This document shows positions 1-64,000 of a stretch of DNA of 64,000 bases, piece by piece. Location: assembly GCF_000422845.1 (NCBI RefSeq), contig NZ_AUGV01000007.1:1-64000 (forward strand), in the 5' to 3' direction. This stretch comes from Oceanobacter kriegii DSM 6294 (GTDB lineage: Bacteria > Pseudomonadota > Gammaproteobacteria > Pseudomonadales > Oceanobacteraceae). Numbering within the stretch: position 1 is the stretch's first letter; the number at the start of each line of letters is the position of its first letter. A program made the translations under genes and the position numbers. The notes beneath the pieces were generated by a model. That model saw only the letters and a list, made by a program, of their open reading frames with translations. It was not told the origin of the DNA and made no database searches.

Positions 1-165
1 ACATTTATCAGCCAAATGCTTACCCTGGGCTTTGTTCCAATGAACTGGATATCTGACCATGTCGGGCACACAACCAGCGCCATGATCGAAAGACGATACG
101 GGAAATGGATCGAACAAGATGGACCGGACATTAAAAACGCCGTAGAGAAGGTACTGGGCCTGTAG
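1..165 (+). CDS. Tyrosine recombinase (phage/island integrase), C-terminal fragment
   Basis: Frame 1 is open from the window edge to a TAG at 163-165 and gives 54 residues. It contains the end of the integrase catalytic domain: SDHVGHTT followed by SAMIERRYGKWI. GH is the conserved box-II pair, and the Tyr in ERRYGKW fits the nucleophile that bonds to DNA. The rest of the gene lies upstream of the window. The gene points at a tRNA-Ser gene 140 bp away, which is the usual arrangement for an element integrated in a tRNA 3' end. Family assignment is firm; whether the host element is a prophage or a genomic island cannot be seen. Confidence 0.85.
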   Translation, partial: TFISQMLTLGFVPMNWISDHVGHTTSAMIERRYGKWIEQDGPDIKNAVEKVLGL

Positions 166-180
166 CAAGGCCCAGAAACG

Positions 181-212
181 AAAAAAGGCAGCCTATTGGC
201 TGCCTTTTTTGT
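181..212 (+). terminator. Rho-independent terminator after the integrase
   Basis: A-run, stem GGCAGCC, loop TATT, stem GGCTGCC, then TTTTTT. It starts 15 bp after the integrase stop. The A-run upstream makes it usable from both strands, so it could also stop read-through from the minus-strand tRNA-Ser gene. Confidence 0.85.
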
Positions 213-218
213 GCCCGG

Positions 219-240
219 TATTCCCAGACATATTCCCAGA
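219..240 (+). repeat. Short direct repeat near the integrase end
   Basis: TATTCCCAGA occurs at 219-228 and again at 231-240, a 12-bp period of about one helical turn. It lies between the integrase and the tRNA-Ser attachment region, where arm-type integrase or excisionase sites are usually found. That role is an inference. Confidence 0.4.
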
Positions 241-307
241 TTGTTCCCTATTTCAGGGTCTGGAACTAGCAAACTCAGCTAAGTAACTGATTTTACTAGA
301 TAAATAG

Positions 308-398
308 TGGCGGAGAGATAGGGATTTGAACCCTAGGTAGGCTATTAACCTACGCCGGTTTTCAAGACCGGTGCTTTCAACCACTCAGCCATCTCTCC
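308..398 (-). tRNA. tRNA-Ser (anticodon UGA)
   Basis: On the minus strand a 91-nt class II tRNA folds: acceptor GGAGAGA/TCTCTCC, anticodon stem CCGGT/ACCGG with loop CTTGAAA (anticodon TGA), a long variable arm (GTAGGTTAATAGCCTAC), a TΨC loop with GGTTCAAATCC, and an encoded CCA at 308-310. The long variable arm is diagnostic for serine. Its 3' end faces the integrase and is the probable attB/attR site. A strong promoter lies upstream (412-439). Confidence 0.95.
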
Positions 399-411
399 GA
401 ACTGGTTGCGT

Positions 412-439
412 ACTATACCCAGATTTTTTTGAGCGTCAA
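412..439 (-). promoter_or_regulatory. Sigma-70 promoter of tRNA-Ser
   Basis: Read on the minus strand: -35 TTGACG (434-439), a 16-bp spacer, -10 TATAGT (412-417). The -10 box is 14 bp upstream of the mature tRNA 5' end, which fits a short 5' leader. Confidence 0.7.
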
Positions 440-560
440 CACTTTTTTATAAATCAAATAGTTAGGTGAGTTTTTGTACAATTTACAGCGGTGTTTGAGG
501 CTTGCCGATGGGGTATGAATTACGGAAGATGGCGGTCATATTTTCAATACGTCGATTTCC

Positions 561-950
561 ATGGCTTCGTTCACGCTTTTAGTTACCCAATCCCCTTTTC
601 AAACGGATGCTCATCTTCAGGCAATGGATTTTGCTCGCGCGATTTATCGCTCTGGGCATTGTCTGAATCGGGTGTTTTTTTACCAGGACGCGGTGCTGTG
701 TGCCAACACTCGCATTCAGGCGCCACAGGGCCAGGCTGGCATTGCTGATGCCTGGGCTCAATGTGCTGGTGAATACGGTTTTCCTCTTCAGTTGTGCATT
801 GCCAATGCCATCCGTCGCGGAATGGTGAATGAGCAAGAAAATGAGCGCTATCAGCTTGATGGTGCGACGGTGGTTGAGCCATTCGAGTTGTGTGGCTTGG
901 GCGAAATGGCAGAAGCGGTCAGCCAAAGCGACCGTGTTGTGCAGTTTTAA
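561..950 (+). CDS. tusD: Sulfurtransferase complex subunit TusD
   Basis: DsrE/TusD family, 129 aa, near the usual ~128 aa. TusD is the sulfur-carrying subunit of the cytoplasmic TusBCD complex, which passes persulfide sulfur from TusA to TusE and on to MnmA for 2-thiolation of tRNA U34. Visible signs are the N-terminal TLLVTQSPF strand, FYQDAV, and the active Cys in LQLCIANAIRRG (about residue 78). tusC follows after 9 bp and then tusB and tusE, the classic order. mnmA, the final acceptor, is about 20 kb away in this window. Confidence 0.93.
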   Translation: MASFTLLVTQSPFQTDAHLQAMDFARAIYRSGHCLNRVFFYQDAVLCANTRIQAPQGQAGIADAWAQCAGEYGFPLQLCIANAIRRGMVNEQENERYQLDGATVVEPFELCGLGEMAEAVSQSDRVVQF

Positions 951-959
951 GGGCCTGTC

Positions 960-1304
960 ATGACTTCTACTCTTATTCATATTGTGTCCGCACCCACGCC
1001 TGAGCCTGAGCCTCTGGAACTGGCTATGGCGCTGGCCGCGTTTGATTTGCCGGTGACCTTGCTGTTCAGTGGTGCCGGGGTGTTGTGGCTCAAGCAAGAC
1101 CTGAAAGCCCTGTTCGAGGGTGGCAAGGCCCCTTCTCGCATTATCAAGGCATTGCCGATGTACGATTGCGAAGAGCTGTACGTTTGCGAAACCAGCCTTG
1201 CACGGTTTGGTTTGCAAGATAACAAGCCAGCGTTTGTTGCTCCGGTCAGTGCTGAAGCGGCCCGGGATCTTGTTGTCGCCAGTCAGCATTGTTTGAGGTT
1301 TTGA
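960..1304 (+). CDS. tusC: Sulfurtransferase complex subunit TusC
   Basis: DsrF/TusC-like protein, 114 aa, with an alpha/beta DsrE fold: ALAAFDLPVTLLFSGAGVLWL, then LPMYDCEELYVCETSLARFGL. TusC is a structural partner in the TusBCD heterohexamer of the tRNA thiolation relay. It sits between tusD (9 bp upstream) and tusB (1 bp downstream), so translation is probably coupled. The function is supported by gene order as much as by sequence, because TusC proteins are quite divergent. Confidence 0.9.
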   Translation: MTSTLIHIVSAPTPEPEPLELAMALAAFDLPVTLLFSGAGVLWLKQDLKALFEGGKAPSRIIKALPMYDCEELYVCETSLARFGLQDNKPAFVAPVSAEAARDLVVASQHCLRF

Positions 1305-1305
1305 T

Positions 1306-1581
1306 ATGACTCTTCATCAAATACAAACCGCGTCAGAGGCCATTCTTGCGGAGCTGGCGTTGTCCATCGACGATCAGGATGCAGTTTTACTTTTGGGTCG
1401 CGCAGCATGCATGGCCCCCTTGGTGGCGACGACGTTCGACGGTACGAAGCTACTGGTTCGGCAATCGGATGCAGACGCTTGTGGTGTTGCGCCGTCGGAG
1501 TCGGCGGAATTTGATACCATCAGCGACCAGCAATGGGTCGAGCTTACGCTGTCCCACACCAAAACCATTACCTGGAAGTAA
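1306..1581 (+). CDS. tusB: Sulfurtransferase complex subunit TusB
   Basis: DsrH/TusB family, 91 aa, the usual short length. The C-terminus HTKTITWK resembles the family's terminal Trp-containing tail, and DAVLLLGRAACMA matches its first strand region. It starts 1 bp after the tusC stop and ends 5 bp before tusE. It is the third subunit of the TusBCD sulfur relay. Confidence 0.9.
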   Translation: MTLHQIQTASEAILAELALSIDDQDAVLLLGRAACMAPLVATTFDGTKLLVRQSDADACGVAPSESAEFDTISDQQWVELTLSHTKTITWK

Positions 1582-1586
1582 CACCA

Positions 1587-1910
1587 ATGACCCACTCTAC
1601 CCTGCCGCCGGTCGATAAAGACGGCTTTTTGGTCAATCTTGCCGATTGGACCCCGGAGGTAGCTCAGCAACTGGCATTGGCGGACAATATCGAATTAACC
1701 CCAGAACACTGGGAAATCATTGAGCAGCTTCAGGCGTTTTACCGGGAGTTCGATCTCTCGCCGGCCATGCGGCCGCTAAGTAAGTACCTGAAAGCCAATC
1801 TGGGCCCTGAGAAGGCGTCCAGCATCTATCTGTTGAAATTATTCCCCGGCAGTCCAGCCAAATTAGGCGCCCGAATTGCCGGATTGCCCCGCCCGGAGAA
1901 CTGTCTGTGA
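1587..1910 (+). CDS. tusE: Sulfur relay protein TusE (DsrC family)
   Basis: DsrC/TusE family, 107 aa. It contains KDGFLVNLADWTPEVAQQLA, then LTPEHWEIIEQLQAFYREF, and ends RPENCL with the conserved penultimate Cys that carries the persulfide. TusE takes sulfur from TusD and delivers it to MnmA. The ATG at 1587 was chosen because it opens the conserved N-terminus right after tusB; a longer frame would overlap tusB. Its TGA overlaps the GTG of the next gene, so the two are probably translationally coupled. Confidence 0.93.
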   Translation: MTHSTLPPVDKDGFLVNLADWTPEVAQQLALADNIELTPEHWEIIEQLQAFYREFDLSPAMRPLSKYLKANLGPEKASSIYLLKLFPGSPAKLGARIAGLPRPENCL

Positions 1911-2935
1911 GTGCTGTACCGTCTGTTACTGAAATTGCTATTTCCGACACCTTGCTGAAGCCGATTACCGGTAAACACTCGCTGGCCGAGTACGTGCGGA
2001 TTTTGGCTCGTGGCAAAAACGCCAGCCGCAGCATGACGTTTGATGAAGCAAAGTTCACCATGACAGAACTGGTTGCTGGCCGCTTCGAGCCGGAGCAGCT
2101 GGGTGCCATCCTGATGTTGTTGCGAGTCAAGGAAGAAACGCCGGAGGAGTTGGCTGGATTTGCAGCGGCGATTAACGAAGTATGGCCTGAGCATGTGCAC
2201 TTTGATCTGGTTTGGCCGAGCTACGCCGGCAAACGTCGTCAGCCGTTTTGGTGCTTGCTGTCCGCTCTACTGCTGAATCAGATGGGTTATCGCATTCTGT
2301 TTCATGGCACGACGGCTCATACAGAAGGCCGCATTTATCTGCACGAGGTGTTTGAGCAACTGGGCTTGCCGCAGCTTACCTCGATGGATCAATTGGCGGA
2401 CGCGCCGTCACTGGCGTATCTGCCGTGCGAACAGATTAATCCGTTGTTCCAGCGCTGGCTTTCGTTGAAGGCCATTCTGGGGGTTCGGTCACCGATCAAT
2501 ACCCTGCTGAAAACCATTTCCCCTGACCACTGTGCCAGCGTTCAGGGTATTTTCCACCCGAACTATTCCATTACCCATGCCGGAGCCGCTGAAATCAACG
2601 GTGACAATATGTTGGTGATCAAGGGTGAAGGTGGTGAGTTCGAGGTGAACCCGGAACGTACGGTTAAAGCCACCTACCATCTGGATGGTAAATCCGGCGA
2701 GCTGACTATTCCGAACCAGCAGAGCCATTACGACGACAAGCCGAAAAATCAGATTGATACGGAATTGCTGGTGAAGCAATGGCGTGGCGAGCTGCAAAGC
2801 GAATACGCGTTTCAGGCAATTATTCGAACCGCTGCTTTGGCCTTGGTGTCGATCACCAAGCAGCCGGAAAAGCTCGATGAGTTTTTGGCTTTGGCTGAAA
2901 AGGCCTGGAATGAGCGGGATACGTCACTGCTGTGA
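1907..2935 (+). CDS. ybiB: TrpD2/YbiB family protein (anthranilate phosphoribosyltransferase-like)
   Basis: 342 aa. The fold resembles nucleoside phosphorylase class III/TrpD proteins: LAEYVRILARGKNASRSMTFDEA at the N-terminus and LRVKEETPEELAGFAAAI in the helical domain. Characterised TrpD2 (E. coli YbiB) binds nucleic acid rather than acting in tryptophan synthesis, and TrpD's glycine-rich PRPP loop is not evident here. The GTG start overlaps the tusE stop (GTGA), which makes it the last gene of the tus operon. A terminator follows at 3054. The link with tRNA thiolation is positional only. Confidence 0.82.
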   Translation: MSAVPSVTEIAISDTLLKPITGKHSLAEYVRILARGKNASRSMTFDEAKFTMTELVAGRFEPEQLGAILMLLRVKEETPEELAGFAAAINEVWPEHVHFDLVWPSYAGKRRQPFWCLLSALLLNQMGYRILFHGTTAHTEGRIYLHEVFEQLGLPQLTSMDQLADAPSLAYLPCEQINPLFQRWLSLKAILGVRSPINTLLKTISPDHCASVQGIFHPNYSITHAGAAEINGDNMLVIKGEGGEFEVNPERTVKATYHLDGKSGELTIPNQQSHYDDKPKNQIDTELLVKQWRGELQSEYAFQAIIRTAALALVSITKQPEKLDEFLALAEKAWNERDTSLL

Positions 2936-3053
2936 TCTGATTCTCCCCTTCAAGCGTTGCAGTGCAGAGTTAAACCAAGTACAGGGGTGAATTGCGGGCC
3001 ATCACCGGGAATAAATTCCCTCCTACAGCTCACAAGGTCGCAAGCGTACAAAC

Positions 3054-3084
3054 AAAAATGCCCGCTAATCTGCGGGCATTTTTG
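3054..3084. terminator. Bidirectional terminator between ybiB and cysG
   Basis: AAAAATGCCCGC-TAATCT-GCGGGCATTTTT. Symmetrical A and T runs let it terminate the rightward tus-ybiB operon and the leftward serS-cysG operon. Confidence 0.9.
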
Positions 3085-3097
3085 GTATGGACCTGAA

Positions 3098-5811
<2,714 letters not shown>

Positions 5812-5836
5812 TTATACAAAATTGAAACGGTGGAAA

Positions 5837-6223
5837 TTATCCCTGGCTACGCGTCAGGACATTCGCAAGGGCGATGCCGAGGCCAGTAGCCGCAAAACAC
5901 CCAGCCACACTGGCGAGCACGTAAGAGCCGAGCGCCATCCAGCGCTCTTGCTGCATCAGTGCAACACTTTCCAGTGAGAAGGTGGAAAAGGTAGTGAATG
6001 CGCCCAGGAATCCAACCATGGCCAGCTGTTTGTAGTGCTCGCTGCCCCACTGCTGTTGAACCAGAATCACATAGGCAATACCAATCACGAAGGAGCCTAT
6101 CAGGTTCACCCCCAGCGTGCCATAAGGGAACGCTTGTCCCATGGCTTTGAACAATGAACTTGCGGTCAGATAACGAGCGACAGCGCCCAGTGCGCCACCA
6201 AGTGCAATCCATAACAACGCCAC
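5837..6223 (-). CDS. crcB: Fluoride efflux channel CrcB/Fluc
   Basis: 128 aa with four membrane segments. Family motifs: GGALGAVARY, PYGTLGVNLIGSFVIG (the Asn is a pore residue) and GFLGAFTTFSTFSLE with the Phe-box/TFST motif. The dual-topology dimer exports fluoride. The start is GTG at 6223, with AAGGAG 8 bp upstream. It follows rarA by 3 bp, so it is co-transcribed. The single gene fits the homodimer form. No fluoride riboswitch is visible upstream, as expected inside an operon. Confidence 0.94.
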   Translation of the reverse strand: MALLWIALGGALGAVARYLTASSLFKAMGQAFPYGTLGVNLIGSFVIGIAYVILVQQQWGSEHYKQLAMVGFLGAFTTFSTFSLESVALMQQERWMALGSYVLASVAGCFAATGLGIALANVLTRSQG

Positions 6224-6226
6224 GGG

Positions 6227-7597
6227 TTAGTCTCCTTCGTGATAGTCGGGTGTGTGGGGGGAGCCAGAAGGCCCGGAAGGATACCGCTGCTGCGGGGAGT
6301 TGCGGTTCATTTGCTGTAAATGGTCCAGTTTGCGGCCGATTTTTTCTTCCAGACCGCGATCCGATGGGTAATACAGTTGCAGGTCTTTCAGCTCTGGCGG
6401 GAAGTAGTTTTCGCCCGCCGCAAAGGCGCCGGGTTCGTCATGGGCATAACGGTACTCTTCGCCATAGCCGAGCTGGCTCATCAACTTGGTGGGCGCATTA
6501 CGTAAATGCAGCGGTACCTCATAGCTGGGCTGGGACGCTACCAGCTGACGCGCTTGTTTGTAGGCGGCGTATACCTTGTTGCTCTTCGGGGCAGAGGCGA
6601 TGTACGCCACAGCCTGGGCCAAACACAATTCGCCTTCAGGCTGTCCAAGCCGCTCGATGGCATCCCAGGCAGCCATACAGAGTGGCAGCGCACGCGGGTC
6701 GGCATTGCCAACGTCTTCACTGGCCATGGCAATGATACGGCGGGCGATGTAAAGCGGATCACAGCCGCCATCGATCATGCGTGCCAGCCAGTACAGCGCT
6801 GCGTCCGGGGATGAACCTCGTACCGATTTGTGCAGTGCTGAAATCTGGTCATAAAACGCCTCGCCGCCTTTATCAAAACGACGACTGGTGGTACCTGCCA
6901 GCTGGTTTACGTGATCGAGGCCTAGAGGTTCACCAGCGGCAAGCTGAATGGCATATTCAAACTGATTGAGTGCCCGGCGAGCGTCGCCGTCGGCCATCAT
7001 GGCAATTCGCTCTAACGCCTCCGGGCTTGAAGGATTGACCAGATCACCGTCGGCTATCAGGCGTTGCTCGGCCCGCTGCAGCACCTGCTGCAAGTCGGCA
7101 TCGGCCAGACTTTTAAGAACGTATACCCGGGCGCGGGACAACAAGGCATTGTTGAGTTCGAAGGACGGATTCTCTGTGGTTGCACCAATGAATATCACGG
7201 TGCCATCTTCGACGTGTGGCAGGAAGGCGTCTTGCTGGGTTTTGTTGAAACGGTGCACTTCGTCGATAAACAGCACCGTCTTCTTGCCAGTGGCGCGATA
7301 CTGCCGGGCCTGATCGACCGCCTCGCGAATATCCTTGATACCCGCCATGACGGCGCTGAGGGTAACAAACCGGGCATCGACATAGCTGGCAATCAACTTC
7401 GACAGAGTGGTTTTACCAACCCCCGGCGGCCCCCAGAAAATTAACGAATGCAACTGCCCCGCTTCGAGCGATTTACGCAGCGGCGTGCCTTCACCAACCA
7501 CGTGCTGCTGGCCGATGTATTCATCAAGGTTACTGGGCCGCATTCGTGATGCCAAAGGTTCATAGCCGCCAGAGGCATCGCCAAACAGATCGTTCAT
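6227..7597 (-). CDS. rarA: Replication-associated recombination protein A (RarA/MgsA)
   Basis: 456 aa AAA+ ATPase related to clamp loaders, acting at stalled forks. Visible: IGQQHVVG, Walker A GPPGVGKTT, Walker B LFIDEVHRFNKTQQDAFL, sensor 1 GATTENPSFELNNALLSR, then the helical tetramerisation region (YQQ-type KQARQLVAS..VPLHLRNAPTKLM). It lies downstream of lolA (4-bp gap) and upstream of crcB. lolA-rarA-crcB-serS is a conserved gammaproteobacterial order. Confidence 0.96.
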   Translation of the reverse strand: MNDLFGDASGGYEPLASRMRPSNLDEYIGQQHVVGEGTPLRKSLEAGQLHSLIFWGPPGVGKTTLSKLIASYVDARFVTLSAVMAGIKDIREAVDQARQYRATGKKTVLFIDEVHRFNKTQQDAFLPHVEDGTVIFIGATTENPSFELNNALLSRARVYVLKSLADADLQQVLQRAEQRLIADGDLVNPSSPEALERIAMMADGDARRALNQFEYAIQLAAGEPLGLDHVNQLAGTTSRRFDKGGEAFYDQISALHKSVRGSSPDAALYWLARMIDGGCDPLYIARRIIAMASEDVGNADPRALPLCMAAWDAIERLGQPEGELCLAQAVAYIASAPKSNKVYAAYKQARQLVASQPSYEVPLHLRNAPTKLMSQLGYGEEYRYAHDEPGAFAAGENYFPPELKDLQLYYPSDRGLEEKIGRKLDHLQQMNRNSPQQRYPSGPSGSPHTPDYHEGD

Positions 7598-7601
7598 TGG
7601 A

Positions 7602-8264
7602 TCAGTATCCGCTGCGAGCGTCGATCACATCGGCGCCTTCTGGCACATCGAAGACGAAGGCCATTGGGTCGAGGTTGGTATTGCGCTCAACATTGCTGAG
7701 CGTAATGTCAGTCACCTGACCGGTAGCGTCAGCGATGCGCATGGCTTCCAGTGTTTGATCCTTGTAGCCAAATTCAATGGCGGCGAACAACTGGCTCGGA
7801 TCTTTCGGTGTCAGGCGATACACCATCAGGCCATCTCTGGACAGACGTTCGACATCAAAGTTATCCGATACATCGCTGGCACGGCCACTCAGCAACAGCG
7901 CCGGGGTTTCTTGTACCTTCATTTCCAGATTGCGAATGGTCACTTGTTCCAGGTCGGCGTCGAATACCCAAACGACCTTGCCATCAGAAACGATGAGTTG
8001 CTCGTAAGGAGGCAGGGTTTTCCAGCGCAGCTTTTCCGGCGTGGCGAATGCAACCTGCCCTTCGACGCTTTGCAGTTCGTTACCGCTGGCATCGCGAATA
8101 ATCTGGGTGAAGTCAGCCGACAGGTTGCGGGTGCCGGACAGGCGTTCGATAAAACCTTCCAGAGCGGAGCTGGGCTCAGCGGCCTGCACCGGACTAACAG
8201 ACAGCAGCACGCTGGAGGTGGCGATCAGTGCTGCACACAGGGTGTTTTTAAGGGATGACAACAT
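7602..8264 (-). CDS. lolA: Outer-membrane lipoprotein carrier LolA
   Basis: 220 aa. The start at 8264 gives a Sec signal peptide, MLSSLKNTLCAALIATSSVL followed by a cleavage region VQA-AE; a longer frame runs into ftsK and lacks a signal. The mature protein shows the LolA pattern: LSADFTQIIRD, GQVAFATPEKLRWKTLPPYEQLIVSDGKVVWVFDADLEQVT, and the C-terminal FVFDVPEGADVID. It ferries lipoproteins through the periplasm from LolCDE to LolB. It sits between ftsK (92 bp) and rarA (4 bp). Confidence 0.95.
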   Translation of the reverse strand: MLSSLKNTLCAALIATSSVLLSVSPVQAAEPSSALEGFIERLSGTRNLSADFTQIIRDASGNELQSVEGQVAFATPEKLRWKTLPPYEQLIVSDGKVVWVFDADLEQVTIRNLEMKVQETPALLLSGRASDVSDNFDVERLSRDGLMVYRLTPKDPSQLFAAIEFGYKDQTLEAMRIADATGQVTDITLSNVERNTNLDPMAFVFDVPEGADVIDARSGY

Positions 8265-8355
8265 ATAGAACAAATTCCTTTGGACGCGTTTCCTTTGGGC
8301 GTCCTGATTTCCAGAAAATTCCCTAACCGGATCAGTCAAGCTGACTGTCCGGATA

Positions 8356-11271
8356 TCAAGCCGATGGTGGCGGTGGCGCCAACACCTCGCGGCTGCCGTT
8401 GTGCGCCGGTGGCGAAACGACACCTGCGGCTTCCATTGCCTCGACCAATCGGGCCGCACGGTTGTAGCCAATACGCAACTTGCGCTGCACTGACGAGGTC
8501 GAGCACTTGCCGGATTCAGTAACGAACGCCACTGCCTGGTCAAACAGTTCATCCTGTTCGTCACCACCGCTGGCAGCACCGCCCTCTCCCGCCATGCGCT
8601 CTTCGCTGGTCTGGACAATTTCTTCCAGATAGTTCGGCTCACCGCGCAATTTCCATTCGGCGACGACCCGGTGTACCTCGTCATCGTCCACAAAGGCGCC
8701 GTGTACACGCTCGGGCAAGGCAATGCCCGGCGGCATAAACAGCATATCACCATGGCCTAACAGCTGTTCAGCCCCGCCTTGGTCAAGAATGGTTCGGGAG
8801 TCGATACGAGACGACACCTGAAACGCAATACGCGTTGGAACGTTGGCCTTGATCAGGCCAGTGATCACGTCCACCGATGGACGCTGTGTGGCCAAAATCA
8901 TGTGAATGCCGGCCGCTCGCGCTTTTTGGGCAATACGTGCGATCAGCTCTTCGACCTTTTTGCCCACCATCATCATCATGTCGGCAAATTCGTCGATTAC
9001 GATCACAATGTACGGCAACGGCTCCAGCGTTCGTGGTGTGGTGTCGTAGGACACGGTGATGTCCCACAGCGGGTCGATAATGGGTTCGCCCGCCTCAATC
9101 GCTTCTTTCACTTTCTTGTTGTAACCCGCCAGATTACGCACACCCAGCGATGCCATCAGCTGGTAGCGGCGTTCCATTTCAGCGACCGACCAGCGCAAGC
9201 CATTGGCGGCTTCTTTCATGTCCGTGATTACCGGCGTCAGCAAGTGCGGGATACCCTCATAAACCGACAGCTCCAGCATTTTCGGGTCGACCATGATCAT
9301 CCGTAGCTCTTCTGGCGTGGCCTTGAACAGCATGCTCAGAATCATGGCGTTGATACCCACCGATTTACCAGAACCTGTGGTACCGGCTACCAGCAAGTGC
9401 GGCATCTTGGCCAGGTCGGCGACGATGGAATTGCCGCCAATATCATGACCAAGCGCCAGCGTCAGCGGTGACTTGGATTTGTCGAATTCATTGGACGACA
9501 GCACTTCTGAAAACGACACAATGGCGCGGTTTTCGTTCGGCACCTCAATGCCCATGACCGATTTGCCCGGAATCACTTCCACGACCCGCACACTGATCAT
9601 CGCCATGGAACGCGCCAGGTCTTTGGCCAAATTGGTGATCTTGCTGGCTTTTACACCAGCAGCAGGCTGAATCTCGAAGCGGGTAATTACCGGGCCGGGG
9701 GCAACGGCCGTGACTTCAATTTTGACACCGAAGTCAGCCAGCTTTTGCACCAGCAGCTTCGACATTTCTTGCAATCGTTCCGGGGAAAAACCGCTCTTCT
9801 GCCCTTCTTTTGGCGGGTCCAGAACGGCAATCGATGGCAGCGGGGTTTTCTGCTGAAACAGTTTGCCCTGCATGTCTTGCTTGGCGCGCTCGCTGATGCC
9901 CGTGTCCCGCTTTTCCAATGGCGTAATTGGAATTGCCGGATCACTTGGGGCTTGAGCAGCGGGCTGCTCGCTGGATTTGGCTGAAGCAGCTGCTACGGGT
10001 GCAGGTGCAGATTCTGCTTGTGAAGCAGAAGGTGTTGGTTTAATCGCTGATGGCTCTTCGTCAGTCAGCCATGGAATATCGTCTTCGTCGGCCTGAGTGT
10101 CGTTTACAGCAACCTGCTGAACCGGACGCTCCAGAGGCTCGGTGGACATCGTGCTCTGAGCGGGTGTTTCTGGCACTTCTGGCACCTTGGCTTTTGCACT
10201 TGCCGGGGTATGAACTGGAGCTGGCTCAGCAGCCACGCGATGCTCTGGCTTTGGCAGAAGCCCGAAGTCGTTGTCCAGTTCGTCTATGTTGAAAGCAGGC
10301 TCAGTACGCTTGTGTGCAGGTGCGATGGATGCGCGCTCATCGGTGGCAGCGTCGTCGCCATCGCTATCCAATACAGATTCAGACGTTTTCCGGTTTTTAC
10401 CCAGCAGACGAGCCAGCAAGCCTTTGCCGCCAGCAGGAGTTGAGACGCTTTCGATAAGATGATCATCAACGGCGTCGATCTTGATGTCGTTCTCATCGTC
10501 GCCCTTGTTGTTGACGACCGAATCGAACGAGTCCTGCGGCTGCTCATGGACATCTGTGTGATTATCAGCGGGAGCCTCATTCTGAACAGCATCGCCCGGA
10601 CCTTTCTCGGCCTTGGCGTCACGCGCTTGGGCGATTTTGTGCTTCACAAAACCCATCATCATCAGCAAACCACCGCCAATTCGTTCGAACAGCAGCAACC
10701 AGGAAAACTCTAAAAACAACATCAAACCAATCGCCAGTACGCCAACCAGAATGGCAATGGCACCGGCAAAGCCGAACAGAGGCAACAAGGATTGAAAAAC
10801 ACTGAGGCCCAGTGCACCACCGGAACCTACGGGCAGCTCCTCGCCCGACCAAATACTGACGTGGGCCAAACTGCACAGGCTGGCCAGAGTCATCACAAAG
10901 CCGAATACGCGCAAGAACCAGATGCTGGCGGTATTGGCCGAGCGACGGCGAAACATCAGGGCTATTTTGGCTAGAATCAGGGTTGGGAAGGCATAGGCCA
11001 GATAGCCCAAGCCGTGAAATAAAAGATCGGCAATCGTGGCGCCAACAACACCAACAGAATTATGAGACGAGCGGCTGCCAACACTGGACCAACCGTCGTC
11101 GCCCGGGGTGTAACTGCCAAGAGCCATAAACAGCAACAGACAGACGATAGCAAGGACCACAAACCAGGCGTCCTGCCGGCGACTCCAGGAGATTTCAGAT
11201 TTTTCTGAGGAAGCTTCGAGAGATTCTGATAGCTCCGGTGTATCCTTTGACAAATCAATACCCTGCGTCAT
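8356..11271 (-). CDS. ftsK: DNA translocase FtsK
   Basis: 971 aa from the ATG at 11271. An N-terminal membrane domain has about four TM helices (from residue 35). Next comes a Pro/Ala/Ser/Glu-rich linker (about 200-470), then the RecA-like motor with [17 protein letters not shown] (Walker A), [15 protein letters not shown] (Walker B) and [21 protein letters not shown]. The C-terminal gamma winged helix ([19 protein letters not shown]) reads KOPS sites. It pumps chromosome termini to dif-XerCD at the septum. Only 33 bp separate it from the divergent aat, and an alternative GTG/ATG start at 11331 would overlap aat; the conserved N-terminus favours 11271. Confidence 0.96.
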
Positions 11272-11304
11272 TCTTTGAAGATTTGAGTTTATCACGGTTG
11301 CATC

Positions 11305-12027
11305 ATGATTGACTGGCTGGACGAAAACCAACGCCCGTATTTTCCACCAACTGCCAAGGCCCTCACAGAACCGGACGGGTTGCTGGCGGCGGGTGGCGGT
11401 ATCTCGCCTGCCTGGCTATACGAGGCCTATCGTCATGGTGTGTTCCCCTGGCATGACGAAGATTCCCCGCGTTTGTGGTGGACCCCTGCCCCACGTGCGG
11501 TCATTTTGCCGGATCACTTTCATGTTTCGCGTTCGATACGCAAAGAGCTGAAGAAAACCCGACTGACATTCACTGCCAATCATGCCTTTGAGCGTGTAAT
11601 GACCCTGTGTGCTTCGACTCATGCCGATGAAGGCGGCACCTGGATTCAACCTGAAATGATTGCCAGCTACACAGCCATGGCCAAAGCTGGCATGGGATTA
11701 AGCGTAGAGTGCTGGGATGAGCATGGCTCACTGGTCGGCGGGTTTTACGGCATTTTGATTGGCCGGGCTTACTTTGGCGAATCGATGTTTTCTTTGGTGT
11801 CGGGGGCTTCCAAACAGGCGTTTGCCATTGCCGCTGGCCTGCTGTTTGACTCAGGCATTGAAATGATCGACTGCCAAATGCGCACGGAGCATCTTGCACG
11901 TTTTGGATTGGTGGAATTGCAACGCGAAGACTTTGAGCAGCGACTGGCGATTGCGACACAGCTGCCACCAGTATCTCCTCTGCCCAGCCTACTGCCCAAC
12001 CCTTGGGCTGCGGAGCGAGCGGCATGA
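11305..12027 (+). CDS. aat: Leucyl/phenylalanyl-tRNA--protein transferase
   Basis: 240 aa. Diagnostic motifs: [82 protein letters not shown]. It adds Leu or Phe to proteins with N-terminal Arg or Lys, creating N-degrons for ClpS-ClpAP. Its TGA overlaps the ATG of ate. clpA and clpS are 1.3-3.9 kb away, so the whole N-degron route is encoded in one neighbourhood. Confidence 0.97.
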
Positions 12028-12725
12028 CCAAAATAACGCTGTTAAAGCCAGAGCAGTCTCACGCCTGTGGTTATTTTTCAGACCGACAAAGTCACAGCCT
12101 GTACGTCGACCCTCGATTGGAACCGGCCATTGAACTGTTAACCCAGCTGAACCTGAATGGCTTTCGCCGCAGCGGCAAATTAATTTATCGGCCCGACTGC
12201 GAAGGTTGTAACGCCTGTCAGCCGGTGCGCATTCCGGTACGGCAATTCAAATTGAAAAAGTCGTATAAACGCACATTGAGAAATGCGAGGCACTGGACGC
12301 TATCCGTCGAAATGCCCTCTGCGGCATTGTATTCAGACTACGCCAATTACATCAGCCAGCGTCACGCGGACGGCTCCATGTATCCGCCTTCGTATGATCA
12401 GTACAAGGAATTCCTGGTTGACGGCCATGACAACCACCGATTTTTAGTGGCGCGCGAAAACGGCGAGTTTCGCGCCTGCCTAGTGTTCGATTTGTTCCTT
12501 GATGGTTTGTCTTCGGTCTATTGCTTCTTCGATCCCGACTATGAAACCTTGTCTCCGGGGTCTTTCATGATTCTGAAAATCACCCAGATTTGCCAATTGA
12601 TGGGTTTGCCCTGGCATTATTTGGGATATTGGGTCGAGGGAAGCCGAAAAATGGAATACAAATCCCGATATAGACCGCTGCATATATTCAAAAATGATCA
12701 ATGGCAGCCATTTGAGACCAGATAA
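12024..12725 (+). CDS. ate: Aspartate/glutamate leucyltransferase (Ate/Bpt, arginyltransferase family)
   Basis: 233 aa. Conserved ATE features: an N-terminal Cys patch (EQSHACGYFSDRQSHSLYVD), the CXXC-like RPDCEGCNACQPVRIPV, RHADGSMYPPSYDQYKEF, and the C-terminal GSFMILKITQICQLMGLPWHYLGYWVEGSRKMEYKSRYRPL. The bacterial Bpt type moves Leu to N-terminal Asp or Glu, complementing Aat. The ATG at 12024 was chosen because it forms an ATGA overlap with aat and starts at the conserved N-terminus. Confidence 0.95.
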   Translation: MTKITLLKPEQSHACGYFSDRQSHSLYVDPRLEPAIELLTQLNLNGFRRSGKLIYRPDCEGCNACQPVRIPVRQFKLKKSYKRTLRNARHWTLSVEMPSAALYSDYANYISQRHADGSMYPPSYDQYKEFLVDGHDNHRFLVARENGEFRACLVFDLFLDGLSSVYCFFDPDYETLSPGSFMILKITQICQLMGLPWHYLGYWVEGSRKMEYKSRYRPLHIFKNDQWQPFETR

Positions 12726-12727
12726 TT

Positions 12728-12756
12728 TTGATTATCTGTTCAAATTCAGGCAGAAT
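12728..12756 (+). promoter_or_regulatory. Probable sigma-70 promoter of infA
   Basis: -35 TTGATT (12728-12733), a 17-bp spacer and -10 CAGAAT (12751-12756), 35 bp upstream of the infA start. Consensus match is moderate; position and spacing are good. Confidence 0.5.
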
Positions 12757-12791
12757 GCGCCCGCTTTGATCAATATCCATACAGGTGATGA

Positions 12792-13010
12792 ATGGCGAAA
12801 GACGACCACATTGAAATGGAAGGCGAGGTTATCGACACCCTTCCGAACACTATGTTCCGTGTAAAACTGGAAAACGGCCACGTAGTGACTGCGCATATCT
12901 CTGGTAAAATGCGTAAAAATTACATCCGAATTCTGACTGGCGACAAGGTTAAGGTTGAGTTGACTCCCTACGACCTGAGCAAAGGTAGAATCACCTACCG
13001 CGCCAGATAA
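12792..13010 (+). CDS. infA: Translation initiation factor IF-1
   Basis: 72 aa S1-like OB fold, the standard length: [20 protein letters not shown], then [50 protein letters not shown]. It binds the 30S A-site during initiation. AGGTG precedes the ATG. It has its own promoter and terminator. The aat-ate-infA-clpA order is conserved in pseudomonad-type genomes. Confidence 0.98.
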
Positions 13011-13011
13011 T

Positions 13012-13040
13012 AAAAAAGGCCTCGAAAGAGGCCTTTTTTA
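13012..13040 (+). terminator. Terminator of infA
   Basis: AAAAAAGGCCTC-GAAA-GAGGCCTTTTTTAT, a GC stem with a tight tetraloop and a T-run, 2 bp after the infA stop. Confidence 0.92.
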
Positions 13041-13147
13041 TTTCCGATTTTTTCTTCTACTCGCTTCTGCTCGTCTCTTTCCTCTTGCGCTTGCTCTTCC
13101 TCTTCCTCTTCTCTGCAGCCCTTCTCTGCTTGCTTTTTCCCTGCTCA
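13041..13147. other. Polypyrimidine tract downstream of infA
   Basis: About 105 bases of the plus strand are overwhelmingly C and T, with repeated CTTCTG, CTCTTCC and TTGCTC words. No reading frame or hairpin is evident. A similar tract lies at 16540-16640, on the other side of the clpA-clpS-cspD block. It lies between the infA and clpA terminators, so it is probably untranscribed spacer. The role is unknown. Confidence 0.6.
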
Positions 13148-13205
13148 AGTATTCACAACTAAGTATTGCAATTCTGGCTGTACAGGCATGGCGGTAGCGA
13201 AAACC

Positions 13206-13242
13206 AAAACGCCCGACACTGTTGCCAGTGCCGGGCGTTTTT
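13206..13242 (-). terminator. Terminator of clpA
   Basis: On the minus strand a long stem (AACGCCCGGCACTG paired across a TTGC-type loop with CAGTGTCGGGCGTT, one mismatch) is followed by T-rich sequence, 29 bp after the clpA stop. Confidence 0.85.
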
Positions 13243-13270
13243 ATGGAGCAATGATTACTCAGTAACGTAC

Positions 13271-15538
13271 TCAGGCTTCTGCCAGTTCTTCCGGCACGGC
13301 AATCACCAGTTCGTCACCGTCGACCTGAATGTTGATGTCTCCACCGTTGGTCAGCTCGCCGAAGAGAATCTTTTCAGCCAATGGCTTTTTGATTTTCTCC
13401 TGAACCAGACGCCCCATTGGGCGGGCACCCATCTTCTCGTCGTAGCCGTTGTGGGCCAGCCACTGGCGAGCATCATCATCCACGTGCAGCGTGACGCGTT
13501 TTTCATCCAGCTGGCCTTGCAGTTCAGCAATGAACTTGTCTACCACATGCAGAATGGTATCGCGCCCCAGGGCAGAGAACTGCACCACCGCATCCAGACG
13601 GTTGCGGAATTCCGGTGTGAAGAATTTTTTCAACTCTTCGGCGCCGTCAAGGGTGTGATCCTGATGAGTAAAGCCAATGCTGGCGCGGCTCATCTGTTCT
13701 GCCCCTGCGTTGGTTGTCATGATCAGAATGACATTGCGGAAGTCGGTTTTGCGACCGTTGTTGTCGGTCAGCGTGCCGTGGTCCATCACCTGCAACAGGA
13801 TGTTGAACACTTCCGGGTGCGCTTTTTCGATTTCGTCCAGCAGCAGTACGCAATGTGGCGTCTTGTTTACCGCTTCGGTCAGCAGGCCACCCTGGTCGTA
13901 ACCAACATAACCCGGAGGTGCACCGATCAGACGGGAAACCGTATGGCGCTCCATGTATTCGGACATGTCGAAACGAATCATTTCCATGCCCATCACATTG
14001 GCCAGCTGCTTGGATACCTCTGTTTTACCGACACCCGTAGGGCCAGCAAACAGGAAGGAGCCAATCGGCTTCTGTGGCGCACTCAAGCCCGCGCGGGACA
14101 TCTTGATGGCGGTAGACAGGGTCTGAATGGCTTCGTCCTGACCAAATACCACCATGCCCAGCTTGTCTTCCAGCTTGAACAACAGTTCTTTGTCGTCGGC
14201 AGAGACGCTCTTTGGTGGAATGCGTGCAATAGCAGCAACCACCTGCTCAATCTCAGACACATTGATCTGCTTTTTGCGCTTGCTGACCGGCAGCAGCTGT
14301 TGCAGGGCGCCCACTTCATCAATCACGTCGATGGCTTTGTCCGGCAAGTTGCGATCGGTGATGTAACGATCAGACAACTCGGATGCCGCTTTCAGCGCCT
14401 TGTCGGTGTATTTGATGTTGTGGTGCTCTTCAAACTTGCTCTTCAAGCCTTTCAGAATCTTGTAAGTGTCTTCTACTGAAGGCGCAGCGACGTCGATTTT
14501 CTGGAAGCGACGGGTCAGAGCGCTGTCTTTTTCGAAGATGCCACGGAATTCCGTGAAGGTGGTGGAGCCGATACAGCGGATCTCACCGGAGCTAAGCATT
14601 GGTTTTAGCAAGTTGCTGGCGTCCATAACGCCGCCAGAGGCTGCGCCTGCACCAATGATGGTGTGGATCTCATCAATGAACAGAATGCCGTGTGGCTGGC
14701 GTTTCAGCTCGGCCAGCAAGGACTTCAGGCGCTTCTCGAAATCACCGCGGTATTTGGTGCCCGCCAGCAGTGCGCCCATGTCGAGGCTGTAAACCACCGC
14801 GTTTTGGATCACTTCTGGCACTTCACCATCAACGATGCGCTTGGCAAGACCTTCAACAATGGCGGTTTTGCCAACACCGGAATCGCCCACCAACAATGGG
14901 TTGTTCTTGCGGCGACGAGACAAAATTTGAATCAGACGACTGACTTCGTGCTCACGGCCGATCAGAGGATCAATCTTGCCGTCTTTGGCCGACTTGTTCA
15001 GGTTGGTGGCATAACCTTCCAACGCATTGGCAGAGGCGCTTTCACCATCTTCATCCGTTTGCTCTGGGGCTGGGCCGGAATTGGTATCGCCTTCCTGACC
15101 AGCCACTTTGGAAATGCCGTGGGAAATGTAATTTACAACGTCGATGCGAGCGATGTTCTGCTGCTTCAGGAAATAAACAGCCTGACTCTCCTGTTCACTG
15201 AAAATGGCGACCAGCACATTGGCGCCAGTCACTTCAGCTTTGCCGGACGATTGAACGTGGAATACGGCGCGCTGCAAAACACGCTGGAAGCCAAGGGTTG
15301 GCTGGGTTTCACGGTCGTCATCTGATTCCGGGATCAAAGGTGTGGTGGCGTCCACGAAATCGGTCAGCTCTTTTCGCAAGCGGGGCACGTCGGCTCCACA
15401 GGCGCCCAGCACTGCTGCGGCTGCTTCGTTATCAAGCAGCGCCAACAACAGGTGTTCCACCGTCATAAACTCGTGACGTTTGGAACGAGCATCCTTGAAC
15501 GCCTCATTGAGAGTAAGCTCGAGCTCTTTGTTCAGCAT
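13271..15538 (-). CDS. clpA: ATP-dependent Clp protease ATP-binding subunit ClpA
   Basis: 755 aa. The N-domain (1-145, [20 protein letters not shown]) docks ClpS. D1 has [15 protein letters not shown] and [20 protein letters not shown]2 has [17 protein letters not shown] and [16 protein letters not shown]. The hexamer unfolds substrates into ClpP. The ATG at 15538 follows a GGGGACAG element and matches the family N-terminus. clpS is directly upstream with an 11-bp gap, so one operon makes adaptor and unfoldase. Confidence 0.97.
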
Positions 15539-15549
15539 TAACTGTCCCC

Positions 15550-15933
15550 CTAGTCTTCTGCGGGTGCTATCTCGCACAGCAATGGATGCTGGCAATCTCT
15601 TGCATATTGATTCACCAGTTCAGCTTTAGTTTCCGCGACATCCTTGGTGTATATCGCACAAACCGCGCTGCCCTTGGTGTGAACCGCCAACATGATCTGT
15701 GTGGCCTGCTCCGGGCTTTTCGAGAAAAACCGTTGCAGCACTTCAACGACAAACTCCATAGGAGTGTAGTCGTCATTCATCATGATCACGCTGTACATGG
15801 CAGGACGCTTCAGCTGAGGGTCGGCATTTTGAACTGCCACATTGCCGTCGGCATCGTCGCCTGTCTGTTGGCTCTTTATCGAGTCTAGTTGAGTTTCAGT
15901 TGTGAGGTACATAGCGCTATTTGAGAAAAACAT
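15550..15933 (-). CDS. clpS: Clp protease adaptor ClpS
   Basis: 127 aa (120 if the ATG at 15912 is used; neither start has a strong ribosome binding site). A disordered N-terminal extension is followed by the core: [40 protein letters not shown] and [20 protein letters not shown]. The NDD.TPMEFV region and the His in AVHTKG form the N-degron pocket. It hands Leu/Phe N-end substrates made by Aat and Ate to ClpA. It is divergent from cspD. Confidence 0.96.
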
Positions 15934-16061
15934 GTGACCAAATCATACCTTTGCAGCATGCAAGGCTCTAGTTGCTTGACGCGTGCAAAACCCACCTTTA
16001 GTGTATTGTGCACAGTAAATCATTGCCCCAAGTGTGGAATCACGGATGAGGAGGTGTCGCA

Positions 16062-16328
16062 ATGAAGACCGGCAAGGTGAAATGGTTCAACAATGCCAAG
16101 GGTTACGGGTTCATTCTGGCTGACGACAGCGAAGAAGATCTGTTTGCCCACTACTCCACTATTCAAATGGACGGATACCGCACCCTCAAGGCCGGACAGG
16201 CCGTTCAGTTTGAAACCAAACCCAGCGATAAAGGCCTGCACGCGATCAATATTCGCGCACTGGACGATGCTGGCAGTGCATCAGCCGAAGCTGAAATCAT
16301 GAGTGAAGAATCGAAAGCCGCTTACTGA
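16062..16328 (+). CDS. cspD: Cold-shock-like protein CspD
   Basis: 88 aa: a cold-shock domain (1-67) with RNP1 KGYGFI and RNP2-type LFAHYS, then a short acidic Ser/Ala/Glu tail. CspD binds single-stranded DNA and inhibits replication in starved E. coli. The ribosome binding site GAGGAGGTG is strong. Position next to clpS-clpA is conserved across gammaproteobacteria. A possible -35 (TTGACG, 15976-15981) lies upstream. Confidence 0.93.
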   Translation: MKTGKVKWFNNAKGYGFILADDSEEDLFAHYSTIQMDGYRTLKAGQAVQFETKPSDKGLHAINIRALDDAGSASAEAEIMSEESKAAY

Positions 16329-16353
16329 TTTTTAGCGGTTTTTCGTGATTCAA

Positions 16354-16380
16354 CAAAACGGGGCCTTGGGCCCTGTTTTT
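16354..16380 (+). terminator. Terminator of cspD
   Basis: AAACGGGGCC-TTG-GGCCCTGTTTTT: a GC-rich stem and T-run 25 bp after the cspD stop. Confidence 0.85.
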
Positions 16381-16726
16381 GTATGCAAAAAAGAAACAGT
16401 CTGTTCCTTTCCTCTCGGTGAAATAGCGACGAGCGCCAATGTTTGAACAGGTGTTTTGTGTGGATTTGCGTCACAGACCGCATTGTAGCCATCAAATGAT
16501 GACAATCTGACCAATGAGCCTGATCGTTTAAAATCCCGCTTTTATCGCTGCTCTGCCTCGTCTTTTCCTGGATATTTTCCGCTTTCTTCTTCTCCTTGCT
16601 CTTTGCGCATTTCTTATCAAGCCCTCCTCTTCTCAAACCCTCCACTTCAATGTGGCCTTGATTTACTCCCTCCCTGGGGGAAGTCGGCGCGTCGGAGTGG
16701 GCACGAAATAACGGTATTCCAAAACG
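16381..16726. other. Intergenic region cspD-icd with second polypyrimidine tract
   Basis: About 345 bp with no supported gene. The part from about 16540 to 16640 is C/T rich (CTTTCTTCTTCTCCTTGCTC and similar) and resembles the tract after infA. The remainder shows no clear promoter, repeat or RNA fold to my reading. Confidence 0.5.
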
Positions 16727-16752
16727 AAAAAAGACCGCCGAAGCGGTCTTTT
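16727..16752 (-). terminator. Terminator of icd
   Basis: Minus strand: AAGACCGCTTCGGCGGTCTTTTTT, a stable stem with a TTCG-type loop and a T-run, 38 bp after the icd stop. Confidence 0.9.
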
Positions 16753-16789
16753 CATCAAAGACGATCTTGTTTCAGTTCAGAAACGAGGC

Positions 16790-19153
<2,364 letters not shown>

Positions 19154-19262
19154 CTATACGGTCGAACTCCAGCCTCAAAATCGGCGCATAATTTGTAGTT
19201 TTTCTACAAAAAATGCAAGCTAGACCATCGGTTTAGTAGTTTTCTTACATCACAGGAAAGGC

Positions 19263-20021
19263 ATGGCCCAATTAATTCTGCTCAATAAGCCATTCAATGT
19301 GCTGTCGCAGTTTACCGATACCAATGGACGAGACACGCTTGCGACTTTTGTTGATCAGTCTGGTGTCTATCCGGCCGGCCGGCTCGACTATGACTCTGAA
19401 GGGCTGCTGTTGCTGACAGACGATGGTCAACTGCAAGCACAGATTGCCAATCCCAAACACAAGATGGAAAAAACCTACTGGGTGCAGGTCGAGGGCGTAC
19501 CCTCCAGTGAAGCACTGGATCAGCTACGTAACGGCGTTGTTTTGAAAGATGGCCCAACACGACCTGCCAAAGCCAGCATTATTGAAGAACCCGCCCTTTG
19601 GCAGCGAAACCCACCGATTCGCCAGCGAGCCAATGACATCACCAGTTGGCTGGAGATCAAAATCAGCGAAGGCCGCAACCGTCAGGTCCGACGCATGACC
19701 GCGCACATTGGACACCCTACCCTGCGACTGGTTCGAATGGCGATAGGTAGCTGGAAGCTGGAAGATCTGGCGCCGGGCGAATACACCGCGCTGCAAGTTC
19801 ACATGCCTGCGCGCAAAGACACTCAGCCCAATAAAGCCAACAAGACCCGTCGTCGCAGTGGTGCCGCCGGCGGCCCGAATAAGCGCGCCGATAACAGCTC
19901 TGAGCGCAAAGCCGGCAACGGTAACGTCAAAAACGGCTCCGGTCGCAGCCATAATGGCAGCTCCCTGGGGCGAAACAGTCGACGCTCGGGCCCGGCCCGT
20001 AATAAATCGCCTCAGCGATGA
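19263..20021 (+). CDS. rluE: 23S rRNA pseudouridine synthase, RluE-like
   Basis: 252 aa. RsuA/RluB/E/F family catalytic domain: [36 protein letters not shown] (Asp of GRLDYDSEG is catalytic), [34 protein letters not shown]. There is no S4 domain, as in RluE, which modifies U2457 of 23S rRNA. After about residue 185 it carries a basic, low-complexity Arg/Ser/Asn/Gly tail (RRSGAAGG...[13 protein letters not shown]), longer than the E. coli enzyme and probably an RNA-binding extension. Confidence 0.9.
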
Positions 20022-20121
20022 AACGAACTATCCTGCTACCGGCCGAACATAAGCGGGCCCGCCCTTTGTCGCCACGGGCCTGTTTGCATATAATTCGGCC
20101 TCAAATAAATCTGGAGCAATC

Positions 20122-20571
20122 ATGACTGAACGTTGGACCCCTCATGCGACCGTCGCCGCTGTTGTGTATCAAGACAACAAATTCCTGATGGTTGAGGAAA
20201 TCAGTGACGGCCAACGAGTCATTAATCAGCCTGCTGGTCATATCGAAAAGGACGAAGCCATCCTCGATGCTGTGGTACGAGAAAGTATCGAAGAAACCGG
20301 CTGGAACGTAAAACCGGAGCAACTGGTCGGCCTGTACACCTACACAGCCCCAGCGAATGGCGTCACCTATCACCGCTATTGCGTGTCGGCAACGCCGATT
20401 GCCGCCGTTCCTGATGCGCGCCTTGATGATGGCATCATAGGCCCGCGTTGGATGACCATTGAAGAACTGCGTGATTGCCCCAACCTCCGAAGCCAGATGG
20501 TTTTAACCTGCGTTGAAGATTTTCTGGCAGGTAAACGCTTCCCTCTGGACGTGATTGTTGAGCACCCTTAA
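20122..20571 (+). CDS. nudJ: Phosphatase NudJ (Nudix hydrolase)
   Basis: 149 aa. Nudix box [20 protein letters not shown] then TGW matches GX5EX7REUXEEXGU exactly. N-terminal [19 protein letters not shown] is typical of NudJ, a nucleoside tri- and diphosphatase also reported to act on thiamine (HMP) pyrophosphates. It lies 2 bp upstream of mnmA; nudJ-mnmA-hflD is a conserved gammaproteobacterial operon. Confidence 0.93.
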
Positions 20572-20573
20572 AC

Positions 20574-21692
20574 ATGTCTAACGAAAACATCAAAGTCATC
20601 GTCGGTATGTCCGGCGGTGTGGACTCGTCCGTCTCTGCCTACCTGTTGATGCAACAGGGCTATCAGGTAGAAGGCCTGTTCATGAAGAACTGGGACGAAG
20701 ATGATGGAACCGAATATTGCACCGCCAAGGAAGACCTGGCGGACGCCCAGGAAGTTTGCGACAAGCTGGGCATCAAACTGCACCAGGCCAACTTTGCCGC
20801 CGAATACTGGGACAACGTGTTCGAGTACTTTCTGGAAGAGTACAAGGCCGGACGCACGCCGAACCCGGACATCCTGTGTAACCGCGAAATCAAATTCAAA
20901 GCCTTCCTTGAGTACGCCAAGGTACTCGGTGCCGACTTGATCGCTACCGGTCACTATGTGCGTCGTGGCGACTCGGAAGACGGCGTTACGCGATTACTGA
21001 AAGGCCTCGATGCCAACAAGGACCAGAGCTACTTCCTGCACGCCGTAGCCGGCACAGAGATCGCTCAGACCCTGTTCCCGGTTGGCGAATTGGAAAAGCC
21101 GGAAGTGCGCCGTATTGCGGAAGAACAAGGCCTGGTAACGGCCAAGAAGAAGGACTCCACCGGTATTTGCTTTATTGGGGAGCGCCGTTTTCGCGACTTC
21201 CTCAAACAGTACCTGCCTGCCCAGCCAGGTCGTATTGAAACCGAAACCGGCGATGACATTGGCGAACACCAGGGGTTGATGTACCACACCCTGGGCCAAC
21301 GCCAGGGATTGGGCATTGGCGGCCTGTCGAATTACTCGGAAGATCCGTGGTTTGTGGCTGGCAAAGACCTGAACCGCAATGTGCTGATCGCCGTACAAGG
21401 CAAGAATCACCCGTTGCTGTTCAAGGACTGGCTCACCACTGGTGAAATCTTCTGGGTTAACGGTGAACCTGAGGGGCTGCCGCTGCGCTGCAAGGCCAAG
21501 GTCCGCTACCGTCAGGATGATCAGGAATGCGTGATTGAACGCGCCGATCAGGCCGATGGCAGCGTCGGCTACAAGGTTGTTTTTGACCAGCCTCAGCGTG
21601 CCGTAACGCCGGGCCAATCCGTTGTATTCTATCTTGACGACGTGTGCCTGGGTGGCGGCGTCATTGAAGCTACAGGAAATAATAATGACTAA
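20574..21692 (+). CDS. mnmA: tRNA-specific 2-thiouridylase MnmA
   Basis: 372 aa. PP-loop [34 protein letters not shown], catalytic Cys in [19 protein letters not shown] and the second Cys in [30 protein letters not shown]. It thiolates U34 of Glu, Gln and Lys tRNAs with sulfur from TusE, whose operon begins this window. The stop overlaps the hflD start by 8 bp. Confidence 0.98.
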
Positions 21693-22308
21693 CCGCGAAG
21701 AACGCGCAGTAGCCATTGCAGCCGTTGTACAAGCTGCCACACTGGTAGAAAAACTGGCCAGCACCGGAGATGCGCCAGCCGTTGACACCGACCCGCTGCT
21801 GGAAAGCCTGTTTATTCAAAACCCGGATTCTTTTGCCGATATTTACGGCAACCCAAAGCGCAATCTGCATTTGGGCATGAATACGCTGCACACGCTGGCG
21901 TCCGGCAAGGGCAACGCCATTAACCCGGACGTGACCCGCTACACCGTGGCCATCCTGCATCTGGAAAGCAAACTGCGCCGTAATCGCGGCATGATGCGTG
22001 AATTGGGCAACGGCATTGAACAATGTGGCCGTCAGGCCGAAGCGTTTTCAACCACCCACGAAAACACCATCGCCGCCCTCGCCGACCTGTACAAGAACAC
22101 GCTCAGCAACCTGAGCTACCGCATTCATGTGACAGGCAATCCAACCTATCTGCAAAATGACGCCACCGCCAACAAGGTACGCGCCCTGCTGCTGGCTGGT
22201 ATTCGCGCCGCCATTCTGTGGCGTCAGGTCGGTGGTCGTCGCTGGCAGCTGCTACTGGGGCGTAAGCACTATTTGAATGCACTGGGCACGTTGTTGGAGA
22301 AAGACTGA
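21685..22308 (+). CDS. hflD: High frequency lysogenization protein HflD homolog
   Basis: 207 aa. HflD/YcfC family, all-helical: [48 protein letters not shown], then [30 protein letters not shown], the most conserved block. In E. coli it is a peripheral inner-membrane protein that antagonises lambda CII. ATG 21685 lies inside the mnmA stop region and is preceded by AGGAAATAAT. In many relatives purB follows; here dusA does. Confidence 0.93.
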
Positions 22309-22311
22309 AAG

Positions 22312-23298
22312 ATGGCGCTCGACAGAACCTTTACGACTGCCCCAATGATGGCGTGGAGTGACAGGCATTGCCGTTACTTCTGGCGCCAACTGACCAAAAA
22401 TGCCGTGCTGTATACCGAAATGGTTACCACCGGCGCACTGATTCACGGCAACCGCGAGCGGTTTCTGGAATACAACGATGAAGAGCACCCAGTGGCATTG
22501 CAATTGGGTGGCAGTAATCCTGATGAATTGGCGCAATGCGCTCGTTTTGCCCAGGACTGGGGTTACGACGAAGTCAATTTGAACGTCGGCTGCCCGAGCG
22601 ACCGGGTTCAGAACAACATGATTGGCGCCTGCCTCATGGCCCATCCGGTACTGGTCGCGGACTGCATCAAAGCGATGCAGGATGCCTGTGACATTGACGT
22701 CACCATCAAACACCGTATTGGCATCGATGACATCGACAGCTACGAGCACATGCGCGATTTTGTCGCCACTGTGGCTGAAACCGGCTGCAAGACCTTTATT
22801 GTCCATGCTCGCAAGGCGATTTTGCAGGGGCTGTCTCCGGCAGAGAACCGCGACATACCGCCACTGCGTTATGAACTGGTGTATCAGCTGAAACAGGAGT
22901 TTCCGGATCTGGAAATTCTGATCAATGGTGGCATCAAGACCCATGAGGAATCTGCCGAGCATCTGAAACACGTGGACGGTGTGATGCTGGGCCGGGAAGC
23001 CTATCACTCGCCGGAAGTGTTGCTGGATGTCGATTCGCTTTACTACGGCGCCAGTGCTGACTCTGGCGAGTTAAGCATTGGCGAGCGCAAGGCAGCCGCT
23101 ATTCGCGCTCTGTACCCTTATGTGGAAGCACAGCGCAGCAAAGGCGCCCTGCTCCACCACATCAGCCGCCATACCCTGGGGTTGTTTCAAAGTCAGAAAG
23201 GCGCACGGCTGTACCGCCGCCATCTGAGCGAAAACGCCCACCGCAAGGACGCCGGTCCTGAGGTGTTTGACCAGGCTCTGGCCCATATGGGTTACTGA
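22312..23298 (+). CDS. dusA: tRNA-dihydrouridine(20/20a) synthase DusA
   Basis: 328 aa FMN-dependent reductase with a TIM barrel: FTTAPMMAWSDRHCRYFWR, LQLGGSNPDELAQCARFA, EVNLNVGCPSDRVQ (catalytic Cys), VTIKHRIGIDD, FIVHARKAILQGLSPAENR, INGGIKTHEE, DGVMLGREAY. The RKAILQGLSPAENR motif separates DusA from DusB and DusC. It is 3 bp downstream of hflD and so a member of the nudJ-mnmA-hflD-dusA transcript, which ends at the terminator at 23347. Confidence 0.95.
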   Translation: MALDRTFTTAPMMAWSDRHCRYFWRQLTKNAVLYTEMVTTGALIHGNRERFLEYNDEEHPVALQLGGSNPDELAQCARFAQDWGYDEVNLNVGCPSDRVQNNMIGACLMAHPVLVADCIKAMQDACDIDVTIKHRIGIDDIDSYEHMRDFVATVAETGCKTFIVHARKAILQGLSPAENRDIPPLRYELVYQLKQEFPDLEILINGGIKTHEESAEHLKHVDGVMLGREAYHSPEVLLDVDSLYYGASADSGELSIGERKAAAIRALYPYVEAQRSKGALLHHISRHTLGLFQSQKGARLYRRHLSENAHRKDAGPEVFDQALAHMGY

Positions 23299-23346
23299 TT
23301 TGCCGAAAGAACATCGGGCAAACAAATCAGTGCTTCCTGCCCTTGC

Positions 23347-23374
23347 GAAAAAGGCCGCAATTGCGGCCTTTTTC
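23347..23374. terminator. Bidirectional terminator between dusA and rhodanese gene
   Basis: GAAAAAGGCCGCAATTGCGGCCTTTTTC, a perfect palindrome with A and T runs. It serves convergent dusA (plus) and the rhodanese gene (minus). Confidence 0.92.
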
Positions 23375-23404
23375 GTATTCCGAATTTTTCAGGCAATCGT
23401 TTGA

Positions 23405-23788
23405 TTAGAACTTAACCGCCGACTGATTGTGCAGATACATTTGTGCACCGTTGACCGTCTCGACGTTAATCACTTTCTCGAAGCCCGCTGTTTTCAGATT
23501 GTCGAGAGCAATCCCTGCCCGGCGGCCTGAGCGACAATACAGCACCAGGTCGTCGTCCTTCTGGATGTCGTGCTGATCAACTCCCGTCAGAATGGTGTCG
23601 AACGGGATATTAACCGCGCCCTCCACATGCCCTTCGGCGAATTCCGCTGGCGTACGAACGTCAATCACCACCTGCTCTGCCTGAGCAGTGGCGGAAACCA
23701 GCCCCGCCCACATCACACACATTACACTCACGGCGCGAGCTTTCTGGCTCATGTCTTTCAATTGCGTCACCTTTTTGATCAAAGCCAT
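23405..23788 (-). CDS. Secreted rhodanese-like protein (PspE type)
   Basis: 127 aa from the ATG at 23788 (AAGGTG 5 bp upstream). An N-terminal membrane/signal segment (VSVMCVMWAGLVSATAQA, then E) is followed by one rhodanese domain: VVIDVRTPAEFAEGHVEGAV, NIPFDTI, and the active loop LYCRSGRRAG with the catalytic Cys. It resembles periplasmic PspE, a thiosulfate:cyanide sulfurtransferase. It is monocistronic, divergent from the small gene at 23972. The natural sulfur acceptor is unknown. Confidence 0.88.
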   Translation of the reverse strand: MALIKKVTQLKDMSQKARAVSVMCVMWAGLVSATAQAEQVVIDVRTPAEFAEGHVEGAVNIPFDTILTGVDQHDIQKDDDLVLYCRSGRRAGIALDNLKTAGFEKVINVETVNGAQMYLHNQSAVKF

Positions 23789-23971
23789 GACAACACCTTT
23801 CGTTTTTCTGAAAACAACTTGTCGGTACAAAGTACCAACAGAAACGACCACATTGAGGATTTCACCATTCCATACGCTGCGTACACTGAAAACACGCGAA
23901 CGCATAAACGATAGTTATGTTAGGATGCCGCCGCGACTGAAATCCATTCCCAGACAGTAACAGGAGGAACG

Positions 23972-24175
23972 ATGTCACGCCCAACTTATCGTCCTATGGC
24001 TGCACGTGCAGCGCGTACCCCGGCCATGGCTGCCCCTCGCTTTGCTCAAAGCAAGGAAAGCCACGACAAGACCATCAAGGAAGCTGTAAACACTCCGCAG
24101 CCTACTGCCACGGAACAGGCATCAGCAACTCCAGCGGCAAACCCGGCCAATCAACCGATTCAACGTAACGTCTGA
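23972..24175 (+). CDS. Small basic Ala/Pro-rich protein, unknown function
   Basis: 67 aa. No known domain recognised. The N-terminal half is basic (MSRPTYRPMAARAARTPAMA); the rest is rich in Ala, Thr, Pro and Asn and probably disordered. Evidence that it is real: AGGAGGAACG just before the ATG, a promoter-sized gap after the divergent rhodanese gene, and a strong terminator 50 bp after the stop. That makes a compact single-gene unit. No membrane segment is visible. Confidence 0.7.
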   Translation: MSRPTYRPMAARAARTPAMAAPRFAQSKESHDKTIKEAVNTPQPTATEQASATPAANPANQPIQRNV

Positions 24176-24224
24176 CATCCTGGCCAACGTTTGAGGCGGA
24201 CTGGTCTATCCGGGTTAACCGCCA

Positions 24225-24273
24225 CAAGCCTGCCGGAAGCGGCACCCACCGCTTCAAGCTGGCTTGCTTTTTA
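24225..24273 (+). terminator. Terminator-like hairpin after the small gene
   Basis: Two nested stems, CAAGCC/GGCTTG outside and GAAGCGG/CCGCTTC inside, followed by CTTTTTAT. It is 50 bp downstream of the 67-aa gene. Confidence 0.65.
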
Positions 24274-24282
24274 TCCCTATCA

Positions 24283-24552
24283 AAGGGACCCTCTGGATAA
24301 CTCGGTGCCCGCTCTGGATGACAGGGCGACGCTGAATCACGAAGCTGATTTGCAGGCCTGGCGGGTCAAGTCAAAAATCAGCGACACAGAGTCAGCAATG
24401 CCCTGCCATCCCCGTAGGGCACGGCCTGCAGACCGCCAGAACGGTGTTGGCGAATTTGAAAAGGGCCAGCCATTCCGCTGCATTCGCCGCCTTGTTCTGA
24501 CAACCTGCAGGACTCGCGCAGAGCTGTGCAGAGTTATTCAGAGGGTCCTTAG
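24283..24552. mobile_element. MITE-like element with terminal inverted repeats (copy 1, ~270 bp)
   Basis: The left end AAGGGACCCTCTGGATAACT and the right end GAGTTATTCAGAGGGTCCTT are inverted repeats with few mismatches. The right end, read inward, continues CTCTGCACAGCTCTGCGC, which matches the second copy at 36981-37045 (CTCTGTACAGCGCTGCGC). No transposase frame lies inside, so it is a non-autonomous element. The end sequence and the CTAA/TTAG flank recall IS5-type elements, but that family link is inference. The right end overlaps the TAA stop of jetC. Confidence 0.7.
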
Positions 24553-27500
24553 CCAAACTCCGCCATAAAATCCAAACCAGCCTGATGGCGTATGGTTTTG
24601 CGATGGTTGGCCCATAGTTCACGAATCCGTTCCTGATTGCACTTCTGCCGATCCACCAACACCCGGGTTTGCAACTCCCCCGACGCCTGGCCTGCCAACA
24701 GCGGAATTTTGCTGAACACAAACTGATTGGAAATCATGTCCATAAACGGACCGGATTTACTGGTCGGCATAATAAACAACAACTGCAAGCCGAGGCTTTC
24801 GGTCAGGTAGTTAATCACTTCTTTGGAACGCGCTTCGTCCATTTTCGAGAAGGCTTCGTCGACCAGCACCATGCGCAGGTGAGTGTCGCCTTCGTTGAAG
24901 CGGAAGGCCGACGTGATGGCTGCTGAGCGAATGATATACGCCGGGGTTTCCAACTGACCGCCGGAACCAGTGCCATATTGGCTCAAGGCAATCGGGTCCT
25001 TGTTGGCTGGTTGCTTGTAAATCTCGTAGCTGCGGTAGTTGCGGTAGTCGGAAATACGTTCCAGCTCGCGCATGGCTTTTTGCTCATCGTCGTCCAGCAG
25101 CATGCTGATCAACTGATCTCGCACCCGCAGTGCAGCTTTGGGCAGATCCGCATCAAACAAGGTCGCGCCTTCACCGAGCGTCGGGTTTTTGATGACTTCT
25201 TCGAAGAACTGCCAGTATTCCTTGTATTCCGGCACCCACTCCCAATCGAACCAGTAGCATTCCTGATCTGCACCAAAACGATGGTGCGCCAGTTCCTTGT
25301 TGAGTTCTTCCAGTACCCGCTTGCCGTCGTTGATCGACTGGTAAATGGAATGGCAAAGGTTGGTCACAAACGCGTTGTTGAAGCTTTCACGCAGTTGCTC
25401 CAGCTGCCCCTGTTTTTCCACCAGAATGTTGTTTTTCAGACGGTTGTGAACGCGTTCGATTTCACGGTTAAGGCCGGTCAGGGATTTGAAAAAGGCCTCA
25501 TTGTGCTCGAGGCGATAATCCGGGCTGTAAACAATGGCGTCGACGGTCTGGCAGTTCTGGTTGTGCTCAGCAATGTGGCGTTCTACTTCGTAGGCGCTGC
25601 CATTCAGCTCCTGAATCAGCTGCTGTGCCTGCTTGTCGAGGGCATCGGCTGACGCTTCTGCTGCTTGCTTGTCGGCAGCCTCAAGCGTTTGTTCCAATGC
25701 GAGGTCTGGCCAGAGGCTGGCAACATGACGCAAGGATTCTTCTGCCAGATCGGCAGCGTCGGACGTCACTTCCTGACGATCGCTCAGTGCCTTGCACTTC
25801 TGCTCGCTGTCTTTCAGGCGCTGCTGCAAGCTACCCAGCAAGCCGTCGAGTTCGCGGATATGAGCGTCTTGCTCGTCGGCTTTTTGCTTCAGTAGCTCGA
25901 ATTCCTGCTCCACTCCGGAGAAATCGGCCACATCGACGCTGTCGAGGGATTTCTCGGCTTGTTGCAGGCGGTAATGGGTGTCCAGCATGGCACGGATCTG
26001 GTCTGCAAAATCGACCTGGCGCAGCAGGTTAATTGCATCCAGCAGCTGGCTGGCCTCTTTCAGACTTGCCAAAGCTTCGTTGCACTGGGCTGCCAATGTC
26101 TGGATTTCGTTTTGCTTGGCAATCAGGGCGCGTTCCCGGGCAGCGGCACCGAACACCAGATCGCTGTCATCGAGATCGCAGCGGTACATGGAATAAGCGC
26201 CCGACCCGAGTCCTTCCTTGCACACGCCCCGGCGGGTGGTTTTCAGAGTGTCGACATCCGGCACCAGCTCCACGTTGCCGTAACTGGCCTGCAAATACGC
26301 CCGAGCGGTGGCGTGTTCAAATTCCATCAGGCTAAGAATGGAGTTGCTGGATACCTTCATCCGGTCGGCATCCTGACGGGCCTTACGGCCTTGAATAACC
26401 CGCGCCCGGCTACCGCCAGACATGCCACGAACAATACGGGCTGCTTCGGCTTCGTACTCGGGTTCAACAATGATGCTGAAGCGGGCGCCGCCAATATAAC
26501 CTTCAATGGCGCTTTGCCAGGCGGTGTCGGTGACCGACACGTAATCAGCCAGCACTCGCGGCTCGGCTTGCGGGCATTCGCGCTGAATCACATCCAGTGC
26601 CTGACGAACAAAACCCGGGTAGCTCAACTGCTGGCTTTCCAGGGTGTCGACATCCGCCTGCTTCTGATTCAGACGACCACGCAGCTGCTGTAGCTTCTGA
26701 TCACGGCGATCAACAACACGGGCAAGCTGATCTCGAATGGAGCTACCGCTGCTTTCCAGTTCGCTGTCGTGGAAACGCGTGCGCCAGTTGTTCATCAGGG
26801 TTTGTTGTTCGCGGGCCTGATCCAGTTGCTGCTCCAGCGGCGACAGGTCAATCCAGTCCTTACCCAGCAGCTTGCGCAGATCGATGCTGTCCTGATCTTT
26901 CAGCGCCAGCACGTTACGGGCCTGATCAACCAATCCCTTGCTGGACAGCGACGGTACTTCCAGCGCCAGGCTGGTGCGCTGCATGCCGTTGAAAATCAGC
27001 TCGCTGGCGCGCAGCGAGGCTTGCAGCATCTGGTCTTGTTCCAGCAATGGCAACGCTTGGCGTTGCAGCTGTTGCTTAGCTTCCTCGATCGATTTTTCAG
27101 CACTGTCCTTGTTCTGCAAGGCACTGATGCCGAGGCGCTTGGCTTCCATGCCAATCAGTTGTTCGCGCAGGCTGGAGCGGCGCAATTGAGCAGCTTCGCG
27201 CTCTTGCTCGGCGTCTTTCAGTTGGCTGCGCAGACCCTGCTGGATTTCCTTGGCCTTGAGGTAGGCTTTCTGGTCTTCCAGAAAACGGCAGCGGGCGGCG
27301 GTGTAGCCCAGAATCTGATGATCCAGCCATTGGTCAATGTAACGACCGGATGCGCCTTTGGCGCGATTCAGCCGCTCGATGGTGTCTGCCAATGTGCGGG
27401 ATTCCGATTCCATCGCATGAATGGTTTTCATCAGGTCAGACACCGACCGAATGGCGTCACCAAGATCACGGGCTTCCAGAATCTCATTGGCGACAAAGCC

Positions 27501-28217
27501 GTTGATGCTTTTCACTGGCTTGTAGGCCATAAAGCGAGAGAAGGTTTTTGCGGCATTCAGCGCTTCGCGCTCACTCACGGCGTCGAAGCGTCCACGCAGT
27601 GCGCCATACAACCGACGCAGGTACTGCTTCTTGGTGTCGTACTGCTCAACGTTGAGGGTCGCGGCCGACTGGTCGCCATGACGAGATCCGAGGCGATTGT
27701 TAAGCCAGCCCTTGAGTTTGTTGAGTGGCACAACGAGACGGTTGCCTTCGACGTCATCCTGCAAAAAGTCCGACAGCGTCAGCTGTTCGCCAGCAACGAT
27801 GTAAAACTGAATGTCGTGCTGGCGGGCGACCGGCTGAGCACCGGCCTTGTCGAGGGATGCCGATACGCCAATGACGGCTGTGAATGGCTCGCCGGGTTCG
27901 TTTTGGGTCGGGTGGAATACGGCTGCCAGATAACCCACCGCGCCTTCCGGGCGAGCGTAGCTACCATCGTCACAACCCAGTACATAGCTGGCGAGGGTTC
28001 GCACGTTTTTGCCACGACCACGCTGGGTCGCTTCGTCTTGACCCGGGTTGTAGTTAAACAGCGTGTCGTGAGCGGCTGTCATGATGGTCTGAATGGCGTC
28101 GGCCGCGGTGGTTTTGCCGGAACCGTTGCCACCAGACAGCAGATTGATTGGGCCAAATTCAAATTCAGTGGCTGGGATGTTGCCCCAGTTCACGTAAACA
28201 AATTTCTTCAGGAACAT
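24549..28217 (-). CDS. jetC: SMC-like ATPase JetC/MksB (Wadjet-type condensin)
   Basis: 1222 aa. Walker A is near residue 30 (LLSGGNGSGKTTAADAIQTI). Long coiled-coil arms flank a central hinge-like region (about 560-640, EGYIGGARFSIIVEPEYEAE). At the C-terminus are an ABC signature-like SQYGTGSGGQLETPAYIIR and Walker B RMVLVDEAFSKMDEARSKE. This is the JetC/MksB architecture of SMC motors that extrude DNA loops. It is the third gene of jetA-jetB-jetC (3-bp gap after jetB). No jetD/mksG nuclease gene follows; the next DNA is a MITE-like repeat that touches the TAA. Without JetD it may act in chromosome organisation rather than plasmid cleavage. Confidence 0.88.
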   Translation of the reverse strand: MFLKKFVYVNWGNIPATEFEFGPINLLSGGNGSGKTTAADAIQTIMTAAHDTLFNYNPGQDEATQRGRGKNVRTLASYVLGCDDGSYARPEGAVGYLAAVFHPTQNEPGEPFTAVIGVSASLDKAGAQPVARQHDIQFYIVAGEQLTLSDFLQDDVEGNRLVVPLNKLKGWLNNRLGSRHGDQSAATLNVEQYDTKKQYLRRLYGALRGRFDAVSEREALNAAKTFSRFMAYKPVKSINGFVANEILEARDLGDAIRSVSDLMKTIHAMESESRTLADTIERLNRAKGASGRYIDQWLDHQILGYTAARCRFLEDQKAYLKAKEIQQGLRSQLKDAEQEREAAQLRRSSLREQLIGMEAKRLGISALQNKDSAEKSIEEAKQQLQRQALPLLEQDQMLQASLRASELIFNGMQRTSLALEVPSLSSKGLVDQARNVLALKDQDSIDLRKLLGKDWIDLSPLEQQLDQAREQQTLMNNWRTRFHDSELESSGSSIRDQLARVVDRRDQKLQQLRGRLNQKQADVDTLESQQLSYPGFVRQALDVIQRECPQAEPRVLADYVSVTDTAWQSAIEGYIGGARFSIIVEPEYEAEAARIVRGMSGGSRARVIQGRKARQDADRMKVSSNSILSLMEFEHATARAYLQASYGNVELVPDVDTLKTTRRGVCKEGLGSGAYSMYRCDLDDSDLVFGAAARERALIAKQNEIQTLAAQCNEALASLKEASQLLDAINLLRQVDFADQIRAMLDTHYRLQQAEKSLDSVDVADFSGVEQEFELLKQKADEQDAHIRELDGLLGSLQQRLKDSEQKCKALSDRQEVTSDAADLAEESLRHVASLWPDLALEQTLEAADKQAAEASADALDKQAQQLIQELNGSAYEVERHIAEHNQNCQTVDAIVYSPDYRLEHNEAFFKSLTGLNREIERVHNRLKNNILVEKQGQLEQLRESFNNAFVTNLCHSIYQSINDGKRVLEELNKELAHHRFGADQECYWFDWEWVPEYKEYWQFFEEVIKNPTLGEGATLFDADLPKAALRVRDQLISMLLDDDEQKAMRELERISDYRNYRSYEIYKQPANKDPIALSQYGTGSGGQLETPAYIIRSAAITSAFRFNEGDTHLRMVLVDEAFSKMDEARSKEVINYLTESLGLQLLFIMPTSKSGPFMDMISNQFVFSKIPLLAGQASGELQTRVLVDRQKCNQERIRELWANHRKTIRHQAGLDFMAEFG

Positions 28218-28220
28218 GGT

Positions 28221-29099
28221 TTACTTGCCTTCTTCCGTGACGCTGTTGCTGGCTTCTGATTCTGTGTCGGTTGCAGTCAAATCATCCAGATCGCCAAACA
28301 GGGACGGCCCTGCGGTCGCTTGTGTCGGTGCCTGATCTGTTTCGTCGGGCTCTTGCTCTGGTTCCGGCTGTACTGAATCCTGCTGTACGGCTTGCTGTTG
28401 GTCGGACTCAGTGTCTGTAGATTCAGAGCCAGTAGATTCAACGTCATCAGATTCAGAACCGCCGACAGCCGGACTGTCATCGCCCAGCAGAGTCGACAAC
28501 ACGTCGTCTGAGACATAGCTCATAATCATGGGGCGAACACGCAGCCAGGTGTCGCCATCGCCAAGCTGGTCGTCGCTGCTGAGATGGATCAAACGCAGCT
28601 GACGCAAACGTCGGAACAGGGTTTTGCGCTCGGTCAGCTGGTCTGGTAGCTGACGCTTGAGCAGGTTTTGCATGGCAATGCCGAGGGTTTCAAGCGACAC
28701 CATGACGCAGCCATGCTCATCCACCGCGCCTTCACGCAGGGCTTTGTCGTATTGGGCGCGCAGCACCAGAGTCAGCGCCACTTCGTTCTGATTCAGGCGC
28801 AGGCGGAAGGCCTGGCTTTGTTCAAAGCCAGCCTCTTCTTCCATACCCGGCACCACGGCGCCGGGCGGCACGACGCGTAAAAACTGGAAGCGGCGATCGT
28901 GCAGTACTCGTAAGCCGATCAATTGAAGGTAGTCGTGTACCAGGTCCTCAAGGCGCAGGTAGCGGTCGTACAGCTGTTGCTCAATCTGGCTTTCGTCACG
29001 GCAAATCACGCCGTAATCCAGCAAGCGCATCAGCAGCTCAGAGAATTCCCGCAGGCTCAAGCCGGCCTGTTCCAATTGTTTTTCAATCAGTGAAAGCAT
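28221..29099 (-). CDS. jetB: JetB/MksE-like condensin subunit (DUF4194 type)
   Basis: 292 aa. The N-terminal ~200 residues are winged-helix-like: [90 protein letters not shown]. This matches the MksE/JetB KITE-type subunit that bridges JetA and the JetC heads. Residues from about 207 to the end form a striking acidic, Ser/Thr/Gln/Glu-rich disordered tail. It is 2 bp downstream of jetA and 3 bp upstream of jetC. Confidence 0.82.
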
Positions 29100-29101
29100 A
29101 T

Positions 29102-30673
29102 TCAGTCCGTGTCTTCAGTCGCCGGAGCGGCTGCATCAGCCGATTCTGTGTTGGAGTGTTTGGCAACCAGCTCGAAGGTGAAGTGGTCTTTGTGTTCAAA
29201 ATAGCGGCTGGCGGTGTGTTCGCTGTCGTTCGAAGGTGCTGCGGTCTGGTCATCCGGCTGCACGACAAAACGAAAGTCTGAGCTGGTGTTGGCCACCGAA
29301 CTGTCCGCTGCCCCCAAACCAATGGCGTGGGCTACCGCCAGCAAGTCGCTGGCCGACTCAATGTGCAGTTCGCGGGTGGATATTTTTTTGCCCGCACTGA
29401 GTTGCTTGCCTATGTACCCACGCAGCGCCTGCTGATTTACAAGGAATGCCTGATCCAGCACTTGCTGGATGTAGGTGTTCTTGCGAGCGCCCAGGTCAAC
29501 CTCGCCTTTCTCGCCCGGCAGTGCGGTTGCGACGTTCTGGCGCGCTCTTGGGGCAGCCATGCGCACGTGTGACGGGTCAACATAGCCAAACTCAGGCACA
29601 GCCATCAGTTCGCCGGCTTTACTCAGCAATGCGTCCTGGCGTTCGGCCGGTGCTTCTGCCAGTTTCTTGCACACCGATAACACGTTGTTGTGCCGTTGGG
29701 ACGCAAGATAGCTCATTTGACGAATGATGATGTCCGCCCGCTTGGTGAAGCTTTGCAGCGACTTTCTAAGCGCCGGCAGCATGATTTCTGCGGCATTGCG
29801 CATGCGCTGTTCAATGCCGTCCAGCAACCACCAGAGTAACGACTGCCCTGCCACGGCCTGTTCTGGCATCAGCTCACGCAGGCGTTTCTCGGTTGCGGCC
29901 TTGAATGCCGTGTCCTTGCGACGAATATCACGAATCAGGGCTTCAATGCGGTCGCGGTGGCGCTCTACGTTATCGGCAGATAAACGCACCGACAGGTCAG
30001 GCTGGAAGCGGTTTTCCATAAAATCGAAAAAGGCTTCACTGGCATGCTGAACCAGCAGCTGGTCTTCCATTTCGCGCACCAGATCGCGCTTGCGCTCATC
30101 CAGTTCAGCAATGACATCGGTAAAGTCGCTGATAATGCGCTCAGAGTATTCGAATGCATCCAGCAGATCGTACACATCGCCGCGCTCGCAGAAGCTTTCC
30201 AGCGCATTGCGGGTATTACGGGTGTTGCGATGACGGGTGCGCGCAGTAATACGGTGGTCGCTCACGAATGGCTCGGTGAATTCACGGCCAAAGCGCGTAA
30301 AAGAAAAGGTGCTGTGCAGCGTTGCCTGGTCGACCTGCTTTTCCAGCCAGCCGTGTTCCAGTAGCTGGTTGAGAATCCAGACCGCCTGATCGCGACTGGT
30401 GCGGAATCGCAGCGGTGCATCGTCTTCGGCAGTGGCGCTGGATGTGCCAGAAGTCTCGGCAGCGCCTTCGTTTTCTGTGGCCACTTGAGGCCCACGCACC
30501 AGGGCTTCCTGAAAGATTTCGATCAATTGGTCGCGCACCAGCGCATGGCCATAATCTGCATTGGCCGAGCTGTACAGCCGTTGATACAGCTCTTTCAGAC
30601 ACTCAACAATGTGCTCGCGGTACTTGCCAGTGAGCGGCCTAAAGAAGTGTTCACGTTCCTGCTGAAAAAACAT
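29102..30673 (-). CDS. jetA: JetA/MksF-like kleisin subunit
   Basis: 523 aa. The N-terminus [20 protein letters not shown] resembles the Wadjet JetA family (ENFF.PL..K..E...CL..LY). A mostly helical protein follows: a winged-helix-like segment ([20 protein letters not shown]), a long helical middle and a Ser/Asp/Glu-rich C-terminus. JetA/MksF is the kleisin that closes the SMC ring. It is the first gene of the operon. The type I, II or III assignment cannot be settled by eye; the JetA N-terminus suggests the JetA (DUF5716-like) group rather than DUF3375. Confidence 0.8.
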
Positions 30674-30704
30674 TCAGTGAAATCCGGTTTCAAGAGTTCA
30701 AAAC

Positions 30705-30728
30705 AAAAAGCCGAGTATAACTCGGCTT
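30705..30728 (-). terminator. Terminator of the MetF-like gene
   Basis: Minus strand AAGCCGAGTTATACTCGGCTTTTTG with further T-rich sequence. It separates the MetF-like gene from jetA, so jetABC is an independent transcription unit. Confidence 0.88.
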
Positions 30729-30768
30729 CGTTGCTGGCGCGTATCTGACTTCAAGACTTGTGATCTTG

Positions 30769-31683
30769 TCAGGCTGTTTTGGCGGCAATGCGGTTTAACA
30801 ATTCAATGGAGGCTTCCACTTCCACTTTGCGAACCGCAACGCTTTCAATGTTGCAGCCAACCGGGATGCCGAGTTTGTCGGCAAAGGCTTTCAATTCGTT
30901 CCAGTTGTACTCGGAGTAGTTCACAGACTCTTCGAGGATGTCATGAGCGTGAACCAGCTCGTTTTCAAGCCAGCGCGGAATACTGATACCCAGCCACTTC
31001 ATAAAGTTCAGCGTCTGGATAGAACCACATGGCGTCAGCGTGAAGATGACCGGCACCATCGGCGTGTTGGTTTCCAGGCAGTGGTAGTAGTAATCCGACA
31101 GGAAATCCTTTGACGCTTGCAGGTCGTAGACACCCTGCGACACAAAGAACGAACAGCCTTGCTGAACCTTCTCGAGCACACGAGTGTGCTCATCGCCTTT
31201 GGCGCGATGGCGCTCGGGAATAGTTACACCACCCAACAGCAGCTCCGGACGCACCTGCTGCTTCAGCGCATAGGCTTCGCGCATGGACATGGTCACAGGC
31301 TGTTCTTTTGAGGAGGCACCAACAAATACCGTCATATTCATGGTGTCGGACGCTTCTTGCATAAAGCCGGTCAGTGCTTCCTTGCTGTACTTGCCCGCAG
31401 CCCGATAGATGATCTTGGGCATATCCAGCGCTTTCAGTTGATTGCGGCTGTAATCAAAGCAGTCGAGGGTTTCCATAAAAGGAAACGGGCGTTTTTCAGA
31501 GGTGCGGCTGGCTTCATCCTGAATGTCATACAGAATCAAACCGTCAATAGGCAGGTTGGAAATACGCTCCATCTGCAGCTTGGCAATTTCTTCGACGCGC
31601 TCCGGCGCAGTTTCCTTCTTTGGGGGAACGATACCGTAAAGAATGATTCCGCTTTCGCGATTACGAATTTTTTCGGCGAGCAT
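30769..31683 (-). CDS. Methylenetetrahydrofolate reductase-like protein
   Basis: 304 aa, about the length of bacterial MetF. It fits the FAD-binding TIM-barrel MTHFR family: YGIVPPKKETAPERVEEIAK replaces the usual SFEFFPPK, followed by DGLILYDIQDEASRTSEKRPF, VGASS, LLGGVTIPERHRAKGDEH, GCSFFVSQGVYD (like AAFAITQFFFD) and VPVIFTLTPCGS. Sequence drift in the first strand suggests it is a paralogue, not the housekeeping MetF. The ATG at 31683 has AAGGT upstream; a palindrome lies at 31710-31736. The substrate is not known. Confidence 0.75.
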   Translation of the reverse strand: MLAEKIRNRESGIILYGIVPPKKETAPERVEEIAKLQMERISNLPIDGLILYDIQDEASRTSEKRPFPFMETLDCFDYSRNQLKALDMPKIIYRAAGKYSKEALTGFMQEASDTMNMTVFVGASSKEQPVTMSMREAYALKQQVRPELLLGGVTIPERHRAKGDEHTRVLEKVQQGCSFFVSQGVYDLQASKDFLSDYYYHCLETNTPMVPVIFTLTPCGSIQTLNFMKWLGISIPRWLENELVHAHDILEESVNYSEYNWNELKAFADKLGIPVGCNIESVAVRKVEVEASIELLNRIAAKTA

Positions 31684-31709
31684 GTTGGACCTTGTCTGTA
31701 TTATCCAGT

Positions 31710-31736
31710 GGGTGTTCTTAGGGACCCTAAGCACCC
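31710..31736. promoter_or_regulatory. Palindromic operator or stem-loop upstream of the MetF-like gene
   Basis: GGGTGTTCTTAGGG ACCCTAAGCACCC: the core TTAGGGACCCTAA is a perfect palindrome and the arms extend to GGGTG/CACCC. It sits 27 bp before the MetF-like start, where it could be an operator or a 5'-UTR hairpin. It partly resembles the MITE tip (GGGACCC), so a repeat relic is also possible. Confidence 0.55.
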
Positions 31737-31857
31737 AATCTATTTATGGCGGCAAGTCTACCCCAGTATTCCCTGCTCTGCGAAACCGAAGACGGTTTTA
31801 CATGACCGGCGCTGGTTTTTCGTTCAGATGCCGCCCACAGCCGTGTGCAACAGGCAC

Positions 31858-31884
31858 AAAAAAGGGCTCCGAAGAGCCCTTGAG
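31858..31884 (-). terminator. Terminator of the MHYT gene
   Basis: Minus strand CAAGGGCTCTTCGGAGCCCTTTTTT: a GC stem with a TTCG loop and a T-run, 19 bp after the MHYT gene stop. Confidence 0.92.
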
Positions 31885-31902
31885 TGTATGTACTTGTGGC
31901 AA

Positions 31903-32652
31903 CTAGTTGGTCCACTGCGCATCCTGACGCAGCTGTTTGAGCGACTCGCGGGTGCCGAGAAACAGCGCCATGGAACCACCAAAGCCCACCACGGCAATCA
32001 GCATTGCCAGCACGCCGGCATCAACGGATGACTGGTATTGCAAATCGGCCAATGACAGCTGTTGAGCCAAGCCAAAATCGAAATTCATGGCATACATGCC
32101 GGTGTAGTGCATGCCACACACGGCAACGCCCATAATCAGCGCGCTGAACACACGCATCATCGTAGTGGTGACATTGAAGGCCAGCCACAGCGCCACAATG
32201 GACGCGGATACAGCAATAAAGACAGAGGCAACCACAATCGCTGCATCGTGACTCATGGAGCCTGGCATCACCATTGCTGCCATGCCGGTGTAATGCATGG
32301 TCGCAACACCCAGGCCGGTAATGACGCCAGCCAGCACCAAGGCCACTACACTGGACGGATTACGGGATACCACCAGCAAGCCGATGCCGACCACCACCAC
32401 GGCAATTGCCAGAGAGGCCAATGTCAGGGTCAGGTCGTAGCCAAAATCCAATGGCGTTTTGAAGGCCAGCATGCCAACAAAATGCATCGCCCAGATCCCC
32501 GTGCCGCCCAGCGCAAATGCTGCGCCGATCAACCAGCCCGGTGATTTTCGGTCCGTTAGCGGTATGGCGGACGCCAGCGTCAGCGCCGTGTAGGAACCGA
32601 ATACCGACAACGCATAGGAGAGCGCGACCAGAGCCAGATTGTAGTTTTCCAT
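31903..32652 (-). CDS. MHYT-domain integral membrane protein
   Basis: 249 aa with about seven TM helices. The repeated MHYT signatures are clear: WAMHFVGMLAF, TMHYTGMAAM, GMHYTGMYAM. The conserved Met and His residues were proposed to bind copper and sense a diatomic gas or redox state. Most MHYT proteins fuse this domain to GGDEF/EAL; this one has no output domain, so a partner would be needed. The start at 32652 was chosen for AGG 6-7 bp upstream; an upstream ATG at 32673 lacks a site. Monocistronic. Confidence 0.92.
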   Translation of the reverse strand: MENYNLALVALSYALSVFGSYTALTLASAIPLTDRKSPGWLIGAAFALGGTGIWAMHFVGMLAFKTPLDFGYDLTLTLASLAIAVVVVGIGLLVVSRNPSSVVALVLAGVITGLGVATMHYTGMAAMVMPGSMSHDAAIVVASVFIAVSASIVALWLAFNVTTTMMRVFSALIMGVAVCGMHYTGMYAMNFDFGLAQQLSLADLQYQSSVDAGVLAMLIAVVGFGGSMALFLGTRESLKQLRQDAQWTN

Positions 32653-32863
32653 TGCATACCTGCTTTGAGACATGGGTGCTGGAAAAGAGCCCGAGCGTAA
32701 CCAGCCCTATTTCCAATGTTCCTGTTCGTTACTGTGAAAACGGACTTTGTCATTAACGTTGTTACCAGCCAATAACGGATAAGTCGTCGTCCTTTACAGA
32801 ATAGATGGTTTTTTCACTCTATTCCGAAAACAATCACAACAAAGCAGACTCGAATTTCGGCAC

Positions 32864-34933
<2,070 letters not shown>

Positions 34934-35050
34934 TTATGAAATCAGTTTATGGCCTGAACGCCATGCAAACCATGACCGAGAAGACCATAAAAACAACCCA
35001 AGAGAACAATTAACTAAATTCAGTATCCGTCGGGGCGGGTAATTTTTGAA

Positions 35051-35641
35051 TCAGTTGAGGAACAGCAAGGCCACGCCGCTGATGGCAAACAAAGCGGCTG
35101 TAATGCGGTGGATCAGTTGCACTGGCATTCGCTCAATCAGAGCTCTGCCGAACCAGATTACCGGCACGTTGGCCAGCATCATGCCGATGGTGGTACCCGC
35201 AGTTACCGTGAGCGGCGCCTGCCATTGTGCGGCCAGCATAACAGTCACCACCTGGGTCTTATCGCCCAGTTCAGCAACGGAAAACAGCACCAGCGTGGCG
35301 ACAAAAGCGCCATATTTTAGCCAGCGATTTTCAACGTCTTCGTCTTCATCAGGAATCAACAGCCAGATTGCCATGGCCAGAAAGCCGGCTGCCATCAGGT
35401 AATGCCAATTGCCGGCAAGGAAGCTGTTGTTGGCAACCTGTGACAGCCAGCCACCAAACCAGGCAGACAAGCCATGATTCACCAGTGTGGCGAGGAAAAT
35501 ACCGAACACAATCGCAAGCCGATTGCGAAATTGAATGGCAAGAAACAGAGTAAGAAGTTGGGTTTTATCGCCAATCTCGGCTAGAGCTACCGCAAAAGTA
35601 GAAGAGAAAAACGCCGAATCGGCGAAAGATAGAGCATCCAT
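35051..35641 (-). CDS. GDT1/TMEM165 (UPF0016) family manganese exporter
   Basis: 196 aa with two homologous halves of three TM helices, each carrying the cation motif: AEIGDKTQLLTLFLA and AELGDKTQVVTVMLA. UPF0016 proteins such as Vibrio MneA export Mn2+. The ATG at 35641 starts the first hydrophobic half. A manganese-sensing yybP-ykoY aptamer at 35723-35820, followed by a stem-loop next to the ribosome binding site, indicates induction by Mn2+. Function is supported independently by family and by riboswitch. Confidence 0.93.
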   Translation of the reverse strand: MDALSFADSAFFSSTFAVALAEIGDKTQLLTLFLAIQFRNRLAIVFGIFLATLVNHGLSAWFGGWLSQVANNSFLAGNWHYLMAAGFLAMAIWLLIPDEDEDVENRWLKYGAFVATLVLFSVAELGDKTQVVTVMLAAQWQAPLTVTAGTTIGMMLANVPVIWFGRALIERMPVQLIHRITAALFAISGVALLFLN

Positions 35642-35653
35642 CAAGACATCACC

Positions 35654-35693
35654 GGGTAGCTTATAAACCAAAGACAACACCCAGTGGCTACCC
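35654..35693 (-). promoter_or_regulatory. Stem-loop between the Mn riboswitch and the GDT1 start (expression platform)
   Basis: On the minus strand GGGTAGC and GCTACCC pair around a 26-nt loop, directly before the GGTGAT ribosome-binding region and the ATG. This placement suggests control of translation initiation by alternative pairing. The switching mechanism is inferred. Confidence 0.6.
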
Positions 35694-35722
35694 TTCGCAC
35701 CGGAAATTGTCTCAGGTCTTGT

Positions 35723-35820
35723 CAAACACGGTTGGTGTCTCTTACGCCACGAGCATGAGGCTCAATTATGTTGACGTAAGATCCGTTGAATTAACGGAAG
35801 ACTACTCCCCCAAGAGTTTG
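35723..35820 (-). ncRNA. yybP-ykoY manganese riboswitch aptamer
   Basis: Minus-strand sequence contains the two conserved elements: GGGGGAGTAG near the 5' end and TTACGTCAACATAA in the second arm. The helices fit the family: P1 CAAAC..TTGG with CCAA..GTTTG, hairpin CCGTT-AATTC-AACGG, helix CTTACG/CGTAAG, hairpin GAGC-CTCAT-GCTC, then GAGACACC at the junction. This RNA binds Mn2+ and switches on exporters of the MntP, UPF0016 and P-type ATPase types. It lies in the leader of the GDT1 gene. Confidence 0.9.
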
Positions 35821-35907
35821 GTCACTTTACGCCACCTGCCTGCAGCAAGCAAGACTAAACACTTGAAAAGTATTCCATTGTTCAAAAACAACACAGCAGT
35901 AACGCGC

Positions 35908-36195
35908 CTATACCGAGCTGGCGCGGGAAGCTCTTTGCCGAGCATCCGAACTGGAATCCGGCTCTGGTAAGGCAGCCACAAATCCATCAATGCAATCCAG
36001 CACCTGCAAGATAGATAACAGGTTCGCAAGGCTGACACTGTCGGTGCCCGCTTCCAGTCGTTTTATGGTAGAACGGCTGACGGCCGCTTCTTTTGCCAGC
36101 TGCTCCTGGCTCAAATTCATGGCCAGTCGCGCTGCACGTACCCGTATGCCGACTTCGGCCAACAGGCCGTTAACACTAAACTCGCGATAACTCAT
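35908..36195 (-). CDS. Small XRE/HipB-type helix-turn-helix regulator
   Basis: 95 aa from ATG 36195 (GTG 36204 is an alternative). Cro/C1-type HTH: IRVRAARLAMNLSQEQLAKE, AAVSRSTIKRLEAG, SVSLANLLSILQVLDCIDGF. This resembles HipB-like antitoxins, which usually precede a HipA kinase. No hipA or other toxin gene is next to it; the downstream gene is GDT1 behind its riboswitch. The C-terminal ~20 residues are Ser/Ala/Arg-rich. An orphan regulator, target unknown. Confidence 0.85.
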   Translation of the reverse strand: MSYREFSVNGLLAEVGIRVRAARLAMNLSQEQLAKEAAVSRSTIKRLEAGTDSVSLANLLSILQVLDCIDGFVAALPEPDSSSDARQRASRASSV

Positions 36196-36354
36196 AGCAG
36201 TCACGCCCCGGTGATTATTTCAACGTTCAAAACAACTCTAGTCAGCATCAATGATTAAACAAGCGTTCATTGAAAAACCGCATATAATTGGTGCGGAATG
36301 ACACGTAAGTCCTTTTAAAGGGCTTGATTCGCACCCTTGAATCAGGAATTTTTC

Positions 36355-36909
36355 ATGGCTCTTAAAGCAACGGTATGCAAAGCCAGCATCAACATCAGTA
36401 ATACCAACCGCAGTTATTTCGACACTGTCGATCTGACCATTGCTCAACACCCTTCCGAAACCAGTCTCCGACTAATGGCTCGGGTTTTGGCCTATGCGCT
36501 ACACGCATGTGACGGTTTAACCTTCACTAAAGGCCTCAGTACGGATTCTGAACCAGAAATATGGCACAAATCTGCCACTGGGGACATTTTGGCATGGATT
36601 GACCTAGGATTGCCAAGCCCCGATCGCATCAAAAAAGCATCCCGACAGTCCTCAAGGGTTGATATATACACCTATCAACAAAAAGGCGTTCCGCAGTGGC
36701 TTGATGAGTGTCAGAAAAAATTGCCGATGCTCGACAATCTGGACTGTTGGGCGCTGTGTCCTGAGGCAATGAAAGGCATTGAGGCCTTCCATCAAAAGTC
36801 CATGCAGCTCAGCATTATGATTGATGGTCGTGATATCTGGCTGTCGGATGATCAGACTACCTTGCACATTCCGCTGACAAAATTGTGTGAAAACGGACAT
36901 TTTGATTAA
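36355..36909 (+). CDS. yaeQ: YaeQ family protein
   Basis: 184 aa, normal family length. Conserved YaeQ blocks: MALKATVCKASINISNTNRS, TIAQHPSETSLRLMARVLAY, GLSTDSEPEIWHKSATGDIL, WIDLGLPSPDRIKKASRQSS. The fold is PD-(D/E)XK nuclease-like; the biological role is unsettled (early work linked it to RfaH bypass). ATG 36355 matches the family start. Monocistronic. Confidence 0.93.
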   Translation: MALKATVCKASINISNTNRSYFDTVDLTIAQHPSETSLRLMARVLAYALHACDGLTFTKGLSTDSEPEIWHKSATGDILAWIDLGLPSPDRIKKASRQSSRVDIYTYQQKGVPQWLDECQKKLPMLDNLDCWALCPEAMKGIEAFHQKSMQLSIMIDGRDIWLSDDQTTLHIPLTKLCENGHFD

Positions 36910-36980
36910 ACCCGCGGTCTGATAAACCATGGCAGGTTGAAAATGCTTTGCAATTTACCCTGCCAAACCTATCGTTAGGT

Positions 36981-37045
36981 TAAGGATTGTCTGAATAACT
37001 CTGTACAGCGCTGCGCAGGCATTGAGTTATTCAGAGAGTCCTTAG
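36981..37045. repeat. Short copy of the MITE-like repeat (copy 2, 65 bp)
   Basis: TAAGGATTGTCTGAATAACT at the left and GAGTTATTCAGAGAGTCCTT at the right are inverted repeats. The 20-bp interior includes TGTACAGCGCTGCGCAGG. The left half matches the reversed right end of the element at 24283-24552 over more than 30 positions, so both belong to one family. Flanks TTAA and TTAG could be a degenerate 4-bp target duplication of the IS5-group kind. Confidence 0.75.
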
Positions 37046-37139
37046 ACAGGTGCTGGTTTTGACGTCGTCAGGACGGCTTCCGCACCTGACAGAGCAAGAA
37101 TGGCAATAATGGAGAGCCGCTCTGAACATCAAACGCCTT

Positions 37140-38684
37140 ATGCTCATCATCTCAGCCATTTACGCCGTCGTTTTCCTGGTCGGTGTATTGCTGGTGCGAG
37201 CAATCTGGATCTATCCGCAAGAGTTGGAGCACAGCCGCAACCTGCAGCAGCAGGAATTGCTGACCATCCAGCACCTGATTGAATTGCCGCAAACATCCCT
37301 CGAGCAAATGGCAGCCGACTACAGTGACCGCTACAAGGTCGTCGACATGCTGGACCGTCGCGTGCTCAGTCATATCTTTGACCTATTCTCACCAGAGGTA
37401 ATGCAGCAACGCCAACTGAGCCATGTACTGCTGTTGCGCCCAGACGGCGAAACCCTGGCAAAATTCACCCTGATGGGCGACGAGCAGGAGTTGTCTTTCC
37501 GATCGGCACCGGAATGGATATTCGACTGGATCAACCAATGGCAAGGTGATAAACCGGTTAGCACCATCCGCAAAGACCGCTTTGGCGTGGGCGTGTATGC
37601 CGCTACCCCGGTTTGGGACGAGCCCGGCCATGTCAATGTCGGCTGGCTGGTCTTTCGCTCTCCCCTCGATGACCAGGCGATCAGCCAGATCAGCCGTTAT
37701 TCGCGGGTGCCATTGCAGATCATCGATACCAGCGACCATAAAATACAGCCGACCAGCTTGACCGCAGCCGTTGATCGGGCGGCCAATTTGCGTCAACGAT
37801 GCATCGTTACTGACGGTGGCCAGGTACCTCTGTGCTTGCAAATTCAGCACAACGACACAGTCCCTGAATTCGGCGATTTACGACTGCTCACCACCCTGTT
37901 GATCGCCATGCTATTACCATTTGCCTTGTGGTGGATTCTGGCACGTCTGATCGTCGCTCCGGTTGAGAAAATCACCGAGCTGCTGGAGAGCAATTCCCGC
38001 GAGGGCTTATTGAAGCCGATTCTGTTTGCAATTCCGCTGCAAATGCAGGAACTCGTCAAACTCAAACAGGCTTATAACCGACTGATCGGATTGGTGATGC
38101 GCCAGCAACACCAATTGCAAGAGCTGTCGACTACCGACTCCCTGACACGCATTCCAAATCGGCTGGCTTTTGATCGGGCCTTAGCCGAGGGCTGGTCACG
38201 GATTCAGCGTCGCAAAACCTCCATTGCCATCGTTATGCTGGATATCGATTATTTCAAACCTTATAACGATCACTATGGCCATCCAGCTGGCGATGCGGCG
38301 CTAACCAAGGTGGCGGCAGCGCTGGTCAAATGCGCCCAGCGTACCGATGAGATTGTGGCCCGTTATGGCGGCGAAGAGTTTGCCATGATCATTCATATTG
38401 ATGACGCCATTGAGCTGAATAACTTCCGCCGACGTTTGAAGCAGGCCATTCGGGATCTGGAGATTCCCCATCAGTATTCGCAAGCATCGTCCTACCTGAC
38501 GATCAGTGCCGGTGTCGCCTGGATTGTTGAAAGTGGCGAATGGTTACAGCAGTCCTCCCCCAGAGAGTGGATGAAAGCAGCCGATGTCGCGCTTTACGAA
38601 GCCAAGGCGGCGGGCCGGAACTGCACTATGATCCAGATTTTGGACAGAACCATTAAGCCTCGACTGCCCGATATGCGCTCCTGA
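37140..38684 (+). CDS. Membrane diguanylate cyclase with periplasmic sensor domain
   Basis: 514 aa from ATG 37140. TM1 is at about 2-20, then a ~220-residue periplasmic sensor (LLRPDGETLAKFTL; VGVYAATPVWDE), TM2 about 240-262, a HAMP-like linker, and GGDEF (LTRIPNRLAFDRAL; DIDYFKPYNDHYGHPAGD; RYGGEEFAMI). It makes c-di-GMP. No ribosome binding site fits the ATG. GGAGAG at 37111 is ideally placed for a CTG at 37122, which would add MNIKRL, so a rare CTG start is possible. The RxxD inhibition site reads RTDE. A tandem paralogue follows. Confidence 0.9.
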   Translation: MLIISAIYAVVFLVGVLLVRAIWIYPQELEHSRNLQQQELLTIQHLIELPQTSLEQMAADYSDRYKVVDMLDRRVLSHIFDLFSPEVMQQRQLSHVLLLRPDGETLAKFTLMGDEQELSFRSAPEWIFDWINQWQGDKPVSTIRKDRFGVGVYAATPVWDEPGHVNVGWLVFRSPLDDQAISQISRYSRVPLQIIDTSDHKIQPTSLTAAVDRAANLRQRCIVTDGGQVPLCLQIQHNDTVPEFGDLRLLTTLLIAMLLPFALWWILARLIVAPVEKITELLESNSREGLLKPILFAIPLQMQELVKLKQAYNRLIGLVMRQQHQLQELSTTDSLTRIPNRLAFDRALAEGWSRIQRRKTSIAIVMLDIDYFKPYNDHYGHPAGDAALTKVAAALVKCAQRTDEIVARYGGEEFAMIIHIDDAIELNNFRRRLKQAIRDLEIPHQYSQASSYLTISAGVAWIVESGEWLQQSSPREWMKAADVALYEAKAAGRNCTMIQILDRTIKPRLPDMRS

Positions 38685-38762
38685 TGTTGCTGGCAACCTT
38701 GTTACAACCTTCTAGTCTGAAGAGATATTCCCCGTAAAGGGTTGGTTTAACGAGTTGCATTT

Positions 38763-40367
38763 ATGATTAACAAGGACAATGGCTGGCAGGTTTCCATCAA
38801 ATCGCTCTACACCACCATGGTGCTGGGCTACCTGCTGCTGTGGATTGTCGGTCTGGTGGGCTATCGCGCCTTTTTTGGATTCCCCGAAGAGCAACGCCGT
38901 ACCGCGCTGGAATTGCAGCGCAGCTACGAAAGCCTCGCAGAAGTCATTCATATCAACCGCGAATTTCTGGCTAACCAAACCACCGACTATGCCGAATGGA
39001 ATGACACCTATGATTTCATCATGGGGTTTCATACGGAATTTCTGGAAGCCAACTTTCAGCCGGAAACCTTTGAGCTTTTAAAACTGAACCATGTGTTTGT
39101 ACTGGACCAGTCTCAGTCTATCCGGGCTGGCTACCTGTTTGATTCAGACGCCGGAGTGCTCAGCGAGGTGACTGAACTGCCAAAAGGATTGGACAGCAAT
39201 GTACTTGGCCTGCTGCTGCAAGACACCACCGAAAGCTCGTTTGAGCTGATTGATGGTCAGCCCAGCATGGTGGCAGCCAATCCGGTTACCCGCTCGGATG
39301 GTGAGCTGCCCGGTATTGGCTGGCTAATATTTATTAGCGCCATCACAGACGACACTCTGGCAACGGCTGAGCGCATTACCCAACTGGAGCTCGCCGTTGT
39401 TACCAACGCCGGAAGCTATCACGACGTCCTCAAGGCACCGGTTAGCGCGCCCTTTCAACGCACCATTCGATGTCTGGACAGCGGCCCGGTTGATAACGTG
39501 GTGTGTCTGGATATTGATGCGCCTAACATAGAAATGCCAGTGCTGTTGAATCAGAACCTTTGGAAGGAATTTATCCTGTTGGGCGTCCTGCCTGCCCTGC
39601 TGTTTGCGGCCATTTTACGGATGATTCACAGCCCGCTTCAGCGAGCACAGGATCACCTGCAAGCAACGGTGGAATCGGGTCGCATGCACCATATTCCAAT
39701 CAGTGAGCATCTTCGCATCAAAGAGCTGGTTAAGCTGGCCCGATCGCATAACCGCATGGTCGATACCATCATGATGCAAAACGCCCAGTTGAAGGAGCTG
39801 AGCCGCACCGATGCCTTGACGTCGATCCTTAATCGACGTGGGTTCGATCACCGGTTAAGTGAATGTTGGTCACGTCTTGGACGCAACCGACTGTCGATGG
39901 CGTTACTCATGGTGGATATCGACCACTTCAAACGCTACAACGATCACTATGGGCATCCGACTGGTGATATGGCGCTGCAGCAGGTCGCATCGACACTGGC
40001 GCAATTTGGCAAGCGCACGGATGAAACCGTCGCCCGCTACGGCGGTGAAGAATTTGCACTGATGGTTTATGCGCAAAGCCGCGACGAATTGGATCAGTTG
40101 CTCAAGATGATGCATCAGCGAATTCATCAGCTGGCGATCCCGCACATCATGTCGAGCGTCAGTGAAATTCTGACGGTCAGTATTGGCGCGGCCTGGCTGG
40201 TGGATTCCGGAGATTGGATTCACACCCGTAATATGAGCGATTGGCTGAAACAGGCAGACGAGGCCTTGTACGAAGCCAAGGAAAACGGCCGCAGCCAAAG
40301 CCGGGTGGTGGAATTAACAATAGCGTCGTTCAGCATCAGTCGCAGCCAAACGTCGTCAGAATCCTGA
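38763..40367 (+). CDS. Membrane diguanylate cyclase with CHASE4-type sensor
   Basis: 534 aa. TM1 is at about 15-37. The periplasmic region looks like CHASE4 (NQTTDYAEWNDTYDFIMG, then FLEANFQPETFELLKLNHVFVLD). TM2 is near 260-280, followed by a linker helix, and GGDEF with LTSILNRRGFDHRL, MVDIDHFKRYNDHYGHPTGD and active site RYGGEEFALM. The I-site position reads RTDE. It shares layout and many GGDEF residues with the gene 78 bp upstream, which points to a tandem duplication with divergent sensors. The ligand is unknown. Confidence 0.92.
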   Translation: MINKDNGWQVSIKSLYTTMVLGYLLLWIVGLVGYRAFFGFPEEQRRTALELQRSYESLAEVIHINREFLANQTTDYAEWNDTYDFIMGFHTEFLEANFQPETFELLKLNHVFVLDQSQSIRAGYLFDSDAGVLSEVTELPKGLDSNVLGLLLQDTTESSFELIDGQPSMVAANPVTRSDGELPGIGWLIFISAITDDTLATAERITQLELAVVTNAGSYHDVLKAPVSAPFQRTIRCLDSGPVDNVVCLDIDAPNIEMPVLLNQNLWKEFILLGVLPALLFAAILRMIHSPLQRAQDHLQATVESGRMHHIPISEHLRIKELVKLARSHNRMVDTIMMQNAQLKELSRTDALTSILNRRGFDHRLSECWSRLGRNRLSMALLMVDIDHFKRYNDHYGHPTGDMALQQVASTLAQFGKRTDETVARYGGEEFALMVYAQSRDELDQLLKMMHQRIHQLAIPHIMSSVSEILTVSIGAAWLVDSGDWIHTRNMSDWLKQADEALYEAKENGRSQSRVVELTIASFSISRSQTSSES

Positions 40368-40401
40368 TCCGACTGGATCAAGCTTCTTTTTTAAAGCCAG
40401 G

Positions 40402-40437
40402 CGGCTGCTGTTATACAGCAACCGTTATGCAACGGTT
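40402..40437 (-). other. Paired small stem-loops after purT
   Basis: On the minus strand AACCGTTGCATAACGGTT and then GCTGTATAACAGC form two successive hairpins just after the purT stop. There is no strong T-run, so they are a weak terminator or an mRNA 3'-end structure. Confidence 0.45.
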
Positions 40438-41680
40438 ATAAAGTGACTTTCACAGCAGCAGAACTGCGGTTGGCTTTTTCGCAGGCTGCTTCAACACTTT
40501 CATCCAGTGCCAGGGCAACGCCCAAGCGGCGCTTACCTGCGACTTCCGGCTTACCAAACAAACGCAGCTGCGTGTCTGGCTCGGTCAGCGCAGCAAACAG
40601 ATTGCCGTACTGCATGCGTGCTGACTCCCCTTCAACCAGAAGCACAGAAGATGCTGCCGGGCCGTATTGGCGAATGGTCGGTACTGGCAGACCCAAAATT
40701 GCACGAGCGTGAAGTGCAATTTCAGACAGCTGCTGAGAAATCAGCGTCACCAGGCCGGTGTCGTGGGGTCTTGGAGACACCTCACTGAAGATGACCTCAT
40801 CCCCTTTCACAAACAGCTCAACGCCGTACAGGCCCCAGCCGCCCAGCGCATCGGTAACCTGAGTCGCGATGGCCTGGGCATTGGCCAATGCCACTGAAGA
40901 CATGGCTTGCGGCTGCCAGGATTCCTGGTAATCGCCATCGGCCTGACGGTGGCCAATGGGTTCACAGAAACTGGTTTGAGTGCCGCCCTGACCGTCGTTA
41001 TGACGAATAGTCAGCAGCGTGATCTCGAAGTCAAAATCAACAAAGCCTTCAACAATGACTTTGCCTTGACCGGCACGGCCGCCTTCTTGCGCGTAGGTCC
41101 AGGCAGCATCCAGCTGAGATGCCTCACGGACGAAGCTCTGGCCTTTGCCAGAAGAACTCATCACAGGTTTCACCAGACACGGCAAACCAATTTCCGCTGC
41201 TGCGACTTCAAATTCGCTTTTGGTGGCAGCAAAACGGTAACTGGAAGTGGCGACGCCCAGTTCTTCGGCGGCCAAGCGACGGATGCCTTCCCGGTTCATG
41301 GTCAGTTGCGTCGCGCGAGCGGTCGGAACAATATTGACGCCCTCTTGCTCCAGCGCTGCCAGGGTGTCGGTGGCAATGGCTTCGATTTCTGGCACCACCA
41401 GGTGTGGCTGTTCTTGCTCAATCACCTGACGCAGTGCCGCCCCATCCAGCATACTGATGATGTGGAAGCGGTCTGCAACCTGCATCGCCGGTGCGTTGGC
41501 ATAGCGGTCAACAGCAATCACCTCGCATCCCAAACGCTGCAATTCAATCACCACTTCCTTACCCAGTTCCCCGGAACCACACAACAACACACGGGTGGCG
41601 GTTTCAGAAAATGGGGTACCTATGGTGCCAGCCTCAAAGGCGGCGGCGATATCAGAAACAGGGGTATTTGTGGTCGTCAT
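40436..41680 (-). CDS. purT: Formate-dependent phosphoribosylglycinamide formyltransferase PurT
   Basis: 414 aa ATP-grasp enzyme, the usual ~390-430 aa. [20 protein letters not shown], then [57 protein letters not shown] (ATP-grasp loop), [29 protein letters not shown]. It makes formyl-GAR from GAR, formate and ATP in purine synthesis. The first ~25 residues are a variable extension. Monocistronic, convergent with the diguanylate cyclase gene. Confidence 0.96.
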
Positions 41681-41766
41681 GGCGAATCCGTGAAAGTCAG
41701 GCAGTGATGAATCTGCTGAAATGCCAGCTAACGATCAGCACACCGCGAGTGGATAAGAGTAGGCGG

Positions 41767-41793
41767 ACGCTGGACGGACTATCAGTCCAGCGT
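41767..41793 (-). other. Stem-loop over the 3' end of the DUF1289 gene
   Basis: ACGCTGGAC and GTCCAGCGT form a 9-bp stem around a 9-nt loop and overlap the last codons of the DUF1289 gene. No T-run follows on the minus strand, so it may protect the 3' end or be a Rho-linked stop. Confidence 0.5.
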
Positions 41794-41985
41794 AAAAGAG
41801 AATACGTTACCCGAGCGTGACTCCCGCTCGTGACAGCTGTCCAGTACCTTGCGCTTTTCGTCGTTGTCCATACGACCCCAGCGGCTGATTTCCATACCGG
41901 TTCGGTAGCAGCCTTCGCAAACGTCTTCGTCGTTCAGAATGCAAATGTGTACGCAGGGCGATTTAACGGGGGTTTCCGATTTCAA
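41782..41985 (-). CDS. DUF1289 small cysteine-containing protein
   Basis: 67 aa. DUF1289 signature SPCVHICILNDEDVCEGCYR then TGMEISRWGRMDNDEKRKVL, with four conserved Cys (CX3C...CX2C) that probably bind a metal or Fe-S cluster. The start is TTG at 41985, supported by GGAGG 6 bp upstream. The family is widespread in proteobacteria with no established function. Confidence 0.9.
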   Translation of the reverse strand: MKSETPVKSPCVHICILNDEDVCEGCYRTGMEISRWGRMDNDEKRKVLDSCHERESRSGNVFSFTLD

Positions 41986-42067
41986 AGCGAGCCTCCAACA
42001 GCAAGGGCTAGAATGCTAACGCGGCAGTGATCGGAAATCCAACGAATGTGGCGACCGGAGATCCGGT

Positions 42068-42676
42068 TTATTCGTCTGAATGATCACGGCTGGCGGCAGC
42101 AATGCGGCCGATTGGAATGTCCGCATCGAAGTAACGATTCATCAATTCACCAATCATGTAGGCCGTCAGGCCCCAGATACGGTAGTGCTGATAGCGCCAG
42201 GTCGGCATGGTAATGCCGTCGCGCTCAAAGAATTCGTGGGGTTCGCCCATAAAGAACGACAGCGGTACCGAAAAAATGCTGTCGAGCTCCCGGGGATCAG
42301 GAACGTACTCAAGATCTGGCGGCACGACCGCCAGCACAGGGGTGACCAGGAAGCCGAACTTGGAAATCACCTGATCCAGCTCCCCTACAACCGACACCAG
42401 CGAAGGCTCCAGGCCAACCTCTTCGTGGGCTTCGCGTAACGCGGTGGCCGTGTAGTGACGGTCGTATTGCTCGCACTTGCCACCTGGAAATGCAACCTCT
42501 CCTTTATGGGTCGGCATTTCGGTGGTTCTTCGGGTCAGCAACACAGAAGGCACGCCATCCTTGCAGGACAGTGCAACAAGCACCGCGGCCTCTCTGAGGC
42601 CGGGACGTCGAAAACGACGCGGCGTATGGTTGGCGTGCCGTTTTGACAATGTGGACAACAAGTCTTCGTTGGTCAT
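42068..42676 (-). CDS. nudL: CoA pyrophosphatase NudL (Nudix hydrolase)
   Basis: 202 aa. AAVLVALSCKDGVPSVLLTR, MPTHKGEVAFPGGKCEQYDR, then TATALREAHEEVGL: the UPF0035/CoA-diphosphatase pattern GEVAFPGGK followed by the Nudix box. It hydrolyses CoA and related dinucleotides to phosphopantetheine. ATG 42676 matches the family N-terminus; a TTG at 42700 has a better-spaced GGAG and cannot be excluded. Confidence 0.9.
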   Translation of the reverse strand: MTNEDLLSTLSKRHANHTPRRFRRPGLREAAVLVALSCKDGVPSVLLTRRTTEMPTHKGEVAFPGGKCEQYDRHYTATALREAHEEVGLEPSLVSVVGELDQVISKFGFLVTPVLAVVPPDLEYVPDPRELDSIFSVPLSFFMGEPHEFFERDGITMPTWRYQHYRIWGLTAYMIGELMNRYFDADIPIGRIAAASRDHSDE

Positions 42677-42700
42677 GTTGTCCAGTTTAGTGTCGAGCAA

Positions 42701-43030
42701 GTGGTGACTCCAGAAAATAATTTCATTTTTAATCGAAATGGTAAAGAAACCCGTCGGTTAAGAGCCGCTGTTTAACAACTCTGAGCGTGAATAGTTCAGT
42801 TAGCCAGGCCGTGTTTGGGTAGATTCTTAAGGCCGACTCCGAATATCCGCAAAAGAAAGCTGCTCGCTCCCATAAGCAGGCGCACAAAGACACAGATTGG
42901 AGCCATCGTTTTTTTCTTACACAAATTCAACAGGTTAGACAGGTTAAAAAACACTCTGACAAAGTTTCTTAACAGAATGTTACTGGTAGACTGTTTTTCA
43001 GTTAATTCAAGCCAGTATTTATATTTTTTT
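42701..43030. other. Intergenic region between nudL and the DUF3135 gene
   Basis: About 330 bp of mixed, partly A/T-rich sequence. It must hold the promoters of the divergent nudL and DUF3135 genes, but I see no convincing hairpin, repeat or coding frame. An open frame from 42815 overlaps the DUF3135 gene in another frame and has no homology features. Confidence 0.5.
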
Positions 43031-43044
43031 GAGAGGTGGCTGCT

Positions 43045-43410
43045 GTGGAATTACCGTCATTTGAAGAACTGCGTAAATTGGCCGAACAAAACCCGGAACA
43101 GCTGGAAGCCCTGCGCCAGCAGATGGTTGAAGAAACCATTAACAGCGCACCGCAACAATATCAGCGCCGTCTGCGTGGTCTGCAGTTTCAGGTCGATATG
43201 GAACGCCGCCGCGCTCGCAACCCAATGGATTCCTGCATCCGCATCTCCAAAATGATGCACGATCACCTGTTCCAGATGCGCGAAACCATCAACGGTGCTA
43301 CTGACATGGAAATCGCTTCCGAAGCGCCACGGGCCGTGGCCAATGGCACCGAGCTGGTTGATTCTCCTCGCGCAGCGGTCTTGCAGTTCCCGGAAATTGC
43401 CAATCGCTAA
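43045..43410 (+). CDS. DUF3135 domain-containing protein
   Basis: 121 aa. Family pattern: LPSFEELRKLAEQNPEQLEA, LRQQMVEETINSA, QRRLRGLQFQVDMERRRARN, MDSCIRISKMMHDHLFQMRE. The second GTG (43045) is preferred over GTG 43036 because GAGAGG lies 8 bp before it and the product then begins MELPSFEEL. A small helical cytoplasmic protein of unknown function, found in marine gammaproteobacteria. Confidence 0.88.
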   Translation: MELPSFEELRKLAEQNPEQLEALRQQMVEETINSAPQQYQRRLRGLQFQVDMERRRARNPMDSCIRISKMMHDHLFQMRETINGATDMEIASEAPRAVANGTELVDSPRAAVLQFPEIANR

Positions 43411-43481
43411 TCGAACCTGAACAGGTATACTCGTCCGATGGCCGTTGATCCTGACGGCCCTGGCATTTATCAGAGGACGGG

Positions 43482-44012
43482 ATGAAATACTGCAGCGTTT
43501 GTGCCGGACACATCGAACTGAAAATTCCCGAGGGAGACAGCCGCCCTCGTCACGTTTGCGAACAGTGCGGCACCATTCATTACCAAAACCCGCGCATCGT
43601 GGCGGGCACCCTGCCCACCTATCAAGGCAAAATTCTGCTGTGCAAACGCGCCATTGAACCGCGCATGGGATACTGGACGCTACCCGCTGGTTTTATGGAA
43701 AACGGCGAAAGCACAGAGCAAGCAGCCCTGCGCGAAACCTGGGAAGAAGCGCTGGCCAAGGTGGAAATCCAGCAGTTGTTTAGCATGATCAGTGTGGTTC
43801 ACATCGATCAGGTTCACATCTTCTATACGGCTGTATTACCGACTGCCGAATTCTCCTCTGGCCCTGAAAGTCTGGAAGTGGCTTTGTTCGCTCCCGAAGA
43901 CATTCCATGGGATGAGCTGGCCTTTTCTACGGTAGAAAAAAGCCTGCGTCTGTTTCTGGAAAATCCGACTCCTGCTCGTGTTCATACACTGGAAGTGAAC
44001 CGCAACCGTTGA
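43482..44012 (+). CDS. Nudix hydrolase with N-terminal zinc ribbon
   Basis: 176 aa. The N-terminal zinc ribbon is CSVCAGHI...CEQCGTIHYQNPR (CX2C...CX2C), followed by the Nudix domain: YWTLPAGFMENGESTEQAAL then RETWEEAL. The last Gly of the Nudix consensus is replaced, which is normal in this subfamily, usually annotated as an ADP-ribose pyrophosphatase-like enzyme. The substrate is not proven. It begins 71 bp after the DUF3135 gene. Confidence 0.9.
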   Translation: MKYCSVCAGHIELKIPEGDSRPRHVCEQCGTIHYQNPRIVAGTLPTYQGKILLCKRAIEPRMGYWTLPAGFMENGESTEQAALRETWEEALAKVEIQQLFSMISVVHIDQVHIFYTAVLPTAEFSSGPESLEVALFAPEDIPWDELAFSTVEKSLRLFLENPTPARVHTLEVNRNR

Positions 44013-44048
44013 GTCGGGTGATTCCAATCATTGCCCCGGTATTCAGAT

Positions 44049-44375
44049 TTAAACCGGCAAGTCGTCTTCTGAGACCAGTTTGACGATATCAAATGCCGGC
44101 TCTTCATACGGGTGAGCGGCCTTGAGTGCCGCCACTACTGCACGAATACAGTGGTCAGCCACGACCATTTCGACCCGATATTCATCAACATATTCAAGTG
44201 TTCCCGGCTCACCAATAAACGGATTGGCGGCCGCCCCCGGACGAAACTGACCACGGCCAGGACACTGCCAACAGCAGTGTTCGTAATCTCCAATATTCCC
44301 TGCACCAGCGGCAAACACCGCTTGTTTCACTTCGTCCAGCTGTTGCTGCGGGACGTAAAAGCCCAATTTGTACAT
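44049..44375 (-). CDS. NIF3/YqfO C-terminal-domain protein
   Basis: 108 aa from ATG 44375; the frame extends further but loses similarity. MYKLGFYVPQQQLDEVKQAV, AAGAGNIGDYEHCCWQCPGR, GQFRPGAAANPFIGEPGTLE, VALKAAHPYEEPAFDIV. This is the PII-like insertion domain seen in YqfO/NIF3 proteins, here as a stand-alone protein, as in many gammaproteobacteria. Possibly metal or nucleotide binding; function unknown. Confidence 0.88.
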   Translation of the reverse strand: MYKLGFYVPQQQLDEVKQAVFAAGAGNIGDYEHCCWQCPGRGQFRPGAAANPFIGEPGTLEYVDEYRVEMVVADHCIRAVVAALKAAHPYEEPAFDIVKLVSEDDLPV

Positions 44376-44652
44376 GCTGCTTGCCTTTATTAGTTCACGA
44401 TCCATATCAAGAAAAGCCCTACAAAATACCCGCACAAACGCAAAATAACGAGATTGGTCTAGTGTTAAAGAGGGTTCATTTCTCGGTCTTAAGAAGCCAT
44501 GAGCGCGTTGGCATCGTTTTGCACTGCTCCCTTCAGGCATCCCAGCAGACAAGGAAGAACAACCAAGGCAGAACACAAACAGCATCTCGCCGATTGTTGA
44601 GAACGCCCCGCCGGGCAGGTTTGCAAGCAAACGCATGATTTCCGGGAAACCT

Positions 44653-46248
44653 ATGACCATTCAACAAAAATTGAACACCGCTCTGGCTGGCATTCTGCTG
44701 ATTGTATTGGCGATTGCGGTGACGCAAAGCGTGCATTCCGAGAAACAACTCAGCAATACGCTGGTACATGACTTGTTGCAAGACAAGGCCAGCGGCTATC
44801 TGGACTCCATGAACATGCTGATGATTTCGGGGGCAATCGCCAATCGTGAGCTGCTGCGCGACAAGCTGCTGGCTGACGACGTTATTACCGAAGCCCGTAT
44901 GATTCGGTCGGAAAAAATCGACGCCCTTTACGGCAAGGGAATGGCGCATGAATACCCGGCCGACGAACTCGACCAACGCGCACTGGCAGGCGAAACCGTA
45001 CTACTGGAGTCCAGCAATCCTCAAGGTCGAACCATCACCTACATTGAGCCTATTCGGGCATCGGCTGATTATCGAGGCACGAATTGCCTCGGCTGCCACC
45101 AGGCCAGCGAGGGCGATATTCTGGGCGCAACGCGCATTACCTACTCAATGGCAGGCATCGACGGCCAAATTGAAGGCAATATGTTTCAGCTGATTACCCT
45201 GCAAGGCAGCGTCATGGCCGTTGCCATTGTGGTTTTGTCACTGCTGCTGCGCCAATTGATCGTATCCCCTACCCGCAATATCCAGCAAAAATTGCGCGAC
45301 ATGGAAAACAACTCGGATCTGACGGTGGATTTTACCGCCCGAAGCCGGGACGAGATTGGTGATACCGCCAGTTCGCTGAACAACATGGTGAAGCGCTTTG
45401 CGCAATCGTTGTCCGAGGTAGTTAGCTCCGCCAATCAGGTTGAACACAGCGCCAGTGAAATCAGCAGTTCATCAAGTAAGGCACGGCAAGCGGCAGAGAC
45501 TCAACGCAATGAGTCACGTCAGTTGCTGCAAGGCATCGATGACCTGATGGCCAGCACCAGCCATGTGACGGACAACGCTCGCGAGAGCACAGAGTCAGCG
45601 CGTTTGGCCCGGGATGTCGCTAATGCAGGCATGGAAAAAACCTCACTGGCTGTGGATCACATCAGCGCCATGAACGGTGCCATTCAGGAAACTGCCAACG
45701 TTATTGGCACATTGGATGAGCGCAGTAGCAACGTTGGCAGCGTACTCGGCGTGATCAAGGAAATTGCCGAGCAAACCAATCTGCTGGCGCTCAATGCCGC
45801 CATTGAGGCCGCACGCGCAGGAGAATCCGGCCGCGGCTTTGCCGTTGTCGCCGACGAAGTGCGCACGCTGTCGCAGCGCACCCATGATTCCGCCCGTGAA
45901 ATCGAAAACATGATTGGCCAATTGCAATCCGAAGCCCGCAACGCCGTTGGTTCCATGAACACCGCCCGAGAAACCGCCGAAGAAGGTGTGTCACGCATTC
46001 GTGATGCCGCCGAAGCGCTAAACCACATGATTTCCAAAATGGACCGCATGACCGAGCTGAGTCAGGCAACGCTATCCAGCATGGAGCAGCAGCTGGCGGT
46101 AGGCAGCCAGGTATCGGATGGCATTCACCGCATCAACAATGAATCTGTGGCCAGCGTCAGCAGTGCCGAAGCCACCAACAAAATTGCCGATGAATTATTG
46201 GGGCTGTCGCAGCGACTGGGCAGCTTGGTCAGACAGTTCCGACTCTGA
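44653..46248 (+). CDS. Methyl-accepting chemotaxis protein with haem-c-type motif
   Basis: 531 aa. TM1 is at about 11-27, then a periplasmic sensor of about 155 residues, TM2 about 183-200, HAMP, and the signalling domain with hairpin tip [40 protein letters not shown]. The sensor contains CLGCH (145-149), a CxxCH haem-c attachment motif, which suggests redox, oxygen or NO sensing. Start ATG 44653 has GGGA upstream; ATG 44635 is an alternative. The 3' end overlaps the convergent YkgJ gene by 54 bp. Confidence 0.92.
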
Positions 46249-46503
46249 GGCATCGCCAGTCACTTGCTCAAGAAAGATCAGATTGTCAAACGCCTGCTGA
46301 TCGGTTGTGCCGCAAATATCGACTTCGGCGGTGAACTTGCCACACACCGCAGGTCGCTCCGGCTGACCAAATAGCTGGCATAAATTGTCGTCCGAAAGCT
46401 GCACGCAGCGCACACCCGCCGGTTTGCCTCTGGGCATGCCGGGAATGGCTGAGGTGATGGATGGGGCGATACAACAGGCTCCGCAGCCTAATCGACATTC
46501 CAC
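46195..46503 (-). CDS. YkgJ family cysteine cluster protein
   Basis: 102 aa. Cys pattern [16 protein letters not shown]...CVQL...[17 protein letters not shown] matches the YkgJ/UPF0153 zinc- or iron-chelating cluster family. Conserved [12 protein letters not shown] is present. Function unknown; relatives are linked to metal cofactor handling. The C-terminus overlaps the end of the chemoreceptor gene on the opposite strand. Confidence 0.9.
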
Positions 46504-46654
46504 GGATAGATCTCATGTAATTGGGTCCTTAAATTGAAACATAGCGAACCACGACAAAATACTGGATATAAGGCCAGTTATTCCTTCAAAATCCCTTGAA
46601 CGCCACTCGCCACTGGTTTAGCCTTCCTGAAAATTTTCAGCAAGGATGTCCGTC

Positions 46655-47221
46655 ATGAAGACGACCCTCTGGTCTGCCTCTGTGATTCTGGCTCTTATGA
46701 GCTCTGGCCAGGCCATTGCCGACTCGGCCAAACAGGATGACTACACCAACTTCCGGGTTGGCATCAGTTCAACCACTCTGGATGTCTCTCCGGGTGCCAG
46801 CTATATGCCGGAATCCGGTGATCAGGGCATGGGTATTTTTGCTGAGTTTCCCCAAAGCGAACACGCCGCCTCACGTTTCATCATTTACCGCATGCATCAG
46901 GACGGCAAAGACGTGACCGGTTTTGAAACCCAATTGATGTGGGGTTGGGGACTGGCTTCTGAAGGCTTCCGACTGTACACCGGCCCGGCCTGGCATCGGG
47001 AGAAAATCCTGATTGATCGCGGCACCAGCAAGCACACTGGTGTATTTAACGGCTGGGGCTGGCAAGTTGGTACCGGTGTTCAATGGGGTCCAATCACTCT
47101 GGATATTGCCGGCACCTACCGTGACGACCAGGACTACCGCAATGAAAATCGCCGCGGTGGTGCGTCGGGCAAACGCCCGGATGTTTGGCTCACCAACGCT
47201 ATGATCAGTTACCGATTCTGA
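46655..47221 (+). CDS. Small outer-membrane beta-barrel protein, unknown function
   Basis: 188 aa. Signal peptide MKTTLWSASVILALMSSGQA then IADS. The mature part alternates polar and hydrophobic residues in amphipathic strands (FRVGISSTTLDVS, ASRFIIYRMHQ, FETQLMWGWGLAS, FRLYTGPAWHRE, WGWQVGTGVQWG, ITLDIAGTYRDD) and ends NAMISYRF. The terminal Phe is the usual BAM-recognised signature. About eight strands are likely. I do not recognise a specific family; PagL/OmpW-like barrels are the nearest structural idea. A small gene follows after 12 bp. Confidence 0.75.
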   Translation: MKTTLWSASVILALMSSGQAIADSAKQDDYTNFRVGISSTTLDVSPGASYMPESGDQGMGIFAEFPQSEHAASRFIIYRMHQDGKDVTGFETQLMWGWGLASEGFRLYTGPAWHREKILIDRGTSKHTGVFNGWGWQVGTGVQWGPITLDIAGTYRDDQDYRNENRRGGASGKRPDVWLTNAMISYRF

Positions 47222-47233
47222 GACGGAAAGACC

Positions 47234-47386
47234 ATGACCAATGCAGTAACCGTACGATACATGTCTCGCTCTGAGCTGGAGAGTCTGATGTACAGCCTTA
47301 CCGCCAGCGCCGATAACGAGCAAGCCCAGCTGTTTGAAGCCATTGCCCGTCGCTTGCTGGAAATCATGGAAGAAGAACGACGCTAG
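47234..47386 (+). CDS. 50-residue helical protein downstream of the barrel gene
   Basis: 50 aa: begins MTNAVTVRYMSRSELESLMY and ends FEAIARRLLEIMEEERR. GGAAAG precedes the ATG, 12 bp after the barrel gene stop. It is predicted to be mostly helical and charged. The stop codon sits in the loop of a perfect 11-bp stem that probably terminates the two-gene operon. No family recognised. Confidence 0.6.
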   Translation: MTNAVTVRYMSRSELESLMYSLTASADNEQAQLFEAIARRLLEIMEEERR

Positions 47387-47396
47387 TCGTTCTTCT
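47371..47396 (+). terminator. Hairpin terminator overlapping the small gene's stop codon
   Basis: AGAAGAACGAC-GCTA-GTCGTTCTTCT: 11 perfect base pairs with a T-rich 3' arm. The TAG of the 50-aa gene (47384-47386) starts in the loop. Confidence 0.65.
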
Positions 47397-47498
47397 CGCC
47401 TTCCTGCAGTTCACCCCACCCCGTCAGTCCGTTGTTGCTGTAGGAATACAGATAACTGACCAGACTGCCCTTTCTCTCTGCTACCGATTTTTCACGCC

Positions 47499-48167
47499 AT
47501 GTCCGTTACATCCGAACACGCCATTGAACTGCTGTACCAACATCTGGAGTGGCTGGCCATCAATAAGCCCGTAGGTATTGGTATGCACAGCGAAGATGGC
47601 GTGGCAGGACTGGTGGTTCAGTGCGAACAACAGTTCCTGCAGAAGCTGTGGCCGGTGCATCGCCTCGACAAGGTAACCTCTGGCATTTTATTGCTGGCAC
47701 GCAGTGCAGAAGCTGCCGCCAAGCTGGGGCAGCTGTTCGAGCAGCACCAGATTCAGAAGTACTATCTCGCCAAAGCCTCCGGCAAGCCTGCCAAAAAGCA
47801 GGGGCTGATCAAGGGCGATATGGTCAAAACCCGCAATGGTTGCTGGAAACTGACCCGCAGCCAGGAGAATCCGGCCGTGACCCGCTTTGTCAGTCATTTT
47901 GACGAAAGCTCGGGTCAACGGGGCTATTTATTGGCGCCCAAAACCGGCCGCACTCATCAATTACGCGTAGCACTCAAAAGTCTGGGCACAGCCATAGACG
48001 GCGATACACGCTACAAAGGCGCGCCCGCAAGCCGAACGTTCTTGCACGCCTATGCGGTTGTGTTTGAGTACAACGGCGCCCCCCATCGTCTGCTATGTGC
48101 TCCTTCCGAAACCGAACACTGGCCTGCTCTACCCGACGCTTGGCAAAGTCCCTGGAACCTTCTGTAG
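47499..48167 (+). CDS. RluA-family pseudouridine synthase (TIGR01621 type)
   Basis: 222 aa, single catalytic domain without S4: WLAINKPVGIGMHSEDGVAG, WPVHRLDKVTSGILLLARSA (catalytic Asp in HRLDK), KYYLAKASGKPAKKQGLIKG, APKTGRTHQLRVALKSLGTA, GDTRYKG. It isomerises uridine in an unidentified RNA; the short form matches the uncharacterised TIGR01621 subgroup rather than RluA, RluC or RluD. Convergent with pap, whose stop is 6 bp away. Confidence 0.88.
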   Translation: MSVTSEHAIELLYQHLEWLAINKPVGIGMHSEDGVAGLVVQCEQQFLQKLWPVHRLDKVTSGILLLARSAEAAAKLGQLFEQHQIQKYYLAKASGKPAKKQGLIKGDMVKTRNGCWKLTRSQENPAVTRFVSHFDESSGQRGYLLAPKTGRTHQLRVALKSLGTAIDGDTRYKGAPASRTFLHAYAVVFEYNGAPHRLLCAPSETEHWPALPDAWQSPWNLL

Positions 48168-48173
48168 CGCGAG

Positions 48174-49703
48174 TTAGTTGTCTTCGTTTTTGAGCCTCTG
48201 CTGCAGGCTTTCGCAAAGTTGTTTTAGCACCCGAATCCGAGCAAAACGCTTGTTGTTGGCAGCAATCAAATGCCATGGAGCCAATTCGGTACTGGTACGC
48301 TCGACCATTTCATTCACTGCGGTTTCGTAATCGGTCCCACGCTCGCGGTTGCGATAGTCTTCGTCGGTGATCTTGTGGCGCTTGTAGCTCACTTTTTCGC
48401 GTTCTTTAAAGCGTTTCAGTTGCTCGTCCGGATCAATGTGCAGCCAGAATTTACTCACCAGCGTACCGTGTTCAACCAGCTGGGATTCAAAATCATTAAT
48501 TTCACTGAACGCTCTTTGCCATTCCGCCTGACTGGCAAAGCCTTCTACCCGCTCAACCAATACCCGGCCATACCAGCTGCGATCGTAAATGGTCACCTTG
48601 CCATCACGGGGCAAATGACGCCAAAAACGCCACAAATAATGATGATCCCGTTCTTCATCCGTTGGTGCTGCGATGGGAATGACCTGGTAGTTACGGGCAT
48701 CCAGCGCCGGAATCACCCTGCGTATCACGCCACCTTTGCCAGCCGCATCCCAGCCTTCCAGCACAATCACCATGGATACCGCTTGCCGCTGGGCTTCTCT
48801 GGCGAGCACCGCCAGCTTGCCTTGCCAAAATTCGAGCTGTTGCTGGTACTCGTCTTTCGACAACGACTGGCTCAGGTCGAGGCTGCCCAGCAAGGTACGT
48901 GGGCGATGAATATGTGGTATCGAATCCGAATGGCTGCTGCCTTCGCCGTCGCCCGAATCTTTTTCACTGTGATGCTTGCCAGAAGAACGGCCGTAATGCT
49001 CCAAGTGGTGCTGAATCCGTTGCAGAATGTGCATGCCGACGGTGAAATTACGATAATTGGCATCGCCACTTTCAACCACGACCCATGGCGCTACGTCAGT
49101 ACTGGTTTGCCGCAAGGTATGCTCGGCAATGCCGCGAAACGTCTTGTACAGATTCAAATGCTCGCGATCTTTATCCGTCACCCGCCAACGGGTAAGAGGA
49201 TCGGCAGCCAGTGCTTCCAGTCGGGCTTTTTGCTGATCATGCGACAGGTGCAACCAGAGCTTGATTACCAATGCGCCATCGGCAATCAACGTCCGTTCGA
49301 ACAAACGTATCCGTATCAACTCGGCGTCCAGGCCGGCATCGCCAGTTATTCCAGCAACTCTACGGGCAATCGGGTCGCTGTACCAGGAGCCCACATAGAG
49401 CCCAATCCGGCCCTTGGCGGGCAATTTTCGCCAGAAGCGCCAGTAATCCGGACGTTCTCGCTCGTCCTGGGTTTTATCTCCAAACGCAAAGGTGCGCATC
49501 AGCCTTGGGTCCATCCACTCATTGAGTTTATTGACCATGTCACCTTTGCCCGAGCCGTCACTTCCGGAAATCAGAACAACGACGGGGAACGGCGCGTCTT
49601 TTAATGCTTGCTGCATTTCCAGCAAACGCGTTCGCAATACCGGCACTTCCCTGGCGTACTCATCGTCACCCAGACTCTGGCCAAGCTCTGCTATTTCAAA
49701 CAT
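48174..49703 (-). CDS. pap: Polyphosphate:AMP phosphotransferase (two-domain PPK2)
   Basis: 509 aa from ATG 49703 (AAGGAA upstream). Two tandem PPK2 domains: an N-terminal one with VLISGSDGSGKGDMVNKLNE and YWRFWRKLPAKGRIGLYVGS; a C-terminal one with VIVLEGWDAAGKGGVIRRVI, HYLWRFWRHLPRDGKVTIYD and RSWYGRVLVERVEG. Class II PPK2 enzymes phosphorylate AMP to ADP using polyphosphate. An acidic/His/Ser-rich linker separates the domains (about 245-275). It links polyphosphate stores to adenylate energy charge. Confidence 0.95.
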   Translation of the reverse strand: MFEIAELGQSLGDDEYAREVPVLRTRLLEMQQALKDAPFPVVVLISGSDGSGKGDMVNKLNEWMDPRLMRTFAFGDKTQDERERPDYWRFWRKLPAKGRIGLYVGSWYSDPIARRVAGITGDAGLDAELIRIRLFERTLIADGALVIKLWLHLSHDQQKARLEALAADPLTRWRVTDKDREHLNLYKTFRGIAEHTLRQTSTDVAPWVVVESGDANYRNFTVGMHILQRIQHHLEHYGRSSGKHHSEKDSGDGEGSSHSDSIPHIHRPRTLLGSLDLSQSLSKDEYQQQLEFWQGKLAVLAREAQRQAVSMVIVLEGWDAAGKGGVIRRVIPALDARNYQVIPIAAPTDEERDHHYLWRFWRHLPRDGKVTIYDRSWYGRVLVERVEGFASQAEWQRAFSEINDFESQLVEHGTLVSKFWLHIDPDEQLKRFKEREKVSYKRHKITDEDYRNRERGTDYETAVNEMVERTSTELAPWHLIAANNKRFARIRVLKQLCESLQQRLKNEDN

Positions 49704-49829
49704 TGGAAATTCCTTTTCAGCAAGACGGGGTTTTAGCCACCTCCCATTCATCCTCGCTCATGGCATACGGGGTGTCATTGACTAGTCTCTATATAACGTC
49801 CGAACTCAGGCTGCAGCAGGCTCGTGCCC

Positions 49830-52106
49830 ATGACACTTAAATCCCGATTGATATTGGCCATGCTGGCCATCATCGCCACCACCATTGTAACCATAGGTCT
49901 GGTGGTCAATAACACGGCCTCATCCAGTACTCATAAAGCACTGGAGCAGCTTGCTTACGATACGCTGCAATCCACATTGGAAGCCAAGAAAAGCCATGTT
50001 GAAGAGTACCTGTCGACACTTCGCAATCAGGTAGAAGTGCTGTCGCAGGATCAGAACACCTTTGCGGCCAGTCATGTCTTTTTGAGCGGTGTGGAGGAAT
50101 ACCCACTGACCAGTTCGCTGACGGAAGATATGAAGCAGCAGGTGCGAGATTACTACCAAACGCATTTCGCCGGCCCTTACCAACAGCAAACCGGCCAGGC
50201 TGCCCCGACCGCCGAGCAGTACTTTAGCAACTTCGACGACGCCAGCTGGTTGCTGCAATATCACTATATCGCCAACAACCCCAATGATGTGGGCGACAAG
50301 CGTTTACTGGAGACCCAAACAGCCGATAGCAACTCCCCCTACAGTGCCAATCATGCCTCGTACCACCGCAGCTTTTTGCAATACGCAGAAAAATTTGGCT
50401 TTGGGGATGTTTACCTGATTGGTGCCGATGGAAAGGTAAACTACTCACTCAACAAGGGGTTTGAGCTCGGTACCAATCTCAAAACCGGCGCCTTTGCTGA
50501 TACCGGTTTGGCCCGAGCCTTTGAACGCGCCAGCCAGGCGACAGACTCCAACGTCATTATCGAAGACGTATCCTTGTTCCCGCCGCTTATGAATGCGCCC
50601 GAAGCGTTTATGGCGGTACCGTTGTTCAAGTTCAAACGCTTACGCGGCGTATTTGTGGTGCAGTTTCCGATCGACAATATCGACCAGATCATGACCAATG
50701 GCGGCCAATGGGAAAAAATCGGTTTGGGTAAAACCGGTGAATCTTACCTGGTGGGCCCGGATGAAACCCTGCGCAGCACCAGTCGTGCCCTGTCTGGCAC
50801 TCACCAGGGTGACAGCAAATCTCACGCAGGGATTGGTCAGCAGGTGATGTCTACACCATCTGTTGATCTGGCACTGCAAGGCCAGCATGGTACGGGATTG
50901 GTGGTCCATGACGGAAAAAACTGGCTGTCCAGCTATTCGCCAATCGCCATTGAAGGGCTGGATTGGGTCATTATCGCCGAAATCAGTCAGACCGAAGCGC
51001 TGGCCAGTGCCGATCATCTGGCCGCCAGCCTGACCAATAACATTCTGGTGATTTCCCTGATCATCCTGCCTCTGGCCGCCGCCGTGATCGTGCTGATTGC
51101 CGGGTTTATTTTCAAGCCGTTGCAAAACATCACCACCAATATGAAAGATATTGCTTCTGGCAGTGGCACGCTGAAAGTCCGCTTACCGGAGGATGGCAAG
51201 GATGAAATTGCCCAGCTGGCCGGGCAATTCAATGTGTTCGTGTCGAAGATAGACAAAGTGGTACAGCAGGTAGCCTCTACCGCTGACGAGCTGATTGTAC
51301 AGAGTCGCGAAATGACCAAGGTGAGCGACACCAGCAAACAGACCACCAACGAACAAAGCCGTCGCATCAGCGAAGTGGTTGGCGCTATTCATGATATCTC
51401 CAGCAACGTGGATCGTAATTCCGAATACGCCGCCTCCACCACCAAGGTCGCGCTGCAAGCGAGTGATATTTCCCGTCAGGGCCAAACGCTCACCGTCGAC
51501 ACCGTCAGTGTGATTCGAGGGGTTGCCGAAGAAGTCACCAATACCTCTGGCTTGCTTTCCAACGTTGAGAACGACGTACAGAACATTGTCACCGTGCTGG
51601 CCGTCATTGAAGATATTTCCAACCAAACCAACCTGTTGGCTTTGAATGCGGCGATTGAGGCTGCCAGAGCCGGTGAAAACGGTCGTGGCTTTGCGGTGGT
51701 GGCAGATGAGGTACGAAACCTGTCACAACGTATTCAGAAAGAGACCCACACCATTGCCGAAACCATCGAAGCCTTGCAAAGCGGCACTCAGACAGCGGTC
51801 AGCACCATGATCAGCAGTGCCGAGCGCACCCATGATTGTGTGGCAAAAACCACAGAGGCCGGTGAGCAATTGGCTTCCGTGGTGAGCATCAGTGAAGAGA
51901 TTACCCGTATGAACGGATCGATTGCGGAAACCGCCAGCAATCAGAAAAACCTGATCCATTCCGTCAGCGACAACATTGAGCAGGTTAATCAGATGGCTCG
52001 CCAGACCGCGGCGTCTACAGAAGACCTGGATGCTATTGGTAATCGGATTTCAGGGCTGGCCAATCAGCTGGATACCCTGATCGAACAATTCAATCGCCAA
52101 GCCTGA
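49830..52106 (+). CDS. Methyl-accepting chemotaxis protein with large periplasmic sensor
   Basis: 758 aa. TM1 at about 7-28, a ~380-residue periplasmic region typical of double-Cache receptors ([34 protein letters not shown]-like [35 protein letters not shown]), TM2 near 408-430, HAMP, and a signalling domain with the tip [40 protein letters not shown]. The ligand is unknown. Start ATG 49830; ATG 49824 is two codons upstream. Monocistronic. Confidence 0.93.
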
Positions 52107-52148
52107 CCTGATCGGCCCTGTCGACCAGAGGGGAATTAACGAGCAGCG

Positions 52149-52185
52149 GCCCCGGCTATGTGTCAGAACAGTCTGACGCCGGGGC
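52149..52185. other. Long GC-rich hairpin between the chemoreceptor and grxA genes
   Basis: GCCCCGGC and GCCGGGGC pair outside; GTCAGA and TCTGAC pair inside. There is no T-run. It lies between the 3' ends of convergent genes and may be a terminator lacking a U-tract, or a REP-like element. Confidence 0.55.
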
Positions 52186-52219
52186 TGCCGTCGATTCCAG
52201 GGTGCGGAATTTGGTGATA

Positions 52220-52456
52220 TCAGCGGCCGTTTACCATGGCAGCGAATTCGGTATAGCCACCGACGTGCTTCTGGCCAACGAAAATTTGCGGCACGGTATG
52301 CACTGGCTTACCGATGGTCTGCTCCAGATCGGCTTTGCTGATTCCTTCGTCAATGATGTCGATGTATTTGAAGTCGAAATCTTTCAGTTCGCAGAGTTCC
52401 TTGGCGCGACGGCAGTAACCACAACCCTGACGGCCAAAAATAGTAACGCGTTGCAT
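52220..52456 (-). CDS. grxA: Glutaredoxin GrxA
   Basis: 78 aa. RVTIFGRQGCGYCRRAKELC with the dithiol active site CGYC, then VHTVPQIFVGQKHVGGYTEF with the cis-Pro (TVP) and GG glutathione site. It reduces disulfides and ribonucleotide reductase with glutathione. GGAG lies 9 bp upstream of the ATG. Confidence 0.93.
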   Translation of the reverse strand: MQRVTIFGRQGCGYCRRAKELCELKDFDFKYIDIIDEGISKADLEQTIGKPVHTVPQIFVGQKHVGGYTEFAAMVNGR

Positions 52457-52772
52457 GTCATGTCACTCCTGCAGTTCAGCAGCGATACAGGTTTGACTTC
52501 CTGCGTCGCTAAATAGGTTCTTTGAAACACTGTTCAAGTTGTCGATAGATTAAATCTTGATTTTTGATCTGTTAAATCAGAATTGGCTATTAATGCCATA
52601 GCTTCTGCGTCACGCCCTTCAGGCAATTAAACTTACAAACCGCCTCTATCTATACGGCCTGCGGGTGTTGAGCTGAACTTAATCATATTCTATAGTGGTT
52701 ATGTAGTTATTTAATCTTTAAAAGATTACCTAATAACCCCTTACGTTCAGCGCACACAAAACCGAGGCGTTC
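52457..52772. other. A/T-rich regulatory region upstream of the RND genes
   Basis: 316 bp without a gene between divergent grxA and the RND operon. Inside are TGATTT...AAATCA (52558-52579) and a perfect palindrome at 52712-52728. It presumably holds both promoters. Confidence 0.55.
52712..52728. promoter_or_regulatory. 17-bp palindrome, candidate operator of the RND operon
   Basis: TAATCTTTAAAAGATTA: 8-bp perfect arms around a central A, 44 bp before the membrane-fusion gene start. Symmetry and position fit a dimeric repressor site; no regulator gene is adjacent. Confidence 0.55.
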
Positions 52773-53942
52773 ATGATCAAGCTTGCCAGCCCTTCTATCG
52801 CTCTTCCTTCAAAGACTGTTGGACGGTTGATCCAATCAGGCATGCTGATCGTGGCAGCCACAGCAGGGGGCTTAACGCCAGTGGTCGCGTCAGGCGCTGA
52901 ACACAATTCCGTCAACAGTTCGGTTCGGGCTGCAGAACGCATGACCGTATCGACACACCTAATCCCCGACTATTTCGATGTTCCGGCCACGTTGGAAGCG
53001 GTTAATCAAAGTACTATTTCTGCGCAAACCAGCGGTCGTGTGTTGGCGCTTCACGCCGATGTAAACGATACCGTCGAGAAAGGTGCGTTACTGATTGAGC
53101 TGGACAATGCCCAGCAACAAGCTCAATTGGCGCAGGCCAATGCTCAACTGGCCAGTGCCACCGCCACCAATAGCGATGCTCAAAAAAACCTGTTCAGAAG
53201 CCAACGCCTGCACCAGCAGGGCAGTCTGTCACAAGGCCAGCTGGATGCCGTTGTTGCTCAGTCAGAATCGGCGGAAGCGGCGGTCAGAGCGGCCAGTGCA
53301 GCAGTAGAGCAAGCGCAGCTGTCGTTGGCTTACACGCGTATTACGGCGCCCTACTCTGGTATCGTCACGTCCCGCATGGTCGAGGTTGGTGAGCTGGTCA
53401 ACCCGGGCACGCCGCTTATGAGCGGTTTGGCCCTCAGCCCATTGCGTGCAGTTGCTGATATTCCCCAACGGTTTGCGCAACAGATAACGGACGGCCAGGT
53501 TCAGGTTCTGTTGTCGTCACCACTTGGTGATCAGATTATCCGGCCAAGCCAGGTCACTCGATTCCCCTACGCAAGTCAGAAGACTCATAGCATGCGCATT
53601 CGAGCCCTTCTTGATGAGTTACCCGCCCATGTTGCCGCCCAGCTCATGCCCGGTATGTGGGCGACTGTTCGTCTGGAGGTCGCGGAGCGCAGTGCCATTC
53701 TGATTCCAGCAACAGCCCTGGTTTCGCGCTCAGAGGTGACAGCGGTTTATCTGGCATCTGCGCAGGGCTGGCGATTGCGCCAGGTTCGGGTGGGTAATTC
53801 GCACAACGGCCTGATTGAGGTGCTTTCCGGCCTTGCTGTTGGCGATGTGATCGCCGTGGACGGCTACGCAGTATTGGCGGATGTGGCAGGCAATCCGGGC
53901 TCTACTGAACCTGCTGATTCAGCAAGCGGCCGAGGGGAGTAA
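52773..53942 (+). CDS. RND efflux periplasmic adaptor (membrane fusion protein)
   Basis: 389 aa. N-terminal signal/anchor region (SGMLIVAATAGGLTPVVASG), then lipoyl half STISAQTSGRVLALHADVND, TVEKGALLIELDN, an alpha-hairpin (about 110-175, Ala/Gln-rich) and the second lipoyl half AYTRITAPYSGIVTSRMVEV, GELVNPGTPLM, then the beta-barrel (QLMPGMWATVRLEV; IPATALVSR). It links an RND pump to an outer-membrane channel. No TolC-type gene is present nearby. The pump gene follows after 4 bp. Confidence 0.93.
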   Translation: MIKLASPSIALPSKTVGRLIQSGMLIVAATAGGLTPVVASGAEHNSVNSSVRAAERMTVSTHLIPDYFDVPATLEAVNQSTISAQTSGRVLALHADVNDTVEKGALLIELDNAQQQAQLAQANAQLASATATNSDAQKNLFRSQRLHQQGSLSQGQLDAVVAQSESAEAAVRAASAAVEQAQLSLAYTRITAPYSGIVTSRMVEVGELVNPGTPLMSGLALSPLRAVADIPQRFAQQITDGQVQVLLSSPLGDQIIRPSQVTRFPYASQKTHSMRIRALLDELPAHVAAQLMPGMWATVRLEVAERSAILIPATALVSRSEVTAVYLASAQGWRLRQVRVGNSHNGLIEVLSGLAVGDVIAVDGYAVLADVAGNPGSTEPADSASGRGE

Positions 53943-53946
53943 ATCA

Positions 53947-56900
53947 ATGACGGATTCGAACCAGTCACCCAACAGCAAAACCAGAACACACAATCTTGGA
54001 ATTTCCGGTCGTACTGCTGCGGCATTTCAGAATTCCGCCATCACCCCATTGCTGGCACTGGTCGGCCTGTTGCTGGGCGCATTTGCCGTGATGATTACAC
54101 CAAAGGAAGAAGAACCGCAGATAGATGTCACCTTCGCCAATGTGTTCATCGGCCTGCCCGGCGCAAGCGCACGTGAAGTGGAACAGCTGATATCCATACC
54201 TGCGCAACAGGTACTTTCAGAAATCAAGGACGTTGATGATATCTACTCCATCAGCCAGCCCGGCCAATCGATCCTGACCGTTGCATTCAAGGTAGGCGTA
54301 CCGCGCGAAACGGCCATTTTGAACCTGTATAACCAGGTGATGATGCACAACGACTGGTTTCCACAAAATCTGGGGGTTAGCCAGCCGGTGGTGAAGCCTA
54401 TGGGAATCGATGACGTACCGATTATGGCGATTACCCTGTCGGCCAAAAACGCAGCAGCAGACCAAACCTCCGCGACAGGACTTTTATCCACCGCAGAGCT
54501 TCCGTCTATCTCAGATCTTACGAAGGTCGCTCACGCACTGGAAAGTGAACTGAAGAAAGTGCCCGGCACCCGCGATATCTACACCATTGGCGAACGTAAT
54601 CAGGTGGTCAACGTAACGGTCGACCCGCTTCGTATGAACGCCCACGGCCTGACATTTGACGATGTACGTAATGCGCTGCAAGGGGCCAATCGTGGCGGTT
54701 ATCGCCTGCCGGTGGTTCAGAATCATAACGGTAAGGCCCAGGTCATTCAGATTCAGGCTGGAGAATTACTGCAAACGACCGCGGATATAGGTCAGCTGAT
54801 TGTTGCCAGCGGTGCCAACGGGCTTGTGTACCTGGCGGACATTGCCGATATTCAACTGCAAGCCGACGTGCCAGATCATTTTGTGATGACCCGAACATTG
54901 GGCGAAACGTCCAGCCAATCCGCCGTCACGCTGGCCATTGCCAAACAGCCGGGACAGAACGCCATCGATATAACCCAAACGGTGTCAGAGCGTCTGGAAC
55001 AGCTTAAAAACCGCATCATCCCTGACACGGTGGCCGTGCAGATTAGCCGCGACTATGGCATTACCGCCAAGGAAAAGTCCGACAAGCTGATGTCGAAGCT
55101 GCTGTTTGCGACAACGGCCGTTATCTTACTGGTGCTGGCGACCATGAGCTGGCGTGAGGCCATTATTGTGGGCTCTGCCATTTTCATTACTCTGGCGATG
55201 ACCTTGTTTGCCAGCTGGGTATGGGGCTTTACGCTCAATCGTGTGTCGTTGTTTGCGCTGATTTTTTCGATTGGCATTCTGGTCGACGATGCCATTGTGG
55301 TGGTCGAAAATATTCATCGCCACATGCACATGGGAGGCAAAAAACTGCTGGAGGCCATTCCAGCAGCGGTTGATGAAGTTGGCTCCCCAACAATTCTGGC
55401 AACCTTTACCGTCATCGCAGCCCTGATGCCAATGGCGTTTGTTTCTGGCCTTATGGGCCCTTACATGAGCCCGATTCCAATCAATGCCTCGACCGGCATG
55501 CTGATATCTCTGGCGGTGGCGTTTGTGGTCACCCCCTGGCTGTCTTACAAGCTGCTGAAACGCTCCTCAGCACAATTCGAGAACCTGCCTGCGCAAGCTC
55601 ATGAAGAAAAAGCCAGCGGCAAGGTGCACGGGTTTTTCCATGCTCTGATGTCCCCGTTCCTGGGCGCAGGCACAGTGGGCAAGCGGGTGCTGCTGTTTGC
55701 TGGCATTACTGCACTGATTGGCGTTGCCGTGGCTCTGCCGGTGCTCGAACAGGTTGTGTTGAAAATGCTGCCGTTTGACAACAAATCCGAATTCCAGATC
55801 ATGGTCGACATGCCAGAGGGCACGCCTGTGGAAGAAACCCTGGCGGTGCTGGAATCGCTGTCAGACAGCCTGATGAACGTACCCGAGATCAAGGACGTTC
55901 AACTGTATGCAGGCACCGCCGCGCCGATTAACTTCAATGGACTGGTTCGCCAGTATTATCTGCGCAGCATGCCCAATCAGGGTGATATTCAGGTGAATCT
56001 GGTCGACAAACACCACCGCGATCGCCAGAGCCATGAGATTGCCCTCTCCGTTCGTGAGCCGCTCCAGAAAATCGGCCGAGAACTTGGAGCCAACGTCAAA
56101 GTGGTTGAAGTACCTCCCGGCCCGCCGGTGATGGCACCCATCGTGGCTGAAATCTATGGACCGGAATACGGCCGCCAGATCGCCGCAGCCAAGGAAATTC
56201 GCGCACTGTTTGAGCAAACCCCGGACATCGTTGATGTAGACGATTACGTCGAGTCAGATCAGGAAAAGTGGCTGATTCACATAAATCGCCAGCGAGCAGC
56301 CATGCTGGGCGTTTCCCAAGCCTCGATCACTCAGGCCATTAGCACTGCCTTGGGCGGTGAGGACGTTTCCTGGCTTTACAGCGGCTCTCCCAAAGAGCGA
56401 ACCTTGAATCCACTGCCTGTTCGTCTGGATTTCAGCGAAGGTGACAAGGCCGGGCTGAATGCATTGATGTTGCTGCAGGTAAAAGCCGCGGATGGCACCC
56501 TGGTGCCGCTGGCCGACCTGATCCACATCGAACAGAGCATCGCCGACAAAACCATTTACCACAAGAACCTGCGGCCGGTGGTGTTTGTTACCGCCGATAT
56601 GGCCGGCGAGCTCGACAGCCCATTGTATGGCTTGTTTGCCATGTCACTCTCAATGCCTGACGAGAGCGAGAATACCGGACTGAACTGGGAGCAGTGGTTT
56701 ATCCAGCCGCCCGCACTGACCGATGACATCAGCGTAAAGTGGGACGGTGAGTGGCAAATTACCTATGAAACATTCCGCGACATGGGCATTGCCTACGGCA
56801 TAGGCATGATCCTGATATATCTGTTGGTGGTCGCCCAGTTCCGTAGCTATCTGGTGCCGCTGATCATCATGGCTCCTATTCCGCTGACGGTGATTGGGGT

Positions 56901-57285
56901 AATGCCCGGTCATGCGCTGCTGGGAGCCCAGTTCACGGCAACGTCCATGATTGGCATGATCGCGCTGGCTGGAATCATCGTCCGTAACTCCATCTTGCTG
57001 GTTGATTTCATCAATCACCAACTGGCGCGAGGGATGTCCTTCGAGGAAGCCGTGATCAGCTCAGCGGCGGTGCGTTCAAAACCCATCATCCTGACTGCAG
57101 TTGCCGCCATGATCGGGGCGTTCTTTATTCTCGACGACCCGATTTTCAACGGTCTGGCCATCGCACTGATCTTCGGCATCATGGTATCCACGCTGCTGAC
57201 GCTGATCGTCATCCCGATTTTGTACTACAGCTGGATGCCGAAGAATCTTGGCGGGAGGGTTCGCGGTGAAGTGGTTGTGGAGTAA
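53947..57285 (+). CDS. RND efflux transporter permease
   Basis: 1112 aa, 12 TM with two large periplasmic loops. TM1 ALVGLLLGAFAVMITPKEEE then PQIDVTFANVFIGLPGASAREVEQ; FSIGILVDDAIVVVENIHRH carries the proton-relay Asp pair in TM4; the C-terminal repeat has FTATSMIGMIALAGIIVRNS, ILLVDFINHQLARG. The PKEEEPQI N-terminus places it in a broad HAE-like group distinct from AcrB. The substrate is unknown. Start ATG 53947 has GAGGGGAG upstream; longer frames overlap the adaptor. Confidence 0.94.
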   Translation: MTDSNQSPNSKTRTHNLGISGRTAAAFQNSAITPLLALVGLLLGAFAVMITPKEEEPQIDVTFANVFIGLPGASAREVEQLISIPAQQVLSEIKDVDDIYSISQPGQSILTVAFKVGVPRETAILNLYNQVMMHNDWFPQNLGVSQPVVKPMGIDDVPIMAITLSAKNAAADQTSATGLLSTAELPSISDLTKVAHALESELKKVPGTRDIYTIGERNQVVNVTVDPLRMNAHGLTFDDVRNALQGANRGGYRLPVVQNHNGKAQVIQIQAGELLQTTADIGQLIVASGANGLVYLADIADIQLQADVPDHFVMTRTLGETSSQSAVTLAIAKQPGQNAIDITQTVSERLEQLKNRIIPDTVAVQISRDYGITAKEKSDKLMSKLLFATTAVILLVLATMSWREAIIVGSAIFITLAMTLFASWVWGFTLNRVSLFALIFSIGILVDDAIVVVENIHRHMHMGGKKLLEAIPAAVDEVGSPTILATFTVIAALMPMAFVSGLMGPYMSPIPINASTGMLISLAVAFVVTPWLSYKLLKRSSAQFENLPAQAHEEKASGKVHGFFHALMSPFLGAGTVGKRVLLFAGITALIGVAVALPVLEQVVLKMLPFDNKSEFQIMVDMPEGTPVEETLAVLESLSDSLMNVPEIKDVQLYAGTAAPINFNGLVRQYYLRSMPNQGDIQVNLVDKHHRDRQSHEIALSVREPLQKIGRELGANVKVVEVPPGPPVMAPIVAEIYGPEYGRQIAAAKEIRALFEQTPDIVDVDDYVESDQEKWLIHINRQRAAMLGVSQASITQAISTALGGEDVSWLYSGSPKERTLNPLPVRLDFSEGDKAGLNALMLLQVKAADGTLVPLADLIHIEQSIADKTIYHKNLRPVVFVTADMAGELDSPLYGLFAMSLSMPDESENTGLNWEQWFIQPPALTDDISVKWDGEWQITYETFRDMGIAYGIGMILIYLLVVAQFRSYLVPLIIMAPIPLTVIGVMPGHALLGAQFTATSMIGMIALAGIIVRNSILLVDFINHQLARGMSFEEAVISSAAVRSKPIILTAVAAMIGAFFILDDPIFNGLAIALIFGIMVSTLLTLIVIPILYYSWMPKNLGGRVRGEVVVE

Positions 57286-57296
57286 TTAACACGCTT

Positions 57297-57345
57297 GCGG
57301 ATATGAAATCTGATATCCGCCATAGGATGGGCACTCGTGCCCATC
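57297..57345 (+). terminator. Two stacked hairpins after the RND operon
   Basis: GCGGATATGAAATCTGATATCCGC (57297-57320) and GATGGGCACTCGTGCCCATC (57326-57345) are both near-perfect palindromes, without a T-run. They lie between convergent RND and DEAD-box genes; a weak terminator or REP-like pair. Confidence 0.5.
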
Positions 57346-57415
57346 ACTGCTCCTGGGATTTGTAAGGTGTGACCTGCGCACTACCCACTGAACACTACCA
57401 GGCGCACATCGCCTG

Positions 57416-58771
57416 TTAACGCTTCGGCTTGCGGCCGCGTTTACGGTGATCTTTTTTGGCTTTGCCGCCGTCATCGGTGGCATCGAACACTCGTCCTCGA
57501 CCGCCACCTGGTGCTCCACTGCCCTTTTTGCGTGCTGCTTCGGCCATGCTGACACCAGAACCCGGGATCAATTTCTTCTTGGGCTTTTTCGGCTTTTTCA
57601 CAATTTGGCCGCCCAAGGCCGTTTCCGGGACCTTATGATCTGGCTCAAACGCATCCATTGGGCGACGTGGAATCAGCTGATTGATCAGGGTTTCAATCTT
57701 TGCCAGCTGTTGTACTTCGTCAGCACTGATCAGACTGATGGCCGCGCCAGCGTTACCTTTGCGGCCACTGCGACCAATACGGTGTACATAATCTTCGGCG
57801 TTGATGGGCAGCTCCATGTTGATGACCAGCGGCAGCTGCTCGACATCCAGTCCTCGAGCGGCTACGTCGGTTGCCACCAGAATACGAACTTCCCCTGCCT
57901 TGAACATTTCCATCGCCGCGGTTCGGGCGCCCTGGGTTTTGTCGCCGTGAATAGATGCGACGGAATAGTCACGGTTCGCCAGTTCGGCTTCCAGCTCGTC
58001 TACCAGACGGCGGGTTTTCACAAAAATCAGCGTTTGGCTGGCGTTTTGCTGCTCCAGCACAGTCAGCAGCAGCTCGGTTTTTCGCTTTTTGTCGACCGGG
58101 ATCAGCCATTGCTGAACGGTATCTGCTGCACTGTTGGCCGCCGCCACCTCAACCATCGCCGGGTCGCGGAGCATAAAGCTGGCCATGTCTTTTACGCGCT
58201 GGGAAAAGGTTGCCGAAAACAGCAGGGTTTGACGCTTGCGAGGAATCGCGCAAAACAGCTCATCCAGTTCACCAGCAAAACCCAGATCCAGCATGCGGTC
58301 GGCTTCGTCCAGAACCAGATACTGAAGCTGTTCGAATTTGACGGCGTTATTACGATACAGGTCCAATAGCCGTCCTGGAGTCGCCACCAGAATATCCATA
58401 CCTTTGCGCATCGCCATCATTTGCGGATTGATGCTCACACCACCGTAAACGGCATAGCTGCGAATGCTCAGCCCTTTGCTGTAGGTCTGCACGGACTGCA
58501 ATACCTGCTCGGCAAGCTCCCGGGTTGGCGTCAGAATCAACGCCCGCACACTATTTCCCGCGGTTGGTTTGCCAGCAAGCAGCTTATGCAGCAGCGGCAA
58601 TGTGAAGGCTGCGGTTTTTCCGGTACCGGTTTGCGCCGACGCCATCAAATCCCGGCCTTTAAGTACCAAAGGAATGGCCTGCGCCTGCACATCAGTCGCT
58701 TTGTGGTATTGAAGGGATTCAAGAATGGTCAGCAGGCTGGCATCCAGCCCGGATTTGGAAAAGTCAGACAT
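57416..58771 (-). CDS. DEAD-box RNA helicase (RhlE-like)
   Basis: 451 aa. Q motif (KSGLDASLLTILESLQYHKA, TDVQAQAIP), motif I ASAQTGTGKTAAF, Ia PTRELAEQ, II VLDEADRM, III SATF, IV/V LIFVKTRR and VATDVAARGLDVEQL, VI YVHRIGRSGRKG. The C-terminus is basic with KKPKKPKKK and KDHRKRGRKPKR. It unwinds RNA in ribosome assembly or decay; RhlE is the closest subgroup by motif context. ATG 58771 starts MSDFSKSGL. It is downstream of aaeB in the same direction, with a 120-bp gap. Confidence 0.92.
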   Translation of the reverse strand: MSDFSKSGLDASLLTILESLQYHKATDVQAQAIPLVLKGRDLMASAQTGTGKTAAFTLPLLHKLLAGKPTAGNSVRALILTPTRELAEQVLQSVQTYSKGLSIRSYAVYGGVSINPQMMAMRKGMDILVATPGRLLDLYRNNAVKFEQLQYLVLDEADRMLDLGFAGELDELFCAIPRKRQTLLFSATFSQRVKDMASFMLRDPAMVEVAAANSAADTVQQWLIPVDKKRKTELLLTVLEQQNASQTLIFVKTRRLVDELEAELANRDYSVASIHGDKTQGARTAAMEMFKAGEVRILVATDVAARGLDVEQLPLVINMELPINAEDYVHRIGRSGRKGNAGAAISLISADEVQQLAKIETLINQLIPRRPMDAFEPDHKVPETALGGQIVKKPKKPKKKLIPGSGVSMAEAARKKGSGAPGGGRGRVFDATDDGGKAKKDHRKRGRKPKR

Positions 58772-58890
58772 GACGGCGCCGCAGCAATGAAAGGCGGCGC
58801 AGTATAGGGAATTTGTGCCTTGGTTCAAAGGCGGCGACGCTGGTGATGCCACTTCCCCGCCGCGCTACACCTTGTCCTATCAGAAAAAAC

Positions 58891-60963
58891 CTAGGGCATG
58901 CGCTGATTCATTTCCTGCACGTTATTGGCGGTGCGGCGGAAGGTGTACCCCAATCGTTCATTCATGCCTGCAATGAGCGACAGAAAAGCATCTGGCATGT
59001 GCTGCTCTTGCATGTGGGCCTGCAATCGCTCACTGGCCTTGGCCAATTGCGGGCTTTGCTGTCCCTTGGCTGCTGCCAGATAACTGGACGCCAGCGCCTT
59101 TAGCCAGTGCTCGTAGTGCCGACGTGATTCCGGCGAATCGGAGTGGTCTTGCACAATACGCCGCATGCGAAGAGCCACATGGCCAAGATTCAATCCGGTC
59201 AGACCGAGGTCGGTCATGACCCGAAATTCCGATCCTGAATTACGGTCAGACAACGCCAATCTCAGCAGACGATCGCCCATGCGACTGTTAAACCATTCTT
59301 CGGTTTGTTCGGAACGGCCGCGGTCCGCCAGTTCCAGCAAATCATCAGCGGTGGACTGTAATAACCTGCCCTGCATGGTTTTATTGCCCGCCGGCGTGAT
59401 GATTTTGAACACCCAGTAGAGAATCACCACACCCACCATGATGCCCATGGCAGTGCCCAATGAACGCGCCACATCAAATGTCATGGCATTGGAAGGTTGC
59501 ACAATGATGGTGATCGGAATCAGAAAACCCAGACCGTACGGCAAGGTCGGGCGATTGGCCAAGGCCAAAAGCCCCGGGAAAAACACCATCCCCAGTACCA
59601 TTACCAGAATTTCAAAGTCACCGCTGGATTGGGATAACAGGCCCAATACGCCTAATCCAACCACTGTTGAAACCGCTACCCCCTGCACCAGCCGGGTAAC
59701 GACCACGGGAATTATGGCCGTCGGCAAATGTGAAAACATAATTGAAAACACCACTGGCATGATCATTAACATCAGTGCAGCAGTGGCACCGGTTTGAATC
59801 CAGATGAACGCACCAATGGCAAACACCACTACGGAACGGGTGGCATTGATAACGGCAACCAAACCGTCCTTGTAGCTCTGGATGCTGACGGCCTTGAGCT
59901 GGGTGTCAGAAAGATCCGCCTGCTCAATGGCTTGCCATGCCTTGAGCGTCACAATCAGATCGCTGACCAGATCGATTGCGATTTTGCACAGACGGAATTC
60001 CAGCGACGACTGAAATTCAAACTGTCGATGAAACTGGCGCAACTCCTTACGCAGCTGTCTGGCCGCATCGTGGGCCTGTTCGTAGTCGCGAGTAGCTTCA
60101 ACCGTCGCAAAGGTGGCTGCAATACGCTGCATCCATTCGCCGTACCATTGGTGGGCTTCGTCCGGGTACTGACGCTGGAACCGGCCCAGAATCTGAACAT
60201 TAGCCATCAATGACATCACCCGGTTGCACATCAGGTTGGCGGCACGACTGCGTCCCGGACCCTCCGGGCCTTCAAAGGCAACGCCGCTGGCGTCATCGGT
60301 GATGGCCATCAGCGTGTCTAGAATCTGGTCGGCATGGTCGTGGCGTTGTTTGTGGGTGCTATCAGTTGCCAGCTCCAACTCCATGTATTTGAGCGTTTTG
60401 TTAATCAGCACCTGGCCGTTTTTGCGCAAGCCGTCTTTGACACTGACGGGCCAGATCAATTGGCTCACCAACACTGCACAGCCGGCACCTAACACCAGTT
60501 CAGCAACCCTTGAACTGGCGATAGAAAACACCGTTTGGCTGGATGCGGAGCTGGCATCGGCCATGGTAAGCAACACCACCATGGCCGCCGACATACCTGC
60601 CATGGCGAAACCATAGGTGTAATTGATGCTGCGAACCGTGGAAGACAGCGCCGCGTTGATCCAGATCCACGCGCCAATACAAAGCAATGCCAGTTCCGGA
60701 TATGGCATAAACGCCGCCAAAATGGCGATACCGACCAAAGAGCCAATGATGGTGCCGCCGACCTGAATAATGCCCTTCTGGATCACCAGCCCCGTTTCCG
60801 GACGAACCTGCAAGAACACCGCCGATACCACCGCCCAATATGGACGATCCAACCCCAGCGCCATGGCCAAAAACAGCGCCAGCGCCATCGACAACACACC
60901 CTTGATCGCGAACACCACGGCGGTTTTGTCTGGGCGAAAAACGGCTTCAATTAACGCGTTCAT
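58891..60963 (-). CDS. aaeB: FUSC-family aromatic acid efflux permease (AaeB-like)
   Basis: 690 aa. An N-terminal six-TM block (FAIKGVLSMALALFLAMALG; PYWAVVSAVFLQVRPETGLV; GGTIIGSLVGIAILAAFMPY), a cytoplasmic helical region (about 190-345), then a second TM block (VVFAIGAFIWIQTGATAALM; LGVLGLLS). This is the AaeB/FUSC layout. With AaeA and AaeX it exports p-hydroxybenzoate and related acids in E. coli. The operon order aaeX-aaeA-aaeB is conserved here, 57 bp after aaeA. No aaeR regulator is adjacent. Confidence 0.9.
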   Translation of the reverse strand: MNALIEAVFRPDKTAVVFAIKGVLSMALALFLAMALGLDRPYWAVVSAVFLQVRPETGLVIQKGIIQVGGTIIGSLVGIAILAAFMPYPELALLCIGAWIWINAALSSTVRSINYTYGFAMAGMSAAMVVLLTMADASSASSQTVFSIASSRVAELVLGAGCAVLVSQLIWPVSVKDGLRKNGQVLINKTLKYMELELATDSTHKQRHDHADQILDTLMAITDDASGVAFEGPEGPGRSRAANLMCNRVMSLMANVQILGRFQRQYPDEAHQWYGEWMQRIAATFATVEATRDYEQAHDAARQLRKELRQFHRQFEFQSSLEFRLCKIAIDLVSDLIVTLKAWQAIEQADLSDTQLKAVSIQSYKDGLVAVINATRSVVVFAIGAFIWIQTGATAALMLMIMPVVFSIMFSHLPTAIIPVVVTRLVQGVAVSTVVGLGVLGLLSQSSGDFEILVMVLGMVFFPGLLALANRPTLPYGLGFLIPITIIVQPSNAMTFDVARSLGTAMGIMVGVVILYWVFKIITPAGNKTMQGRLLQSTADDLLELADRGRSEQTEEWFNSRMGDRLLRLALSDRNSGSEFRVMTDLGLTGLNLGHVALRMRRIVQDHSDSPESRRHYEHWLKALASSYLAAAKGQQSPQLAKASERLQAHMQEQHMPDAFLSLIAGMNERLGYTFRRTANNVQEMNQRMP

Positions 60964-61020
60964 TTGGATTCCCGGAATTAAGATGGCAAGGGGTTTGGTC
61001 TTGGGGTTAAGTGTTAAGGA

Positions 61021-61887
61021 TCAATTCTGTTCCTGTTGAAGATGAATGGACGCCGTCATGCCTGCACTAAGGTGAACGTCGGCCGGGATGTCATCGAGTT
61101 CAATATCGACCGGAATGCGCTGAGCCAACCGAACCCAGTTAAACGTTTGCTGCACCTGCGGCAGCATTTCGCTGTTGGTGGTGGTGTTTGAATTGGCAAT
61201 ACCGCTGCCGATACTGACGACCTTGCCGGTCAATGGCTGTTTGCGTCCCATCAGGAATACCTTGGCAACCTGTCCCGGTTGAATGCCGTGGATTTTGGTT
61301 TCTTCAAAATAGCCGGTGACGTAAAAGGAGTCTTTTTTCACCAACGACATCACCGCTGCACCTTGCTGAACGTAATTGCCAGCATTCAGGTTCATGCTGA
61401 CCAGAGTGCCGTCTTCTGGCGCCAGAATGCGGGTACGGTCGAGGTTGATTTGGTCAGCCGCGAGTTTGGCGCGGGCCAATTCCAGTTGAGCCTTGGCCGA
61501 ATCCGTCTTGATGCGATAGCTTTCCAGGTCTTCGCTGCTGATGGCATTGGTGTCGGTTAATTTCTGACGACGTTGAAATTGATGCTGAGCCAGCTCCAGC
61601 GCGTACTGAGCGGCTTCCAGCTCAGCATTGTCCTGAACAATGGCCGCTTTATAGCGCTTGTCATCCACCTGAAACAGCAGGTCGCCTTTTTTCACCGGCT
61701 GGTTGTCTTGCACCGCCAGCTGCGTCACCCAGCCCGAGACATCCGGGGCAATGGTGATAACGTCAGCCCGAACCCGGCCATCACGGGTCCAGGGGGAATA
61801 CAGGTAGTGATCCCAAACCCATTTGCCAACCATCAGGGCAACAGCCACCAAAACCAGTGTAAGCGCAATTTGTATCGATTTTTTCAT
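61021..61887 (-). CDS. aaeA: HlyD/MFP efflux subunit (AaeA-like)
   Basis: 288 aa. One N-terminal TM (IQIALTLVLVAVALMVGKWV), then biotinyl-lipoyl half RADVITIAPDVSGWVTQLAV, QDNQPVKKGDLLFQVD, a helical hairpin with Ala/Gln/Glu-rich repeats, and the second half RTRILAPEDGTLVSMNLNAG. Typical AaeA/EmrA-like adaptor. GGAG precedes the ATG by 9 bp, and aaeX ends 3 bp upstream. Confidence 0.92.
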   Translation of the reverse strand: MKKSIQIALTLVLVAVALMVGKWVWDHYLYSPWTRDGRVRADVITIAPDVSGWVTQLAVQDNQPVKKGDLLFQVDDKRYKAAIVQDNAELEAAQYALELAQHQFQRRQKLTDTNAISSEDLESYRIKTDSAKAQLELARAKLAADQINLDRTRILAPEDGTLVSMNLNAGNYVQQGAAVMSLVKKDSFYVTGYFEETKIHGIQPGQVAKVFLMGRKQPLTGKVVSIGSGIANSNTTTNSEMLPQVQQTFNWVRLAQRIPVDIELDDIPADVHLSAGMTASIHLQQEQN

Positions 61888-61890
61888 GAC

Positions 61891-62091
61891 TTAAAGCTCC
61901 CAGATCCAGACCAAAGCACCGACGTAACAGATCAGAACAGCAAGATCGAACCATGCTGGCTTCCACAGGTGTCGGCGAATATTGAGCCTATGCATGATTT
62001 TTTGCGTTAGCCAGAGCAACAAAAATGCCAACGGCATAATGACGACCAGAGGGCTAAACAGCAGACCAGCAAACGACACTTCATGCAGCAT
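61891..62091 (-). CDS. aaeX: DUF1656 small membrane protein (AaeX-like)
   Basis: 66 aa, two TM segments: MLHEVSFAGLLFSPLVVIMP and LAVLICYVGALVWIWEL. DUF1656/AaeX proteins always precede aaeA-aaeB. ATG 62091 is preferred (GGGAG 8 bp upstream); a TTG at 62106 in the same frame would add five residues and overlap nothing. Confidence 0.9.
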   Translation of the reverse strand: MLHEVSFAGLLFSPLVVIMPLAFLLLWLTQKIMHRLNIRRHLWKPAWFDLAVLICYVGALVWIWEL

Positions 62092-62106
62092 CAGTGCGAC
62101 TCCCAA

Positions 62107-62733
62107 TTAATCGAGCAATTCCGCTCGCAGTAGCGCCAGTGCCTCACGGTTAATTTCGTGGGCCATGCCCGGCACAATCGACAGCGACGTTGTAAACCCA
62201 AGGGATTTAAGGTGGTTGGAGGCATTGACCGCCTGGTTGGATGCAATGACGGGATCGGCAGCGCCGTGAATAAACGAAAAATGGACGGTTTTGTTGGCCA
62301 CCGGAGCCATCAGCGGGTAATTGGCCATACGGCCTGATAACGACACGACATGGCCGGCCAGCAGTTCTTCGTACAACACCGATTGCAACGACATGATGGC
62401 GCCTTGCGAAAAGCCAATCAGCCGGGTGTGTTCATAACCCACCAGAAACATCGCCTGATAACGGCGAACCCGCTGGATAAACTCTGGCATCACTTCGTTG
62501 ATACGAGCGGCGCGGTTTTCTTCGGTCACCCCGCTTACCGAAAACCATTGAAGGCCGCCGCCCATATCGAACTCATACGGTGCACCGACTGAGACAATGG
62601 CGGCGTTCGGCTTCAAACCACGAATAAACTCGCCGGTCGTCAGCAGGTTGTCGGGGTGACTACCGACTCCATGAAACAGCAGTATAAGTTCGTCAGGCTG
62701 TTCCGGGCTGGCGATGATGCGATCCTGATCCAT
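62107..62733 (-). CDS. ypfH: Alpha/beta-hydrolase, YpfH-like esterase
   Basis: 208 aa. LILLFHGVGSHPDNLLTTGE, nucleophile elbow LIGFSQGAIMSLQSV (Ser), then HGAADPVI (Asp) and GMAHEINRE (His), giving a full triad. It is in the phospholipase/carboxylesterase family like E. coli YpfH. It ends 15 bp before aaeX and so leads the aaeXAB operon; it could hydrolyse esters to release aromatic acids for export. That coupling is inference. Confidence 0.85.
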   Translation of the reverse strand: MDQDRIIASPEQPDELILLFHGVGSHPDNLLTTGEFIRGLKPNAAIVSVGAPYEFDMGGGLQWFSVSGVTEENRAARINEVMPEFIQRVRRYQAMFLVGYEHTRLIGFSQGAIMSLQSVLYEELLAGHVVSLSGRMANYPLMAPVANKTVHFSFIHGAADPVIASNQAVNASNHLKSLGFTTSLSIVPGMAHEINREALALLRAELLD

Positions 62734-62918
62734 GTTGAAGCTCCCATTTGATGAAACGATGATGCTTCAAACGTAAAGTCAAACCACCTGCGAAACAATG
62801 CCTTTTAATTCGGATTAATTGTTCGACTGAGTGGTTGAAACTTTTGATGACTAACGCGTGTCCATGCCTACTTGAGCTGACGAGCTGGTATAGAAGAGCT
62901 GCTCAGAGATAACCGGAG

Positions 62919-63194
62919 TTATTTGCTCTTCCAAATGGTCGCCACGGCTTCATCCGTTCCCAGTGCGCCCACGACCAGACACACCAACGCAACAACCAAA
63001 AACACCACACCTGGCAGTAAACCACCGGTCAAACCGCCAGCCACCAGTGCCAAAGAACCCGAGGCCAACAGCAGCATCAAGGCTCCAACCACCATCAGAA
63101 TGATGCGGTGGGAAGGCTTGTAGATGTATTCGCTTTCGCCCTTCTCAAACAAATTCAGAATCGGCGCAAAGATTTTTCTCAGAACAGCATGCAT
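62919..63194 (-). CDS. Small membrane protein, unknown function
   Basis: 91 aa from the inner ATG 63194 (94 from 63203). An N-terminal amphipathic stretch (MHAVLRKIFAPILNLFEKGE) and two TM helices (IILMVVGALMLLLASGSLAL; VVFLVVALVCLVVGALG), ending TDEAVATIWKSK. No family recognised beyond small two-TM proteins of marine gammaproteobacteria. Divergent from the dioxygenase gene. Confidence 0.75.
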   Translation of the reverse strand: MHAVLRKIFAPILNLFEKGESEYIYKPSHRIILMVVGALMLLLASGSLALVAGGLTGGLLPGVVFLVVALVCLVVGALGTDEAVATIWKSK

Positions 63195-63335
63195 GGTAAT
63201 CAAGGTCCAACGGCAGAAGTTACGATGGGCCAGATGCTACCAGACTCCGCCCGCGCCGGCAGCTTTGCCGACTTTGTCGGCTCAGGTACACTGGGCAGCC
63301 GCATCCCGCTTCTCAATTCAATAGTCCAGCACACC

Positions 63336-63749
63336 ATGACCGACGATCTTTCCCCATCAACCAGCCCAGTGACTGATACACATACCCAGGTTCCGCCCAT
63401 CAAGGGCTGGCACGCCCACGTGTACTTTGATGAGCGTACGGTCGAACAAGCCCGACAGCTGTGTCTGAGCGCTGCCGAGATGCTTCCAGATCTGAAAATG
63501 GGACGAGTGCATGAAAAGCTGGTGGGGCCGCATCCTGACTGGAGTTGCCAGCTTGCGTTTCTGAACAAGGATTTTGCAGGGGTAATGAGCCACCTGACGA
63601 TGAACCGTGCCGGCCTGACGGTGTTTATTCATCCGATTACCGGTCAGGACACCATCGACCACAGCCATCGAGCTATCTGGATGGGCGCAATACGCCCCAT
63701 CAAACTGGAGCGCCTGCCCGATGCCGGTGTTAAGTACGATTTGTTTTAG
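63336..63749 (+). CDS. DOPA 4,5-dioxygenase-like protein
   Basis: 137 aa. Family motifs GWHAHVYFDERTVEQARQL, GRVHEKLVGPHPDWSCQLAF, GLTVFIHPITGQDTIDHSHR, AIWMG. The three His in HAH, HP and HSHRA are candidate metal ligands. Fungal and bacterial members cleave catechols extradiol; most bacterial copies are uncharacterised. ATG 63336 opens the conserved domain; the upstream frame is dissimilar. Confidence 0.9.
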   Translation: MTDDLSPSTSPVTDTHTQVPPIKGWHAHVYFDERTVEQARQLCLSAAEMLPDLKMGRVHEKLVGPHPDWSCQLAFLNKDFAGVMSHLTMNRAGLTVFIHPITGQDTIDHSHRAIWMGAIRPIKLERLPDAGVKYDLF

Positions 63750-63766
63750 GATAAAAATCTATTAAT

Positions 63767-64000
63767 TCAAGCCTTCATAAACTGAATCAGACGTTCCGGT
63801 TTCAACGGTGGTGAATAGAAAAATCCCTGCATGATGTCGCAGCCCATGTCCTTTAACAGACCAACATGTTCCTGCCGCTCAACGCCTTCTGCCACGGTTT
63901 TGAAACCAAAACAGGCCGCCATTTGCACCACCGTGCGGGCCAGATTCAGGTCTTGCTGATTGGTGTCCATGTCGCGCACAAACATTCGGTCGATTTTGAG
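63767..64000 (-). CDS. EAL-domain c-di-GMP phosphodiesterase, C-terminal part
   Basis: 77 codons from the window edge to the TAA-side end at 63767. The EAL core segment LKIDRMFVRDMDTNQQDLNL, then AEGVERQEHVGLLKDMGCD, IMQGFFYSPPL are diagnostic: KID-type Lys/Asp, the E of AEGVE, and the Q-GF-S-P loop. It would hydrolyse c-di-GMP made by enzymes such as the two cyclases above. The N-terminal part and any sensor lie beyond the window. Confidence 0.93.
   Translation of the reverse strand, partial: LKIDRMFVRDMDTNQQDLNLARTVVQMAACFGFKTVAEGVERQEHVGLLKDMGCDIMQGFFYSPPLKPERLIQFMKA

Follow-up and report, generated by a model that had tools for sequence, protein, structure and literature searches.

Operon, motifs and flanking features

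The window, a stretch of 64,000 nucleotides of Oceanobacter kriegii DSM 6294 (contig NZ_AUGV01000007.1), contains three intact minus-strand open reading frames in the order A-B-C: jetA (29102..30673; kleisin subunit, 523 aa), jetB (28221..29099; KITE subunit, 292 aa) and jetC (24549..28217; SMC-type ATPase, 1222 aa). The gaps between them are 2 bp (jetA-jetB) and 3 bp (jetB-jetC). JetA matched Pfam JetA (PF18982; E = 7.8e-25, 87.7 bits against a cut-off of 26.2), JetB matched DUF4194 (PF13835; E = 1.5e-32, 113 bits), and JetC matched SbcC_Walker_B (E = 8.1e-19) as well as AAA_29. The PADLOC profiles JetA1, JetB1 and JetC1 scored 724, 373 and 1955 bits, respectively, with most of each profile covered. 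The frames and both sets of profiles thus bear out the initial annotation, made from the sequence letters, of a complete jetA-jetB-jetC operon with gaps of this size. The span it had assigned, 24283-30673, needs correction: jetC ends at 24549, and positions 24283-24548 belong to a repeat element.

Three ATPase motifs were located in jetC, all on the minus strand: the Walker A motif GGNGSGKTT (residues 29-37; 28107..28133); the ABC signature GTGSGGQLE (residues 1082-1090; 24948..24974); and the Walker B motif LRMVLVDEAFSKMD (residues 1114-1127; 24837..24878), which agrees with the Pfam SbcC_Walker_B match. All three Wadjet type I subunits, with intact ATPase motifs, are therefore present. When a structural model of JetB was compared with the PDB by Foldseek, the top matches were JetABC of P. 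aeruginosa PA14 and the E. coli Wadjet (8dk1, 8as8), with MukBEF/MukE entries ranking after them (E about 1e-6 for the first match; TM-scores 0.33-0.53). The JetA model was poor (mean pLDDT 64.4); its best PDB match, a Wadjet-II JetABC chain (E = 2.9e-3), was left out of the evidence. A phmmer search of PDB sequences with JetC and JetA gave no match at E thresholds of 0.001 and 0.01.

The operon lies between an upstream MTHFR-like gene and a downstream rhodanese-like gene (by Pfam), and these neighbors adjoin jetABC in only some of the named relatives. A terminator-like hairpin of 10 pairs (30707..30729, minus strand) separates the MTHFR-like gene from jetA, where a terminator had been proposed; it is a consensus match only, and the scan returned 20 such sites in the region compared with a shuffled mean of 7.9. 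Directly 3' of the jetC stop codon is a MITE-like element of about 266 bp (24283..24548, minus strand). The downstream repeat noted earlier is thus real, with inverted repeats of 18 nt, 24286-24303 and 24531-24548, as its boundaries.

JetD and other SMC complexes in the O. kriegii genome

No jetD adjoins jetABC in O. kriegii, and no match to Pfam JetD_C (PF09983) was found in its genome, which is 99.8% complete. Since JetD_C detects just part of the cognate JetDs, at about 22-49 bits, and failed to pick up the intact jetD of one genome (G289), we built a second profile, A1, from 18 cognate JetD sequences; it was scored against all candidates in family genomes and against the four best candidates per genome at the order level. 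A1 also gave no match in O. kriegii. Hence the lack of jetD beside the operon, as initially described, extends genome-wide for both profiles, which lend no support to the proposal that the nuclease is encoded elsewhere in this genome. Nor does O. kriegii carry a second, complete jetABCD of which the present copy would be a decayed relative.

According to the review PMC10586767, an N-terminal IFDR motif of JetB contacts JetD. As a marker of JetD presence this motif was rejected: it occurred in 0 of 147 JetB frames, with or without jetD; 114 of these frames were distinct, and some genomes contributed more than one locus. Because IFDR is absent throughout and JetB N-termini are alike, the motif does not separate jetD states.

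ScpA, the subunit of SMC-ScpAB that was searched for, is encoded separately in the O. kriegii genome, and the Pfam MukB N-terminal domain found no MukB there. Across the family, the MukB cut-off was passed in 14 of 44 genomes, and 19 of the 22 places listed were the jetC N-terminus itself. The suggestion of a condensin in a genome lacking mukBEF therefore agrees with the MukB search, but not as far as a sole condensin is concerned: with ScpA present, JetABC would be a second one.

Distribution and conservation among relatives

The gene set is near-universal in the family. Matches to jetC of the window's type were found in 43 of 44 Oceanobacteraceae genomes, covering 8/8 genera, and cognate jetD in only two of the 44 by profile A1; G019 (93% complete) was the sole family genome without a jetC match. 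The jetC match was a full-length single frame in 39 of the 43 genomes; three others were cut at contig ends (G005, G023, G033), and that of G042 consisted of two overlapping frames which, like a jetB in two pieces in G018, reflect either errors or decay. Six of the 44 genomes have a separate Wadjet locus with its own jetD, and their core jetC is still full-length. A second family had jetC matches in 20 of 22 genomes. The order sample includes 16 genomes of this family with jetC: one had an adjacent jetD and one a broken copy elsewhere; three further genomes fetched had no jetD behind jetC. In the order-wide sample, long jetC of this type was present in 86 genomes: jetD follows it in 19, is missing in 64, and in 3 is represented by a remnant, by a broken copy or by a copy at another site (G109, G148, G181 and G343 of the order sample, and G473 of the class sample, were not fetched). 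A weak tblastn match to a JetD entry behind the first jetC frame of L068 was taken for an out-of-frame jetC match because the query frame (L110) extends into jetC. In Microbulbifer, a single syntenic locus carries jetD in three species and lacks it in three. Of 72,556 plasmid records, 18 held relatives; none reached 60% identity, and the best were at about 31-33%. Two further families (f27 and f38) have another, distant jetABC without JetD, which is linked to bolA.

JetC is under purifying selection in ten JetD-less pairs, with dN/dS of 0.011-0.150 compared with 0.029-0.051 in three JetD-bearing pairs; many of the dS values are above 1 and only approximate. JetB is less constrained, reaching 0.309 in one JetD-less pair. 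The Walker A, signature and Walker B motifs are kept, with small variants, in all 71 rows without an adjacent JetD. Trees of JetC and rpoB from 23 family genomes had 10 of 20 splits in common, whereas 200 label shuffles gave 0.2 on average and never more than 2. The JetC trees are quick LG+G4 reconstructions and carry warnings of long branches (L188, L189, L163, L156 and others) and of joins between such branches; five near-identical JetC rows (L097, L107, L108, L165, L058) were left out of the tree with these branches. The clade without adjacent jetD that includes the window spans 13 sampled rows and seven genera. We conclude that the Oceanobacteraceae have retained jetABC on the chromosome, for the most part by vertical descent.

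Function and origin of JetD-less JetABC

The explanation we favor, with a probability of roughly 0.7, is that JetABC of O. kriegii, a Wadjet type I complex lacking the nuclease, supplements SMC-ScpAB as an accessory condensin of the chromosome, with jetD as a detachable component. The operon is intact and near-universal in the family, and it therefore probably serves chromosome folding or segregation rather than plasmid destruction. Kleisin JetA, KITE protein JetB and the SMC ATPase JetC would assemble as a complete SMC complex that would load onto DNA and, judging from published Wadjet and MukBEF work, extrude loops through ATP hydrolysis; by comparison with P. aeruginosa MksBEF, it may then aid chromosome compaction or segregation without cutting. 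Several observations count against this condensin reading: G019 has no jetC match, and jetC of G042 and jetB of G018 are split; JetD of the separate Wadjets in six family genomes, though not in O. kriegii, might act in trans; the dS values are rough and JetB is less constrained; the apparent presence of SMC-ScpAB makes a further condensin dispensable; the remaining 10 JetC and rpoB splits conflict; and rooted models do not separate jetD loss from gain.

Between the two options initially offered, occurrence and selection favor the chromosome condensin over a defense system with a lost nuclease. A decaying Wadjet from which jetD was recently lost, already disfavored, now seems very improbable. 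A 132-aa jetD remnant does lie behind jetC in G227 (89% identical to JetD of L099 across 131 aa), the MITE-like element directly follows the window's jetC, and jetC of G042 and jetB of G018 are broken; against these stand the predominance of full-length jetC in the family, the purifying selection and conserved motifs, and the breadth of the window's clade. Near-universality without cognate jetD, combined with purifying selection, favors a housekeeping complex over a dying defense system. It is also improbable, if less so, that JetD-less JetABC still counters plasmids or mobile DNA by trapping or silencing circles or by using another, unlinked nuclease. The top PADLOC models are Wadjet subunits, JetD of the additional Wadjets in six family genomes might act in trans, and the cognate JetD of G099 is unlinked, about 0.5 Mb from jetC. 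However, that JetD clusters with those of L096/L097 whereas G099 JetC does not, O. kriegii matches neither JetD profile and has no second Wadjet with JetD, defense systems are not usually near-universal across two families, and the window's neighbor genes adjoin jetABC in only part of the named relatives.

A further alternative competes over origin, not present function: jetD may have been added repeatedly to an ancestrally nuclease-free JetABC condensin, making plasmid defense. We consider this possible but doubtful. Adjacent jetD is missing from the first two branches of the ingroup, and on the ingroup subtree alone jetD was placed at the root with a probability of 0.44 under a two-rate model and 0.14 under equal rates. 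Yet jetD follows jetC in each of the two outgroups used for rooting (with one internal stop in the G395 copy), and in L071/L102, L098, L100, L103 and L132 jetD occupies the same slot on the same strand with a 4-bp overlap with the jetC stop, a regularity not expected if jetD had been gained independently several times. Compared without L082, L102, L107 and L108, the trees of JetD and JetC also have 10 of 22 splits in common. A model allowing change both ways fitted best (lnL -55.2, versus -67.7 for loss only and -68.4 for gain only).

More tentatively, and with the odds leaning slightly against it, type I JetABC might be primarily a chromosomal condensin in marine Gammaproteobacteria, with jetD a detachable part that was gained and lost many times behind one largely vertical operon, switching the complex between housekeeping and plasmid destruction. 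If so, the separate JetD-less core lineages (the window's and the bolA-linked one of f27 and f38) would each have come independently to resemble MksBEF and MukBEF. A natural series is available, with intact jetABC accompanied by jetD, by a jetD remnant, by jetD elsewhere or by none, and including the Microbulbifer species that differ at one locus. A jetABC match in a defense-system scan need not mean a defense system.

Among known systems, Wadjet type I resembles the O. kriegii locus in its three SMC-complex subunits, their A-B-C order, the PADLOC type I models and the JetB fold; the locus differs in having no JetD match and in being near-universal and largely vertical in the family. SMC-ScpAB shares the SMC ATPase architecture, but JetC scored 37.1 bits against SMC_prok_B, far from the curated cut-off of 567.35, and ScpA is encoded apart. 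MukBEF is alike in architecture, and the JetB model resembles MukE, whereas JetC stays under the cut-off of the MukB N-terminal domain (17.6 versus 23 bits). MksBEFG of Corynebacterium glutamicum, presented in PMC10123090 as a related SMC complex for plasmid defense, has the nuclease MksG, unlike O. kriegii, where none was found. JetB of the window also differs from MksBEF of P. aeruginosa, matching DUF4194 alone at E values up to 1 and not Pfam MksE (PF21980). By its description in PMC10586767, however, that MksBEF likely lost JetD and, like the O. kriegii locus (negative for JetD_C and A1), is a nuclease-free kleisin-KITE-SMC set that exists beside SMC.

The jetABC operon and its surroundings

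The operon occupies the minus strand and consists of three intact reading frames: jetA (30673-29102; 523 aa; Pfam JetA; PADLOC JetA1, 724 bits), jetB (29099-28221; 292 aa; Pfam DUF4194; PADLOC JetB1, 373 bits), and jetC (28217-24549; 1222 aa; Pfam SbcC_Walker_B/AAA_29; PADLOC JetC1, 1955 bits). With these matches and gaps of 2 bp (jetA-jetB) and 3 bp (jetB-jetC), the tightly linked kleisin, KITE, and SMC genes claimed in the initial annotation are confirmed. Its other two landmarks were also recovered: a terminator-like hairpin is present upstream, and the downstream repeat is a 266-bp element (24283-24548) with 18-nt inverted repeats, directly behind the jetC stop, which we take to be MITE-like. 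A 73% identical relative of this element lies at the jetD 3' end of a separate Wadjet in genome G017 (L115, 6162-6441). By Pfam, one flanking gene is MTHFR-like and one rhodanese-like; these neighbors also adjoin jetABC, on one or both sides, in some named relatives.

The predicted JetB model (pLDDT 72.7) had as its top PDB matches JetABC of P. aeruginosa PA14 and E. coli Wadjet (E ~1e-6, TM-scores 0.33-0.53), and MukBEF/MukE entries ranked next. The C-terminal tail of JetB (28221-28490) is long and acidic, with pLDDT mostly below 50. For JetA, structure prediction gave a poor model.

Nuclease and other SMC complexes in the genome

Pfam JetD_C matches nothing in the genome of the window, a 99.8%-complete assembly of 4.5 Mb in 36 contigs. 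Because JetD_C matches cognate JetDs only partly, a profile (A1) was built from 18 aligned cognate JetDs, in which E223, D289, and D291 (first-row numbering) are invariant. A1 detected cognate jetD in 2 of the 44 family genomes and found no JetD match in that of the window, so the claimed absence of jetD held with both profiles. The initial annotation offered a genome without mukBEF as one option, and no match to the MukB profile was found in the window's genome. Weak MukB matches occur in 20/44 family genomes (14 above the cut-off with neighboring stretches), and 19 of the 22 match places listed are the jetC N terminus itself. SMC-ScpAB was searched for by ScpA alone, which is encoded in the window's genome and in 43/44 genomes. 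Six family genomes have a further, separate jetD-bearing Wadjet locus (L166, L167, L169, L115, L168, and L114); L168 ends at a contig edge, and L166 encodes a DUF3375-type JetA.

A conserved complex with and without JetD

The nearest named records to the family are Oceanobacter, Thalassolituus, Oleispira, Bermanella, and Bacterioplanes. Conservation in relatives, a question raised by the initial annotation, proved near-universal, with a jetC match in 43/44 family genomes (8/8 genera) and in 20/22 genomes of the second family, that of G090. Within the window's family, 39 of the 43 matches are full-length and single-frame; three are interrupted by contig ends (G005, G023, G033) and one is split over two overlapping frames (G042). 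No jetC match was found in G019 (93% complete), and jetB of G018 is broken into two pieces. JetC and rpoB trees of 23 family genomes have 10/20 splits in common (200 shuffles: mean 0.2, maximum 2), which points to largely, not wholly, vertical inheritance of jetC. Among 72,556 plasmid records, 18 matched, every one below 60% identity (best ~31-33%).

Across the order, 390 genomes were sampled; JetC has a match in 125 of them, and in 86 of these it is the long form at ≥47% identity. Relatives do carry jetD at times, a point the initial annotation had also raised: it lies behind jetC in 19 of the 86, and 64 have none, the status of G109, G148, G181, and G343 coming from whole-genome search alone with four candidates scored per genome. 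Of the remaining three, G227 keeps a remnant next to jetC, and jetD lies away from jetC in G099, as an intact copy, and in G401, as a broken one. The jetC stop is overlapped by 4 bp by jetD in L071/L102, L098, L100, L103, and L132, and jetD is convergent to jetC in two Bermanella-like genomes. At one Microbulbifer locus with common flanking genes, jetD is present in L057, L066, and L071 and absent from L056, L060, and L061. A class sample of 369 genomes yielded 10 more with full-length jetC at ≥50% identity; nine loci have enough downstream sequence (jetD in seven, none in two), and in G519 the sequence stops 578 bp after jetC. As far as these samples go, JetD usually accompanies the complex where its occurrence is sporadic and is usually lacking in the two families that carry it near-universally.

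In G227 (L135), a 132-aa jetD remnant behind jetC shares 89% identity with a portion of the L099 JetD, which is intact. Here jetD is apparently decaying while the jetABC reading frames remain open. The G099 copy (L171), of cognate type, is separated from jetC by ~0.5 Mb, has no jetC as a neighbor, and clusters with the L096/L097 JetDs. In G687 (L233), an opposite-strand frame upstream of a 33%-identical jetC scores 118 bits against the JetD profile.

When mapped onto a 94-row JetC tree, from which five near-copies were omitted, adjacency of jetD requires 15 changes (shuffled mean 20.7), at least 13 of them forced by well-supported branches; adding nine rows raised the count to 17. Gain-and-loss models outperform one-way models, and the probability of jetD at the ingroup root, from the ingroup alone, is 0.44, or 0.14 under equal rates. 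JetD and JetC trees (25 pairs) have 10/22 splits in common (300 shuffles: mean 0.34, maximum 3). For ten JetD-less locus pairs dN/dS was 0.011-0.150 (JetC) and 0.043-0.309 (JetB), and for three JetD-bearing pairs 0.029-0.051 (JetC), values to be read with several dS above 1; for JetA, two values are undefined and three comparisons partial. All 71 rows without adjacent JetD retain the Walker A, signature, and Walker B motifs, with the variants GASGSGKTT (Walker A, two rows) and a signature ending QSE (seven rows).

A bolA-linked lineage and comparison with Wadjet

A distant JetC of ~1130-1160 aa, 22-27% identical in its main piece, is encoded in two further families, f27 with 17 genomes and f38 with 16. 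Pfam JetD_C matched none of these 33 genomes; one, G395, has an additional jetC at 32% identity, accompanied by a JetD-like frame containing one stop. In 7/7 loci examined, a BolA gene (identified by Pfam in three tested loci) comes after jetA-jetB-jetC, directly 3' of jetC in f27 (L178-L180) and ~2-2.5 kb further in f38 (L181-L183, L185), and JetD was not found in any of the seven. PADLOC assigned L182 A/B/C to JetA1/JetB1/JetC1, and L179 A and C to JetA1 and JetC1. Relatives with jetD behind jetC are L114, L170, L173, L184, and L186; L187 has none there, and JetD_C lies on another contig of the same genome. The bolA-linked jetABC is apparently a second core JetD-less lineage.

JetABC would extrude loops on the chromosome and may act as an accessory to SMC-ScpAB. 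In P. aeruginosa, according to PMC7485682, joint inactivation of SMC, MksB, and ParB is lethal. JetD loss as an idea is already published: PMC10586767 describes MksBEF of P. aeruginosa as having likely lost JetD. Searches of open-licence PMC papers, among them PMC10586767, PMC10123090, PMC7485682, and PMC10512200, turned up no report that a type I jetABC lacking JetD is core in these bacteria. Our analysis adds that the operon is core across the family and that jetD is repeatedly present or absent at one locus. The window's jetABC is a complete, conserved SMC complex without a nuclease match. The JetD nuclease is a feature of Wadjet, whereas the window's genome has no JetD match, and for this reason we do not class its jetABC as a Wadjet system.
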